The notes beneath the pieces are model-generated. The model was given only the letters and a program-made list of their open reading frames with translations. It ran no database searches and was not told the origin of the DNA. Positions 1 through 64,000 of a stretch of 64,000 bases of DNA are shown here, one piece after another. Made by a program: the position numbers and the translations under genes. This stretch comes from Phaeospirillum sp. (GTDB lineage Bacteria > Pseudomonadota > Alphaproteobacteria > Rhodospirillales > Magnetospirillaceae). Where the stretch lies: the NCBI GenBank assembly GCA_030651575.1, contig JAUSFB010000030.1:331623-395622 (forward strand), given 5' to 3'. The first letter of the stretch is position 1, and every line of letters starts with the position of its first letter.

Positions 1-700
1 CATCGTGTCGGCCGGCGCCGCCCAGGTCCGGCTGCGCCTTCGCACCGATGGCGAGATGGCCGGTCTTGCCTTTACCGCCACCGCCCTGGCGCTGGAACAG
101 CCCGGCATAGATCCGCTGACCCTGGACGGCGCCGCCATCACTTTCGAGCGTCTCAACCCGCCCGATCCCGGCCACGAGCATCCGTCGGCCGGGCTGACCC
201 TGGCCCTGCGCGGCCTGGGCCTGCCCGACATTTCCGGCCTGCCGCTGGCCCGGCGGATCGAGCGTTTTCAGGTGGAGGCCCGCGTGATGGGCGAAATCGC
301 CGGCTCTCCGCCGCTGGCGGCGCTGGCGGCGTGGAGCGCCGATGGCGGCATCGTCGAACTGGACCGGATCGCGCTGGACTGGCCGCCGCTGGCCCTGGAG
401 GCCGACGGCACCCTGGCGCTGGACCCGAAGTTTCAGCCGCTGCTGGCCACCCATGCCCATGTCCGGGGGTGGGGCGAGTTCGTGGTCCGGCTGGTTCAGG
501 CCGGCCTGGTGGAACAGGGCATGGCCTCGGCCGCCCAGGTCATGCTGGCCATTCTGGCGCGGCCCGACTCCCAGGGCCGTCCGACTTTATCTCTTCCGCT
601 GACCGTGCAAGATGGCATCCTGTCCGCCGGTCAGGTCCGCGTCATGCAGGTGCCGCGATTGCCCATTTCCCCGCTCCAGCCAGGAGGTCGTTCCCCATGA
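1..700 (+). CDS. DUF2125-like protein, C-terminal part (5' truncated by window)
   Basis: Open frame enters at window start and ends TGA 698-700; C-terminal LSLPLTVQDGILSAGQVRVMQVPRLP resembles the DUF2125 family. Confidence 0.6.
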   Translation, partial: IVSAGAAQVRLRLRTDGEMAGLAFTATALALEQPGIDPLTLDGAAITFERLNPPDPGHEHPSAGLTLALRGLGLPDISGLPLARRIERFQVEARVMGEIAGSPPLAALAAWSADGGIVELDRIALDWPPLALEADGTLALDPKFQPLLATHAHVRGWGEFVVRLVQAGLVEQGMASAAQVMLAILARPDSQGRPTLSLPLTVQDGILSAGQVRVMQVPRLPISPLQPGGRSP

Positions 701-1875
701 CTCAGTCCTTCCAGCCGCCCAAGCGCATCTTGATGGGGCCGGGGCCGTCCGACGTGCATCACAGGGTGCTGGAGGCCATGGCGCGCCCCACCATCGGTCA
801 TCTCGATCCCGCCTTCATCGGCATGATGGATCAGGTCAAGGCGATGCTGCAAACCGCCTTTTTCACCGGCAACGCCCTGACCCTGGCGGTGTCCGGTCCC
901 GGCTCGGCCGGCATGGAGGCCTGCTTCGTCAACCTGATCGAACCGGACGAGACGGTGGTGGTCTGCGTCAACGGCGTGTTCGGCGGTCGCATGAAGGAGA
1001 ACGTAGAACGCTGCGGGGCCAAGGCGGTGGTGGTCGAGGACGCCTGGGGAACTCCGGTCGATCCCGACAAGGTCGAGGCGGCGCTGAAGGCCAATCCCGG
1101 CGTCAAGGCGCTGGCCTTCGTCCATGCCGAGACCTCCACCGGCGTCGAATCCGACGCTCGCACCCTGTGCGAGCTGGCCCGCGAGTATGGGGCGCTGTCC
1201 ATCGTCGACGCGGTGACCTCGCTGGGTGGCATCCCGGTGCTGGTGGACCCCTGGGGGGCCGATGCGGTCTATTCCGGCAGCCAGAAATGCCTGTCCTGCA
1301 CGCCGGGTCTGTCGCCGGTGACTTTTTCCGACCGCGCCGTCGAGGCCCTGGCAGCCCGCAAGACCAAGGTGCGGAGCTGGTTCCTCGATTTCAGTCTGCT
1401 GACTGCCTATTGGGGCGGCGGGGCCAAGCGGGCCTACCACCACACCGCCCCGATCAACGCGCTGTACGGCTTGCACGAGTCGCTGGTCATGCTGCACGAG
1501 GAGGGCATCGAGCAGTCCTGGACCCGCCACACCATGATGCATCGCGCCTTGCTGGCCGGGCTGGAGGCCATGGGGCTGGGGCTGCTGGTGGCGGAAGGGG
1601 CGCGGCTGCCGCAGCTTAACGCCGTGCTGGTCCCCGCCGGCATCGACGAGGCGGCGGCGCGGACCCAATTGCTGCAAAAGTACGGGCTGGAGATCGGCGC
1701 CGGCCTCGGCGGCCTGGCCGGCAAGGTCTGGCGCATCGGCCTGATGGGGCAAAGCGCCACCCCGCGTCATGTCGCCACCTGTCTGGACGCGCTGGAAGAC
1801 GTCCTGGCCGCCCAGGGAGTCAAGCTGCCCACCGGAGCCGGCGTGGCGGCGGCGGAACGAATGCTGCGAGATTAG
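697..1875 (+). CDS. Class V aminotransferase (alanine/serine-glyoxylate aminotransferase family)
   Basis: MGPGPSDVHHRVLEAMARPTIGHLDP, SGPGSAGMEACFVN, VDAVTSLGGIPV and YSGSQKCLSCTPGLSPV (PLP-Lys region). Start overlaps upstream stop (ATGA). Confidence 0.9.
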   Translation: MTQSFQPPKRILMGPGPSDVHHRVLEAMARPTIGHLDPAFIGMMDQVKAMLQTAFFTGNALTLAVSGPGSAGMEACFVNLIEPDETVVVCVNGVFGGRMKENVERCGAKAVVVEDAWGTPVDPDKVEAALKANPGVKALAFVHAETSTGVESDARTLCELAREYGALSIVDAVTSLGGIPVLVDPWGADAVYSGSQKCLSCTPGLSPVTFSDRAVEALAARKTKVRSWFLDFSLLTAYWGGGAKRAYHHTAPINALYGLHESLVMLHEEGIEQSWTRHTMMHRALLAGLEAMGLGLLVAEGARLPQLNAVLVPAGIDEAAARTQLLQKYGLEIGAGLGGLAGKVWRIGLMGQSATPRHVATCLDALEDVLAAQGVKLPTGAGVAAAERMLRD

Positions 1876-1967
1876 GTTTCTCAGCGGCGGCGATTTGGGT
1901 ATCCTTTCGGGGAAGTCGGGCGGATGGGCCGCACCGCCACCCCTCGACCCAGACATGGAGTCACTCA

Positions 1968-2399
1968 ATGCTTGTCTCGGATATCCTTGCCAAGAAGGGC
2001 AACAAGGTTTTCAAGATCCTGCCGACCAAGACCGTCATGGAAGCCGTCAAAGGCATGGTGTCGTTCAAGGTCGGCGCGGTGCTGGTCGTCGATGACAATG
2101 ACGCCACCTTGGGCATCTTCACCGAGCGCGACGTCACCCGCTGCCTCGCCGCCCATGGCGCCGCCGTCATGGGCTCGGCCGTGGGCGAGCATATGACGGC
2201 CAATCCGGTCACCTGCAAGGCCGGCGACAGCGTCGCTTCGGTCATGAACCAGATGACCACCCATCACTTCCGCCACATGCCGGTCATGGGCGCCGGCACC
2301 CTGGTCGGCATCGTCAGCATCCGCGATCTGGTGTCCAACAGCCTGGAACGCGCCGAATACGAGGCCGAGGCCATGCGCGCCTACGTCACCGCCAGCTGA
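1968..2399 (+). CDS. CBS domain-containing protein
   Basis: 143 aa with two CBS motifs (GAVLVVDDNDATLGIFTERDVTR; MPVMGAGTLVGIVSIRDLV). Confidence 0.9.
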   Translation: MLVSDILAKKGNKVFKILPTKTVMEAVKGMVSFKVGAVLVVDDNDATLGIFTERDVTRCLAAHGAAVMGSAVGEHMTANPVTCKAGDSVASVMNQMTTHHFRHMPVMGAGTLVGIVSIRDLVSNSLERAEYEAEAMRAYVTAS

Positions 2400-2454
2400 G
2401 AAATCCCGGCGAGTCGATTCGTCGGCTCGCCGGACAATATCCGAGGGAGATCAC

Positions 2455-2676
2455 ATGATCGGGAATGACGGCAAGCCCATGACCCGGGATCTGGTCCGCG
2501 CAGCCGTCGCCGCCTATAACACCGCCGGGCGCGGCTCTTTGGAGTTCGCAGCCATCCCCCGCGCCCTGGTGACCATCCTCGACGCCCTGACAGTGGGCAA
2601 GACCACCTATGTCAAGGGCTGCGATGGCCAGCTTCAGGTCAACCGCCGCAAGGACAAGACCGTCGTCGCGCTCTGA
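2455..2676 (+). CDS. Small hypothetical protein (73 aa)
   Basis: Intact ORF preceded by GAGGGAGA ribosome-binding-like sequence; no family recognised. Confidence 0.5.
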   Translation: MIGNDGKPMTRDLVRAAVAAYNTAGRGSLEFAAIPRALVTILDALTVGKTTYVKGCDGQLQVNRRKDKTVVAL

Positions 2677-2697
2677 CGGGCCGCCGAAAAAATCCAC

Positions 2698-3216
2698 TCA
2701 CCCCACCACATAGCTGAGTTTGACCACCCCGTTGGAGAAGGTCCGGCTGCCCAGCAGGCTTAGGCGGGTGACCCGGTCCGAGTTGATGAACAGCGGCTTG
2801 CCCTCGCCCAGCAGCACCGGCATGACCAGCAGGTCGAAATGATCGATGGCGCCGATGTCGAGGAAGGCGCGGATCGCCTTGGCGCCGCCCGCCACCCAGA
2901 CATGGCCATCGGTCGAGCCCCGCAGGTCATCGACCAGCCGGCCGATATCACCCACCCAGGACTCCACGTTGTCGGGGGCGGTTTCCATATCGCGCGAGGT
3001 GACGACGATGCAGCGTTTGGTGGTGCGGGGCCAATGTCCCAGGACGTGCAGGTGATCGTAGGTGGTGCGTCCCATCACCACCGTTCCCACATGGTCCATG
3101 AATTCGTTGAAGCCGTAATCCAGCGCGTCGAACTGCTTCAGCCATGCGATGGAGCCATCGGGGCTGGAAATATAGCCATCCAGGCTGGCGGCGATATAGG
3201 CGCGAAAGCCCGCCAC
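2698..3216 (-). CDS. Dihydrofolate reductase family protein (RibD C-terminal-like)
   Basis: MAGFRAYIAASLDGYISSPDGSIAWL, VVMGRTTYDHL, VAGGAKAIRAFLDIGAIDHFDLLVMPVLLGEGKPLF. Confidence 0.88.
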   Translation of the reverse strand: MAGFRAYIAASLDGYISSPDGSIAWLKQFDALDYGFNEFMDHVGTVVMGRTTYDHLHVLGHWPRTTKRCIVVTSRDMETAPDNVESWVGDIGRLVDDLRGSTDGHVWVAGGAKAIRAFLDIGAIDHFDLLVMPVLLGEGKPLFINSDRVTRLSLLGSRTFSNGVVKLSYVVG

Positions 3217-3225
3217 CGCGCCGCT

Positions 3226-4998
3226 CTACTCCGGCGCCTTGGGGAGGAACTTTGAAATATCGACCTCGTCCACCTGCTCGGGCCGCAGATATTTGTCGGC
3301 GTATTCCTTCCAGATGCCCGAGGTCAGGAACAGATGCCACAGATCGGGGTCAATATGCTGGTCCTTGACCATGAACGACATGATCTTGAGCGATTCCGAC
3401 AAGGTCTTGGGCTTTTTATAGGGGCGGTCGGCGGCGGTCAGAGCCTCGAAGATGTCGGCGATGGCCATCATGCGGGCCGGCAGCGACATTTCCTCGCGCT
3501 TCAATCCCTTGGGATAGCCGGTGCCGTCCATTTTTTCGTGATGGCCGCCGGCCCATTCCGCCACGCGGGACAGGTTCTTGGGGAAGGGCAGCGCCTTCAG
3601 CATGAAGATGGTCTGGACGATGTGGTCGTTGATCTTGAAGCGGTCCTCGTTGGTCAGGGTGCCGCGACCGATGGACAGGTTGTAGATTTCGCCCAGATTG
3701 TAGCGGTTCTCCAGCGGCTTCATCTTGAAGCCCTCGGCGTCATACTTGCTGGTGTCGACGTTGATCTCGTGCGGGACGATGTGCCACGGCTTGTCGGTCA
3801 GCACCGATTCCGCCACCGGCGGCTTGGGCTCGTTGCCGGTGCGGCGGCGCATCTCGTCCATGGACAGGCCCAGCGTATCGTCCAGGGTCCGCATCCAGGT
3901 GTGGCCGGCGATGTCCTTGAGGCGCTCGACCTTGTCCGGGGCCATGAACTCGCCGCCCACATTGCTTTCGGCGACGAAGGCGAAGTCGTCATCCAATTGG
4001 GCCAGGGCCGCATCCATGCGGGCCTTGAGGGTGTCGACGTCTTCCTCGCCCGCCACGATGCCTTCGAGATAGGCGATGACGGCGTCGCGCTTCATCACCT
4101 CGAACCGCATTCGGACCTCGTGGATGCGGTTATAGATGGTCTCCAGCTTGGTAGCCTTGTCGACGATGTATTCCGGGGTGGTGACCTTGCCGCAATCATG
4201 CAGGCCGGCGGAGACTTCCAGCTCGTACCACTCGTCCTCGGTCAGCGAGAAGTCGGCGAAGGGGCCTTCGGTGCTGTCGCAGGCCGCCTTGGCCATCATG
4301 AAGGTGACGGCGGGCACCCGATGGCAGTGGCCGCCGGTATAGGGGCTTTTGGCGTCGATGGAGCCCGCGATCACCTGAATGAAGCTTTTGAACAGGTTCT
4401 TCTGGGCCTCGATCAGGCGCTGATTGTCCAGCGCCACCGCCGCCTGACTGGCCAAGGCCTCGATCAGCGGGGTGATGTCGGGGCCGAACGCGATGATCTT
4501 GCCGCCGCGATTGCGGGCGTTGATCAGCTGGACCACGCCGATCATCTCGCCCTCGTAATTCTTCAGCGGCACGGTCAGGAACGACTTGGAGCGATAGCCG
4601 GTCTTGGTGTCGAACGCCTTGGTGCCGGAAAAGTCGAACTTATCCACGTCATAGGCGTCGGCGATGTTGATGGTGGCCCCGGTCAGGGCGCAGTGGCTGG
4701 AGACGTTCTTGTGGTTGGGAGCCCCCTGGTCGTCATACAGCTTCAGCGGCGGAAACGGGATCGGCTTGCCGGTGGTGCCGCCCATGGCGATATTCAGGGT
4801 GTCGTTCAGCATGATCTCGAAGCACAGGCCGTCCTTGGCCTCGGTCACCAGATACAGCGTGCCGCCATCGGCATTGCACATGGTCTTGGCGCCGTGGAGG
4901 ATGCGTTCCATCAGGCGGTTATGGTTACGCTCGGCCGAGAGGGCGATGCCCAACTCGATCAGGGTGCGATAACGTTCTTCTTTCTGAAGTACGGCCAT
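3226..4998 (-). CDS. GAF and HD-GYP domain phosphohydrolase (putative c-di-GMP phosphodiesterase)
   Basis: N-terminal GAF-like region; LHDCGK and HHEKMDGTGYPKGLKREEMSLPARMMAIADIFEALTAADRPYK (HD-GYP). Confidence 0.9.
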   Translation of the reverse strand: MAVLQKEERYRTLIELGIALSAERNHNRLMERILHGAKTMCNADGGTLYLVTEAKDGLCFEIMLNDTLNIAMGGTTGKPIPFPPLKLYDDQGAPNHKNVSSHCALTGATINIADAYDVDKFDFSGTKAFDTKTGYRSKSFLTVPLKNYEGEMIGVVQLINARNRGGKIIAFGPDITPLIEALASQAAVALDNQRLIEAQKNLFKSFIQVIAGSIDAKSPYTGGHCHRVPAVTFMMAKAACDSTEGPFADFSLTEDEWYELEVSAGLHDCGKVTTPEYIVDKATKLETIYNRIHEVRMRFEVMKRDAVIAYLEGIVAGEEDVDTLKARMDAALAQLDDDFAFVAESNVGGEFMAPDKVERLKDIAGHTWMRTLDDTLGLSMDEMRRRTGNEPKPPVAESVLTDKPWHIVPHEINVDTSKYDAEGFKMKPLENRYNLGEIYNLSIGRGTLTNEDRFKINDHIVQTIFMLKALPFPKNLSRVAEWAGGHHEKMDGTGYPKGLKREEMSLPARMMAIADIFEALTAADRPYKKPKTLSESLKIMSFMVKDQHIDPDLWHLFLTSGIWKEYADKYLRPEQVDEVDISKFLPKAPE

Positions 4999-5183
4999 GG
5001 GTGACTCGGCTTCTCCCCTGTTGGCGATAAAAACCGCCTCTGTGTCACCTTACGCTCAAAAGCGGTCCGAGTGAAGTCAGGCCAATCCCCTACGATGCGT
5101 TCCGTATCGCATGACATCATCAGCCCCTTGACGACGCGGCGTGTTCGGCGTCCCTTGTCGGATCTGACCACGGAGAGCCCCGC

Positions 5184-6695
5184 ATGCCGTATGATTCCCT
5201 GCGCGACTTCATCACCCGCCTGGAGGAAACCGGCCGACTGAAGCGGGTCACGGTTCCGGTCTCCCCCCATCTGGAGATGACCGAAATCCAGACCCGGCTA
5301 CTGGCCGAGGGCGGGCCGGCGGTGCTGTTCGAGAACGTGGTGCGCCCCGATGGCTCGAAATACGACATGCCGGTGCTGGTCAACCTGTTCGGCACGGTCG
5401 AGCGGGTCGCCTGGGGCATGGATCGCGAGCCGCACCAACTGCGCGAGGTCGGCGAGACCCTGGCCTTCCTCAAACAGCCAGAGCCCCCCGGCGGCTGGCG
5501 GGAAGCCCTGGAGCTGCTGCCGCTGGCGCGTACCGTGATGGCCATGCGGCCCAAGACGGTCGGCAATGCGCCTTGCCAGCAGGTGGTGTTGACCGGCGAC
5601 CGGATCGATCTGGCGCGGCTGCCGATCCAGGGCTGCTGGCCGGGCGAGCCGGCGCCGCTGATCACCTGGCCTCTGGTGGTGACCCAAGGCCCCAACAAGG
5701 ACGACAAGCGCGACGGCTTCAATCTGGGCATCTACCGCATGCAGGTGACCGGACGCGACACCGCCTTGATGCGCTGGCTGAAGCATCGCGGCGGCGCCCA
5801 GCACTTCCAGCGTTGGGCTGCCGTTCACAAGGAGCCCATGCCGGCCGCCGTGGTCATCGGCGCCGATCCCGGCACCATCATTGCGGCGGTGACGCCGGTG
5901 CCGGAAACCCTGTCGGAATACCAGTTCGCCGGCTTGCTGCGCGGCCGCAAGGTCGAACTGGTCGACTGCAAGACGGTGCCGCTGAAGGTGCCCGCCGGGG
6001 CCGAGATCGTGCTGGAAGGCCATGTCATGCTCGACGAGGAGGGTGACGAAGGCCCCTATGGCGACCATACCGGCTATTACAACTCGGTGGAGAAGTTCCC
6101 GGTCTTCCGGGTCTCGGCCATCACCATGCGCAAGAACCCGATCTACCTGTCCACCTTCACCGGCCGCCCGCCGGACGAGCCCAGTGTGCTGGGAGAAGCC
6201 CTGAACGAGGTCTTCATCCCGCTGCTGGCCCAGCAATTCCCCGAAATCGTCGATTTCTGGCTGCCGCCGGAAGGGTGCAGCTATCGTATCGCCGTGGTCA
6301 GCATGAAGAAGGCCTATCCCGGCCACGCCAAGCGGGTGATGTTCGGAGTGTGGAGCTTTTTAAAGCAGTTCATGTACACCAAATTCGTCATCGTGGTGGA
6401 CGACGACATCAACGCCCGCGACTGGAAAGACGTGATGTGGGCGGTCTCGACCCGCATGGACCCGGCCCGCGACATCACGGTGATCGAGGGAACCCCCATC
6501 GACTACCTGGACTTCGCCAGCCCGGAATCCGGCCTGGGCGGCAAGCTGGGCATGGACGCCACCAACAAATGGCCCCCGGAAACCCATCGCGAATGGGGCG
6601 AGAAGATCCGCATGAGCCAGGACGTGATCGATAAAGTGACGGATCGCTGGGCCGAGTTGGGCCTGCCGGGATCGGGGAAACCGATCTGGCGGTAG
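5184..6695 (+). CDS. ubiD: UbiD family decarboxylase
   Basis: [80 protein letters not shown]. Confidence 0.92.
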
Positions 6696-6720
6696 GGGGA
6701 CAATACTAACGGCCGTGACG

Positions 6721-9639
6721 CTATTCCTCTCCCTCATCGCCGCCGCTGGCCCATTCCCGCACGCGGGCGAGGTGGAGGTAGTCGGAGTATTTGGGGGCGT
6801 GTTCGGGATGGGGGCGGGCGGCATAGGGGGTTTCGACATCGTCGAACACGGCTACCAGCGCCCGTAACCCGTCCAGGGACTCGGCGGCGAGGCGCGGCGC
6901 GTCGTCGCCGGCCGAGCGTTCCTCGCCGCCGGTCTCGCCGCCTTTCAGCCGCCAGTACAGCAGGCTTGCCGGTTCGGCCGCCCTGACGCCGGCAAAGCCG
7001 CCGTGGCGGGCGATGACGGCTTCCAGCGGCAGTTGCGGCGCATAGCCGGCGGCGACCTCCTTGGCGCTGGGGGGCTGGCCGGTCTTGTAGTCGATCAGGA
7101 CCAGACCGCCATCGCGCAGCACATCGATGCGATCGGCCTTGGCCACCAGGGTGAAGGGGCCGCCGGGGGCGTCGATCTCCAGTGCGCCCTTGACCTCGGC
7201 ATGGGCCATGGCGAGGCCGGGACGGCGGTCGGCTTCCCTGGCAGCCACCCAGCGGGCGATGGCGATGTAGCGCGGCCACCAGAACGCCCACAGGGCGGGA
7301 GACGCCGCCGCCTCGGCAAAGACCTCGCGGCCGATCTCCAGCAGCTTGGCCTCGGGCTCGGGCGGCAGGGCGTGGGGGTAAAGCCGGACAAAGCGTTCCA
7401 GCGCCAGATGCACCATGCTGCCATAGTCGGCGGCGCCGGGATCGGCGTCGATGGGGTCCAGCGCCCGCAGGCCCAGCACGTGCTTGGCGTAGACGGCGTA
7501 GGGGTCGCGCATCCAGGTCTCGATCTCGGTGACCGACAGTCGGCGGGGCCGCGCCGCCAGCGGCGGTCTGGGGGCCGGAGGTTCCGGCCGCACCCAGACC
7601 GTTGGGCGGTCGAGCTGGTCGTGCCAGTCCAGCCAGGGGGCGTCGGCCTCGGCGAAGGCGAGACCGCAGGCCCCCATCACCGCGTCCAGGCGCATCAGCC
7701 AGCGCGACGGCACGGTGGGGGCCCCGTCAACCCGGACCGAGCGGGTCAGCACCACGTTGGGCGCTCCGAAGCCTTGGGCGAAGTCGTGGGCGGCAAGGCC
7801 GACGCGGCGCTCCGGCGGGGCGAGGCCGAAGGCTTCGCGCATGGGGCGGCTCATCCAGGGATCGGCCTCGGGCGGGGCCGGCCAGCCGCCTTCGTTGAGG
7901 CCGCCCAGGATCAGCAGGTCGGTGTGTTGCAGGCGGGCTTCCAGCGGTCCCCAGATATGCAGGCGGGGGTGGTGCTCCCAGGCCGAGCGGGCCACCTGAC
8001 CCGCCATCAACTCGTCGAACAGCGCCGGATAGCAGCGTCCCGGAATCGCGGGCAGCGCCGGGGCGGCGCGGGCCAGTTCGGCGGCGAAGCGGGCGGCGGC
8101 CTCGCCCGCTTCGCCCGCCCATAGCCGGGCCGGGCCGGGAAGATGGGCATCGGCGGCGAGGCCCTCGGCGAACTCCATATGGGCGCGGACCAGGTCGGCC
8201 AGTTGGACCGTTTCCCCGGCCAGCAGGGCGGCGAAGGGGGCCGCCAGCGATTCGAGGTCGGCCAGACCGGCGGCGAGGCGCTTGTCCTTGGCCCCCGCCA
8301 GCAGCCCCGCCACGCCGGGGCCGGGGCGGGGACCGCGCAGTACATGCAGCTCCAGCCGGCGGGCGAAGGCGCGGAAGGCGGCGGCGTCCATGCCGCCGGC
8401 GGCGAGGGGATGCTTGAGGCAGGCCAGGGTGGCATGGGGGGCGAAACCGTCGGCCACCATCTCGGCGGCAAGGCGCAGGAAGCTGCCGGGTTCGGTGGAA
8501 CCCAACGGTCGTCCGGCGGAATCGTCGATATGGATGCCCCAGCGTTCCAGCTCGCCCGCCACCCGGCGGGCCAGGGTGCGGTCGGGGGTGACCAGGGCGG
8601 CGGTGCGGCCCTCGCGCTCCAGCTCGCGCCGCAGCATCAGGGCGATGGCCCCGGCCTCCTCGCGCGGGCCGGGGGCGTCCAGGCGGCCGACGCCGTCCAG
8701 GGTCTCGGGCGGCAGTGCGACCAGCGCCCGCCAGGCCTCGCAGGTACCGGCGGGGCGCAGCGCCTCGGCCAGCAGGCGGATGCGGTCGGCGCGGGGATCG
8801 GAGCGGTCGGATAGCGGCGGCACCGCGCCGCGCTCCATCCCCAGACGCCCCAGCAACAGCTTCAGGCCGTATTGGGGATGGGCGGGATCCAGGGCGTACC
8901 AACTGGCCTCGTCCATGGTCTGATCCAGGCCGGGCAGCACCACTCGGCCGGCCGGCAGCGCCGCGATGGCCACCAGCAGATCGGCGGTGGCGGGGCGCGA
9001 GCCGGTGGAGCCGGCGGCGATGATGGGATGGGCGGGCGGCCGGGCGGTCCAGGCGTCGATCTGGGCCGCCATCACCTGATTAAGGCGCTCCTCGGAGTCC
9101 AGCACGCCGCGTTCAGCCAGGATCGCCGGCCACGAGCGGGTCAGGATCTTGAGGAAGTCCAGCGTCACCTGCCAGTGGTCGGCGTAGTCCTCGGGGACCA
9201 GTTTATCCAGCCGGGCGAAGTCCAGCCGCTCGCTTTGAACCGAATCCAGCAGCCGTCCCAGCTCGGCCGCCAGCCGGGCCGCCTGATCGGGGGCGGGGAC
9301 GTGGCCGTCGCTCGCCTCGGCCATGGCGATGATCAGCCGCGCCAGGATCAGGCGGCGTTCCAGCGGTGGAATGGCGGGGGCAAGGTCGAGCGGATCGGCG
9401 CCTGCCAATTCCAGCTCCTCCTCATCCATGTCGCCCAACGGCCGGAGGCGCGGCAGCAGCAGCGGCCGCCCGCCCGACAGGCGCAAAAAGGCGTCGGACA
9501 GGGCGCGACAGGCGCGCCGCGTCGGCAGCAATACCTCCATCTCCGCCAGCGCTAGCGGATTGCTGCCGGCTTCGGCCAGCAGATGGGCGGCCAGGGTATC
9601 GACGAAGGGCAGCCCCGGAGGAATGGTGAAGACGTTCAT
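6721..9639 (-). CDS. addB: Double-strand break repair protein AddB
   Basis: Starts MNVFTIPPGLPFVDTLAAHLL; C-terminal PD-(D/E)XK nuclease region (LSVTEIETWMRDPYAVYAKHVLGL ... GGLVLIDYKTGQPPS). ORF-track start at 9720 lies in intergenic repeat; ATG at 9639 preferred. Confidence 0.9.
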   Translation of the reverse strand: MNVFTIPPGLPFVDTLAAHLLAEAGSNPLALAEMEVLLPTRRACRALSDAFLRLSGGRPLLLPRLRPLGDMDEEELELAGADPLDLAPAIPPLERRLILARLIIAMAEASDGHVPAPDQAARLAAELGRLLDSVQSERLDFARLDKLVPEDYADHWQVTLDFLKILTRSWPAILAERGVLDSEERLNQVMAAQIDAWTARPPAHPIIAAGSTGSRPATADLLVAIAALPAGRVVLPGLDQTMDEASWYALDPAHPQYGLKLLLGRLGMERGAVPPLSDRSDPRADRIRLLAEALRPAGTCEAWRALVALPPETLDGVGRLDAPGPREEAGAIALMLRRELEREGRTAALVTPDRTLARRVAGELERWGIHIDDSAGRPLGSTEPGSFLRLAAEMVADGFAPHATLACLKHPLAAGGMDAAAFRAFARRLELHVLRGPRPGPGVAGLLAGAKDKRLAAGLADLESLAAPFAALLAGETVQLADLVRAHMEFAEGLAADAHLPGPARLWAGEAGEAAARFAAELARAAPALPAIPGRCYPALFDELMAGQVARSAWEHHPRLHIWGPLEARLQHTDLLILGGLNEGGWPAPPEADPWMSRPMREAFGLAPPERRVGLAAHDFAQGFGAPNVVLTRSVRVDGAPTVPSRWLMRLDAVMGACGLAFAEADAPWLDWHDQLDRPTVWVRPEPPAPRPPLAARPRRLSVTEIETWMRDPYAVYAKHVLGLRALDPIDADPGAADYGSMVHLALERFVRLYPHALPPEPEAKLLEIGREVFAEAAASPALWAFWWPRYIAIARWVAAREADRRPGLAMAHAEVKGALEIDAPGGPFTLVAKADRIDVLRDGGLVLIDYKTGQPPSAKEVAAGYAPQLPLEAVIARHGGFAGVRAAEPASLLYWRLKGGETGGEERSAGDDAPRLAAESLDGLRALVAVFDDVETPYAARPHPEHAPKYSDYLHLARVREWASGGDEGEE

Positions 9640-9649
9640 GATATTGTCC

Positions 9650-9800
9650 CTCAAACGCCGGGCGGGGCCATCCGGCCCCTTGGCTTTCGCGCCATGGGGC
9701 GCGCCGGCCTTTGGCCGCAACTCCGAGCCTTCGGCTCGTCGGAAGTGTCCCTCAGTCGCCGGGCGGGGCCATCCGGCTCCTCGGAAGCGTCCCTCGGGCG
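9650..9800. repeat. Mosaic intergenic repeat (two partial tandem copies)
   Basis: CGCCGGGCGGGGCCATCCGGC occurs twice here; the CTTGGCTTTCGCG core recurs at 38797, and CCGCAACTCCGAGCC recurs near 20647. Confidence 0.7.
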
Positions 9801-10502
9801 TTATTTTCCGCCTAGCAGCGCCTCGACCTCGGGCAGGGCGTCGGGGGTGCCCACATGGTACCAGCCGCCGTCATGGACCAGGCCGAACAGGCGGCGCTCG
9901 GACAGGGCGCGATCATAGAGCAGGTTGAGGGAGAACGCGCCCGCCGGACAGCCCTCGAACAGCCGGGGATGGAGAATCTGGACGCCGGAGAACAGCAGCG
10001 GCGCGCTGTCGGCCTCGCCCCGTCGGCGCAGCGTATCGTCGGCGTTGATGAAGAAGTCGCCCTTGCCCGCATAGCCCACGGCGGTCGAGATGGGTTGCAG
10101 CAGCAGCAGCGCGTCCATGTCGGCGGAGTTCCAGGTTTGGGCCAGCCGCACCAGGGCGGGAGTCTCGCCATCGGTCCAGATGATGTCGCTGTTGACCACG
10201 TAGAACGGCTCGTGCCCCAGCAGGGGCAGGGCCTTGGCGACGCCGCCGCCGGTCTCCAGCAGCACGTCTTCATGCGATAACGAGATGTCCGAGCGGTCGG
10301 CGAGGTGTTCCCTGACGCTGTCGGCCAGCCAGTGGGTGTTGACCGCCAGTTCTTGAACCCCGGCCAGGGCCAGATGGTCGAGGGCGCGGTCCAGCATGGT
10401 GCGCCCCGCCACGCTCACCAGCGGTTTGGGAGTCGTCAGGGTGATCGGCCGCATGCGCAGGCCCAGCCCCGCCGCCAGCACCATGGCGCGTTTGATCATC
10501 AT
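9801..10502 (-). CDS. murU: Nucleotidyltransferase, MurU-like (N-acetylmuramate-1-phosphate uridylyltransferase)
   Basis: MVLAAGLGLRMRPITLTTPKPLVSVAGRTMLDRALDHL; overlaps an AmgK-like kinase gene upstream. Confidence 0.85.
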   Translation of the reverse strand: MMIKRAMVLAAGLGLRMRPITLTTPKPLVSVAGRTMLDRALDHLALAGVQELAVNTHWLADSVREHLADRSDISLSHEDVLLETGGGVAKALPLLGHEPFYVVNSDIIWTDGETPALVRLAQTWNSADMDALLLLQPISTAVGYAGKGDFFINADDTLRRRGEADSAPLLFSGVQILHPRLFEGCPAGAFSLNLLYDRALSERRLFGLVHDGGWYHVGTPDALPEVEALLGGK

Positions 10503-11491
10503 GGGCGGGGGACTCCGCGCTGATCCCGAGGGATGTGGCGGTCCAGCCAGCGGCCCAGTTCGGCCAGCACCGGATGGGCCAGCGCCGCTTCCAGCAGCCG
10601 CCAGACCCGGGGGATATGAACCAGATAGCCGGGCTTGCCGTCACGCTTGCACAGCCGGGTGAAGATGCCGATGACCTTGGCGTGGCGCTGGGCCGCCATC
10701 ACCGCCCAGGACGCTTCGAACACGGCGCGGTCGAGGGTGGGGAAGCGCTTCAGCCAGCGTTGCTTCATGCGCTCGGTCAGCAGCGGGTCGATGTCGCGCC
10801 GGGCATCCTCCAGCAGGCTCATCAGATCGTAGGTGGCCGGTCCCGCCACCGCGTCCTGAAAGTCGAGCAGGCCGCAGGCCGCCAGTCCGGGGCGCGGCAG
10901 AAGCATCAGGTTGTCCACATGAAAGTCGCGCAGCACCAGGGTGTCGGGGGCCATGCGGGCCACTGGGAACAGCCGGCGCCAGATCTCGGCGTACTCGGCC
11001 CGCGCCTCGGCAGAGGCGTCGCGGCCCAGCATGGCTGGAATGTACCAGTCGGTCAGCAGGCCGGCCTCGGTCAACAGCCGCTGGTCGTCATAGGGCGGCA
11101 GGCCGGCGGGGATGGCGTCGGGCCTTGCCGCGATCTCGGCCAGCACATCGGTGGCCAGGGCGTAGAGCGCCTCTTCGTCATGGGCCTCGGCCAGCAGGCG
11201 GGTGTAGGTATTGTCGCCCAGATCCTCCAGCAGCAGCAACCCGTGTTCCTCGTCCACCGCCAGCAGCCGGGGAGCCGACAGGCCCAGCGAATCCAGATGG
11301 CGGGCGATGCGCACGAACGGCCGCACATCCTCCTGCGGCGGCGGCGCGTCCATCAAAACCGCCGGCTCGCCGTTACGGCTCAGGCGGTCGTAGTGGCGAA
11401 AGCTGGCGTCCCCGGCCAGCCGGCCGCGTCGGGCCAAGCCCCAGCCGGCGGTATCGAGGAAGTCTTGGATCACTGTCTCGCGCGGTGTCAC
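10499..11491 (-). CDS. amgK: Aminoglycoside phosphotransferase family sugar kinase, AmgK-like
   Basis: LRDFHVDNLMLLPRPGLAACGLLDFQDAVAGPATYDLMSLLEDARRD (APH catalytic region); adjacent to murU and tsaE. Confidence 0.85.
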   Translation of the reverse strand: MTPRETVIQDFLDTAGWGLARRGRLAGDASFRHYDRLSRNGEPAVLMDAPPPQEDVRPFVRIARHLDSLGLSAPRLLAVDEEHGLLLLEDLGDNTYTRLLAEAHDEEALYALATDVLAEIAARPDAIPAGLPPYDDQRLLTEAGLLTDWYIPAMLGRDASAEARAEYAEIWRRLFPVARMAPDTLVLRDFHVDNLMLLPRPGLAACGLLDFQDAVAGPATYDLMSLLEDARRDIDPLLTERMKQRWLKRFPTLDRAVFEASWAVMAAQRHAKVIGIFTRLCKRDGKPGYLVHIPRVWRLLEAALAHPVLAELGRWLDRHIPRDQRGVPRP

Positions 11492-11937
11492 TGCGTCAAA
11501 TCCCCCAAACGGTCGGCCCAGGGGCCATGGGCGGTCAAGGTTACTCGCCGCTCGCCCTCGGCATCGCCGGTTTCCAGCGCCACGTCAAGCCGTCGCTTGG
11601 GCAGGTGAGGTCCCAATTGCTCGGGCCATTCGATCAGGCTGATGCCGTCGGCGAAGGCTTCCTCGATATCCAGCTCCAGGGCGTCGGCGGGCTTTTCCAG
11701 CCGGTAGAGGTCGAAATGCCAGATCAGTCCGGCATCGGAGTCGTATTGCTGCACCAGGGTGAAGGTGGGACTGGGAACCTCCTCGTCCGGGGTAGTCAGC
11801 GCCCGGATGAAGGCCCGCGCCAGGGTGCTCTTGCCGGTGCCCAGCGTCCCCCACAGGGCGATGACGTCGCCGGGGCGGACCCCGGCCGCCAGCCGTTCTC
11901 CCAGCCGCCGGGTGGCGGCCTCGTCGGTGAGGATCAT
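11488..11937 (-). CDS. tsaE: tRNA threonylcarbamoyladenosine biosynthesis protein TsaE
   Basis: LWGTLGTGKSTLARAFIRAL (Walker A), VPSPTFTLVQQYDSDAGLIWHFDLYRLEKPADALELDIEEAF, LIEWPEQLG. Confidence 0.93.
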   Translation of the reverse strand: MILTDEAATRRLGERLAAGVRPGDVIALWGTLGTGKSTLARAFIRALTTPDEEVPSPTFTLVQQYDSDAGLIWHFDLYRLEKPADALELDIEEAFADGISLIEWPEQLGPHLPKRRLDVALETGDAEGERRVTLTAHGPWADRLGDLTQ

Positions 11938-12878
11938 GCCTTGGCCCTCGGATGGGATTCCTTGTGGATGCGGGCCAACTGGGCGGCGTCCACCTCGGTA
12001 TAACGCTGGGTGGTGGACAGCGAGGAATGGCCCAGCAGCTCTTGAATGGTGCGCAGGTCGCCGCCGCCGGCCAGCAGATGGGTGGCGAAGCTGTGGCGCA
12101 GCGCGTGCGGCGTCGCGGTGTCGGCCAGCCCCAGCAGCAGGCGCAGCCGACGCATCTGGCGCTGGACCACGCCGGGATTGAGCGGCCCGCCGCGCGCCCC
12201 CAGGAACAGCGGGTCGTCGGGGGCGGACGGATAGGGGAGTTGTGCCAGATAGTCGGCGATGGCGTCCCCGACCACCGGCAGGATCGGCACCACCCGGTCC
12301 TTCTTGCCCTTGCCGGTGATCATCATGGCCTCGGCCCGGGGAGCGTCGCGCCGCCGCAGCGCCAGTGCCTCGCCCAGGCGCAGCCCGGCGCCGTAGAGCA
12401 GGGTGAACAAGGCGACGTCGCGCGCCGCCAGCCAGGGCTCGTCCTGCATCTCGGCGGCGGTGCTCAGGGTCTCCATCGCCTCATCGGCGGCCAACGGTTT
12501 GGGCACCGACTTGGGCGGGCGCGGCGGCTTGACCGCCTTCAGCGCCGGGTTGTGGACCAGATCGTGGCGATCGAGGAAGCGGAAGAACCCCCGCAGGGTC
12601 GACATGGCGCGGGCCAGCGAGGCGCGGCCCAGGCCGTCATTGGATCGTCGGGCCAGGAAGGCGCGGAAGTCGCCGACCCCCAGCCCCGCCAGGACCGCCA
12701 GATCGGGCTCGCCCCCCAGATGTTCGGTGAGGAAGCCCAGGAACGCGGCGAGGTCGCGGCCATAGGCGTCCAGGGTGTGGGCCGAGGCGCGTTTCTCCCC
12801 CTCCAGCCATTGTCGCCACGACGTCACCGTCCTGGCCAGATCGGCTCCTGCCGCAAAGTGGATGGGAGTGGGGGGCAT
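11934..12878 (-). CDS. xerC: Tyrosine recombinase XerC
   Basis: LYGAGLRLGEAL, HALRHSFATHLLAGGGDLRTIQELLGHSSLSTTQRYTEVD (R/H-x-x-R/Y catalytic set). Confidence 0.93.
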   Translation of the reverse strand: MPPTPIHFAAGADLARTVTSWRQWLEGEKRASAHTLDAYGRDLAAFLGFLTEHLGGEPDLAVLAGLGVGDFRAFLARRSNDGLGRASLARAMSTLRGFFRFLDRHDLVHNPALKAVKPPRPPKSVPKPLAADEAMETLSTAAEMQDEPWLAARDVALFTLLYGAGLRLGEALALRRRDAPRAEAMMITGKGKKDRVVPILPVVGDAIADYLAQLPYPSAPDDPLFLGARGGPLNPGVVQRQMRRLRLLLGLADTATPHALRHSFATHLLAGGGDLRTIQELLGHSSLSTTQRYTEVDAAQLARIHKESHPRAKA

Positions 12879-12894
12879 GGGGCTCTGGGGCGCG

Positions 12895-13653
12895 TTACCC
12901 GACGAAGCGCAGCACGCTGCGCTCGACGACGCGGGCCAGGAAGGTGATCAGCTCGGTGGCTTGGCCGGCATGGAAGGTGCGGCCATTGCGCGAGCCCAGC
13001 GCCATGACGCCTTCCGGGCAGGGGCCGCCGGGAGTGAGGCGGGCCACCGCCGAGGATTGCACCAGACCGGCGCCGTCGCCGAACAGCGCCGGATCGCCCG
13101 GCAGTTCCTCAGTCAGGGCGCATTCGCGGTCGCTGCCGCCCATCATCCGCGCCACCGTGCCGGATGGCAGGCTCAACAGACCGGGGGCGAACAGCGTCGG
13201 CAGCGGCGTTTCCGGAGTCTCGAAGCACAAGGTGGCGACGTCCACGTCCAGCAGGGTGGGCAGGTCGTCGCTGATCGCTTCCACCAGTTCGGTCAGGCTG
13301 TCGGCTGACAGGATCGCCAGCACCGCCTTATGGGTGCGGGTCTGGATCGACATATTGCTGCGGCTGGTGTGGATCAGGTGTTCGGCGGCGCCGCGCACCC
13401 GCTCGATCTCGTCGCGCAGGCGGTCGATCATGAAGACCTGCATGTCGAGGACGCCGTCATCCCCGGCCCAGCGCGACGGCGGCGACAGCGCCAGCAGCAG
13501 GTCGGGATGGCGTACCAGGAAGTCGGGGTGCGCCACAAGAAAGGCCTCCACCTGCCGTTCGTCGGGCAGGGGCAGGTGCAAGACCGCGTCGTCGCGCTTT
13601 CGCGCCATGCTCATCACCGTGTTGGAAAAACGTCGGCCCGGCACCGACTTCAT
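12895..13653 (-). CDS. DUF484 family protein
   Basis: VEAFLVAHPDFLVRHPDLLLAL near N-terminus, GAF-like C-terminus; adjacent to xerC. Start codon uncertain (several N-terminal Met). Confidence 0.85.
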   Translation of the reverse strand: MKSVPGRRFSNTVMSMARKRDDAVLHLPLPDERQVEAFLVAHPDFLVRHPDLLLALSPPSRWAGDDGVLDMQVFMIDRLRDEIERVRGAAEHLIHTSRSNMSIQTRTHKAVLAILSADSLTELVEAISDDLPTLLDVDVATLCFETPETPLPTLFAPGLLSLPSGTVARMMGGSDRECALTEELPGDPALFGDGAGLVQSSAVARLTPGGPCPEGVMALGSRNGRTFHAGQATELITFLARVVERSVLRFVG

Positions 13654-13688
13654 GTTGCGCGGGAGCTTGGAACGTTGGAGGCTAGCTT

Positions 13689-15890
13689 ATGCTCGCCGAC
13701 TCGTCCACTTCAACCCCTCCGTTCTTTCCTCCCGGCAGTCGAATCGCGGTTTTGCTGCCGCTGCCGCTGGCGGGAGCCTATGATTACCTCACCGGCGACC
13801 TCGCCTTGGCGGCGGGGGACTTCGTCACGGTGCCGCTGGGCCATCGCGATCTGATCGGGGTGGTGTGGGGCGCCGGAACCGGTCCCGTCGCCGAGTCCAA
13901 GCTGCGCCGCGTCGGCTGCCGGCTGGCGGCGCAGCCGCTATCCGCCGTCGCCCGCGCCTTCATCGACTGGGTGGCGGCCTATACCCTGGCGCCGCCGGGG
14001 GCGGTGCTGAAAATGGCCATGAGCGTGCCGGCGGCGCTGGAGCCGGCTCCCGGACTGACGGTGGTTCGCCGTGTCGAGCCCCTGCCCGCCGTCAAGGATA
14101 CTCCCGCCCGGCGCAAGGTGCTGGAGACGGTGGAGCGGTTGCCGCCGCTGACCGTGGCCGATCTCGCCCGCGAGGCCGGGGTGGGGGCTGCGGTGGTCAA
14201 GGGGCTGATCGAGGCGGGGGCGCTGGAAACCATCACGCTGCCCCGGCCACCGTTGTTCCGGATGCCCGACGTGACCCTGGCCGCCGCCGTGCTGTCGCCC
14301 GATCAGCGCGCCGCCGCCGATGCCCTGGTGGCGGCGGTGGGGAACGGCTTTTCGGTGTCGCTGATCGACGGCGTCACCGGCTCGGGCAAGACCGAGGTGT
14401 ATTTCGAGGCGGTCGCCGCTGCCCTGGCCAAGGGGGCGCAGACCCTGGTGCTGCTGCCCGAAATCGCCCTGTCCAATCAGTGGCTGGAGCGGTTCACGCG
14501 GCGTTTTGGGGCGCGCCCGGCCGAGTGGCATTCCGAGTTGGGCGATGCAAGGCGGCGCGAGACCTGGCGGGCGGTGGCCAATGGCGAGGCCCGCGTCATC
14601 GTCGGCGCGCGCTCGGCCCTGTTCCTGCCCTATCGCGATCTGGGGTTGATCGTGGTCGACGAAGAGCATGACGGCGCCTTCAAGCAGGAGGACGGCGTCA
14701 GCTACCACGCCCGCGACATGGCGGTGGTGCGGGGGCGTCTCGGCGGCTTTCCAGTGGTGCTGGCCTCGGCGACGCCGTCGCTGGAAACCATGGCCAATGT
14801 TCAGGGCGGCCGCTATCGCCTGCTGCACCTGCCCGACCGCCATGCCGGCGCGGTGATGCCCGAGATGAACGCCATCGACCTGCGCCGCCATCCGCCGCCG
14901 CGCGGCCGCTGGCTGAGTCCCGTGCTGGTCCAGGCGCTGGAGGAGACCTTTGCCGCCGGCGAGCAGGCCATGCTCTACCTCAATCGGCGCGGCTATGCCC
15001 CGCTGACCCTGTGCCGCACCTGCGGCCACCGGCTGCAATGCCCCCATTGCACCGCCTGGCTGGTGGAGCACCGCTTGGCCGGCCGGCTGGTCTGCCACCA
15101 TTGCGGCTATCATATCCGGCTACCGAGAAAATGCCCCCATTGCGAGGCGGAGGACAGCTTCGCCGCCTGCGGCCCCGGGGTCGAGCGCATCGCCGAGGAG
15201 GCGGCCTTGCTGTTTCCCGATATCCGCATGGCGGTGATGACCTCGGACACCTGCGCCGGCCCCCATGCGGCGGCCGAATTCATCCGGCAGGTGACGGCCC
15301 ACGAGATCGATCTTCTGGTGGGCACCCAGATCGTCGCCAAGGGCTACCACTTTCCCATGCTGACGGTGGTGGGGGTGGTCGATGCCGATCTGGGCCTGGA
15401 AGGCGGCGACCTGCGGGCCGGGGAACGCACCCATCAGCTGTTATCCCAGGTCGCCGGCCGCGCCGGCCGCGCCGAGCGGCCGGGCCGGGTGTTCCTCCAG
15501 ACCTATCAGCCCGATCATCCGGTGATGCGGGCGCTGCGCTCGGGCGAGCGGGACGGCTTCATCGCGCGGGAGGCCGATATGCGGCGCGACGCCGGCATGC
15601 CGCCCTATGGCCGGCTGGCGGCCCTGGTGTTGTCGGGGCCGGATGCCGGGCTGCTGGACGGCTTTGCCGCCCGGCTGTCCCGCGCGGCCCCCCACGGCGG
15701 CGGGGTCGAGGTGCTGGGGCCTGCACCGGCGCCCATGGCGTTGCTGCGGGGCAAGCATCGGCGGCGATTCCTGGTCAAGGCCCCGCGCGGGGTCAATCTA
15801 CAGGGCACTCTGCGCGATTGGCTGGCGCGGGTCGAGCAGCCGCGAGGGGTGCGGGTTCAGGTCGATATCGACCCCTATAGTTTTTTTTGA
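13689..15890 (+). CDS. priA: Primosomal protein N' (PriA helicase)
   Basis: [42 protein letters not shown], Cys-rich zinc region [44 protein letters not shown]. Confidence 0.95.
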
Positions 15891-16143
15891 TGAATATTTT
15901 TCGGGCGGGTAGGTGCCTGAACTGGCCCCCGATGCTCTGGAATCGGCGGGTTTGTTCGCATTTGACCCGTGACCGATCTTGCGCCTCCCTCCCCCGAATG
16001 GGCAGGAGTCGTCTTGCAACGCAAAACCCGATGTGCTAGTTAACCGACGCGCAAGCAGGGGGGCTTCCCGGCAGGCGTCAGAATGTTTTTGCGTATCAAT
16101 AGGTTACGGCCGCCGGTTCGACCCTAATCAAGGACTTGCCCAG

Positions 16144-16698
16144 GTGCCATCCGAAATCATTGGCGTGATCGCCACCCGTTATGCCGCCGCCCTCTTCGAG
16201 TTGGCCGATTCTTCGTCCATGCTCGACCAGGTGGCCGGCGACCTTAAGACGTTGAAGTCGATGATCCAGCAAAGCGCGGATCTGCGGCGGCTCGTCGACA
16301 GTCCCGCATTGAGCCGTGTCGAGCAGGGGCGGGCGATTACCGCCATCGCCCAGGCCTGCGGCTTTTCGGAACTGACCACGAAATTCCTTGGGTTGGCGGC
16401 TCAGAACCGTCGCCTGTTCACCCTGTTGGGGGTGATCGAATCCTATCTCGGCCGGCTCGCTGCCCGCCGCGGGGAAAAGTCCGCTTCGGTGGCTTCCGCG
16501 GTGGCCATGACGCCAGCCCAGCACGACGCCCTCGTCTCTACCCTCAAGACGGTCTACGGCGGCAATGTCGCCGTTGACGTCAAGGTCGATCCCAGCTTGC
16601 TGGGCGGTCTGGTGGTGAAGGTCGGGTCCCATATGGTTGACAGCTCGTTGAAGACGAAGCTGCAGCATCTCAAGCTCGCTATGAAAGGGGTTGGATAA
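16144..16698 (+). CDS. atpH: F1F0 ATP synthase subunit delta
   Basis: GTG start, [22 protein letters not shown] ... [33 protein letters not shown]; first gene of atpHAGDC. ORF-track start 15979 is probably too early. Confidence 0.92.
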
Positions 16699-18227
16699 TG
16701 GAAATCCGCGCCGCGGAAATATCCGCAATCCTCAAGCAACAGATTGCCTCCTTTGGAACCGAGGCGGAAGTTGCCGAGGTCGGACAGGTGCTGTCCGTTG
16801 GTGACGGCATCGCCCGCGTGCATGGCCTTGATAAGGTCCAGGCCGGCGAGATGGTTGAATTCCCGGGCGGCATCAAGGGTATGGCGCTGAACCTCGAAAC
16901 CGACAATGTCGGTGTCGTGATCTTCGGCGACGACCGTTCCATTAAGGAAGGCGATCTGGTCAAGCGGACCGGCTCCATCGTGGACGTGCCGGTGGGCAAG
17001 GGCCTGCTGGGCCGCGTCGTCGATGGTCTGGGCAACCCCATCGATGGCAAGGGGCCGATCGAGGCCGCCTCGCGTCAGCGGGTCGACGTCAAGGCGCCGG
17101 GCATCATTCCGCGTAAGTCGGTGCACGAGCCCATGTCGACTGGCATCAAGGCCGTTGACGCCCTGATCCCGATCGGGCGCGGTCAGCGCGAACTGGTGAT
17201 CGGCGATCGTCAGACCGGCAAGACCGCCATCCTGATCGACACCATCATCAATCAGAAGCGTTGGCACGAAGGCAATGACGAGAAGGCGAAGCTGTTCTGC
17301 ATCTACGTCGCCATCGGTCAGAAGCGTTCCACCGTCGCCCAGATCGTCAAGACCCTGACCGACTACGGCGCCATGGAATACACCATCGTGGTCGCGGCGA
17401 CCGCGTCGGAGCCCGCTCCGTTGCAGTTCATCGCCCCCTATTGCGGCTGCACCATGGGTGAATACTTCCGCGACAACGGCATGCACGCCCTGATCATCTA
17501 TGATGATCTGTCCAAGCAGGCCGTCGCCTACCGTCAGATGTCGCTGTTGCTCCGCCGCCCGCCGGGCCGCGAAGCCTATCCCGGCGACGTGTTCTATCTC
17601 CACTCGCGTCTGCTCGAACGCGCCGCCAAGATGGGTGACGCCGCCGGTGCCGGCTCGCTGACCGCCTTGCCGGTCATCGAGACCCAGGCCAACGACGTGT
17701 CCGCCTATATTCCGACCAACGTGATTTCCATCACCGACGGTCAGATCTTCCTGGAAACCGAACTGTTCTATAAGGGCATCCGCCCCGCCGTGAACGTCGG
17801 CCTTTCGGTGTCGCGCGTCGGCTCCGCCGCCCAGATCAAGGCGATGAAGCAGGTTGCCGGCTCGATCAAGCTGGAACTGGCGCAGTATCGTGAAATGGCG
17901 GCGTTCGCTCAGTTCGCTTCCGATCTCGATCCGGCGACCCAGAAGCTGCTCGGTCGTGGCGCCCGCCTCACCGAACTGCTGAAGCAGCCGCAGTTCTCGC
18001 CCATGGCGACCGAAGAGGAAGTCATCTCGATCTATGCCGGCGTGCGCGGTTACCTCGACAAGATCGAAGTCCGTGACGTTGGCCGCTTCGAGACCTCCCT
18101 GCTGGCGGAAATCAAGTCGAAGGCGCCGGAAATCCTGTCCGCCATCATCTCCGAGAAGCAGATCAGCGCGCAGACCGAAGAGAAGCTCAAGGCGTTCCTC
18201 GACGCGTTCGCCAAGACTTTCGCTTAA
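16698..18227 (+). CDS. atpA: F1F0 ATP synthase subunit alpha
   Basis: [11 protein letters not shown]-loop, [17 protein letters not shown]-terminus, full-length 509 aa. Confidence 0.98.
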
Positions 18228-18249
18228 CCGTCCCGTCGGAGTTTAGGTT

Positions 18250-19134
18250 ATGGCGAGTCTCAAGGACCTGCGGATGAAGATCGTGAGCGTCAAGTCGACG
18301 CGCAAGATCACGTCCGCCATGAAGATGGTCGCTGCCTCGAAGCTCCGCCGCGCGCAAACCGCGGCGGAAGCGGCACGGCCTTTCGCCGAGCGCATGGAAC
18401 GCATGTTGGGCACCCTGGCCGCCAGCTTGGCCGGCCAGAGCGGCGCGCCCAAGATGCTGACCGGCACCGGCGCCGACAAGGTGCATCTGCTGGTGGCGGT
18501 GACCGCCGATCGCGGTCTGTGCGGTGGTTTCAATTCGACCATCGTCCGCGCCACCAAGCTGATGGCCGCCGACCTGCTGAAGCAGGGCAAGGTGGTCAAG
18601 ATCCTGCCGGTGGGCCGCAAGGCCCGCGAGCAGCTCAAGCGCGATTATGGCCAGTACATGATCGAAGGCTTCGAGCAGCTGGGCCGCAAGGGTATCGTGT
18701 TCGCCGAGGCCGATCAGGTGGCGTGTCATATCGCCGCCATGTTCGAGGCCGAGGAATTCGATGTCTGCACCGTGATCTACAATCGCTTCAAGTCGGCCAT
18801 CGCCCAGGAACTGACTCGCCAGCAGCTGATTCCGTTCCCGCTGCCGGCACAGGCCGCCAAGGCCGATGTCGGTGCGAAGGCCACCTACGAGTTCGAACCC
18901 GACGAGGAAACCATCCTCGCCGAGATTCTGCCGCGCAATCTGGCGACTCAGATGTTCCGTTCCCTGCTGGAAAGCCAGGCTTCGGAACAGGCTGCCCGCA
19001 TGACGGCGATGGACAATGCTACCCGCAACGCGGGCGACATGATCAATGCCTTGGCGATCAAGTACAACCGGTCGCGCCAGGCCCAGATCACCAAGGAACT
19101 GATCGAAATCATCTCCGGCGCCGAAGCGCTGTGA
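18250..19134 (+). CDS. atpG: F1F0 ATP synthase subunit gamma
   Basis: [36 protein letters not shown] and C-terminal [23 protein letters not shown]. Confidence 0.98.
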
Positions 19135-19145
19135 CGGAAGACTAG

Positions 19146-20579
<1,434 letters not shown>

Positions 20580-20587
20580 GTCTGTCC

Positions 20588-20630
20588 GTTGCCGCGTCCT
20601 CACGGGGGTTCCCCATGGGGACGCGGCAAC
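20588..20630. repeat. 12-bp-stem hairpin in the atpD-atpC intergenic region
   Basis: GTTGCCGCGTCC-(19 nt)-GGACGCGGCAAC, no T-run after it. Confidence 0.85.
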
Positions 20631-20703
20631 GGATGCCGGGCCTTGCCCGCAACTCCGAGCCCGTGAATGACTTCATCGGCTCGCCGGTATAAGGAATCGC
20701 GGC

Positions 20704-21117
20704 ATGGCCGAGAAGATTCAGTTCGAGTTGGTGTCGCCGGCGAAGCTTTTGGTTTCGTCTCCGGTGGACATGGTGGTGGTTCCGGGCAGTGAAGGCGACT
20801 TTGGCGCCCTGGTCCTTCACTCTCCGATGATCACCACCGTCCGTCCCGGCGTCATCGTCGTCCATGACGGCGGCAAGATTTCAAGCAGCACGTTCGTGGC
20901 CGGCGGTTTCGCCGAGGTCAACGAGGAGCGCATCACCGTTCTGGCCGAGGAAGCCATCCCGGTGGGCGATCTGACCCAGGAAATGGCCGCCGTTCGCAAG
21001 AAGTTGGCCAAGGAAGCCCGTGACGACGCCAAGACCGACCGCGAGAAAAGCAATGCCGAGCGTTTGACCCTGATTGCCGAGGCGATGGCCGAGGCGATCT
21101 CCGGGGCGAAGCACTGA
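20704..21117 (+). CDS. atpC: F1F0 ATP synthase subunit epsilon
   Basis: MAEKIQFELVSPAKLLVSSPVDMVVVPGSEGDFGALVLHSPMITTVRPGVI. Confidence 0.96.
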   Translation: MAEKIQFELVSPAKLLVSSPVDMVVVPGSEGDFGALVLHSPMITTVRPGVIVVHDGGKISSSTFVAGGFAEVNEERITVLAEEAIPVGDLTQEMAAVRKKLAKEARDDAKTDREKSNAERLTLIAEAMAEAISGAKH

Positions 21118-21144
21118 TCCTCTTCGATCAGCCGAAACAGGTTA

Positions 21145-21173
21145 AGGGGCCGCTCGATCAGAGCGGCCCTTTC
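21145..21173 (+). terminator. Putative intrinsic terminator of the atp operon
   Basis: GGGCCGCTC-gatca-GAGCGGCCC followed by TTTC, directly downstream of atpC. Confidence 0.65.
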
Positions 21174-21238
21174 GCGTTCAACCGTCTTGTCTGTCTCGCG
21201 GGGCTGTGGTCTCCTCCTGGCAAGGAGAATTTGCGTCC

Positions 21239-21823
21239 ATGAAGATTCGCGCCGTTTCCACCGTCGTCCTGTTCCTTCTTGCCGTACCGCCGGCCCTGGC
21301 CGACGAACCGGCGGTCGACACCGTCGAGGTTGCTTCCGGCACCTTCGTGCGCGGCTGCGTCGGCCATATGGGGGCCTACGCGGAATTGCGCGACAAGTTG
21401 CAGCCGGGCCATGACCTTTACCTGCCACAACTGTCGCCTTCCGCCGCCAAGCCGTTCCTCCAGGGCCGCGAGGGCGAGGCCTATGCCCGGTTCGACGCCG
21501 GCGTGACCCTGGTGTTGATCAAGGGCGAGGACCAGTGCGTCGTGTTCATGCAAAAGGGCTCGGCCGACAGCCTCTACAAGCAGCTGGACAAGGATCTTAG
21601 GGCGGCCTTGGGGCGGTCGTTCACGGTTCAGGCGGCCGGGCGCGAGGTCAAGGGGCCGCTGGTGGCGCGCTTTATCGACATGACTCCGACGGGCGATTAC
21701 CGCGCCGAACTGCTTAAGCGCCACGGGGCCGAGCCGGTCGGCCTGCGCGCCATCCTCACCACCTCCGAGACCGCCAATCCCAATCTTCGGGCCATCATCA
21801 CCATCGGGACGAGGCAGCCATGA
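21239..21823 (+). CDS. Secreted hypothetical protein (signal peptide), paralog 1
   Basis: MKIRAVSTVVLFLLAVPPALA signal peptide; shares FLQGR and other positions with the next ORF. Confidence 0.75.
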   Translation: MKIRAVSTVVLFLLAVPPALADEPAVDTVEVASGTFVRGCVGHMGAYAELRDKLQPGHDLYLPQLSPSAAKPFLQGREGEAYARFDAGVTLVLIKGEDQCVVFMQKGSADSLYKQLDKDLRAALGRSFTVQAAGREVKGPLVARFIDMTPTGDYRAELLKRHGAEPVGLRAILTTSETANPNLRAIITIGTRQP

Positions 21824-22437
21824 AACGGATCCTTCTTGCCGCGCTGTTGCCGGCCTTGCTGTTTCTCGCCGGGCCGGCCTCGGCCCAGTCGGGGGCGGAT
21901 TACCGCATGCGGGACGAGACCTCGCGGCTGGCGGTCGCGGTGCTGGGCCGGATCTGCCTGATGAATCTGGGCGACGTCAACGCCGTGATCACCGCCGCCG
22001 CCCCCAAGGGGGAGTTTGGCTTCATCGAGCCGCCGGCCGAGGTGGCAGCCACCTTTCTCCAGGGCCGCTCGGGCTATGTGAGGGTGTTGCGCCGGCCGGG
22101 GCTGGGCGCGGTCACCCTGGTGATCGGCCATGACGGAATCTGTTCGGTATGGTCCGAATTCGCCGAGGTCACCGCCCTGCAACGCCACCTGCTGTCCATG
22201 GTCGAGCGCGGCGGCCTGAAGGGCGGCGGCCAGTTGCTGGCGCTGGACAGCCGCGACAGCGACGGGGTACGGATCAACGACTACTACTTGCTGCCCGCGG
22301 GGTGGTTCGCCACTCAATTGGGCAAGCGGTTCAGCGATGACGGCGCCCAGCCGCTGGCCCTGGTCACCACGATCTCGCCGCCGGGACGCAGCCCCATGGA
22401 GGGCGTGCTGTCGGTCAGCCGGCTGTTAAAGAAATGA
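21820..22437 (+). CDS. Secreted hypothetical protein (signal peptide), paralog 2
   Basis: MKRILLAALLPALLFLAGPASA signal peptide; ATGA overlap with upstream gene. Confidence 0.75.
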   Translation: MKRILLAALLPALLFLAGPASAQSGADYRMRDETSRLAVAVLGRICLMNLGDVNAVITAAAPKGEFGFIEPPAEVAATFLQGRSGYVRVLRRPGLGAVTLVIGHDGICSVWSEFAEVTALQRHLLSMVERGGLKGGGQLLALDSRDSDGVRINDYYLLPAGWFATQLGKRFSDDGAQPLALVTTISPPGRSPMEGVLSVSRLLKK

Positions 22438-23741
22438 CGATCGACGCCATTCTCGACCGCATGACCCGGTTGCATCCCAAGGTCATCGACCTGTCGCTGG
22501 ATCGGGTGCTGCGGCTGCTGGACGCGCTGGGCAATCCCCAGGACCGGCTGCCGCCGGTGATCCATGTGGCCGGCACCAATGGCAAGGGCTCCACCGTCGC
22601 CACCCTGCGGGCGCTGTTCGAGGCGGCGGGCCTGCGCGCTCATGTCTACACCTCGCCCCATCTGGTCCGCTTCGCCGAGCGCATCCGTATCGCCGGAATC
22701 TTGCCGGACGACGCCAGCCTGCTGGGGTTGCTGGAGGAGGTCGAGGCGGCCAATGCCGGCGCGCCCATCACCTTTTTCGAAATTACCACCGCTGCCGCCT
22801 TCCTGGCCTTCGCCCGCGTCCCGGCCGAGGTCTGTATTCTGGAAACCGGCCTGGGCGGGCGGTTGGACGCCACCAATGTGATCGCGCGGCCGGCGCTGAC
22901 CGTGCTGACACCCATCGCCATGGATCACCAGCAGTTCCTCGGCGGCCGGATCGAGGCCATCGCGGCCGAGAAGGCCGGCATCATGAAGCGCGGCGTCGCC
23001 TGCGTCGTCGCCAAGCAGGGCCGCAAGGTGATCAAGGTGCTGGAGGCCCGCTCCAGCGAGTTGGGGGTGCCGCTGTTCCTGGAAGGCGCCGACTTCTTCG
23101 TTCGCACCACGTCGGATGGTGGCCTGCATTATCGGGGCAAGACGGTGGAATGGTCGCTGCCCGCCCCGGTCCTGGCCGGCAGTTTCCAGGCCCGCAACAC
23201 CGCCCTGGCGCTGGCCTCCATCGAGCGGTTGGCGCGGCTGTCGGCGCCGCCGGTGTTTCCCGACTTCCCCGAAGCCGCCCTGGCGCTCGGCATCCGGTCG
23301 GTGGAGTGGCCGGCGCGGCTGCACCACCTGACCGCCGGCCCGCTGGTGGACCTGCTGCCGCCCGGCTGGGAGCTTTGGCTTGACGGCGGCCACAACCCCC
23401 ATGCCGCCGAGGCGCTGGCCCAGCACACCCGCACCTGGCGCGACAAGCCGCTGGGCGGCGTGTTCGGCATCCTGGGAACCAAGGATGTGGACGGCTATCT
23501 GGAGCCGCTGGCGGCGCGCTTTCACACCTTGCGGACCGTGGCCATTCCCGGCGAGGCCAACAGCCTGTCGGCCGAGGACGCCGCCGCCGCCGCCACCCGT
23601 CATTACTGCCTGGACGCCAAGCCGGCGGAGTCGGTGGCGGCCGCCATCGGCGCGCTTGTCGGCGGCATTCCCGGCCCGGCCCGGATTCTGATCTGCGGCA
23701 GCCTCTACCTCGCCGGCACGGTCCTGACCGAGAATCGGTGA
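22434..23741 (+). CDS. folC: Bifunctional folylpolyglutamate synthase/dihydrofolate synthase
   Basis: IHVAGTNGKGSTVATLRALFEAAGLRAHVYTSPHLVRFAERIRI, ILETGLGGRLDATNVI, DGGHNPHAAEAL. Confidence 0.95.
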   Translation: MTIDAILDRMTRLHPKVIDLSLDRVLRLLDALGNPQDRLPPVIHVAGTNGKGSTVATLRALFEAAGLRAHVYTSPHLVRFAERIRIAGILPDDASLLGLLEEVEAANAGAPITFFEITTAAAFLAFARVPAEVCILETGLGGRLDATNVIARPALTVLTPIAMDHQQFLGGRIEAIAAEKAGIMKRGVACVVAKQGRKVIKVLEARSSELGVPLFLEGADFFVRTTSDGGLHYRGKTVEWSLPAPVLAGSFQARNTALALASIERLARLSAPPVFPDFPEAALALGIRSVEWPARLHHLTAGPLVDLLPPGWELWLDGGHNPHAAEALAQHTRTWRDKPLGGVFGILGTKDVDGYLEPLAARFHTLRTVAIPGEANSLSAEDAAAAATRHYCLDAKPAESVAAAIGALVGGIPGPARILICGSLYLAGTVLTENR

Positions 23742-23835
23742 GAGTTTTCAGTCCGGGTGTTGAAAAACGCGACGGGATGATCAATCTTAATGGATTGGAT
23801 TTTATTAAAAAGCACGCTTGTTCAGGGGGCTTCCG

Positions 23836-25320
23836 ATGATTGCTTGGCGCGAAGCCATGTCGGTGGGCTCGCCCGCCCTTGACGCCGACCACAAACGACT
23901 GATCGAACTGGTCAATCTGACCGAGGAATGGGGCAGCCGCGACAGCTGGCCCCAGGTCGGCGCGGTGATCGACGACCTGATGGTCTATGTGCGCGAGCAT
24001 TTCCAGCGCGAGGAAGCGGTCATGGCCGCGATCCGGTTTCCCGAGCTGGAGGCCCATCGCAAGAGACACGAGGCGCTGGCGGCGCGGGCGCGGCTGCTGA
24101 ACGACAAGTTCAGGGCGGCGGCCAATGACGGCGAGCGCAAGACCTGCTGTCTGGTGCTGACCAAGGTTCTGAACGAGTGGCTGCTGGATCATATCCTCAA
24201 GCAGGATATGAAATTCAAGCCCCTGATCCCAAAGAAACCGCAGCCGGCGGCCCATCACGCGCCAGAGCTTCAGGTAGGGCTGCCGCAGCAGACCGAGGCC
24301 GAACTGGCGGCCGAGCGCAAGGCCCGCAAGGAAGCCCGCGACAAGGATGTCGAATACGAGTTGCCGCCCAATCTGGCCCATCTGCTGAAGCGGATCGAGT
24401 ATGTCGTTCCCGAGATGCCGCCGCCGGAAAAGGAGTTCGACAGCTTCGAGAAGCTATGCGCGGCGGCGGTTTGCCGGCGGGTCGACAAGGTTCTGATCTT
24501 CTTTCAGCGCCACAATCCGGCATTGAATCTGGAATTGCCGCCGTTTTTCCTGGCGTCGGCCGAATTCGCCGATAAATTCCGGCAAGCCATCGGCAAGTTC
24601 ATCTTTCCCATGATCTGGGAAAGTCGCCAGGTCCGGATGCTGGCCACCAACTTCGATTGGGCCGCCCAGGATGCCGAAAGCTTTTGGGAGCACATCAACC
24701 GCCAGCTGGAGCAGAGCATTCTGCAAGGCTGGACCCAGGGCTGGGATGAATTGCGGCTGATCGAGGTCAAGAAGGACGGTCAGAAGGTGTTGCAGGTCAA
24801 GGACAACACCAAGGCGCTCCGCGAAATGCTGCAACCGTCAAGCCCGTCCGCCTACGATCTTCCCCGGATCGGCAATCGCGAGATCGACGTTTTCCAGTCG
24901 CTGCTGGACCCGGCGAATGACTGGTGGGAGACGCTGAACCGTGCATGGCGGATCTGTCATGACCTCTATGAGCAGGAAAAGGAACCCCGCATCTTTCAGC
25001 AGAAGGCGCGGGAGGGAGCCTTCCGCGACGGCCTGCTGAGTGCATTCAACCGCTTTCCGCCCGAATGGGTCGACTTCCTGGTGCTGGCCTGCCACCGGGT
25101 ATTCCCCCGGGTATCGACCTCGTTTCTGGAAGGTTTCGCCACCAATCTGGGGCGCAACGAGGCCGAGCGCGAGGCCCATATTCCCTATACCATCCGCTAT
25201 CTGCGCCAAGCCCGGACCAATCCCGACATCTTCGACCGCGAGCGGCTGGAAGAGCAGGAATGGCAGGCCCAGATGAAGGAACTGAGCGACTACCTCGCCC
25301 ACCGCGAACCAAAGGCCTGA
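23836..25320 (+). CDS. Hemerythrin domain protein with large uncharacterised C-terminal region
   Basis: Complete hemerythrin ligand pattern: LDADHKRLIELVN, REHFQREEAVM, EAHRKRHEAL, LLDHILKQDMKFKP; about 350 further aa not assigned. Confidence 0.85.
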   Translation: MIAWREAMSVGSPALDADHKRLIELVNLTEEWGSRDSWPQVGAVIDDLMVYVREHFQREEAVMAAIRFPELEAHRKRHEALAARARLLNDKFRAAANDGERKTCCLVLTKVLNEWLLDHILKQDMKFKPLIPKKPQPAAHHAPELQVGLPQQTEAELAAERKARKEARDKDVEYELPPNLAHLLKRIEYVVPEMPPPEKEFDSFEKLCAAAVCRRVDKVLIFFQRHNPALNLELPPFFLASAEFADKFRQAIGKFIFPMIWESRQVRMLATNFDWAAQDAESFWEHINRQLEQSILQGWTQGWDELRLIEVKKDGQKVLQVKDNTKALREMLQPSSPSAYDLPRIGNREIDVFQSLLDPANDWWETLNRAWRICHDLYEQEKEPRIFQQKAREGAFRDGLLSAFNRFPPEWVDFLVLACHRVFPRVSTSFLEGFATNLGRNEAEREAHIPYTIRYLRQARTNPDIFDRERLEEQEWQAQMKELSDYLAHREPKA

Positions 25321-25557
25321 TCAGGCCACGATGTCGAGATAGGTGCCGCGCGGAGCGGTGCGGTCCAGGTTTTCAACCGGAGTCTCGGGGGACAGCATGC
25401 GCCGGCCGCGCGGCCCGTTGGGCGTCGCCCCATGGGGATTGCCGCCGCCGCCAGTGATGCCACGGTTGGCGCGCGGGTCACGGCTGACGGTCTCGCGGAT
25501 GTTGACGACCGACCCGCCCTGGCCGGTTGACCCGATGCCACCCGTAGAATCAACCAT
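25321..25557 (-). CDS. Small hypothetical protein (78 aa)
   Basis: ORF MVDSTGGIGSTGQGGSVVNIRETVSRDPRANRGITGGGG...YLDIVA between flanking + strand genes; no family recognised. Confidence 0.4.
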   Translation of the reverse strand: MVDSTGGIGSTGQGGSVVNIRETVSRDPRANRGITGGGGNPHGATPNGPRGRRMLSPETPVENLDRTAPRGTYLDIVA

Positions 25558-25658
25558 GACGACAATGTCCCGAACCGTGCTGTGGCGGCCATCATACCAG
25601 CTTCGCATGACGGGCGACAAGAAGATGCTGTCCCATTCCGCTTGCTCGTGTCCCGGTC

Positions 25659-26507
25659 ATGTGGCTCAATGCGCGAATGGGTACTACATACGCTCAAACC
25701 ACAGTGCCGCCTGTCGGCCGGTCTCCCGACCTTGCCGCCCATTTCATGGAATGTGGCGCCCTTAACACCAATCTGAGCTTGGCTCCCGGCGAGCGGCTGG
25801 TGATCACCGACGACCTGCTGAATGGGACCGTTGGCGATCTGGCGGCCATGTCCATGGCCGCCATCGTCGCCCGCGACTCCCAGGTCGCCCGCGCCGCCAT
25901 CATCCCGCTGTCGGTGGCGGCCAGTAAGCTGAAGCCCGGCGACCGCCACAAATACGAGCACCTGTTCCGGCTGATCGAGGAAACCGCCTTCGACGATTCT
26001 GTGCGCGAATCGGCCGAGGCGCTGATCGCCGCCAATTTCCGCGAGTCGCAGATCCGCGAACTGGCGCAGGAGCTGGGCGGAACCATCGGCCCGGCCCGCC
26101 AGCGTTACCGGGCCTTTCTCGACATCATCAAGCTGCTGATCGACCGAAAGATTTCCGAGGGCGGCTTTCTTGATGAATTCCTGGAATTCACCCGCACCGT
26201 GGCGGGCAAGCTGGATTTCGGCATTTATTCGCTTTGCGTCGACCGTATGTTCGCCAGCGAGTTTATCCCCATCGTGGTCAAGGCCTCGCTGCTCGGCGAG
26301 ATCCTCAAATACCCGCCGCTGGTGCGCAAGGAGCTGGTCACCAACCTGCTGTCCTCGTCCAAGGCCCCCCGCGAACTGGTCAATCACGCCCGCAATCAGT
26401 TGGGGGCCTGCATGACCCGCGCCCAGGCGACCGAGATCATCTTGTTCACCATGCTAAAGCAGTCCTGGCAGGCCCAAAAGCTGGCCCCCGGCCGCCCCAC
26501 GATTTAG
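25659..26507 (+). CDS. Hypothetical protein, predominantly helical
   Basis: 282-aa intact ORF between small ORF and quinone oxidoreductase; start uncertain; no family recognised. Confidence 0.65.
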   Translation: MWLNARMGTTYAQTTVPPVGRSPDLAAHFMECGALNTNLSLAPGERLVITDDLLNGTVGDLAAMSMAAIVARDSQVARAAIIPLSVAASKLKPGDRHKYEHLFRLIEETAFDDSVRESAEALIAANFRESQIRELAQELGGTIGPARQRYRAFLDIIKLLIDRKISEGGFLDEFLEFTRTVAGKLDFGIYSLCVDRMFASEFIPIVVKASLLGEILKYPPLVRKELVTNLLSSSKAPRELVNHARNQLGACMTRAQATEIILFTMLKQSWQAQKLAPGRPTI

Positions 26508-26519
26508 AAGAATCCCCCC

Positions 26520-27488
26520 ATGAAAGCCGTCATCTGCCCCGCCTTCGGCCAGCCCCTGGTCGTCACCGAGTTTCCGTCTCCCCCGATGAGACCCGGCTGC
26601 GCCCGGATCAAGGTTCATGCCGCCGGCGTCAACTTTGCCGACTCGCTGATCACCGGGGGGACGTATCAGGAGAAGATGGAGCCCCCCTTCGTACCGGGGA
26701 TGGAGCTGTCGGGTACGGTGCTGGAAGTGGCGGCGGGCGTCACCGCCTGCAAGCCCGGCGACCGGGTGATGGCCACGGTCACCGGCGGTGCTTTCGCCGA
26801 GCAGGCGGTGGTGGATCAGACCGATATCTACGTCTTGCCCAATAGCCTGGACTTCGTTACCGCCGCCGGTTTCCCGGTGGCCTATGGCACGTCCCATCTC
26901 GGGCTGAAGAAGGCCGGCCTGCGGGCGGGCGAGACCCTGGTGGTGCATGGTGCCGCCGGGGGGGTCGGCCTGACCGCCGTCGAGGTGGGCAAGGCGTTGG
27001 GCGCGGTGGTGATCGGTACCGCCGGCGGCCCCGACAAGGTCAAGGTGGCGCTGGAACACGGGGCCGATCATGGCGTCGATTACAAGGCCGAGGATATCCG
27101 GGAGCGGGTCAAGGCCCTGACCGGCGGTCGCGGCGCCGATGTGATCTATGACCCGGTGGGCGGCGCGGTATTCGACGCCTCGTTGCGTTGTATCGCCGCC
27201 GATGGCCGGATTCTCATCATCGGCTTCGCCAGCGGCACGGTGCCGCAGATTCCCGCCAACATCCTGCTGGTCAAGAACGTCACCGTGATCGGCTATTACT
27301 GGGGCGCTTACCGCAAGCTCGACCCGGCCATGGTGCGGGAGTCCATGCAAGAGGCGCTGGACTGGTGGGCCGCCGGCAAGTTGTCGCCCCATGTATCCAG
27401 GGTGATGGACCTGTCCGAGGCGGACACCGCCATCGAGATGCTCAAGGGCCGCGCCGCCACCGGCAAGATCGTCCTGACGACGGGGTAG
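26520..27488 (+). CDS. NADPH:quinone oxidoreductase family protein (MDR superfamily)
   Basis: GMELSGTVLEVAAGV, LVVHGAAGGVGLTAVEVGKALGAVVIGTAG, GADVIYDPVGGAVFD. Confidence 0.92.
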   Translation: MKAVICPAFGQPLVVTEFPSPPMRPGCARIKVHAAGVNFADSLITGGTYQEKMEPPFVPGMELSGTVLEVAAGVTACKPGDRVMATVTGGAFAEQAVVDQTDIYVLPNSLDFVTAAGFPVAYGTSHLGLKKAGLRAGETLVVHGAAGGVGLTAVEVGKALGAVVIGTAGGPDKVKVALEHGADHGVDYKAEDIRERVKALTGGRGADVIYDPVGGAVFDASLRCIAADGRILIIGFASGTVPQIPANILLVKNVTVIGYYWGAYRKLDPAMVRESMQEALDWWAAGKLSPHVSRVMDLSEADTAIEMLKGRAATGKIVLTTG

Positions 27489-27489
27489 G

Positions 27490-27726
27490 CTATTTCTTGG
27501 CGGGGACCTTGGCGGCCGGCGGCAGGTCTTCTTCCAGGATCGTCATATTGACGGAGTAGGAGACCTCGCCCTCGTCCTCGTCGCGGTGCAGGACGCCGAT
27601 GAACTCTTCACCGATCATGATTTCGACCGGAGCGTTACGCTTGGCCGGCGGGGCGATCTTGATCTTGTCGTTGGCGAAGGTGGCGCGCAGATACGCTTCG
27701 ACGCGGGCGATTTCAGTCGGGTTCAT
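27490..27726 (-). CDS. DUF3126 family protein
   Basis: MNPTEIARVEAYLRATFANDKIKIAPPAKRNAPVEIMIGEEFIGVLHRDEDEGEVSYSVNMTILEEDL. Confidence 0.88.
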   Translation of the reverse strand: MNPTEIARVEAYLRATFANDKIKIAPPAKRNAPVEIMIGEEFIGVLHRDEDEGEVSYSVNMTILEEDLPPAAKVPAKK

Positions 27727-27838
27727 TGTCTTCTCGATGATCTTGGCACTACGGGGATCTTGGCGCTACGGGGGGCCGATATGAAGCGGGACCGGCGACC
27801 GCGAGGCCACCGGTCCCAAAACATCGGCGGCTAAAGGC

Positions 27839-28048
27839 CTAGAGGGCCTTCAGATTGACCGCGGAGGTCTTGCCCTTCTTGGGGTCGCGCTCTTCTTCGA
27901 ACGAGACCTTCTGGCCTTCGTTCAGGCCACCCATGCCGGCACGCTCGACCGCGGAGATGTGAACAAACACATCGGAGCCGCCATTGTCGGGAGCGATGAA
28001 GCCATAACCCTTGGTGCTATTGAACCACTTAACGGTACCGTTCGGCAT
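27839..28048 (-). CDS. cspA: Cold-shock protein, CspA family
   Basis: [69 protein letters not shown]. Confidence 0.97.
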
Positions 28049-28248
28049 TTGATGCCTCCAATTATGAGCGTAGCGCAGCGCGTCTTCGCGCAGCGCATCA
28101 AGTGCCGATCGGGTCGTTGTGTTTCCCAGGGCAGAATGATGACGCAATCTTGATGTTTAGCGCGGCAAATGCAAGCGAAAGCCGCTGTCTTCCGATCATT
28201 CTGTTGGCAGTCGTCGCAGATTGTCCCGTTCTTGACCGGGGCGGGGCG

Positions 28249-29652
28249 CTAGACCCTGCCGGTTCGGATCACCTCCGCGAACCACTTGAAGCTGTCCTTG
28301 GGGGTGCGTTTCAAGGTGTCGTAATCGACCCGGACCAGTCCGAACCGCTTGGCCAGACCATAGGCCCACTCGAAATTGTCCAGCAGCGACCAGGCCAGAT
28401 AGCCTTTGACGTTGCAACCGTCCTTTACCGCCCGCGCCACCTCGGCGACATGGTCGCGCAGATAGGCCACCCGTTCGGCGTCGTGAATCTGACCGTCCGG
28501 CGACACCACGTCGTCATAGGCGGCGCCGTTCTCGGCGATGAAGACCGGGATGTTGTCGTACAGCTCCTTGAACTCGCGCAGCAGGTCGTAGAGCCCGTCC
28601 GGCTGCACCGGCCATGCCATGGCGGTCCAGCGGTCGCAATGGGCGTCGCCCCAGAATGCGTCGAAGGGGTGGCCCTCCTCGTGCTTCATGGTCATGCGCG
28701 AGTAGTAGTTGATGCCCAGCAGGTCGATGGGGAATTTGATGGCTTCCAGGTCGCCCGGCTTGACGATGTCCTTCATCTTTTCGGCCAGTACGTCGGGAAT
28801 GGCGCCGCGCAGCACCCCGTCCAGCGGCACCCGGTTCCACACCGCGTCCCAGCGGATGGCGGCGGCGCGGTTCCTGGGGTCGTCGTCTTGCGAGCGGCAG
28901 GGCTGAAGGTTGATCACCGTGCCCAGCGTCGCCTTGGGCTGCTCGGCCCGGATGGCCCGCAGCGCCGCGCCCTGGGCCAGATTCTGGTGGTGCAGCGCCT
29001 TCAGGATGCCCTGTTCGCCCAGCTTGTAGCCCGGCGCGTGCTCGCCGATGCCATAGCCGATGATGGCCACCACATTGGGCTCGTTCAGCATGTGCCAGTC
29101 CTTGACCCGGTCGCCCAGGCGGCGGGTGGCGATCTGGGCGTATTCGGCGAAGGGGCCGACGATTTCGCGCCCCTGCCAGCCGCCCTTGTCCTCCAGCGGC
29201 TGCGGCAAGTCCCAGTGATAGAGGCAGGCCATGGGGCGGATGCCGGCTTCCAGGATCTTGTCCACCAGGCGGTCGTAGAAATCGAGGCCCTTGGCGTTCA
29301 CCGCCCCGGTTCCGGCGGGGATGATGCGCGGCCAAGCCAGCGAGAAGCGGTAGGCGTTAAAGCCCGCCGATTTCATCAGGGCGATGTCTTCCGGGTAGCG
29401 GTGGTAGTGGTCGCAGGCCACCTTGGCGCTGGAGCCGTCCATGATGCGGCCCTGGGCGGTGAAGGTATCCCAGATGGTCATGCCGCGCCCGTCCTCGTCA
29501 TAGGCGCCCTCGATCTGGTAGGCGGCGGTGCTGGCCCCCCAGAAGAAGTCCTTGGGAAACTGGCGCGGAGCCGTCTTGGCGTCGGCCTTGGATGCGATGG
29601 TCATGGCGGCTGCTCCGGCTAGGATCTGGCGGCGGGTAAGGGCGGGGCTCAT
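28249..29652 (-). CDS. GH1 family beta-glucosidase with Tat-type signal
   Basis: LTRRQILAGAAAMTIASKADA twin-arginine leader; FPKDFFWGASTAAYQIEGAYDEDGRGMTIWDTF, MLNEPNV, FIAENGAAYDD (GH1). Confidence 0.93.
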   Translation of the reverse strand: MSPALTRRQILAGAAAMTIASKADAKTAPRQFPKDFFWGASTAAYQIEGAYDEDGRGMTIWDTFTAQGRIMDGSSAKVACDHYHRYPEDIALMKSAGFNAYRFSLAWPRIIPAGTGAVNAKGLDFYDRLVDKILEAGIRPMACLYHWDLPQPLEDKGGWQGREIVGPFAEYAQIATRRLGDRVKDWHMLNEPNVVAIIGYGIGEHAPGYKLGEQGILKALHHQNLAQGAALRAIRAEQPKATLGTVINLQPCRSQDDDPRNRAAAIRWDAVWNRVPLDGVLRGAIPDVLAEKMKDIVKPGDLEAIKFPIDLLGINYYSRMTMKHEEGHPFDAFWGDAHCDRWTAMAWPVQPDGLYDLLREFKELYDNIPVFIAENGAAYDDVVSPDGQIHDAERVAYLRDHVAEVARAVKDGCNVKGYLAWSLLDNFEWAYGLAKRFGLVRVDYDTLKRTPKDSFKWFAEVIRTGRV

Positions 29653-29957
29653 GCGGTGGGGCGCTGGTGAAAGTCGTGTCCCACCGTTTCGGTGGCGGTC
29701 TCGACGGTGACACGGGCGACGGCGGCGGCGGGCGGACCATGGCGGCAGGCGGCGACCATGTCGTCCACCGTGACGGCGGGACCGTGGAACAGCGCCTCGA
29801 CGCTGCCATCGGCCCGATTGCGGACCCAACCGGCCAAGCCTCGGGCGGCGGCCTGCTCGATGGTCCAGCCGCGAAACCACACGCCCTGCACCCGGCCTTC
29901 GATCATCACCCGAACGGTTTTGGCTTCGATCACCGGCCTTCCTCCGTCATCGGTCAT
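29649..29957 (-). CDS. acyP: Acylphosphatase
   Basis: VRVMIEGRVQGVWFRGWTIEQAAARGLAGWVRNRADGSVEALFHG; ATG at 29957; overlaps GH1 start (ATGA). Confidence 0.93.
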   Translation of the reverse strand: MTDDGGRPVIEAKTVRVMIEGRVQGVWFRGWTIEQAAARGLAGWVRNRADGSVEALFHGPAVTVDDMVAACRHGPPAAAVARVTVETATETVGHDFHQRPTA

Positions 29958-30047
29958 CCTGGGATTTAACCACGAGCGCGCGGGTCTGCGAAGGGGCCAT
30001 GAAGCCTCCTCGCGACCATATTGCGGGCGATGTGGCATTATCAATGG

Positions 30048-30470
30048 ATGCGTTATGTCCTCGATACCGATTGTGGTGTCGCGGCGATGCGAAGCCCCAC
30101 CGGGGCGTCGGCGGCGCTGGTCCTGGCCGCATTGGACGGACGCCTGACCTTGCTCATGAGCGTGCCCCTGGCCGTCGAATACGAAGCCGCCTGCATGCGT
30201 CTTGAACATTGGTCGTCCGCAGGACTAAGCGAACGGGAGGTCGGTGTTTATCTCGACGGATTAGTCGCTCTGGCGACGCCCGTGAAAAGCCGCTTTCTGT
30301 GGCGGCCCCGCCTGCGCGACCCTGGCGACGAAATGGTTCTTGAGGCCGCCGCCAACGGACGCGCCGACGCCATCGTCACCTTCAATATCCGTGACTTCGG
30401 CGTGATCCCGTCGCAGTTCGGCGTCTTAGTGTCGAGGCCAGCTGAGGCCTTGCGGAGAATGAGACCATGA
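30048..30470 (+). CDS. PIN domain toxin of toxin-antitoxin system (COG1569/PIN_3-like)
   Basis: MRYVLDTDCGVAAMRSPTGASAALVLAAL, AVEYEAACMR, RDPGDEMVLEAAANGRADAIVTFNIRDF: conserved acidic positions retained. Confidence 0.85.
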   Translation: MRYVLDTDCGVAAMRSPTGASAALVLAALDGRLTLLMSVPLAVEYEAACMRLEHWSSAGLSEREVGVYLDGLVALATPVKSRFLWRPRLRDPGDEMVLEAAANGRADAIVTFNIRDFGVIPSQFGVLVSRPAEALRRMRP

Positions 30471-30716
30471 CGACCACATCCACGTATCCTTTGCGTCTGC
30501 CCCGTTCGGTCAAGACGGCGGTGGAAAGGCTCGCCAGGGAAGAGGGGGGGCAGCCTCAATCAGTTCGTGGCGACGGCGGTGGCGGAAAAGCTGTCGGCCA
30601 TGAGCACAGAAGCCTTTTTCGCGGAACGCGCCGCCCGTGCCGCCCCGGACGAGTTCCGTCGCATCCTGACCCGTGAGGGGGGCGCGCCGCCCCGGCCGGG
30701 GGATGAGCGGACATAA
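30467..30716 (+). pseudogene. Ribbon-helix-helix antitoxin, frameshifted at a 7-G homopolymer
   Basis: Starts MTTTSTYPLRLPRSVKTAVERLAREEG; removing one G from run 30544-30550 gives GSLNQFVATAVAEKLSAMSTEAFFAERAARAAPDEFRRILTREGGAPPRPGDERT* ending at 30716. Confidence 0.8.
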
Positions 30717-30786
30717 CGCCGACGCCCTTGCGCGAAGAAGCCGCTGCGGCTAGGTTTGGGCCGCTTTACAAACTGTCTTCGAGGTA

Positions 30787-31089
30787 ATGGGCATGGACAC
30801 GGTGTTAGTCCCGCTGATCGATGTCGTCCTGATGGCCTTGAATCTGTATTGGTACATCATCCTGGCCTCGGTGATCATGAGCTGGTTGGTGGCCTTCGGT
30901 GTTCTCAATACCTACAATTCCACCGTGCGCACCATCATGGACGTGATCTATCGCCTGACCGAACCGGCGCTGCGGCCGTTGCGCCGCGTGCTGCCCGATA
31001 TCGGCTCGGTCGATCTGTCGCCCATCGCGCTGTGGCTGATCATCTATTTCCTGATGGGCGTGCTGGGGCGGCTGAAATACGCGATCTGA
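30787..31089 (+). CDS. YggT family membrane protein
   Basis: LIDVVLMALNLYWYIILASVIMSWLVAFGVLNTYNSTVRTIMDVIYRLTEPALRPLRRVLPDIGSVDLSPIALWLIIYFL. Confidence 0.92.
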   Translation: MGMDTVLVPLIDVVLMALNLYWYIILASVIMSWLVAFGVLNTYNSTVRTIMDVIYRLTEPALRPLRRVLPDIGSVDLSPIALWLIIYFLMGVLGRLKYAI

Positions 31090-31418
31090 TGACGGAGCCC
31101 TCGCCGTTCACCATCGTGGCCGGGGGGCTGCGGGTGGCGGTGCGGCTGACTCCCAAGGCGTCGCGCGACCGTATTCAGGGCGCCAGCGCCGAGGCCGACG
31201 GCTCGGTGGTGCTGAAGGCGCAGGTAACGACGGTGCCCGAGGACGGCAAGGCCAACGCCGCCCTGATCAAGCTGTTGTCCAAGCAGTGGCGGGTGCCCAA
31301 AAGCGACATGGAGATCATCCAGGGCGCCACCGACCGGCGCAAGGTGATCCTGATTTCCGGCGACGGGTCCGATTTGCGGCGTCGCCTCGATGAATGGATG
31401 ACGAACAATCATGACTGA
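31089..31418 (+). CDS. DUF167 family protein
   Basis: [18 protein letters not shown] ... [48 protein letters not shown]. Confidence 0.92.
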
Positions 31419-32298
31419 AGCCAAGCGTATCGACGGAACCGACTTTTCGGCCAAGCTGCGAGAAACCCTCGCCCTGCATGTGAGCGAGCTGCGCGACCGC
31501 CACCGCGTCATCCCCGGTCTGGCGGTGGTGCTGGTCGGCAAGGACCCGGCCAGTCAGGTCTATGTCCGGACCAAGCACAAGCGCACGACCGAGATCGGCA
31601 TGACCTCCTTCATGCACACTCTGCCGGATGATACCCCCGAGGACGAGGTTCTGACCCTGATCGCCGGGCTCAATGCCGATCCGGCGGTTCACGGCATCTT
31701 GGTCCAGTTGCCGTTGCCCAAGCATATCGATACCCAGAAGGTGATCGAGGCCATCGATCCCGCCAAGGATGTGGACGGTTTTCATCCGGTCAATGTCGGA
31801 CGCCTCGCCGCCGGCATCGACGCCATGGTGCCGTGCACGCCGCTGGGCTCGCTGATGCTGCTGAAGGATCACCTGGGCAAGCTGGGCGGCCTCGACGCCG
31901 TGGTGGTGGGGCGCAGCAATATCGTCGGCAAGCCCATGGCCCAACTGCTGATCAAGGAAAGCTGCACCGTCACCGTCGCCCATTCCCAGACCCGCGACCT
32001 TGCCGACGTGGTGCGCCGCGCCGATATCGTGGTCGCCGCCGTCGGCCGGCCGGAGATGATCCGGGGCGATTGGCTAAAGCCGGGCTGCACCGTGATCGAT
32101 GTGGGCATCAACCGCGTCGAACTGCCCGACGGCACCACCAGGCTGGTGGGCGACGTCAATTACGCCGAGGCGGTCCAGGTGGCGGGCGCCATCACCCCGG
32201 TGCCGGGCGGCGTCGGTCCCATGACCATCGCCTGCCTGCTGCGCAACACCCTGGTGGCGTGTTGCCGGTTGCACCACCTGCCGGTCCCCAACGTCTGA
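31411..32298 (+). CDS. folD: Methylenetetrahydrofolate dehydrogenase/cyclohydrolase FolD
   Basis: [68 protein letters not shown]. Confidence 0.97.
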
Positions 32299-32975
32299 TG
32301 TCCCTGACCGGCGGATTCGGTCATCTGGTGCTGGCGGTGGCCTGTTTCTTGGCGGCACACAGCCTGACCAATCTGCGGCCGCTGCGCCACGCCATCGAGG
32401 CGCGGGTGGGCAAGGTCGGCTTTTACGGCGGTTATTCGCTGCTGTCGACGCTGCTGCTGGTCTGGGTGATCGCCGCCGCCGTGGATTCTCCCACCATCGT
32501 GCTGTGGGAGCAACGGCCGTGGATGCGGTGGGCGCCGTCGCTGACGATGCCGGTGGTCTGTCTGCTGTGGGTCTGCGGCCTGACCCGGCCCAATCCGTTT
32601 TCCATCGGCCCAGGCGGCCGGGGGTACGACCCGGCCCGACCCGGCATCCTGCGCCTGACCCGTCATCCCGTGGTGTGGGGGCTGGGGCTGTGGGCAGCCG
32701 CCCATATGATTCCCAACGGCCATCTTGCCGGGGTTTTGCTGTTCACTCCGCTGCTGATCCTGTCGGTTCTGGGGCCGCGCGTTCTCGACGCCAAGCGGCG
32801 GCAGTCGCTGGGCTGGGAGGAGTGGCGGGGGATGGTGGACGCGCTGGATGGTCCCGTGGACTGGCCTGCCCTGCTGGCCGAACTGGGGCCTTGGCGCATC
32901 CTCGGCGGTCTGGCCCTGGCGCCGGTTCTGATGGCGTTGCACCCGCTGGTGATCGGATTAAGTCCGTATCCTTGA
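32298..32975 (+). CDS. NnrU family membrane protein
   Basis: Multi-TM protein with ARPGILRLTRHPVVWGLGLWAAAHMIPNG, NnrU-like. Confidence 0.85.
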   Translation: MSLTGGFGHLVLAVACFLAAHSLTNLRPLRHAIEARVGKVGFYGGYSLLSTLLLVWVIAAAVDSPTIVLWEQRPWMRWAPSLTMPVVCLLWVCGLTRPNPFSIGPGGRGYDPARPGILRLTRHPVVWGLGLWAAAHMIPNGHLAGVLLFTPLLILSVLGPRVLDAKRRQSLGWEEWRGMVDALDGPVDWPALLAELGPWRILGGLALAPVLMALHPLVIGLSPYP

Positions 32976-33045
32976 TCTTCCCTTTCCTTTTTACCGAAAT
33001 CCGGGCTAGCCTTTTCGTCCCCTCGCGGCAAGCCAAGGAGCCACC

Positions 33046-34401
33046 ATGATGCCCGGCCCGTCGACTTCCACGCCGCTCGATCTTCTGGGTGATCTGGTCG
33101 CCAACGCCCGCAAGGCCGGCGCCGACGCCGCCGATGCGGTGCTGATCGATTCCGTTTCGCTGTCGGTCGGCATGCGGCTGGGCGAGTTGGAACGGCTGGA
33201 GCGGGCCGAGGCCGGCGATGTGGGCTTGCGGGTCCTGTTGGGCAAGCGTCAGGCTTTCGTGTCGTCGTCGGATCGTTCGCCCGCCGCCCTGGCCGAGCTG
33301 GTCGAGCGCGCCGTCGCCATGGCCCGCATCGTTCCCGAGGATCCGTGGTGCGGTCTGGCCGAGCCGTCCGAGCTGGCGACCGAGTTTCCGGCGCTGGACG
33401 TGTACGACCCGTCCGAGCCCTCGGCCGAGCAGTTGATCCACATGGTCCGCCGGGGCGAGGACGCCGCCCGCGCCGTGGTCGGCGTCACCAATTCCGAGGG
33501 GGCCGAGGCCGGCTGGGGCCGTTCCGGGGTCGCCATCGTCGCCTCCAACGGCTTGTCCTTCGGCTATTCGGTCAGCAGTTCGTCGCTGTCGGTGTCGGTG
33601 CTGGCCGGCGATGCCGTGCAGGGTATGGAGCGCGATCACGATTACACCAGCGCCGTCTACCTGTCCGACCTGCGCCAGTCCGAGGATGTCGGGCACGAGG
33701 CTGGCCGTCGCGCCGTTCATCGCCTGAACGCCCGCAAGGTCGCCACCAGGCAGGTTCCGGTGATCTTGGACCCGCGCGTGGCGCGTGGTCTGGTTTCCAG
33801 TCTGGCCGGAGCCATCAACGGCGCCGGCGTGGCGCGCGGGACCAGTTTCTTGAAGGACAAGCTGGGCCGGCAGGTGTTCGCCAAGGGCATCCGGGTGATC
33901 GACGACCCCCATCGGCAGCGCGGCCTGCGCTCGCGCCCCTGCGACGGCGAGGGCGTGGCCACCCAGCGGCGCGCGGTGATCGAGGACGGCATTCTCACCA
34001 CCTGGCTGCTGGACCTGCGCTCGTCGCGTCAGCTGGGGATGCGCTCCACCGGCCATGCCAGCCGGGGCACCGGCTCGCCGCCCTCGCCCTCGGCCAGCAA
34101 TTTCTATCTGGAGGCGGGCGTCATCACGCCGGCCGAGATGATCCACGACGTTCCCGACGGCTTTTACGTCACCGAGCTGTTCGGCCAGGGCGTCAATGGT
34201 GTGACAGGCGATTATTCGCGGGGCGCCGCCGGATTCTGGATCTCGGGCGGCGAGATTTCGTTCCCGGTCAGCGAGGTGACCGTGGCTGGAAACCTCAAGG
34301 ACATGTTCCTGAACCTGACTCCGGCCAGCGACCTTGAGCTTCGCCACGGCGTCGATAGCCCGACCCTGCGCATCGACGGATTGACCGTCGCCGGCCGGTA
34401 G
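33046..34401 (+). CDS. pmbA: TldD/PmbA family metalloprotease-like protein
   Basis: LVANARKAGADAADAVLIDSVSLSVGMRLGELERLERAEAGDVGLRVLLGKRQAFVSSSD; FYVTELFGQGVNGVTGDYSRGAAGFWISGGEI. Confidence 0.93.
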   Translation: MMPGPSTSTPLDLLGDLVANARKAGADAADAVLIDSVSLSVGMRLGELERLERAEAGDVGLRVLLGKRQAFVSSSDRSPAALAELVERAVAMARIVPEDPWCGLAEPSELATEFPALDVYDPSEPSAEQLIHMVRRGEDAARAVVGVTNSEGAEAGWGRSGVAIVASNGLSFGYSVSSSSLSVSVLAGDAVQGMERDHDYTSAVYLSDLRQSEDVGHEAGRRAVHRLNARKVATRQVPVILDPRVARGLVSSLAGAINGAGVARGTSFLKDKLGRQVFAKGIRVIDDPHRQRGLRSRPCDGEGVATQRRAVIEDGILTTWLLDLRSSRQLGMRSTGHASRGTGSPPSPSASNFYLEAGVITPAEMIHDVPDGFYVTELFGQGVNGVTGDYSRGAAGFWISGGEISFPVSEVTVAGNLKDMFLNLTPASDLELRHGVDSPTLRIDGLTVAGR

Positions 34402-34439
34402 AGCCCTGCTCCCCTTCCCCCATGGCGGGAAGGGGAGGT

Positions 34440-34736
34440 TCAATGCTCGTGATCGTGACCTTCCAGTTCATCCTCGGCATGACGGTGTTCATGCGGCTTC
34501 CAGGCGTGTTTCGGCTGGTCGTGGCCGTGGTCATGGGCCTCGCTGGCGGCGTGGCCGTGGGGATGGCTATGCTGGTGCCCGTGTTCATGGGCATGGGCAT
34601 GGGCGTGGGCATGGCTGTGGACCTTGTCGCCATGGGTGTGCGGGTGGGCGTGAACGTGACTGTGCTCGTGGGCGTGCTGGTGCTTGTGCTCGTGCCCCTG
34701 CGCCTCGCCGTGGTCGTGATGATGACCGCCGTGCAT
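34440..34736 (-). CDS. Extremely histidine-rich small protein, putative metal-binding/storage
   Basis: MHGGHHHDHGEAQGHEHKHQHAHEHSHVHAHPHTHG...; preceded on minus strand by GGGAGGAGGAGC-ATG (strong Shine-Dalgarno). Confidence 0.7.
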   Translation of the reverse strand: MHGGHHHDHGEAQGHEHKHQHAHEHSHVHAHPHTHGDKVHSHAHAHAHAHEHGHQHSHPHGHAASEAHDHGHDQPKHAWKPHEHRHAEDELEGHDHEH

Positions 34737-34849
34737 GCTCCTCCTCCCGTTCAGCGATGTTCCGATCCTCGGAGTTTAGCGCAAATCAGTTGGTGCGGTG
34801 AAGGGGGAAGCCACGGGCGTGCCGATTTACAGAGGCTTAATAAATAAAA

Positions 34850-34869
34850 TTACATAAAATTTTATGTAA
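34850..34869. repeat. Perfect 20-bp AT-rich palindrome
   Basis: TTACATAAAATTTTATGTAA is identical to its reverse complement; lies in AT-rich intergenic island. Confidence 0.9.
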
Positions 34870-35009
34870 AGATAACGCGATGTATTTATTTATACATACA
34901 AGGTAGACGAAGGGCATATGTTCATCTCTTGTTTAAGTATCATTGACATCTTTTACAACTTGTTTCAATGTAGTCATGTGAAAGAGGCTGTTATTTCTAG
35001 GGTTGTGTC

Positions 35010-36212
35010 ATGGCTCAGGCAAAGGCGGCGAAGATAGTCGGTGGCGGCAAGACCCGCCCCCCAGTTACGTCCGACCCCGGGGTCGAGGCGATCCGAGGGG
35101 CGCTGGAAGGTCCGGTCATCGACGTTTTCCGGCGTGAGGTGGGGGAGTTGAAGCATCTGCCCCGCCCTGCCGCCTACGAGGCGGTGATGAACGACCCCAA
35201 GATGCTGGACCGCTGCTTTCGCCTGTTCCGCACCCAACCCGAACTGTTCCGCGATGTGGTGGTCAGCGGCGCCCGCAAGCCTGTGCTGGAGGATCAGGGC
35301 GTGCTGTCCTGCGGCCGAACCCTGGCCGATGCGGTGGCACTGGTGGTGCGGGCCTCGGCGCGCCGTTATTTCCGGGCCAAGCTGGATTTCCGCCGCTTCA
35401 AGTCGCCGGTGGTCAAAATTCCGTTGCTGCGGCGGGTGGCGATCTCCCTTGGTCTGGCAAATCCGCCGGTGGTCAGGAAGGGGCCAAAGCCGGTCTCGCG
35501 GTCCGAGGCGCTGTACACCGCGATCCGCGAGCATCTCCAGTTCGACTGGCAGGTTTTGTTGATCCCTCACTATGCGCCCATGACCCCGGCGCTGGTGACC
35601 GATCTGGGGTCGCGCCTGCTCGACATCCGCGAAGCCGCCGAATTGCAGGCCCTGTCGGCGCCGGGGGCGACGCCTCGGGATGGGCGGACGCCGCTTTTGC
35701 TCGACGGCGCCCAGCGGCTGATGATGCCGGGGCGCGACGCCGTTGATGCCGAGATTTTGTGGCGGGTGGTTCAACAGATGGATCTGGCCCGGCTGTTCCC
35801 CAAGGCCGAGGCCAATCAGATCCGCCGGTCGGTAGCGCAGGTCTCGGCCATCCATGGCGATGTGATCAAAGCGCTGATGCCGGCCCTGGGCGGCGAGATC
35901 CGGCGCTTCACCGCCTTCCTGATGATCGCCTATGTGACCCTGGGCGAGCAGCGGTTCAAGCAGGAGTTCTGTCAGGGCGGTCAGGTCCACGCGGCGCGCA
36001 AGCTGGCCGAGCGGCTGGCCAAGGTCGCCGCGCCTCCCCTCAGCCTGGAGGAGATGAAGCGGGTCTATCAGGCGGTGTTGAGCACCGCCTATGTGGGCGG
36101 CGTCGAGTCGGATGCCAGCGGCGAGGCGCTGCTGAAGGCACGCCCGGAGCTGCTGAAGGCCCTCGGCGCGCTGGGTGGCGGCAAACCGGTCCCGGCCTCG
36201 ATTTCAGGTTAG
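35010..36212 (+). CDS. Uncharacterised 400-aa protein
   Basis: Long intact ORF with own AT-rich upstream region; no motif recognised. Confidence 0.7.
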   Translation: MAQAKAAKIVGGGKTRPPVTSDPGVEAIRGALEGPVIDVFRREVGELKHLPRPAAYEAVMNDPKMLDRCFRLFRTQPELFRDVVVSGARKPVLEDQGVLSCGRTLADAVALVVRASARRYFRAKLDFRRFKSPVVKIPLLRRVAISLGLANPPVVRKGPKPVSRSEALYTAIREHLQFDWQVLLIPHYAPMTPALVTDLGSRLLDIREAAELQALSAPGATPRDGRTPLLLDGAQRLMMPGRDAVDAEILWRVVQQMDLARLFPKAEANQIRRSVAQVSAIHGDVIKALMPALGGEIRRFTAFLMIAYVTLGEQRFKQEFCQGGQVHAARKLAERLAKVAAPPLSLEEMKRVYQAVLSTAYVGGVESDASGEALLKARPELLKALGALGGGKPVPASISG

Positions 36213-36842
36213 CCGTCCCGCCTCCAGCCGGACCTCCCGGTTGGCGAGGCGGTCCAGCACGTCGCGGTCGTGCGAGACGATCACCATGGCCAGGGGCAAC
36301 CCCGCCAGAATGTCCAGCAACCGCGCCCGCGTCGCGTCGTCCAGCGCGTTGGTGGGCTCGTCCAGCAGCAGCGCCTCGGGCCGCATGGCCAGCACCGCCG
36401 CCAGCGACACCAGCCGCCGCTGACCACCCGACAGTTTGTGGGTGACCCGATGCTCCAGCCCCTCCAGTCCCAGTTCGCTCAGGGTCTGGTGGACGATGAC
36501 GCGGGCCTCGGCCTTGGTCTTGCCCTGGTTGAGCGGCCCAAAGGCGACGTCCTCGGCGACGGTGGGGCAGAACAACTGGTCGTCGGCGTCCTGGAACAAC
36601 AGGCCGGCCCGCGCCCGGACCTCGACGAAATCCTTCTCGGCCCGGCGCGGGCGGCCAAAAGCGATGACCCGGCCCGCCTGGGGCGTCACCAAACCCACCA
36701 TCAGATGCAGCAAGGTGGTCTTGCCGGCGCCGTTGGGGCCGTTCAGCGCCACCTTGTCGCCGGCCGACAGGGTGAAGTCGATCCCGTCCAGTACCGGCCG
36801 GGCGGTCTCGTAGGCGAAGCGGACGTCTTCCAGCCGGATCAT
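36204..36842 (-). CDS. cbiO: Ni/Co ECF-type ABC transporter ATP-binding protein
   Basis: MIRLEDVRFAYETARPVLDGIDFTLSAGDKVALNGPNGAGKTTLLHLMVGL; LSGGQRRLVSLAAVLAMRPEALLLDEPTNALD; clustered with CbiQ and CbiM. Confidence 0.92.
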   Translation of the reverse strand: MIRLEDVRFAYETARPVLDGIDFTLSAGDKVALNGPNGAGKTTLLHLMVGLVTPQAGRVIAFGRPRRAEKDFVEVRARAGLLFQDADDQLFCPTVAEDVAFGPLNQGKTKAEARVIVHQTLSELGLEGLEHRVTHKLSGGQRRLVSLAAVLAMRPEALLLDEPTNALDDATRARLLDILAGLPLAMVIVSHDRDVLDRLANREVRLEAGRLT

Positions 36843-36847
36843 GACCG

Positions 36848-37612
36848 TTACGCCGCCACCAGCAGCAACGCGGCGCAGGAGGCCGCGCCAAAGCCCCAGT
36901 CCAGCATTCCCGGCCGCTCGGACCCGGCATCGTCAAGTGAGGGAAAATGGCCGGTGAAGCCGCGGCAGCGCATGGCGGCGTCGATGCGCTCGGCTCGCTC
37001 CAGCGACCGCACCATTAGCATGCCGAACAGATAGCCGACCGAGCGCCAGCAATGGGGGCCGCAGCCGGGGCGGAAGGCCCGCGCCCGCATGGCCAGCCGC
37101 AGCCGGTCGTATTCGCGCTCCAGCACCTCGATATAGCGGATGGTGAACAAGAACAGATGGATCAGCCGTTCTGGCGCGCCCAGGCGGCCCAGGGCGCAGC
37201 CCAAGGACACAACCTCCATGGAGCCCACCAGCGCCATCACCGCCACCGCGACGGCATTGGCGCGCAAGGCGATGGCCGCCGCCTGGGCGAGGCCCTCGGC
37301 ACTGGCGGCGAAGCCCAGCGGCTCGGCCAAAATCCGTCCCGGCACGGTGAAGGGCAGCAGCGCCAGCACGACCAGCATAAAGCCCTCCAGCGCCAGCAGA
37401 CGCCGCAGGGTCTGGCGCGGCGACAGTCGCGCCAACACCGCCAGGATCACCGCCGCCATTAGGGCCAGGGTCAGCGAGGCCAGATTGTCGGCCATCACCA
37501 CGGTCAGGGCGAACAGGACCGCCAGCAGCACGCGGGTGCGGGGGTCCAGCCGTCCCACCACCGAGGATTCCGCCAGGGGGCGGGCGGCGTCGAGGATGCC
37601 GGTTCGGCTCAT
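36848..37612 (-). CDS. cbiQ: Ni/Co ECF transporter transmembrane protein CbiQ/NikQ
   Basis: RLDPRTRVLLAVLFALTVVMADNLASL; AMRARAFRPG; RSLERAERIDAAMRCRGFTGHF. Confidence 0.9.
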   Translation of the reverse strand: MSRTGILDAARPLAESSVVGRLDPRTRVLLAVLFALTVVMADNLASLTLALMAAVILAVLARLSPRQTLRRLLALEGFMLVVLALLPFTVPGRILAEPLGFAASAEGLAQAAAIALRANAVAVAVMALVGSMEVVSLGCALGRLGAPERLIHLFLFTIRYIEVLEREYDRLRLAMRARAFRPGCGPHCWRSVGYLFGMLMVRSLERAERIDAAMRCRGFTGHFPSLDDAGSERPGMLDWGFGAASCAALLLVAA

Positions 37613-38148
37613 GATGGGCTCCTTCGTCGCGCCGAGACCCAGGCGGCGATGCCGAAAATTCCAAAGATGGTTCCGACGCCGCCCATGATGTCGTGGAGGC
37701 GGACCTTGTCCTCGTAGGCGTCCAACTGTTGGCGCAACGGCCGGATCTGCCGCGCCACCGCCGCCTCGACCGCGTCAAGGCCGGCCACGGCCGGGAGAGG
37801 CGGCGGTGTCGGGAGGGCGGCCGGTCCCGCAGGCAGGGTCTGCGGCAATTCAGCCGCCCCGATCGTCACGGTGGCCATGTGGCCGTCGCCCCCGTCCATG
37901 GTGACGCTGTGGTCGGTGCGGGACCGGACCTCGAAGCGGAACGCCCCATCCTGGTCGGTCCTGACTTCACCGGCCATGCTTCCATCGGCCATGCGCACCA
38001 CGCCGCCGACCCCCACGGCCTTGTCGCCGCCGGAGAAATAGGCGGTGCCGAGAATGACCGGCCCTTCGACCGTGGCGAACAGCTTCAGCTTGTGGGCCTG
38101 GGCCGGGGTGGCGAGCAGCAGCAGGGCGAGCGGCAGCAGTATTTTCAT
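37609..38148 (-). CDS. NikL-like exported component of Ni/Co uptake system (signal peptide, C-terminal TM)
   Basis: MKILLPLALLLLATPAQA-HKLKLFATVEGPVILGTAYFSGGDKAVGV ... C-terminal TM IMGGVGTIFGIFGIAAWV; located between cbiQ and cbiM. Confidence 0.8.
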   Translation of the reverse strand: MKILLPLALLLLATPAQAHKLKLFATVEGPVILGTAYFSGGDKAVGVGGVVRMADGSMAGEVRTDQDGAFRFEVRSRTDHSVTMDGGDGHMATVTIGAAELPQTLPAGPAALPTPPPLPAVAGLDAVEAAVARQIRPLRQQLDAYEDKVRLHDIMGGVGTIFGIFGIAAWVSARRRSPS

Positions 38149-38756
38149 GCCGGCCTCGCCAGCATCTCGGGCTTGACGCGAGACAGCAGGGCGATGGCGG
38201 CGGCGGTGAAGGCCGCCTCGATCACCATCACCGGCAGATGGGTCAGCGCCACCAGACGGGCGGCGGCGATGAATTCCCGCCCCGACAGGGCCAGGGTCAG
38301 CGCCACCATCAGCGCCGTCAGCAAGACCGCGCCGCCGCCGGCCATCGCTCCCAGCAGCGACGCCCTGGCCCGGCTGGAGCCGTCGCGCCACAGCAGTCGG
38401 AACAGGCCGCCGGCCAGCAGGGCCGGGACCGCCATGTCCATGGTGTTGACTCCCAGCGCCACCAGACCGCCGAAGCCGAACAACACCGCCTGCAACACCA
38501 GCGCCACCAGCATGGCCGGGAACACCGCCGGACCAAGCACGATGCCGGCCAGTCCGTTCAGCAGCAGATGGACCGAGGCGAGGCCGGCGGGAAAATGCAC
38601 CAGCGAGGCGACGAACAACACCGCCGACAGCACCGCCACCTTGGGCACCCTGACGGGGTCCAATCCCCGCAGGCCGAACGCCACTCCGGCGACGCTGACA
38701 ACGGCTCCCGCCATCAGCACCGGGTTGGACAGAACGCCATCGGGAATATGGGCCAT
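38145..38756 (-). CDS. cbiM: Ni/Co ECF transporter substrate-specific component CbiM/NikM
   Basis: MAHIPDGVLSNPVLMAGAVVSVAGVAFGLRGL; VHFPAGLASVHLLLNGLAGIVLGPAVFPAMLVALVLQAVLFGFGGLVALGVNTMDMAVPAL. Confidence 0.93.
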   Translation of the reverse strand: MAHIPDGVLSNPVLMAGAVVSVAGVAFGLRGLDPVRVPKVAVLSAVLFVASLVHFPAGLASVHLLLNGLAGIVLGPAVFPAMLVALVLQAVLFGFGGLVALGVNTMDMAVPALLAGGLFRLLWRDGSSRARASLLGAMAGGGAVLLTALMVALTLALSGREFIAAARLVALTHLPVMVIEAAFTAAAIALLSRVKPEMLARPA

Positions 38757-38876
38757 AGTATTTTTGTCCTCAGTCGCCGGCGCGGGCCTCCGCCCGCTTG
38801 GCTTTCGCGGCATGTGCCGCGCGCCCTCAATGGGCATGGTCGCTTCGCTCCGGGTATTTCTGTCCTCAGTCGGTTC
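38757..38876. repeat. Mosaic intergenic repeat related to 9650-9800
   Basis: CAGTCGCCGGCGCGGGCCTCCGCCCGCTTGGCTTTCGCGGCATGTGCCGCGCGCC resembles the 9650-9705 unit. Confidence 0.6.
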
Positions 38877-39641
38877 CTACTTCATATCCACGGTTCTGAC
38901 CCAGATCAGGCCGCCCATCTCGACCTTGGCCGGCTTGCCGTTCGGCCCCTTCATGGGTTTGTCGCCGTCCAGCAGCGCGGCAAAGCCCCACCAGCCGGCG
39001 CGCGGCATGGAATAGGCGAACTGGCCCAAGGCGTCGGCCTTGATCACCTGGGTGATGAACGGATCGGACGGGGGGGTGACGCTGCCGTCGTTGCGCCACT
39101 CCACCTCGATGGCGGCGAAGGGCGCCGGCTTGCCCGCCTTGCGCACGACGCCGCGAAAAGTGTTGCCGGTCCACAGTCCGTAGGGCCGGACCAGCGGCTC
39201 GATTTCCACGGGGTGACCGACCGGTCGGTCCCAGCCGCCGCCCGAGCCGAAATCCACCACAACCTTGGTGTAGTGAATGATCCACTTGCCCTCCGCCGCC
39301 TCCCAATAGGGCGCCGGCTCGACAAAGAAAACATGGTCGCCCGGCTTGTCCACCGTGTAGGCGGCCCCGAAGCCGGTCTTGTCGCCCAGCATCCTAGGCT
39401 TCAGCGTCGCGGTCAGATCCTTGACCTTGCCACCGGCCAGCACCCCAAAGTGGGTCGGCGGCGCCATGGTCATCACCGGGCCGCGCTCCATGGGGTGGGT
39501 GAAGGCCAGATCGAGCCGCACGGTGCGGTCCCCCTGCTCGGGCAGGATGTCGGCCGAGGGGATCAGCTCCAGGAAATGGGCGACGGCCGGCGATGAAGCC
39601 AGCAGGGAGACCATGCAAAGGGCAGAGGCGGCGCGGTGCAT
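38877..39641 (-). CDS. DUF4198 family exported protein (NikK-like, putative metal binding)
   Basis: Signal peptide [21 protein letters not shown] then [38 protein letters not shown]; adjacent to Ni/Co ECF genes. Confidence 0.83.
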
Positions 39642-39779
39642 GGGCAGGAAATCCCCCGAAAGATTATGCGACAATGTCCATGACTGTCTGGAGCATACCC
39701 GGGGCGGACGCAAAACTCCATGGCCGAAATCAGGGTCGCCACCCACCCGTTGGGGTCGCGTCGCACCGGCGACTCCGAC

Positions 39780-39811
39780 GGGGCAGCCTCCCCATGGGGG
39801 ATGGCTGCCCC
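39780..39811. repeat. Near-perfect 32-bp inverted repeat upstream of pgi
   Basis: GGGGCAGCC-TCCCCATGGGGGAT-GGCTGCCCC. Confidence 0.8.
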
Positions 39812-39863
39812 CGCCGGCCTCTGTTAGAGTCTTCCGACCGCAGTTGCGAGACGGGGGACCATC

Positions 39864-41525
39864 ATGACCAATCCCACCCAGCATCCGGCCTGGAACGCGC
39901 TGGAGGCCCGTGCCGCCAAGGTCGGCGCCCGGCCCATGCGCGACCTGTTCGCCGCCGATCCCGACCGGTTCCGGTCGTTCTCCCTCGGCCTCGGCGATCT
40001 GCTGCTGGATTACTCCAAGAATCGGATCGACGGCGACACCATGGGGCTGCTGGAGGCGCTGGCCCTTCAGTCCGGTGTCGTCGCCGCCCGCGACGCCATG
40101 TTCGCCGGCGAGAGGATCAACGCCACCGAGCGGCGCTCGGTGCTGCATGTGGCGCTGCGCAACCGGTCGGGCCGGCCCATGGTGGTGGACGGAGCCGACG
40201 TGATGCCCCGGATCGCCGCCGTGCTGGCCAGGATGAAGGATTTTTCCCGGCGGGTCCGCTCGGGCGCTTGGACCGGCGCCACCGGCAAGCCGATCGCCAG
40301 CGTGGTCAATATCGGCATTGGCGGTTCCGACCTGGGGCCGGTGATGGTGACCGAGGCGCTGCGGCCCTATCAGCGGCCGGACCTCGCGGTGCGCTTCATC
40401 TCCAACGTGGACGGCAGCCATGCCGCCGAGGTGCTGAAGCTGTGCGATCCGGAGACCACCTTATTCATCGTGGCGTCCAAGACCTTTACTACCCAGGAGA
40501 CCATCACCAACGCCATGACGGCGCGGGACTGGCTGGTGGGCCGGCTGGGACCGGACGCGGTTGCCCGGCACTTCGTGGCGCTATCGACCAACACCAAGGC
40601 GGTGGCCGAGTTCGGCATCGACACCGCCAATATGTTCGAGTTCTGGGACTGGGTCGGCGGGCGCTATTCCCTATGGTCGGCCATCGGGCTGTCCATCGCG
40701 GTGGCGGTGGGGTTCGAGCGTTTCGAGGAGTTGCTGGACGGCGGCCACGCCATGGACGAGCATTTCCGCACCGCGCCGCTGGCCGCCAACATGCCGGTGA
40801 TTCTGGCCCTGCTGGGGGTGTGGTACGGCAATTTTCTCGGCGCGCAGGCCTATGCCGTGCTGCCCTACGACCAGTATCTGCACCGGTTACCGGCCTATCT
40901 CCAGCAGTTGGACATGGAGAGCAACGGCAAGGGCACCGCCAAGGACGGCGGCACGGCCAACTGGCAGACCGGCCAGATCGTGTTCGGCGAGCCCGGCACC
41001 AACGGCCAGCACGCCTTCTATCAGCTGATCCACCAGGGCACCAAGCTGATCCCCTGCGACTTCCTGGCCAGCGCCGAGACCCATAATCCGCTGGGCGAGC
41101 ATCACCTGATGCTGCTGTCAAACTTTCTGGCCCAGCCCGAGGCGCTGATGCGCGGCAAGACCGGGGCCGAGGTCCGCGCCGAACTGGTCAAGGCCGGCAT
41201 GAGCGAGGCCGAGATCGCCTTCCAACTGCCGCACCGGGTGTTTTCCGGCAACCGTCCCACCAATACCTTGCTGTATCGCCGGCTCGACCCCCATACCCTC
41301 GGCATGTTGATCGCGTTGTACGAACACAAGGTTTTTGTCCAGGGCGTGATCTGGGACGTGTTCAGCTTCGACCAGTGGGGGGTGGAACTGGGCAAGATGC
41401 TGGCCAAGGTGATCCTGCCGGAGCTGTTGGGGGCGGGGCCGGTCACCGGTCACGATTCCTCCACCGCCGGGTTGATCGAGGCGATTCGGGCAATGCGGGC
41501 GAATTCCGGAGACAAGACCCTGTAA
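39864..41525 (+). CDS. pgi: Glucose-6-phosphate isomerase
   Basis: [88 protein letters not shown]. Confidence 0.97.
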
Positions 41526-41723
41526 GAGTCACGCCACGGCCGCCAGCATTGGTCGCTCTATAAATTAAATAAGTCATGTCCATGCCCAATACATCGGCGT
41601 GGCGGCAAAATACTGGCGATTATCGGTTATTCGCGCTATATCAGCGCCGCGCTGCTTCTTCTGGGGAGAAGATGTAGTGGTATGACCACGCATGGGGGGC
41701 GAACCGGGCGGGTTCGATAATAT

Positions 41724-43454
41724 ATGACAATTATCAATACTCTTGATCCGGCGGCCGAGCGTCGCCGGAAAGGGGCTCGGTTCAGCGCCAACTTCATGAC
41801 GGTGCTGGAGGTCTCACGCGATCTGGTCTGCCTGTGCGCCGGCGGCATCATCCTCGACATCAACAGCGCCGGGTTGGCCATGCTGGGGGCCGAAGGCGTC
41901 GACCGGGTGATCGGGCGCAGCTTTTGCAATCTGGTCGGCGGCGACTATGCCCAGGTCATCGACGAGCTTTTGCAACTGAGCGAGGTCGAGGACTCCGCCA
42001 TTCCGGTGCAGGTGCGGCGGCTGGGCGGCGATGCCTTCGATGCGGAATTGCAGATTTTTCCGGCCCGCGAATTGGGCCGCGGCCATGCCGTGGTCATCGT
42101 TCGCGACATCAGCCGCCAGGGCCGGCTGGCCCGCACCGCCCGCGAGAGCGAGGACCGCTTCCGGGTACTGGTGGAGAACTCCATGCACCTGATCGCCCAA
42201 TGCCATGGCGGCCGGGTGGTCTATCTGAACGCCGCCGGCAAGCGGATGCTGGGCGTCGCGGGGCAGCCCGGCATGGCGGTCGCCCATATGTTTCATGGAC
42301 AATATCGCGAGATCTTCGCCATGGATCCGGGGCTGTTGCTGTCCGAACCCGGCGTGATGCCGGTCCGGTTGGCCCATTACGACGGCTCGGCCTTCGACGC
42401 CCAGATTCTGGTGACGCCGCTGCCTTCCTCTGGCGCGGTACCCGAATTCATGATCGAGGCGCGCGACATCTCCGGCCATCTGCGGGCGGTGGCGGCGCTG
42501 CGCCGCATGAACGAGACCCTGGAAAGTCAGGTGGCGGAGCGCACTCGCGAACTGGCCGAGGAACGGTCCCGGGCGGTGGAGGCCCGGTGCTTCGTCGAAA
42601 GCCTGCTGGAGGCGGTGCCGAACCCCTTGTGGTGGAAGGGCGTCGATGGCCGTTTTCGCGGCTATAACCGAGCCTTTCGCGAAATTCACGCCATCGGCCC
42701 GGTCGAATGGATCGGGCGGTCTTCGGCCGAGACGCTGCCGCCGTCCTTCATCGGGCCGGCCATGGAGGCCGACGCCAAGGCCATGGCCGGCGGCGGGGAG
42801 CGGGTCGAGTACGAGGCCCTGCTCGCTTTCGCCGATGGCCGCGCCCATGACGTGGTGGTCAGCAAGACCGCCTGGCGCTGGCGTCCCGAGCATCCCGAAG
42901 GCGTGATCGGCGTCATGCTCGACATCTCCGAGCGCAAGCGGATGGAAGCCGAATTGCGCCGCCTCGCCACCACCGACGCCCTGACCGGCATTTTCAACCG
43001 GCGTCACTTCATGGTGACGGCGACGGTCGAGACCGAGCGCGCCCAGCGTCATCATCGCCCCCTGACCGGGTTGATGCTGGACATCGATCATTTCAAGCGC
43101 ATCAACGACGGCTTTGGCCATCCGGTGGGCGATGTGGCCATCAAGGCCATGACGGCGGCCTGCCTCGATGTGATCCGCACCATCGATCCACTGGGGCGTC
43201 TCGGCGGCGAGGAGTTCGCCATCGTGCTGCCCGACACCGACCTTGCCGCCGGCCTGATCGTCGCCGAGCGTATCCGCGCCGCCATCGGCCAGATCGCCAT
43301 CGCCACCGAAAAAGGCCCGGTGGCCTTCACCGTCAGCATCGGGGCCGCCCAGTTGAACGATTCCGACGCCTCGGTCGAGTCTCTGCTGTCGCGCGCCGAC
43401 GCAGCGCTTTACGTCGCCAAGAACAGCGGCCGCAACCGGGTGGTGGCGGGGTAG
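41724..43454 (+). CDS. PAS-domain diguanylate cyclase (GGDEF)
   Basis: Multiple PAS-like segments; [14 protein letters not shown] ... [21 protein letters not shown] (GGEEF with RxxD I-site). Confidence 0.93.
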
Positions 43455-43480
43455 GAGGCAACTCCGCTATACTCCCGCCC

Positions 43481-45280
43481 ATGTCCGTCGTCCGCCTGCT
43501 CCCCCCCACATTGGTCAACCAGATCGCCGCTGGCGAGGTGGTGGAGCGGCCTGCCTCGGCGGTGAAGGAGCTGGTGGAGAACGCGGTCGACGCCGGCGCC
43601 ACCCGGATCGACGTTGTGATGATCGAGGGGGGGCAGGCGCTGATCTCGGTCACCGATGACGGCGGCGGCATGACCCCGGACGAGATGTCGCTGGCGGTGG
43701 AGCGGCACGCCACCTCGAAGCTGCCCGATGACGATCTGGTGCGGATCCGGTTCCTGGGCTTTCGGGGTGAGGCGCTGCCGTCCATCGGCTCGGTGGCGCG
43801 GCTGACCCTGACCAGCCGTCCCAAGGGGGCCGAGTCCGCCTGGAGCCTGTCGGTCGAGGGCGGCGCCAAGGCCGCGCCCATGCCGGCCGCCCATCCCCCC
43901 GGGACCAGGGTCGAGGTGCGCGACCTGTTTTACGCCACGCCGGCCCGCTTGAAATTCCTCAAGGCTCCCCGCACCGAGCTGTCCCATGCGGTCGATGTGG
44001 TCGAGCGTCTGGGCATGGCCCATCCCGATATCGCTTTTTCGCTGTCGGACGGGGGGCGCAAGCTGCTGGACCTGCCGGCCCGGCGCGGCGAGGCCCAGGC
44101 CGCCCTGCTGGCGCGGGTGGCCCAAGTGGTCGGGCGCGATTTCGAGGCCAACGCCTTGGCGCTGGACGCCGAGCGCGACGGCGTCCGGCTGACCGGCTGG
44201 GCCGGCCTGCCCACCTATAACCGCGCCAGTTCGGTGGCGCAGTACCTGTTCGTCAACGGTCGGCCGATCAAGGATCGTCTGGTGATCGGGGCGGTGCGCG
44301 GGGCCTATCAGGACGTCCTCGGCCGCGACCGTCACCCGGTCGTGGCGCTGTTTCTCGACCTTGACCCCGAGCAGGTGGACGTCAATGTCCACCCCGCCAA
44401 GGCCGAGGTCCGCTTTCGCGATTCCGGCAATGTGCGCGGCCTGATCGTCGGCGCCATCCGCCACGCCCTGGCCGGAGCTGGCCATCGGGCCAGCACCACC
44501 GTCTCGTCGGCGACCATCGGCGCCTTGGGCAACAGCCGGTATTTCCAGGGAACCTTCTCTCCGTCGTCGCGGACGTCCCTGCCGCTGTCGCGGAGCGGGA
44601 TGGACGCCCAGGCCCCGCTCAGTCTGGCCGAGGCGGTGGCGGGGTTCGACCTGCCGCCGGCGGCTCCTCCGGGCGAGAGCCCCGACGAGGCCGCGTGCGA
44701 TTATCCGCTGGGGGCGGCGCGGGCTCAGTTGCACGACACCTATATCGTCGCCCAGACCGCCACCGGTCTGGTGATCGTCGATCAGCATGCCGCCCACGAG
44801 CGGTTGGTGCTGGAGCGTATGAAAAAAGCCCTGGCCGAGGGCGGCATCAGCCGCCAAGGACTGCTGCTGCCCGAGGTGGTCGATCTGGGCGAGGCCGGCG
44901 CGGCGTGTATTTGCGACCGGGCCGGGGAACTGGCGCTGTTGGGTCTGGTGGTCGAGCCGTTCGGCGCCGGCTCGGTGGTGGTGCGCGAGGTTCCCGCCCT
45001 GCTGGGTGATTCCGATGTCCAGGGGCTGGTGCGCGATCTGGCCGACGAACTGGCGGAATGGGGCCTGGGCCATTCCTTGCAGGAGCGGTTGTCCGAGGTC
45101 TGCGCCACCATGGCCTGCCACGGCTCGGTACGGGCGGGGCGTCGCCTGGGGCAGGCCGAAATGAACGCCTTGCTGCGCCAGATGGAGGCGACGCCGCTGT
45201 CCGGCCAGTGCAATCACGGCCGCCCCACCCATGTCACCCTCAGCCTCGCCGATATCGAACGTCTGTTCGGCCGACGCTGA
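43481..45280 (+). CDS. mutL: DNA mismatch repair protein MutL
   Basis: [74 protein letters not shown]. Confidence 0.97.
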
Positions 45281-46189
45281 TCAAAAGAACCGGCGTCGGG
45301 TCATCGGATCGGGCGCGTATCTGATCAGAACACCCGGCGGCAGGGATAGGGGAATCCACTGGACCGGCGGGGCAAGATCGGCCAGTCGGGTCAGGCGTTC
45401 CTCGGTGGTGGGGTGGGTGCGGATCAGCGAGAGCCGGGGATTCTCCCAGCCGTGGTGAAGCCGCGCCAGAGCGGCCATCAGCGCCCGTGGGTTGCCGGTC
45501 AACTCGGCGGCGCTGGCGTCGGCGGCGAATTCCCGGGTCCGCGCCAGCTTCAGGGTCAGCAGATCCGAGACCAGCGGAGCGGCCATGATCACCAGGAACG
45601 GCCACGGCGGCGGCGCCATCCCCAATTCCAGGATTCCGGGCAAGTACAACAGCAGCAAGATCAGACCAGCCAGGGCCACGGTATGGGTCAGGCGGCCCGC
45701 CGCCTCGGCCAGACGCAGGATTTTAAGGTCGCCGGCGCGGATATGCCCGATCTCGTGAGCCAGGACCGCCGCCACCTCGGGCGGCGGCAGAGTCAGCAGC
45801 AACCCATCGGAGATTCCGATGGCGGCGTGGCGGCCCCATCCGGTGGACAGGGCGAGAATCTCGGGGCGAGGGATGAAATAGAGCGGCGGAACGCTCTCCA
45901 GCCCGGCGCGGCGGCTGAGTTCGGTGACGATCGCCCACAGGTCGGGCGCCATGTGGGGCGGTAGGGGCACCGCCCGCCACAGGCGCCGCAGCATCACCGC
46001 CGAGGCGTGGGGATGGATCAGCATCCCCACGCCGGCGGCGACAACGGAACCGGCGACTCCCAGTCCCCCCGCCACCAGCCAGCCGGCCAGGGCCGTCAGC
46101 CCGACGATCCCGGCCAGGATCACGATGGAATCCCGACGATTCCGGCGTGCCTGTGTCTCCAGATTGGCTTGGTCCAGCAGTGGGCGCAT
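45281..46189 (-). CDS. M48 family zinc metalloprotease (HtpX-like)
   Basis: VLAHEIGHIRAGDL (HExxH), TREFAADASAAELTG, multiple TM segments. Confidence 0.9.
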   Translation of the reverse strand: MRPLLDQANLETQARRNRRDSIVILAGIVGLTALAGWLVAGGLGVAGSVVAAGVGMLIHPHASAVMLRRLWRAVPLPPHMAPDLWAIVTELSRRAGLESVPPLYFIPRPEILALSTGWGRHAAIGISDGLLLTLPPPEVAAVLAHEIGHIRAGDLKILRLAEAAGRLTHTVALAGLILLLLYLPGILELGMAPPPWPFLVIMAAPLVSDLLTLKLARTREFAADASAAELTGNPRALMAALARLHHGWENPRLSLIRTHPTTEERLTRLADLAPPVQWIPLSLPPGVLIRYAPDPMTRRRFF

Positions 46190-46213
46190 GGGCGTCTCCT
46201 GCCCGTGACCGGG

Positions 46214-46672
46214 TCAGGCGGCTTTGGTCTCGATCAGCTTGGCCTCGGCCGGGGCCTCGATCTTGATGGTGCGGGGCTTCATGGCCTCGGGGATCTCCCG
46301 CACCAGATCCACATGCAGCAGGCCGTTGACCAGACTGGCGCGGTCCACCCGGATGTGGTCGGCCAATTCGAAGCGGCGTTCGAACGAGCGGCCGGCGATG
46401 CCGTGATGGAGGTATTCCACCTTGGACTCATCCTTGCGGATCTTGCCGGAGATGACCAGGGTCTGACCCTTGGCGGTCAGGTCGAGATCGCCTTCCTCGA
46501 AGCCGGCCACCGCCATGGTGATGCGGTAGCGGTCGTCGCTTTGCTTTTCGATATTATAGGGAGGATAGGACAGGGCCGCCTCGTCGAGACGGTTGGCGGT
46601 CTCCAGCAGGTGGTTGAGGTGATCGAAACCGACGGTCGACCGGAACAGTGGGGACAGATCGAAGTTACGCAT
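46214..46672 (-). CDS. Hsp20/alpha-crystallin family small heat-shock protein
   Basis: MRNFDLSPLFRSTVGFDHLNHLLETANRLDEAALSYPPYNIEKQSDDRYRITMAVAGFEEGDLDLTAKGQTLVISGK. Confidence 0.95.
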   Translation of the reverse strand: MRNFDLSPLFRSTVGFDHLNHLLETANRLDEAALSYPPYNIEKQSDDRYRITMAVAGFEEGDLDLTAKGQTLVISGKIRKDESKVEYLHHGIAGRSFERRFELADHIRVDRASLVNGLLHVDLVREIPEAMKPRTIKIEAPAEAKLIETKAA

Positions 46673-47023
46673 GACCAGCTCTCCTTTTCGAAGCAACCAG
46701 GACGGCGGTGTCCGAAGACCCGCCACGAGGCCCCGATGACGGCAGCCTCGTGTTAAGGAGATGGGGGGGCTTTCGGGGGCGTCAAGAGCCCTGGGAATCG
46801 GTCCAGTCGAAGGCATCCTGGCGGCGGTCCATAGCGGTGGTGCCGTGGGTTTCCTTGTGCAGGAGCCGGAATTCCCGGCGCGATTCTCTCCCACGCCGAT
46901 CACTTACGCGGTATACCACGATGGATGGGTGTTGCGGATGGGAGTGAAGCACCTCACATCTGAAAGGCCGAGACCCCGCTGTGGGACAGCCGGCTTTTCA
47001 TACCGGCGGCAAGGTAGGACACA

Positions 47024-48184
47024 GTGACGAATCAAGGCGCATTCACCGACAAGGCGGCGTTCGAATCCATCATCCACTCCCTGTTGGAGCGGGGTGACGG
47101 GGGGAGCTTCGGCAAGATTCACCTTGTCTCCATCAGTCCGGCGACCGAGGCGGGCGCGCCGGTCGAGATCCAGCCCAAGGCCGTGGCCATCACCGAACAC
47201 ATCATTCAGGCGCGCCTGTCCCATGGCGATGTCTGTCTGCTGCTGTCTCCGGGCAAGTATATGCTGATCTTTCCCGGCCTGACCGATGTGGAGGGCTCCA
47301 TCAAGGCCACCGCCATCTCGCGCGAGATCAAGGCCCGCCTGTTCGGGCAATCCGCCGCCGCCATCAACGTTTCGGTCCAGGTGTTGCCGCTGTCCCGTCT
47401 CAAGGCCAGAGCGTCGGCGGCGAGGATTACCGCCATGGAAGAAGTCCTCGACGCCCATGAACGGCACACCGCGGTCAGGTTGCGTGTGGTGTTCCAGCCG
47501 GTCTGGGATTCGCTGGGCCAGGGCGTGATCGGGAACCGCGCCGTCACCCACCGGGAATTCCAGGGGCGTGAGCTGTTCGACGACGCCGTCCAGTTCGCGG
47601 GCGAGCAGGATCCGCTGGCAATCGAACGGAATGCCTGCCTCCAGCATTCGGTCATCCTGGGGCGGAAAAATCAGGGGCTGGTGTTCATGCCGCAGGTGAT
47701 CAACGATCACACCGTGACCGATCTGAACGAATTCACCCAATCCATCCGCCAGGTGGCGGCGGCTTGTCCCGACGGGTTGGTGATCGAGTTGACCGGCGCA
47801 GTCAGCTCGCTGTCGCGGCGGCGGTTTCGCGACGTCATCCAGGCGGTGACGGAGGGTGGCGCCGAGGTCGGCGTGCGGATCTTTCCCGAGCCGGAAATGG
47901 CCCGTTTCATCCGGGAATGCGGTGCGAGTTATCTGTGCTTCAACGAGGCTCAGGCCAAGGAGGCGGCCTTTACCCATTCCGCCCTGTACGCGCTCTTCGC
48001 GGTGGTGGCTCACGAGGTGCGGGGATTGGGCTTCACGCCCTGCCTGTGGAACGCGTCGTCCGGCCAGGACGTCAAGCGTGCCGAGGCGCTTGGTTTCCTG
48101 CTGTTCTCCGGCCCTCCCATCGGCCGGAATCAGGCCTCCATGGTTTCGCCTTATCCCCTGTTGACGGACAAGGTCTTCCTATAG
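47024..48184 (+). CDS. Degenerate GGDEF/EAL-like protein (predicted catalytically inactive)
   Basis: VFQPVWDSLGQGVIGNRAVTH, LVIELTGAVSSLSRRRFRDVIQAVTEGGAEVGV and EALGFLLFSGPPIGR align with EAL landmarks, but catalytic residues are missing. Confidence 0.65.
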   Translation: MTNQGAFTDKAAFESIIHSLLERGDGGSFGKIHLVSISPATEAGAPVEIQPKAVAITEHIIQARLSHGDVCLLLSPGKYMLIFPGLTDVEGSIKATAISREIKARLFGQSAAAINVSVQVLPLSRLKARASAARITAMEEVLDAHERHTAVRLRVVFQPVWDSLGQGVIGNRAVTHREFQGRELFDDAVQFAGEQDPLAIERNACLQHSVILGRKNQGLVFMPQVINDHTVTDLNEFTQSIRQVAAACPDGLVIELTGAVSSLSRRRFRDVIQAVTEGGAEVGVRIFPEPEMARFIRECGASYLCFNEAQAKEAAFTHSALYALFAVVAHEVRGLGFTPCLWNASSGQDVKRAEALGFLLFSGPPIGRNQASMVSPYPLLTDKVFL

Positions 48185-48201
48185 GCCCGAAGGCGCGAAA
48201 A

Positions 48202-48235
48202 AGCCGCACCCCGTCGCCAGGGTGCGGCTGTTCGT
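48202..48235 (-). terminator. Putative intrinsic terminator for phasin gene (minus strand)
   Basis: AGCCGCACCC-cgtcgcca-GGGTGCGGCT; on minus strand the hairpin is followed by a T run (from GCGAAAAAG). Confidence 0.7.
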
Positions 48236-48248
48236 GGCGGCCGGAAAA

Positions 48249-48635
48249 TCAGGCGGCGAACTTCGCCAGATTCTGGAAGGCGGCGACCTGCTTTTGCACG
48301 GGCTCGAAGGCGGCGGTGAACACCGACGTGGTCAGCTCGGCGATGGCGCGGCTGTCGGACAGGGCGGCTTCGAGGCTTTCCTTGGCCAGCTTCTGCTGTA
48401 GCGAGAAGAACTCGACCGGGGTCTTGACCGAGGACAGCGCCTGGATCGAGGCGGCCATCTTCTCGACATTCCTGGTGGCCAGAGCCTGATACGCCTTGGC
48501 CAGGGACTCCAGACCGGACGCGGCGGCGGTGCCGCTCTTGGTCAGGGCCTCGGCATTGTTCTTGGCGACAATGGTCAGCTTCTCGACACTGGCCTTGGTG
48601 GCGACGGTGATCTGTTCGACGGTGGCGTTGGTCAT
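48249..48635 (-). CDS. Phasin family protein
   Basis: MTNATVEQITVATKASVEKLTIVAKNNAEALTKSG ... VKTPVEFFSLQQKLAKESLEAALSDSRAIAELTTSVFTAAFEPVQKQV. Confidence 0.92.
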   Translation of the reverse strand: MTNATVEQITVATKASVEKLTIVAKNNAEALTKSGTAAASGLESLAKAYQALATRNVEKMAASIQALSSVKTPVEFFSLQQKLAKESLEAALSDSRAIAELTTSVFTAAFEPVQKQVAAFQNLAKFAA

Positions 48636-48859
48636 GGGAGACTCCTGGGCTGCGGGTTGGGCAGGTCAACCGGCGGTCGATTGCTGCGCTGCAACATAGC
48701 GGGAGTTCTACGCTTTTCACGGAGGAATGCAAGATATATGTTGCGATGCAGCATGTGCCGGAGGGCCGGCCGGCCATTGCTGTGTCGGCCAGGGCTCGCT
48801 ATGGTTTACACCGTCCCATTATCAGTGTGCCGGATCGGCACGAAGTCCAGAGGCTCCCG

Positions 48860-49207
48860 ATGACCAAGACCGCTCGCTCCAACCCGCTCAAGCTCAATGC
48901 GCTTCAGTTGAAGACCCTGGTCCTGTTCCAGGAGCTGGCCCGCCATCCCGAGACCGCCAGCCGGCTCGACAATGGCGATGTCTTCCTCAACCGCCTGCCG
49001 ACCCCGCACGGCAACCACTTTCATGTGGGCCGCAAGGTGGCCCTGTCCAAGGACGCCACCGGCCTGTCCAACAAGGCGGTGTGGGCCGTGCTGGACCGCA
49101 AGGGCCTGATCCGGTCGAGCTTCCCGCTGGCGGTGACCATCACTCCCGATGGGCTGGCCTATGACAGCGGCATCGCCGACGAGATCCTGCACGGTTCGGA
49201 TCACTGA
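48860..49207 (+). CDS. Conserved hypothetical protein, winged-helix-like
   Basis: MTKTARSNPLKLNALQLKTLVLFQELARHPETA ... VWAVLDRKGLIRSSFPLAVTITPDG; stop overlaps queE start (ATGA-like). Fold is inference. Confidence 0.7.
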   Translation: MTKTARSNPLKLNALQLKTLVLFQELARHPETASRLDNGDVFLNRLPTPHGNHFHVGRKVALSKDATGLSNKAVWAVLDRKGLIRSSFPLAVTITPDGLAYDSGIADEILHGSDH

Positions 49208-49827
49208 TGCCCTATACGGTCAAGGAGATCTTCCACACCTTGCAGGGCGAGGGGGCGCAGGCCGGGCGCGCCGCGGTGTTTCTGCGCTTTGCCGCCTGCA
49301 ATCTGTGGAACGGGCGCGAGGAAGACCGCGCCAAGGCGGCCTGCAGCTTTTGCGACACAGATTTCGTCGGTGGGACGAAGTTTCCCGATGCCGAGACCTT
49401 GGCCGAACGGGTCTCCGACCTGTGGCCGGCCGGTGTCGGCGGCCCGCGTCTGGTGGTGGTCACCGGTGGCGAGCCGGCGCTTCAGCTGGACGGCGTCCTG
49501 GTGGCGGCGCTGCATGATCGCGGCTTCAAGGTGGCGATCGAGACCAACGGAACCCTGACTCTGCCGGTCGGCATCGACTGGGTCTGCGTCAGCCCCAAGG
49601 CGGGAACCGTCCTGGCGGTGACCCGAGGCGACGAGTTGAAACTGATCCATCCCCAGGACGGCGCCCCGCCCGCCGCCTTCGAGCATCTGGAGTTCGATCA
49701 CTTCTTCCTCCAGCCCATGGACGGCCCCGATCAGGCGGCCAATACCCGGTCGGCCATCGCCCATTGCTTGACTCATCCACGCTGGCGGCTCAGCGTGCAG
49801 GCCCACAAGATCATCGGAATACCCTGA
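49207..49827 (+). CDS. queE: 7-carboxy-7-deazaguanine synthase
   Basis: YTVKEIFHTLQGEGAQAGRAAVFLRFAACNLWNG...ACSFCDTDF, VVVTGGEPALQLD, VAIETNGT. Confidence 0.95.
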   Translation: MPYTVKEIFHTLQGEGAQAGRAAVFLRFAACNLWNGREEDRAKAACSFCDTDFVGGTKFPDAETLAERVSDLWPAGVGGPRLVVVTGGEPALQLDGVLVAALHDRGFKVAIETNGTLTLPVGIDWVCVSPKAGTVLAVTRGDELKLIHPQDGAPPAAFEHLEFDHFFLQPMDGPDQAANTRSAIAHCLTHPRWRLSVQAHKIIGIP

Positions 49828-50357
49828 TGCCCGCGTTCAAAGTCAGCCGCCGGATCGAGATCGATGCCGGCCATCGCATCATGACCCATGGCTCCAAGTG
49901 CCGAAATCTGCACGGCCACCGCTATGTCGTCGAGGTCGAGTGCGAGGCCGGGCGGCTGCACGAGGTCGGCGAGCAGACCGACATGGTGGTCGATTTCGGG
50001 TTTCTCAAGGACGAGATGATGCGGCTGATCGACGGCCCCTGCGACCATGGTTTCATCGCCGCCGGCGCCGATGACGGCCTGTTGGCCCTGTTCGCCCCGG
50101 CGACCGGCGACGCGGTGGAGTGGCTGGCCGATTTGCGGGCCGTCATGAACCGGGATGGGGCGGCGCTGACCTCCGACACCCGCCTGGGAACCAAGCTTTA
50201 CGTGGTGCCGTTCCAGCCCACCGCCGAATGTCTGGCCAAGCATTGGTTCGGATTGTTGGCCCAGCCGGTCGCCGTCCGGTCCGGCGGCGCCGCCCGGCTG
50301 GTTTCGGTCCGGGTGTGGGAAACTCCCAACTGCATGGCCGAATACGGACCGCGCTAG
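49827..50357 (+). CDS. queD: 6-carboxytetrahydropterin synthase
   Basis: EIDAGHRIMTHGSKCRNLHGHRYVVEVECEA, MVVDFGFLKDEMMRLIDGPCDHGFI, VRVWETPNCMAEY. Confidence 0.93.
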   Translation: MPAFKVSRRIEIDAGHRIMTHGSKCRNLHGHRYVVEVECEAGRLHEVGEQTDMVVDFGFLKDEMMRLIDGPCDHGFIAAGADDGLLALFAPATGDAVEWLADLRAVMNRDGAALTSDTRLGTKLYVVPFQPTAECLAKHWFGLLAQPVAVRSGGAARLVSVRVWETPNCMAEYGPR

Positions 50358-52093
50358 CCCCGGCGCACCACCACCCCAAAGCACGAGCCCCGGCCGGGAA
50401 CCGAGTGCAGTTCCAGCCGATGCCCCAGGAGGGCCGCCATGCGCCTGACCACGCCGAGACCGAGGCCCAGGCCGCGGCCGCCCCGTTGGTCGGAGGGGCC
50501 GTCCAGGCGGGTGAAGTCGTCGAACACCAGATCGGCCTTGTCGGGCGGAATGCCGATGCCGGTGTCGCAGACCAGAATCGCCACGTCGGGGCCGCGACGG
50601 CGGCAGCCCACCAGGATGCCGCCGGATTCGGTGTAGCGCGTTGCGTTGATCAGCAGATTGCGCAGCAGGCGCTCCAGCAGAATCGGGTCGCTGGAGATGA
50701 CGGCCGAGGTCGGGGCCACCGTGATGGACAGGCCTCGGGCGGAGGCCTCGGGCTCGATCTGCTCCACCAGCCCGACCAGCAGCGGCATCAGCCGGAAGGT
50801 GGTGATATTAGGCTTGATCTTGCCGGCTTCCAGGGACGAGACGTCGAGCAGGGTCGTCAGCAGCGAGTTGGTGGCCTCGATACTCTGGCGCAGCTTGTCC
50901 ACCACCCTGCCTTGACCGGGATCGCTGATCTGGGCCGCCAGCACTTCGGTGAACATGCCGGCGGCCTGGAGCGGCTGGCGCAGGTCGTGGCTGGCGGCGG
51001 CGAGGAAGCGGGTCTTGCTCTCATTGGCCTGCCGGGCCTCGGCGGCGCGGTGTTCGGTCTCTTCGGTCCGCTCGCGGATCACCACCTCCAGCCCCGCCGT
51101 GAAGGCCTCCTCGCGGGCGATGCCGTGAAAGGCCAGCAGGGCCAGTCCCATCAGGCAAAGCGTCACCACCACCACCGCGCCCAGCACCAGCAGGGCGGTC
51201 TGGCGCCAGGGGTCCAGGACGTCGTCCATGGCCATGCCGGCGCGGACCACCACCCCGAATCCGGCCAGGGTGCGGTACGAAACCATGCGATCGACCCCGT
51301 CCAGCGGCGAGGTGGAACGAAGGGTGCCGTTGGGTTCGATGGCGGCCATCCTGCTGCCCTTGCCGTCACGGACCGACGCCCCCACATAGGCGTCGGCATC
51401 GGGCTGACGCAGCATCACCATGCCGTCGGTGGTGGCCGCGATATAGCCGCGTTGCCCCAAGACCAGGCTTTGGTGAAAATCGGTGAAGAATTGAGCGTTG
51501 AGGCCGATGGTGACGGCGCCGGCAAAGCCGCCGAGATCATCGGAGATCCGTCGGCTGAGGGTGAAGACCAGTTCTGTCCTGTAGCGGCTGCGGATCAACT
51601 GTCCGACCACCATCTCCTGCCCGGCGACCAGCTTTTGGAACCATGTGCGGTCGCCAAGCTCGATGCTGCCGGTACTGTTCTCGCCGGGCGGCGCGCTGGC
51701 GGCGATCACCAGCCCCTTGGCGTCGGTGATCAGCAGGATTCCCCGCTCGGGCAGGGTTTCTTGCAGATCCAGAAGTTTCTGGACCTCATCAGCGGCAGAG
51801 ATCTGTCCGCGCAGCCGCTCCTGCGCCACCCGCACGGCGCGCCTGAGGACGCTGTCGGTCGATGTCAGGGTGCGGGTGAGGTGCTCGTCGACCAGACGCG
51901 CCACCGCCTGGGTATTGGCCGCGGCCGCGGCCATCGCCATGTCCCGGAGATGGAGGAGAAACACCGTCGAGCAGCAGACCACCAGCAGCAGCATCAGAGC
52001 AACCATCAGCGCCAGCACGCGACGCACGGCATCGGGCGGCCGCACCGGACGGGTGGGCGGATTGCTGTGGCGAATGGTTGTAAACTCTCTCAC
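50354..52093 (-). CDS. Membrane sensor histidine kinase with extracytoplasmic Cache-like domain
   Basis: FLAAASHDLRQPLQAAGMFTEVLA (H-box), LVCDTGIGIPPDKADLVFDDFTRLD, GGRGLGLGLGVVRRMAALLGHRLELHSVPGRGSCF. Confidence 0.93.
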   Translation of the reverse strand: MREFTTIRHSNPPTRPVRPPDAVRRVLALMVALMLLLVVCCSTVFLLHLRDMAMAAAAANTQAVARLVDEHLTRTLTSTDSVLRRAVRVAQERLRGQISAADEVQKLLDLQETLPERGILLITDAKGLVIAASAPPGENSTGSIELGDRTWFQKLVAGQEMVVGQLIRSRYRTELVFTLSRRISDDLGGFAGAVTIGLNAQFFTDFHQSLVLGQRGYIAATTDGMVMLRQPDADAYVGASVRDGKGSRMAAIEPNGTLRSTSPLDGVDRMVSYRTLAGFGVVVRAGMAMDDVLDPWRQTALLVLGAVVVVTLCLMGLALLAFHGIAREEAFTAGLEVVIRERTEETEHRAAEARQANESKTRFLAAASHDLRQPLQAAGMFTEVLAAQISDPGQGRVVDKLRQSIEATNSLLTTLLDVSSLEAGKIKPNITTFRLMPLLVGLVEQIEPEASARGLSITVAPTSAVISSDPILLERLLRNLLINATRYTESGGILVGCRRRGPDVAILVCDTGIGIPPDKADLVFDDFTRLDGPSDQRGGRGLGLGLGVVRRMAALLGHRLELHSVPGRGSCFGVVVRRG

Positions 52094-52163
52094 CTGACCT
52101 GGCCCATGGGTAGTGCTGCCGAGCCAGACTATACCTTAAGGTATGAGATGGGGAAGGATTGGT

Positions 52164-54056
52164 TCAGGCCTGGGCCTTCTCCAGCGCTTCGGCCGCTTCC
52201 AGCCATGCCCGTTCGGCGGCCGCCACCTGCTTGGCCATCTCGGCCTCTTGCCTGCGCAATTCGGTCAGCTTGGCCGGCGGTCCCTGGTACAAGGAGGGTG
52301 ACGCCAGACGCTGCGTCAGGTCGGCCTGCTGCTTGTGCAGGTCGGCCAGCGCCTTTTCGGCGGCCCCGGCAGTTTTGCGGAGTGGGGCCAACTGAGCCCG
52401 CGCGCCGGCGGCGGCCTTGCGGTCGGCCTTGCGGGCGGTTGCGTCGCCGCCTTTTTCCGGTGACGAGTCCCGTTTGGCGGAGCGGCGGGATTCGCGGGCC
52501 AGATCCAGCAGCAACCGGCGATAGGCGGCCAGATCGCCGTCAAAGGGCTTGACCCCGCCATCGCCCACCAGCCACAGATTGTCGGCGGTCAGCTCGATCA
52601 GATGGGGATCGTGGCTGATCAGGATCACCGCCCCGTCATAGGCGTTGAGCGCGGCGACCAGGGCCTCGCGGGCGTCGATATCCAAATGGTTGGTCGGTTC
52701 GTCCAAGATCATCAGGTGCGGTGCTTCGCGGCTCATCAGGGCGAACAGCAGCCGCGACTTCTCGCCGCCCGACAGGCTGGAGACCTTGACGTTGGCGCGT
52801 TCCTGCTCGAAGCCGAAACGGCCGAGCTGCGCTCGGACCTTGGCCTCGGGCAGCCCCTTCATCAGCATGGCCATATGCTCGAACGGGGTTTCGTCCAGGC
52901 GCAGTTCCTCGGTCTGGTGCTGGGCGAAATAGCCGATCTTCAGCTTGGACGGCTTGCGGAATTCGCCTTGCAACAGGTCGAGCCGGCCGGACAGAATCTT
53001 GGCCAGGGTCGATTTGCCGTTGCCGTTGGCGCCCAGCAGGGCGATGCGGTCATCCATGGTGATCCGGATGTCGAGCCCGCGCAGCACGATCTTGTCGCCA
53101 TACCCGGCCACGCCGTGATCGATGGCGATGATGGGGGGGCTCAACTCTTCGGGATCGGGGAAGTCGAACGACATGGTGCGATCCTCGACCACCGGCACCA
53201 CCATTTCCATGCGTTCCAGCATCTTGACCCGGCTTTGGGCCTGGGCGGCCTTGGTGGCCTTGGCCTTGAACCGGTCGATGAAGGACTGGATCTTCTTGCG
53301 CTGCTCGGCCTGCTTGGTGAAGGCCTTGCCCTGCAACTCCATGCGGGCGCGGCGGGTGGCCTCGAAGCGGTCGTAATTGCCGCCATAGGCGTTCAGCTTG
53401 CCGTTCTCGATATGGATGATGCGGTCGGCAACCTCGTTCAGCAGCTCGCGATCATGGCTGATCACCACCAGGGTGCCGGGATAGACCGCCAGATGGCTTT
53501 GCAGCCACAAGGTGGCTTCCAGGTCGAGATGGTTGGTGGGCTCGTCCAGCAGCAGCAGGTCGGGAGAGGCGAACAGCGCCGCCGCCAGGGCGACGCGCAT
53601 GCGCCAGCCGCCGGAAAAGTCCGAGACCGACTGCGCCTGGGTCTCGGCGTTGAAGCCCAGGCCGGACAGGATCGCCGCCGCCCGCGCCGGGGCGGTGTGG
53701 GCGTCGATTGCCATCAGGCGCTCGTGAATCTCGGCGATGCGGTGGCCGTCGGCAGAGGTCTCTGCCTCCTCGAACAGGGCGGTCCGCTCGGTGTCGGCGG
53801 CCAGCACGCAGTCGATCAGACTGGTGTCGCCCTCGGGCGCTTCCTGGGCCAACCGGCCCAGCCGGGCGCGGGTGCGGAGATTGATGTCGCCGCCGTCGGG
53901 GTGAAGCTCGCCCAGCATCAGCTTGAACAAGGTGGTCTTGCCGGTGCCGTTGCGTCCGACCAGACCGACCCGTTGGCCGGCGGAGATATGGACGGTGGCG
54001 TGGTCGAACAGGACGCGGCCACCGTAGCGGAAGGTGAGGTCGTTGATATGAAGCAT
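52164..54056 (-). CDS. ABC-F family ATPase
   Basis: Two ABC domains: GLVGRNGTGKTTLFKLMLGEL, DFSGGWRMRVALAAALFASPDLLLLDEPTNHLD; ALLGANGNGKSTLAKIL, LSGGEKSRLLFAL. Confidence 0.95.
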   Translation of the reverse strand: MLHINDLTFRYGGRVLFDHATVHISAGQRVGLVGRNGTGKTTLFKLMLGELHPDGGDINLRTRARLGRLAQEAPEGDTSLIDCVLAADTERTALFEEAETSADGHRIAEIHERLMAIDAHTAPARAAAILSGLGFNAETQAQSVSDFSGGWRMRVALAAALFASPDLLLLDEPTNHLDLEATLWLQSHLAVYPGTLVVISHDRELLNEVADRIIHIENGKLNAYGGNYDRFEATRRARMELQGKAFTKQAEQRKKIQSFIDRFKAKATKAAQAQSRVKMLERMEMVVPVVEDRTMSFDFPDPEELSPPIIAIDHGVAGYGDKIVLRGLDIRITMDDRIALLGANGNGKSTLAKILSGRLDLLQGEFRKPSKLKIGYFAQHQTEELRLDETPFEHMAMLMKGLPEAKVRAQLGRFGFEQERANVKVSSLSGGEKSRLLFALMSREAPHLMILDEPTNHLDIDAREALVAALNAYDGAVILISHDPHLIELTADNLWLVGDGGVKPFDGDLAAYRRLLLDLARESRRSAKRDSSPEKGGDATARKADRKAAAGARAQLAPLRKTAGAAEKALADLHKQQADLTQRLASPSLYQGPPAKLTELRRQEAEMAKQVAAAERAWLEAAEALEKAQA

Positions 54057-54225
54057 GGGCGGCTCAATAGCACAGCCGCCCGGCGGCCACAAACACCCCG
54101 TTGCTCTTGGGCGCGGTTGGCGTTATAACCCGCCGTCCCCCGCGCGCCGGCCGCCGGGGGTGAACGCAGCCGCTTGCCTCTGAGCAATGAAGCGGCGCGA
54201 GCAACCGCCGAAAGGAATTTCAAGA

Positions 54226-54648
54226 ATGGCCACCGAACGTACCCTCTCGATCATCAAGCCGGACGCCACCCGGCGCAACCTTACCGGCAAGATCAACGCC
54301 CGCTTCGAGGAGGCCGGTCTGCGCATCGTCGCCCAGAAGCGCGTCCGCCTCACCAAGGAGCAGGCCGGTCAGTTCTATTCGGTCCATGCCGAACGCTCGT
54401 TCTTTGGTGAGCTGGTCGCGTTCATGATCTCCGGCCCGGTCGTGGTCCAGGTCCTGGAAGGCGAAGGCGCTGTCGCCCGCAACCGCGAGATCATGGGCGC
54501 CACCAATCCGGCCAATGCCGCTCCCGGTACGATTCGCGCTGATTTCGCCGAGTCGGTGGAAGCCAACTCCGTGCACGGTTCGGACTCGGCCGAGAACGCC
54601 GCCGTCGAGATCTCCTACTTCTTCGCCGGTTGCGAAATCGTCGGCTGA
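54226..54648 (+). CDS. ndk: Nucleoside diphosphate kinase
   Basis: [86 protein letters not shown]. Confidence 0.98.
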
Positions 54649-54674
54649 TCCACCCGTCCCCATCGGGTTTGACA

Positions 54675-54710
54675 ACGCCCCCGGAGCCTGGCTCCGGGGG
54701 CGTTTTGTTT
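54675..54710 (+). terminator. Intrinsic terminator of ndk
   Basis: ACGCCCCCGGAGCC-t-GGCTCCGGGGGCGT followed by TTTGTTTTCT. Confidence 0.85.
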
Positions 54711-54779
54711 TCTCCTAACGGTAAGTAAGTTCGACTCTTAACAGGAGAAAATAAAACTTCGCCTAGTAGTAAGGTTGTT

Positions 54780-54795
54780 GTAATCTTGAGATTAC
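54780..54795. promoter_or_regulatory. Candidate operator dyad upstream of XRE regulator
   Basis: GTAATCT-tg-AGATTAC in AT-rich intergenic region. Confidence 0.5.
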
Positions 54796-54858
54796 TACTT
54801 GCGCGTCACTCCACGACTTGCAAAAATGGCATGATTGCAACTTGAGCGGATATCAATC

Positions 54859-55320
54859 ATGCCAGCTACTCGCCAGTCAAGTCGCGGCCGCACTCCTTCC
54901 GGACAGCCTAATCCCATTGATGTTTATGTCGGAGCCCGTCTGCGGATGCGCCGGTCACTGCTTGGAATGAGTCAGGAAGCCCTGGGTGCGGCCCTGGGGC
55001 TTACCTTCCAGCAGGTCCAGAAATACGAGCGTGGCGCCAATCGCATCGGCGCCAGCCGCCTCTACGACCTTGCCCGCGCATTGGGCGTCGGAGTGGACTT
55101 CTTTTATGAGGAGATCAGTGAAGAGGTGGTGGCGTCCAGCCCCCGCCATATGGTCCACGCCGTCAGGGAGCCGGACATGCGCCAGCCCGACATGCTGGGC
55201 AGCCGGGAAACCCTTGATCTGGTGCGGGCCTATTATCGCATCTACGATCCCGAGGTGCGTCGGCGCGTCCATCAACTGGCTAAGGCGTTGGGGACGGTTC
55301 CTGGCTTCCTGGTGGAGTGA
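54859..55320 (+). CDS. XRE family transcriptional regulator
   Basis: VGARLRMRRSLLGMSQEALGAALGLTFQQVQKYERGANRIGASRLYDLARALGVGVDFFYEEI. Confidence 0.93.
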   Translation: MPATRQSSRGRTPSGQPNPIDVYVGARLRMRRSLLGMSQEALGAALGLTFQQVQKYERGANRIGASRLYDLARALGVGVDFFYEEISEEVVASSPRHMVHAVREPDMRQPDMLGSRETLDLVRAYYRIYDPEVRRRVHQLAKALGTVPGFLVE

Positions 55321-56227
55321 TATCGAAGCTGGGGCGCTCCTCGCCCGCACCGGCCGGGTCTTCGTGAATGATCACCTCGAAGTGGGGAAACTCCTTCAAG
55401 ATGGCGGTTTCCACTTCGTCGGCGATCCGGTGGGCTTGGACGAGAGGCAGATCGGCCGGTAGCTCCAGATGAAGCTGAATGAAGCCTTGGCGCCCCGAGG
55501 TCCGGGTCCGCAGATCATGATGACTGAGGACCTCGGGGTGGCTGTCGGCGATGGCGAGGATCCGCGTGCGCGCCTCCTCGGGCAGTTCGTGGTCCATCAG
55601 GGTGTCCAGGGAGCCCCGCATGATCTGCCAGGCGTTGATCAGCAGCCAACCGGCGATGGCGATGGCGAACAGCGGGTCGGCGATCACCCAGCCCGGTCCC
55701 ATGGACAGCAGCAGCGAAACGATGACGCTGAGATTGATCATGACGTCGCCGACATAGTGCAACGAGTCGGCCGAGATGGCGAGCGAGCCGGTCCGGGCGA
55801 TGACGCTGCGCTGGTAGACCACCAGGGCGACGGTGGCGACGATGGAAAACAGCATCACCGCGATGCCCCATTCGCCGTGGGCGATGGGTTCGGGATGGGC
55901 AAGGCGGCCGCTGGCCTGGATCAGCAGCAGGCCGCCCGAGCCCACGATGAAGGCCGCCTGACCCAGCCCGGCCAGCGCCTCGGCCTTGCCATGGCCAAAG
56001 CGATGTTCGGCATCGGCAGGTTGCAGCGATTGGCGCACCGCCATCAGATTGATCAGGGAGGCCGCCAGATCCAGCGTCGAATCGATCAGGGTCGACAGCA
56101 AGGCCACCGAATCGGTCGCAACCCAAGCCGCCAGCTTGACCGCGATCAGCAGGCCGGCGGTGGCGGTGGAGGCGTAGGTGGCCCACCGCATCAGGTGGCC
56201 ATGGGTCTGATCGTCGCCGGTGGTCAT
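55280..56227 (-). CDS. Cation diffusion facilitator family transporter
   Basis: [113 protein letters not shown]. Confidence 0.95.
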
Positions 56228-56811
56228 GGGTAAAGGTGCTCCAGTTTCCAGCCCCTTTCGTCCCGGATATAGACGAACCGGTCATGCAGCCGAAAGGGGC
56301 GGTCATGCCAGAACTCGATCCGATCCGGCACTAGCCGGAAACCCGACCAGTGGGGTGGGCGCGGCACCTTGCCCAGGCCGAACCGGGCGGCGAACTCGCC
56401 GACCCGCTTTTCCAACTCGAACCGCCCGGTCAGCGGTCGCGACTGCGACGACGCCCAGGCGCCGATCTGACTGGCCCGCGCCCGGCTGGCGAAATAGGCG
56501 TCGGCCTCGGCCTCGGCGACGGGTTCGATCGGTCCTTCGACCCGGATCTGGCGGCGCAGGCTTTTCCAGTGGAAGCACAGGGCGGCGAAGGGGTTTTCCG
56601 CCAGTTCGCGGCCCTTGCGGCTTTCCAGATTGGTGTAAAAGACGAAGCCGGACTCTTCGGCGGCCTTCAGCAGCACCATGCGCACGCTGGGGCGGCCAGC
56701 GGCGTCGACGGTGGCCAGCGCCATGGCGTTGGGGTCGTTGGTCTCGTGGGCCTCGGCTTCGGCCATCCAATCATGGAACAGCGGCAGGGGGGCGGGGGGG
56801 GCTGCGGACAT
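56224..56811 (-). CDS. pdxH: Pyridoxamine 5'-phosphate oxidase
   Basis: [72 protein letters not shown]-terminal [19 protein letters not shown]...LEHLYP. Confidence 0.96.
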
Positions 56812-56911
56812 GACGGGGCCAATCTTTTGTATTTCTGATTTCAGGCGTAAATTTGCCCCAATTCGGTCCTATATGTATAGACGTTCCGTTTCTCCTTCGT
56901 GCGAGCCTCCC

Positions 56912-57385
56912 ATGCGCCCCGTATCGTCCAAGTTCATTCCGGTCGTTCTCGCCTGCTCCATTCTTGCCGCCTGCGCCAATGGCCCCACCAATCAGGAGAT
57001 CGGCACCGGGGTCGGCGCCGTCGCCGGCGGCGTGATCGGCAGCATGTTCGGACACGGCCTCGGCAAGGTGGCCGCCACGGCGGTCGGCGGTCTTCTCGGC
57101 GGCTGGGCCGGCCATGCCGCCGGCGGCGCGCTCGATCGGGCCGACAAGGAAAAGGCGCAGGAGGCGGCCGAACAGGCCCAGACCGCGCCCATCGGCGAGA
57201 CGGTGTCCTGGAACAATCCCGACAGTGGCAATTCCGGCGCTGTCACCGCCCTCAAGGAGGGGGTGGATTCCTCCGGCAACCGGTGCCGCGACTTTCAGTC
57301 CACCATCACCGTCAACGGCAAGGACGAGGCTGTTCGCGGTACCGCCTGCCGCCAGCCCGACGGCAGTTGGGCCGCGATGCGGTGA
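56912..57385 (+). CDS. Glycine-zipper outer-membrane/surface lipoprotein
   Basis: Lipobox VLACSILAACANG; GTGVGAVAGGVIGSMFGHGLGKVAATAVGGLLGGWAGHAAGGALD; C-terminal CRDFQSTITVNGKDEAVRGTACRQPDGSW. Confidence 0.88.
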   Translation: MRPVSSKFIPVVLACSILAACANGPTNQEIGTGVGAVAGGVIGSMFGHGLGKVAATAVGGLLGGWAGHAAGGALDRADKEKAQEAAEQAQTAPIGETVSWNNPDSGNSGAVTALKEGVDSSGNRCRDFQSTITVNGKDEAVRGTACRQPDGSWAAMR

Positions 57386-57478
57386 TGTCGGCGTCATCCG
57401 GTTCCTTGACCACGCGGAGGTGGTGAAGTCCGCCGACTTTCCGTACCATGGCGGCGCTAGAAACGCTCCAGCGGGAAA

Positions 57479-58387
57479 GTGGGTGCAGTGAAGGATCCCT
57501 ATCAGGTTCTGGGGGTGGCTCGGGCCGCCTCCGACGCGGATATCAAGAAGGCGTACCACAAGCTGGCCCGCGAGTTGCACCCCGATCTCAATCCGGGGGA
57601 CCGGCGGTCCGAGGATCGCTTCAAGGAAATCTCGGCCGCCTACGACTTCCTGTCGGACCCGGCCCGTCGCGCCCAGTTCGACGCCGGCGAGATCGACGCC
57701 ACCGGCGCGGCCAAGCGCCGCTCGTGGCGCTCGCAGGGCGCCGGCCCCGGCGGCGGTCGCCGGGGGGGCTCGCCGTTCGGCGACAATGTGGACGATATTT
57801 TGTCCGAGCTGTTGCGACGCAAAGAACGCGGCCGCGCCCAGTCCGCCGGCAAGCCGTTTCGCGGCGCCGATATCCGCCATTCCCTGACGGTTCCCTTTGT
57901 CGATGCGGCCGCGGGCGCGACCCGGCGGGTCACCCTGATCTCGGGCCGGACCGTCGAGGTCCGCATTCCGCCGGGCAGCGCCGATGGCCAGACCTTGCGC
58001 CTCAAGGGCCAGGGCAGCGCTGGCAACGGCGATTCCGGCGATGCCTTCATCGACCTCAAGGTGGAAAGCCACCCCTTCTTCACGCGGCGCAATCTGGATG
58101 TCTTGGTGGATCTGCCCATCTCGGTGCAGGAAGCGGTCCTGGGCGGCAAGGTCACAGTGCCGACCATCGACGGCAAGGTGGCGCTGTCGGTGCCGCCCGG
58201 CTCCAACGCCGGCTCGGTGCTGCGGCTCAAGGGCAAAGGCATCGCCGGGGAGGCCGGCGCGCGTGGCGACCAACTGGTCACCCTGAAGGTGGTGCTGCCC
58301 GATGGCGACGCCGAGTTCAAGGCGCTGGTGGAAAAGTGGGGGCCGCGCCACGGCTACGATCCCAGGGCCAAGGCCGGGATGGTTTGA
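57479..58387 (+). CDS. DnaJ-class co-chaperone (CbpA-like: J domain plus C-terminal domain)
   Basis: DPYQVLGVARAASDADIKKAYHKLARELHPDLNPGDRRSEDRFKEISAAYDFLSDPARRAQFD; DnaJ C-terminal repeats; no Cys-rich zinc finger. Confidence 0.93.
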   Translation: MGAVKDPYQVLGVARAASDADIKKAYHKLARELHPDLNPGDRRSEDRFKEISAAYDFLSDPARRAQFDAGEIDATGAAKRRSWRSQGAGPGGGRRGGSPFGDNVDDILSELLRRKERGRAQSAGKPFRGADIRHSLTVPFVDAAAGATRRVTLISGRTVEVRIPPGSADGQTLRLKGQGSAGNGDSGDAFIDLKVESHPFFTRRNLDVLVDLPISVQEAVLGGKVTVPTIDGKVALSVPPGSNAGSVLRLKGKGIAGEAGARGDQLVTLKVVLPDGDAEFKALVEKWGPRHGYDPRAKAGMV

Positions 58388-58411
58388 GGCGGCCGGGGAC
58401 GAGAGCCCGGC

Positions 58412-59188
58412 CTATTTCCGCGCCGCGACCAGTTCGGTCTTGCCGATGCGGCGCAGGGATACCTCCAGCCGGGCGTCGGCCTTGGCGATCTCCTGCAAGG
58501 CGTCGCGGGTGAAGTCGATATGGGCCTCGGCGGCGGCGCGGGCGGCGGCGGGGTCACCGGCCATCACCGTCTCGTAGACGGCGCGGTGCTGCTCCAGCAG
58601 CAGTTCGCGCACGCCTTGACGCTGATACAGCTTGGCCCGGTTGTAGAACACATCCTTGCGCAGCATGTCGGACAGCGAACGCATGATATGCAGCATCACC
58701 AGATTGTGCGAGGCCTCGTAGACCGACATATGGAAGGCGGCGTCGGCATCGGCCTCGTCGCTGGAATCGTCCAGTTGGTGGGCGGCCTCCATGGCTTCAA
58801 AGCATTCGCGGATCAGGGCGCGGTCCACGTCGGTGCCGCGCAGCGCCGCGAAATAGGCGGCTGAACCCTCGACGAAGCGGCGGAATTCCAGATAGTCGAA
58901 GGTGGTCTCCGGCCGCGACGCCAGCGCGGCGTAGAGCGGCTCGGTGAAGCCCTCGCCCAGCAGCGGCGCCACGAAGGTCGCGCCACCCCGGCCCGAGGTC
59001 AGCAATCCCCGCTTTTCCAGCTTGTCCAGCGCCTCGCGCAGGGATGGCCGCGAGACGTCGAAGCGTTGCGCCAGTTCGCGTTCCGCCAGAAGGCGTTCGC
59101 CCGGCCGCAGGCTTCCTTCCAAGATCAGCTGTTCCAGGTGGTCGGCTATGGTGTCGGCCAGTTTGGCCGGTCGAATCGCGTCCGTCAT
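58412..59188 (-). CDS. GntR/FadR family transcriptional regulator
   Basis: KLADTIADHLEQLILEGSLRPGERLLAERELAQRFDVSRPSLREALDKLEKRGLLTSGRGGATFVAPLLG; FCD-type C-terminus; divergent to pyc. Confidence 0.93.
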   Translation of the reverse strand: MTDAIRPAKLADTIADHLEQLILEGSLRPGERLLAERELAQRFDVSRPSLREALDKLEKRGLLTSGRGGATFVAPLLGEGFTEPLYAALASRPETTFDYLEFRRFVEGSAAYFAALRGTDVDRALIRECFEAMEAAHQLDDSSDEADADAAFHMSVYEASHNLVMLHIMRSLSDMLRKDVFYNRAKLYQRQGVRELLLEQHRAVYETVMAGDPAAARAAAEAHIDFTRDALQEIAKADARLEVSLRRIGKTELVAARK

Positions 59189-59238
59189 GCCCAGACCTTT
59201 ATTTTGCACGAGGTCTCTGTATCCTCGGGTTATGCTCA

Positions 59239-59286
59239 TGTAAAGCCCCAACTGGGGGTATGCTAGCATCCCCAACCAGCTTTACA
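59239..59286. promoter_or_regulatory. Nested dyad between GntR regulator and pyc
   Basis: TGTAAAGC ... TGGGG-gtATGCTAGCATc-CCCA ... GCTTTACA. Confidence 0.6.
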
Positions 59287-59338
59287 ATCATGGTAAAAAG
59301 ATTTATCCAGCCACACCCGAAGTGAAAATTGGTGATCC

Positions 59339-62300
59339 ATGACCGCAGCCGCCTCCGCTTCCATCCATATCCGCAAGCTTCTGGTCGCCAATCGCGGCGA
59401 GATCGCCATCCGCATTTGCCGCGCCGCCACCGAGCTGGGACTGGCGACGGTGGCGATCTATTCCGTCGAGGATCGCTTCGCGCTGCATCGCTTCAAGGCG
59501 GATGAGAGCTATCTGGTCGGCAAGGGCAGGGGGCCGGTCGATGCCTATCTCGCCATCGACGAAATCGTCCATGTGGCGCGGGAGGCCGGCTGCGACGCGG
59601 TTCATCCCGGTTACGGTTTTCTGGCCGAAAATCCCGATTTCGCCGATGCGGTGCGGGCCGCCGGCATGATCTTCGTGGGTCCAAGCTCGGACGTCATGCG
59701 CCTGCTGGGCAACAAGGTGGCGGCGCGCAATCTGGCCGCCGCCGCCGGGGTGCCGGTAATGCCGGCCACCGGGCCGCTGCCGGCCGATCCCGAGGGGTGC
59801 CTGCGGCTGGCGGCCGAGGTCGGCTATCCCTTGATGCTGAAGGCCAGCTGGGGCGGCGGCGGGCGCGGCATGCGGGTGGTGGAAGACCCCGACGAACTGA
59901 TCGAGCTGGTGGGCATGGCTCGGCGCGAGGCCAAATCGGCCTTTGGCAATGACGAGGTCTACCTGGAAAAGCTGGTGCGCCGGGCGCGCCATGTGGAAGT
60001 CCAGGTGCTGGGCGATTCCAAGGGCAATCTGGTTCATCTGTTCGAGCGCGACTGCTCGGTCCAGCGCCGCAATCAAAAGGTGGTCGAGCGGGCGCCCGCC
60101 CCCTATCTCGACGGCCGTCAGCGGGCCGAGCTGTGCGCCTCCGCCCTGAAGCTGGCCCAGGCCGCCCGCTACGAGAATGCCGGCACCGTCGAGTTCCTGA
60201 TGGACATGGACACGGAGCAATTCTACTTCATCGAGGTCAATCCCCGCGTCCAGGTCGAGCATACGGTAACCGAGGTCGTCACCGGCATCGACATCGTCAA
60301 GGCCCAGATCCGCATCGCCGGCGGCGGCTCCATCGGTTCGCCCGGCTCGGATGTGCCAAAGCAGGCCGATATCCGTCTCAACGGCCACGCCATCCAGTGC
60401 CGCATCACCACCGAGGACCCCGGCAACGCCTTTATCCCCGATTACGGCCGCATCACCGCCTATCGCGGCGCGGCCGGATTCGGCATCCGCCTCGACGGCG
60501 GCACCGCCTTTTCCGGTGCTTTGATCACCCGCTTTTACGATTCGCTGCTGGAGAAGGTCACCGCCTGGGCTCCGACTCCGGAAGAGGCCATCGCCCGCAT
60601 GGATCGCGCCCTGCGCGAGTTCCGCATCCGGGGCGTCGCCACCAACCTCACCTTTCTGGAAGCGGTGATCAGCCATCCCCGCTTCGTCGGTTGCGCCTAC
60701 ACCACCCGCTTCATCGATGAGACTCCCGAGTTGTTCGCCCATCAGGACCGCCGTGACCGCGCCACCCGCATCCTGCGCTTCGTCGGCGAGGTCATGGTCA
60801 ACGGCAATCCGGAGGTGGCGGGGTTGGCCAAGCCCAAGACCCTGGCCCTGCCCGAGGCGCCGGCCCATCCCCTGGGGGCGCCGCCGGCCGGCGCCAGGCA
60901 GCTGCTGGACCAGCTGGGGGCCGAGGGGCTGGCCAAGTGGATGCTGGAGCAAAAGCGGGTTCTGCTCACCGACACCACTTTCCGTGACGCCCATCAGTCG
61001 CTGATCGCGACCCGCATGCGCAGCTATGACCTCCAGGCCGCCGCGCCGGCCTATGCCCATCTGCTGCCCGGCCTGTTCTCGGTGGAGTGCTGGGGCGGAG
61101 CCACCTTCGACGTGGCCATGCGCTTCTTGAAGGAAGACCCGTGGGAGCGTTTGGCCGGCTTTCGCAATGCCATGCCCAATCTGCTGCTTCAGATGCTGCT
61201 GCGCTCGGCCAATGCGGTGGGCTACACCAATTACCCCGACAATGTGGTCAAGCACTTCGTGGCCCAGGCGGCCGAGAGCGGCGTCGATGTGTTCCGGGTG
61301 TTCGATTCGCTGAACTGGGTTGAAAATATGCGGGTCGCCATGGACGCGGTGCGCGACACCGGCAAGGTCTGCGAGGCGGCCATTTGCTATACCGGCGATA
61401 TCTTCGATCCCGCCCGTTCCAAATACGATCTCAAATACTATGTCGCCATGGCCAAGGACCTGGAGAAGGCCGGGGCTCATATCCTTGGCATCAAGGACAT
61501 GGCCGGGCTGGCCAAGCCGCGCGCCATCGCCGCCCTGGTCAAGACCCTGAAGCAGGAAATCGGCCTGCCCATCCACTTCCACACCCACGACACGTCGGGC
61601 CTGTCGGCGTCCAGCGTCCTGGCGGCGGTGGAGGCCGGAGTGGACGCGGTGGACGCCGCCATGGATTCCATGAGCGGCCTGACCTCGCAACCGCCGCTGG
61701 GTTCGCTTTGCGCCGCCTTGGCGCATCACGACCGCGATCCCGGCCTGGATCAGGGGGCGCTCAACACCCTGTCGCGCTATTGGGAGGGGGTGCGGGCGGT
61801 CTATGCCCCGTTCGAGGCCGATATCCGTTCCGGCACCGCCGACGTCTATCGCCACGAGATGCCGGGTGGTCAGTATACCAATCTGCGGGCTCAGGCCCGC
61901 TCGCTGGGGGTCGAGCAACACTGGGATTGGGTGGCCCAGGCCTATGCCGATGTCAACCGGATGTTCGGCGACGTGGTCAAGGTCACCCCCACCAGCAAGG
62001 TGGTCGGCGACATGGCGCTGATGATGGTAACCGGCAATCTGACCCCCGCCGATGTCTTGGACCCGGACAAGGAGATCGCCTTCCCCGAATCGGTGGTGTC
62101 GTTCTTTCGCGGCGATCTGGGCCAGCCGGTGGGCGGCTTCCCCGAGGCGCTTCAGAAGAAGGTGCTGAACGGGGCCAGGCCGATCACCGTGCGACCCGGA
62201 GCCGTGCTGCCGCCAGCCGATTTCGGCGTGGTGCGGGCGGAGGCCGAAAAGAAGGCGGGGCGCAAGATCTCCGAGGCCGAACTGGCCTCCTACCTGATGT

Positions 62301-62800
62301 ATCCCAAGGTCTTCACCGATTACGCCGTTCATCACCGCCATTTCGGCGATGTCTCCATGCTGCCCACGGACGTATTCTTTTACGGGATGCAGCCGGGTCA
62401 GGAGATCACCATCGACCTGGAGAAGGGAAAGAGTCTGGTGGTGCGCTTCCTGGCCATCGCCGACGCCGACGAGGATGGCGAGCGCAAGGTCTTCTTTGAA
62501 CTGAACGGCCAGCCCCGCACCGTCCGGGTCACCGACCGGACGGTGGCCCCCGCCCGTGTGGCGCGGCCCAAGGCGGAAGCCGGTAACCCTAACCATGTGC
62601 CGGCCCCCATGCCCGGTCTGGTGGTCAGCGTCGCCGTCCATGCCGGTCAGGCGGTGGAAAAGGGCGATCTGCTGGTGGCTATCGAGGCCATGAAGATGGA
62701 AACCGCCGTCCGCGCCGAACGCGCCGGTACGGTGGCCTCGGTCGCCGTCGCCCCCGGCACCCAGGTCGAGGCCAAGGACCTGCTGGTGGTGATGGGCTGA
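59339..62800 (+). CDS. pyc: Pyruvate carboxylase
   Basis: Biotin carboxylase domain (KLLVANRGEIAIRICRAATELG), carboxyltransferase (LLTDTTFRDAHQSLIATRMR), biotinyl site AIEAMKMETAV. Confidence 0.98.
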   Translation: MTAAASASIHIRKLLVANRGEIAIRICRAATELGLATVAIYSVEDRFALHRFKADESYLVGKGRGPVDAYLAIDEIVHVAREAGCDAVHPGYGFLAENPDFADAVRAAGMIFVGPSSDVMRLLGNKVAARNLAAAAGVPVMPATGPLPADPEGCLRLAAEVGYPLMLKASWGGGGRGMRVVEDPDELIELVGMARREAKSAFGNDEVYLEKLVRRARHVEVQVLGDSKGNLVHLFERDCSVQRRNQKVVERAPAPYLDGRQRAELCASALKLAQAARYENAGTVEFLMDMDTEQFYFIEVNPRVQVEHTVTEVVTGIDIVKAQIRIAGGGSIGSPGSDVPKQADIRLNGHAIQCRITTEDPGNAFIPDYGRITAYRGAAGFGIRLDGGTAFSGALITRFYDSLLEKVTAWAPTPEEAIARMDRALREFRIRGVATNLTFLEAVISHPRFVGCAYTTRFIDETPELFAHQDRRDRATRILRFVGEVMVNGNPEVAGLAKPKTLALPEAPAHPLGAPPAGARQLLDQLGAEGLAKWMLEQKRVLLTDTTFRDAHQSLIATRMRSYDLQAAAPAYAHLLPGLFSVECWGGATFDVAMRFLKEDPWERLAGFRNAMPNLLLQMLLRSANAVGYTNYPDNVVKHFVAQAAESGVDVFRVFDSLNWVENMRVAMDAVRDTGKVCEAAICYTGDIFDPARSKYDLKYYVAMAKDLEKAGAHILGIKDMAGLAKPRAIAALVKTLKQEIGLPIHFHTHDTSGLSASSVLAAVEAGVDAVDAAMDSMSGLTSQPPLGSLCAALAHHDRDPGLDQGALNTLSRYWEGVRAVYAPFEADIRSGTADVYRHEMPGGQYTNLRAQARSLGVEQHWDWVAQAYADVNRMFGDVVKVTPTSKVVGDMALMMVTGNLTPADVLDPDKEIAFPESVVSFFRGDLGQPVGGFPEALQKKVLNGARPITVRPGAVLPPADFGVVRAEAEKKAGRKISEAELASYLMYPKVFTDYAVHHRHFGDVSMLPTDVFFYGMQPGQEITIDLEKGKSLVVRFLAIADADEDGERKVFFELNGQPRTVRVTDRTVAPARVARPKAEAGNPNHVPAPMPGLVVSVAVHAGQAVEKGDLLVAIEAMKMETAVRAERAGTVASVAVAPGTQVEAKDLLVVMG

Positions 62801-62847
62801 TCCGCCTCTTTCGCGGAATCATGCGGTCCCGCCCGGCGTTAAAACGA

Positions 62848-62883
62848 AAAAGCCCCTCTTCCCGGCCGGGAAGAGGGGCTTTT
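62848..62883. terminator. Perfect 36-bp palindromic bidirectional terminator between pyc and hbd
   Basis: AAAAGCCCCTCTTCCCGGCCGGGAAGAGGGGCTTTT. Confidence 0.9.
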
Positions 62884-62903
62884 CTAACCCAGACCCTGCC
62901 GGA

Positions 62904-63782
62904 TCAGCGGGTCGGAACCGGGGCTTCGCCGGTATAGTCGTAGAAGCCGCGACCGGTCTTGCGACCCAGCCAGCCGGCCTCCACATACTTCACCAGCAGC
63001 GGGCAGGGGCGATACTTGCTGTCGGCGAGGCCTTCATGCAGCACCTGCATGACCGCCAGACAGGTGTCCAGGCCGATGAAGTCGGCCAGTTCCAGCGGAC
63101 CCATCGGGTGGTTGGCGCCCAGCTTCATGGCGGTGTCGATGCAGGTCACCGAGCCGACGCCCTCGTACAGGGTGTAGACGGCTTCGTTGATCATGGGCAG
63201 CAGGATGCGGTTGACGATGAAGGCCGGGAAATCCTCGGCCGAAACCGGCTTCTTGCCCAGCTTCAGGGTCATCTCGCGCACCAGGGCGAAGGTTTCCTCG
63301 CTGGTGGCGATGCCGCGGATCAGCTCGACCAGCTGCATCACCGGCACCGGGTTCATGAAGTGCATGCCCATGAACTTGGCGGGGCGGTCGGTGGCGGCGC
63401 CCAGGCGGGTGATGGACAGCGAGGAGGTGTTGGACGCGATATGGGCTTCGGGCTTCAGCACCGGGCACAGCTGCTGGAAGATCAGGCGCTTGATCTTCTC
63501 GTCTTCGGTGGCGGCCTCGATCACCAGATCGGAATCGCCGAAATCGGCATAGGCGGTGGTGGTCTTGATGCGCGACAGGGTGCCGGTCATCTCGGCTTCG
63601 GTCAGCTTGCCCTTGGAGACGGCGCGGCTGAGGTTCTTCTGGATGACGCCGAGGCCCTTCTTGAGCGCCTCTTCGCTGATATCGAGCAGGATGATGTCAA
63701 AGCCGGACGCGGCGCAGACATGGGCGATGCCGCTTCCCATCTGGCCTGCGCCGATGACACCGATTTTCTGGATAGCAGTCAT
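62904..63782 (-). CDS. hbd: 3-hydroxybutyryl-CoA dehydrogenase
   Basis: [77 protein letters not shown]. Confidence 0.97.
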
Positions 63783-63825
63783 GTATGGCTCCCGGTTGAT
63801 GGGCGGCTAGCGCCAATGAAAGAAG

Positions 63826-64000
63826 TTATTTGCCGAGTTCGGCGGACAGTTCGGGCAATACCTTGAACAGATCGGCCACCAGGCCGTAATCGGCCACCTG
63901 GAAGATGGGGGCCTCTTCGTCCTTGTTGATGGCGACGATGACCTTGGAGTCCTTCATGCCGGCGAGGTGCTGGATGGCGCCCGAGATGCCGACCGCGATA
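63826..64000 (-). CDS. etfA: Electron transfer flavoprotein alpha subunit, C-terminal part (truncated by window)
   Basis: Minus-strand translation ...[57 protein letters not shown]; absent from ORF track because its start is outside the window. Confidence 0.92.

Follow-up and report, generated by a model that had tools for sequence, protein, structure and literature searches.

The window analysed here, a 64,000-nucleotide stretch of a contig from Phaeospirillum sp., contains on its minus strand an open reading frame (34440–34736, ATG to TGA) encoding a protein of 98 amino acids with a molecular weight of 11.2 kDa and a pI of 6.4, in which 38 residues (38.8%) are histidine and none is cysteine. 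The frame is preceded by a Shine–Dalgarno region (GGGAGGAGG; 34737–34751, minus strand), with AACGGGAGGAGGAGC-ATG as its 5' context, and contains two strict (H-x) runs, at residues 15–35 with 11 His and at residues 40–62 with 12 His. The N-terminus contains no hydrophobic segment, the GRAVY value is −1.9 and no signal peptide was seen by eye, from which we infer a cytosolic location. The initial annotation, made from the DNA letters, had described a minus-strand frame of this length with about 38 His, mostly in H-x repeats, with a Shine–Dalgarno sequence before it and no obvious signal peptide, and was accurate in each of these respects.

The His-rich open reading frame is a real gene under purifying selection. 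Among the frames of at least 60 amino acids in the window, the runner-up in histidine content reaches 15%, compared with 39% here, so the frame did not arise by chance. Over 14 members of the genus the mean pN/pS is 0.13/0.60 = 0.22, and 61% of the nucleotide differences fall at third codon positions. Both CAC and CAT are used in 35 of the 36 invariant His columns, which indicates that what is kept is histidine and not a DNA repeat, and a GGGAG-type ribosome-binding site is found again in most congeners. On the opposite strand a frame stays open over 141 amino acids, and the His-rich frame could accordingly be read as a low-complexity stretch or as the mirror of a hydrophobic plus-strand open reading frame (34422–34847). 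However, this is highly improbable: the two frames have common codon boundaries and opposite phase, so that the variable third positions of the His frame would be the first positions of the antisense frame, on which ground the plus-strand frame was rejected. The pN/pS value and the kept start, stop and ribosome-binding site contradict a non-coding origin, as does the presence of the gene in an operon position in other genera.

Neither Pfam nor NCBIfam has a model that matches the protein, which apparently represents a separate His-rich family without a curated model. Homologues turned up in Rhodospirillales alone, in 37 of the 317 genomes of this order, and mostly in the family to which the window belongs; a sample of 385 genomes drawn evenly from the class contained no carrier except the window's own genome. 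Thirteen of 16 congeners carry the frame, as do other genera of the window's family, which answers in the affirmative the call of the initial annotation for conserved homologues. As shown by the comparison of 18 diverse and 20 close members, the two (H-x) runs, an HQHxHP stretch and a KPH[D/E]HxH tail are invariant, the tail taking the form WKPH[E/D]H in close members. The sole match in a sequence search of the PDB was the His tract of PA4063 (E = 0.018), which was taken as compositional. Likewise, a membrane-transporter-like frame in a Clostridia metagenome-assembled genome (L074, 670–1725) has a C-terminal (H-x) tail resembling the window protein; the resemblance is probably convergent, and the frame was rejected as a family member since only this tail matched. 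A His-rich frame of similar size in Siculibacillus lacustris (L075, around 9878–10177) has no KPH tail and was left aside.

Upstream of the His-rich gene, a divergent gene (35010–36212, plus strand) encodes a protein of 400 amino acids with no Pfam or NCBIfam match and no assigned family, which is syntenic across the genus. Its family has around 4–11 matches per genome in the genus, and across the genus one copy, in reverse orientation, separates cbiO from the His-rich gene. Beyond it, all on the minus strand, are cbiO/nikO for the importer ATPase (36204–36842; profile matches), cbiQ/nikQ for the transmembrane component (36848–37612; TIGR02454 above cut-off), nikL (37609–38142, start approximate; NF058648 above cut-off), nikM for the substrate-specific component (38145–38837, with the start perhaps nearer 38757; PF01891 and NF004905 above cut-off) and nikK for a DUF4198 protein (38877–39640, start approximate; PF10670). 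The order nikK, nikM, nikL, cbiQ, cbiO identifies a nickel-type ECF importer by Pfam and NCBIfam. The cluster had been annotated as CbiMQO-type at a distance of about 1.5 kb; the distance holds, and the cluster is now specified as nikKMLQO, with the 400-amino-acid gene on the opposite strand in between. Because of this reverse gene, the His-rich gene and the importer do not form a common operon in the window.

In other members of the family the arrangement is closer. The His-rich gene is the sixth and last gene of the nikKMLQO operon in 12 of the 29 family carriers, following cbiO on the same strand with a gap of −8 to +35 bp, and in ten, including the window, it is separated from cbiO by one reverse-oriented gene (four of the ten being judged from coordinates only). 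Three further carriers have a non-homologous importer alongside it (NiCoT in L067 and L073 and HupE in L057), and in four the gene is unlinked to nik, which counts against a nickel-binding role. The linkage that the initial annotation proposed to look for is thus strongly evident: in 25 of the 29 carriers the gene ends nikKMLQO, sits one gene off or adjoins NiCoT or HupE. Of the partner metals that had been put forward (Ni, Co or Zn), this linkage favours nickel rather than the three in general. The three carriers with a different importer are the weightiest evidence. In L067 the NiCoT gene ends one base before the start codon of the His-rich gene; in L073 the NiCoT gene is upstream, and an opposite-strand hemerythrin gene separates the two; and in Magnetospirillum sp. 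UT-4 a HupE permease is encoded divergently next to the His-rich gene. The pgi gene, which flanks nik in relatives, also adjoins the His-rich locus in UT-4 and L073, which argues that the importer was swapped while the His-rich gene was retained. Among the neighbours of the distant homologues outside the family, no nickel genes were recognized by eye, which counts against a nickel role. As for the client of the imported nickel, in a search of 60 relatives and the window's own genome [NiFe]-hydrogenase genes were found in all carriers and a full urease in few, a full-length match being missing in most; hydrogenase is therefore the likelier client and urease an unlikely one.

The same set of 317 genomes was searched for NikR. 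In the window's family the His-rich gene is present in 29 genomes and NikR in 19, and no genome has both; the hypergeometric probability of zero overlap is around 2e-9 on the assumption of 55 genomes and with kinship among them ignored. Since the genomes are related, switches between the two genes within a genus, which occur in genera g1 and g5, are better evidence than this figure. Of the three non-carriers in the window's genus, G006 and G015 possess NikR, whereas G004 lacks both genes and gave just one CbiM match, taken as the cobalt type; in g5 both non-carriers, G150 and G156, have NikR. Ahead of nikK, the nik operon of G006, G015, G150 and G156 has a dyad of NikR type, GTATGAA-N14-TCGTATTAC, and in G015 NikR itself lies around 40 bp downstream of cbiO in convergent orientation. 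Outside the family, the distant homologues of G191 and G253 co-occur with NikR, which counts against a nickel module. The exclusion within the family, which the initial annotation had not foreseen, suggests a role for the His-rich protein in controlling the nickel supply.

Carriers and NikR-containing relatives also differ in the leader of the importer operon. A short element, GTCGCATAAT (39663–39672, minus strand), lies just 5' of nikK in all carriers examined there, in one copy or two direct copies and with one mismatch in G003, and it also precedes the NiCoT gene of L073 and the hupE gene of UT-4; upstream of nikK in G006, G015, G150 and G156 it is absent. With one mismatch allowed, an extended pattern matches the window genome at this site alone, and G000, G007 and G011 each at a single site, in the nik locus. 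G152 has one match at the nik locus and two one-mismatch sites elsewhere, and of the three matches in G014 two lie at the nik locus and one ahead of the gene for a TonB-dependent receptor. A reversed control pattern gave two matches in total over the five genomes G000, G007, G011, G014 and G152. The receptor gene of G014 (L148, 1501–3015; P. kuznetsovii) is preceded by GTCGCATAATCTTTT and may encode an outer-membrane nickel receptor belonging to the same regulon. Predictions for the nikK leader gave no conserved RNA fold, so that GTCGCATAAT seems likelier to act as a DNA operator than as a riboswitch; an Rfam scan of the window gave no match, and a literature search with the element sequence returned only unrelated-looking papers. 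The promoter region of the His-rich gene itself in the window does not contain GTCGCATAAT, which counts against a nickel module. The region between this gene and the divergent 400-amino-acid gene contains a perfect 20-bp palindrome, TTACATAAAATTTTATGTAA (34849–34868), the core of which, ATAAAATTTTAT, occurs once in the window against an expectation of 0 and is retained in most congeners; the palindrome is a possible operator for either gene.

AlphaFold predicted that the (H-x) runs form a two-stranded hairpin, both in the window protein and in a distant member. The hairpin spans residues 15–35 and 38–58 in the former, with a pLDDT of about 90, and residues 7–27 and 33–53 in the latter, with a pLDDT of up to 96, the remainder of each chain being uncertain. 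The pTM values of these models are low (0.32–0.35) and alternating sequences may favour the prediction of hairpins, so the hairpin remains a prediction. In either likely register His would lie opposite His across the strands, as deduced from residue numbering rather than coordinates. A structure search with the hairpin model gave no match below an E value of 0.7, and the weak matches, which were long hairpins of unrelated pore proteins, were rejected as trivial geometry.

Gastric Helicobacter species are the best-known source of stand-alone His-rich nickel proteins, and Hpn and Hpn-2 of these bacteria share with the window protein a small stand-alone form, a very high His content and a nickel-using host. 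Hpn has 60 amino acids with 28 His and two Cys pairs, is induced by NikR and is a proposed nickel store (PMC4671568). In contrast, the window protein has 98 amino acids, no Cys, an alternating H-x pattern and a KPH tail, its gene adjoins importer genes, and searches found NikR neither in the window genome nor in the 29 family carriers; the protein is thus similar to Hpn in its composition and its presumed metal but lies outside that family. His-rich tracts tied to nickel or other metals are also known from HypB, CooJ, SlyD, ZIP and CDF proteins; there they form part of a folded enzyme, chaperone or transporter, whereas the window protein is nearly all tract. The tract of RcnA is similarly carried on a transporter (PMC11247825). 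The reported composition of NikKMLQO includes no His-rich component (PMC2667541), whereas the His-rich gene lies within the operon in the 12 genomes above. Membership of the importer operon is not constant, given the reverse gene in the window's genus, the four unlinked carriers and the three with NiCoT or HupE, and since the gene also accompanies these other importers it is better regarded as an accessory gene of NikKMLQO than as a subunit. With NikR it shares the niche beside the nickel importer, with a complementary distribution. The NikR of G015 (L149, 5836–6330) also has a His-rich tail at its C-terminus (SHHHHDDGDGHAHPHSHPHVH). However, the window protein contains neither the ribbon-helix-helix nor the NikR_C domain, both of which were matched by the NikR proteins of G015 and G156 as controls, and judged by its sequence it is not a DNA-binding repressor. 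Among the papers searched, none mentions a His-rich protein together with NikKMLQO, or together with both nickel and Magnetospirillum.

Focusing on the genome context, the product of the His-rich gene is probably a small cytosolic nickel-binding protein belonging to a NikR-independent nickel-uptake module. In the proposed mechanism, the two (H-x) runs would pair into a long β-hairpin with the His side chains all on one face, and this His ladder would reversibly bind several Ni(II) ions; the protein would thereby hold free nickel low while the importer is active and hand the metal on, the maturation of [NiFe]-hydrogenase being the most likely recipient and the KPH[D/E]HxH tail the likely contact with a partner. 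The protein may serve as a store or buffer, as the initial annotation had supposed, as a chaperone or as the sensor in a control loop. Together with the GTCGCATAAT element, the protein may form a module that does the job of NikR and its operator in relatives. The more specific proposal, that the His-rich hairpin protein and a regulator acting at GTCGCATAAT take the place of NikR and its operator, with switches in two genera or more, and check the nickel supply whichever importer is present, is tentative, with a chance somewhat short of even.

Two other roles for the protein are compatible with parts of this evidence. The nickel-loaded protein might mainly regulate uptake, through the importer or a GTCGCATAAT-binding regulator, and so replace the feedback by NikR. 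The mutual exclusion with NikR, the conserved non-His tail and the position adjacent to the importer, in one genome on the side of cbiO that NikR takes elsewhere, are consistent with this, and SlyD of H. pylori, which acts on the Niu permease, provides a precedent for a metal-binding protein that controls an importer by contact (PMC7840056). However, a dedicated contact with one importer is hard to square with the accompaniment of three unrelated ones, the protein has no DNA-binding domain and its gene is uncoupled from the nik promoter in the window's genus, so that we consider a mainly regulatory role unlikely. We regard as less likely still a general buffer for Zn, Cu, Co and Ni, with the proximity to importers as a local accident of the family: the distant homologues lie among unrelated genes, the gene is unlinked in four of the 29 family genomes and (H-x) runs of other proteins bind several metals, but neither the linkage across three non-homologous nickel importers nor the distribution complementary to NikR agrees with such a buffer.

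In conclusion, this study describes what is apparently a separate family of His-rich proteins, whose genome context ties it to nickel import and whose distribution complements that of NikR. The nickel-binding role favoured here predicts a second way of managing nickel uptake in these bacteria, for which GTCGCATAAT is the candidate operator sequence.
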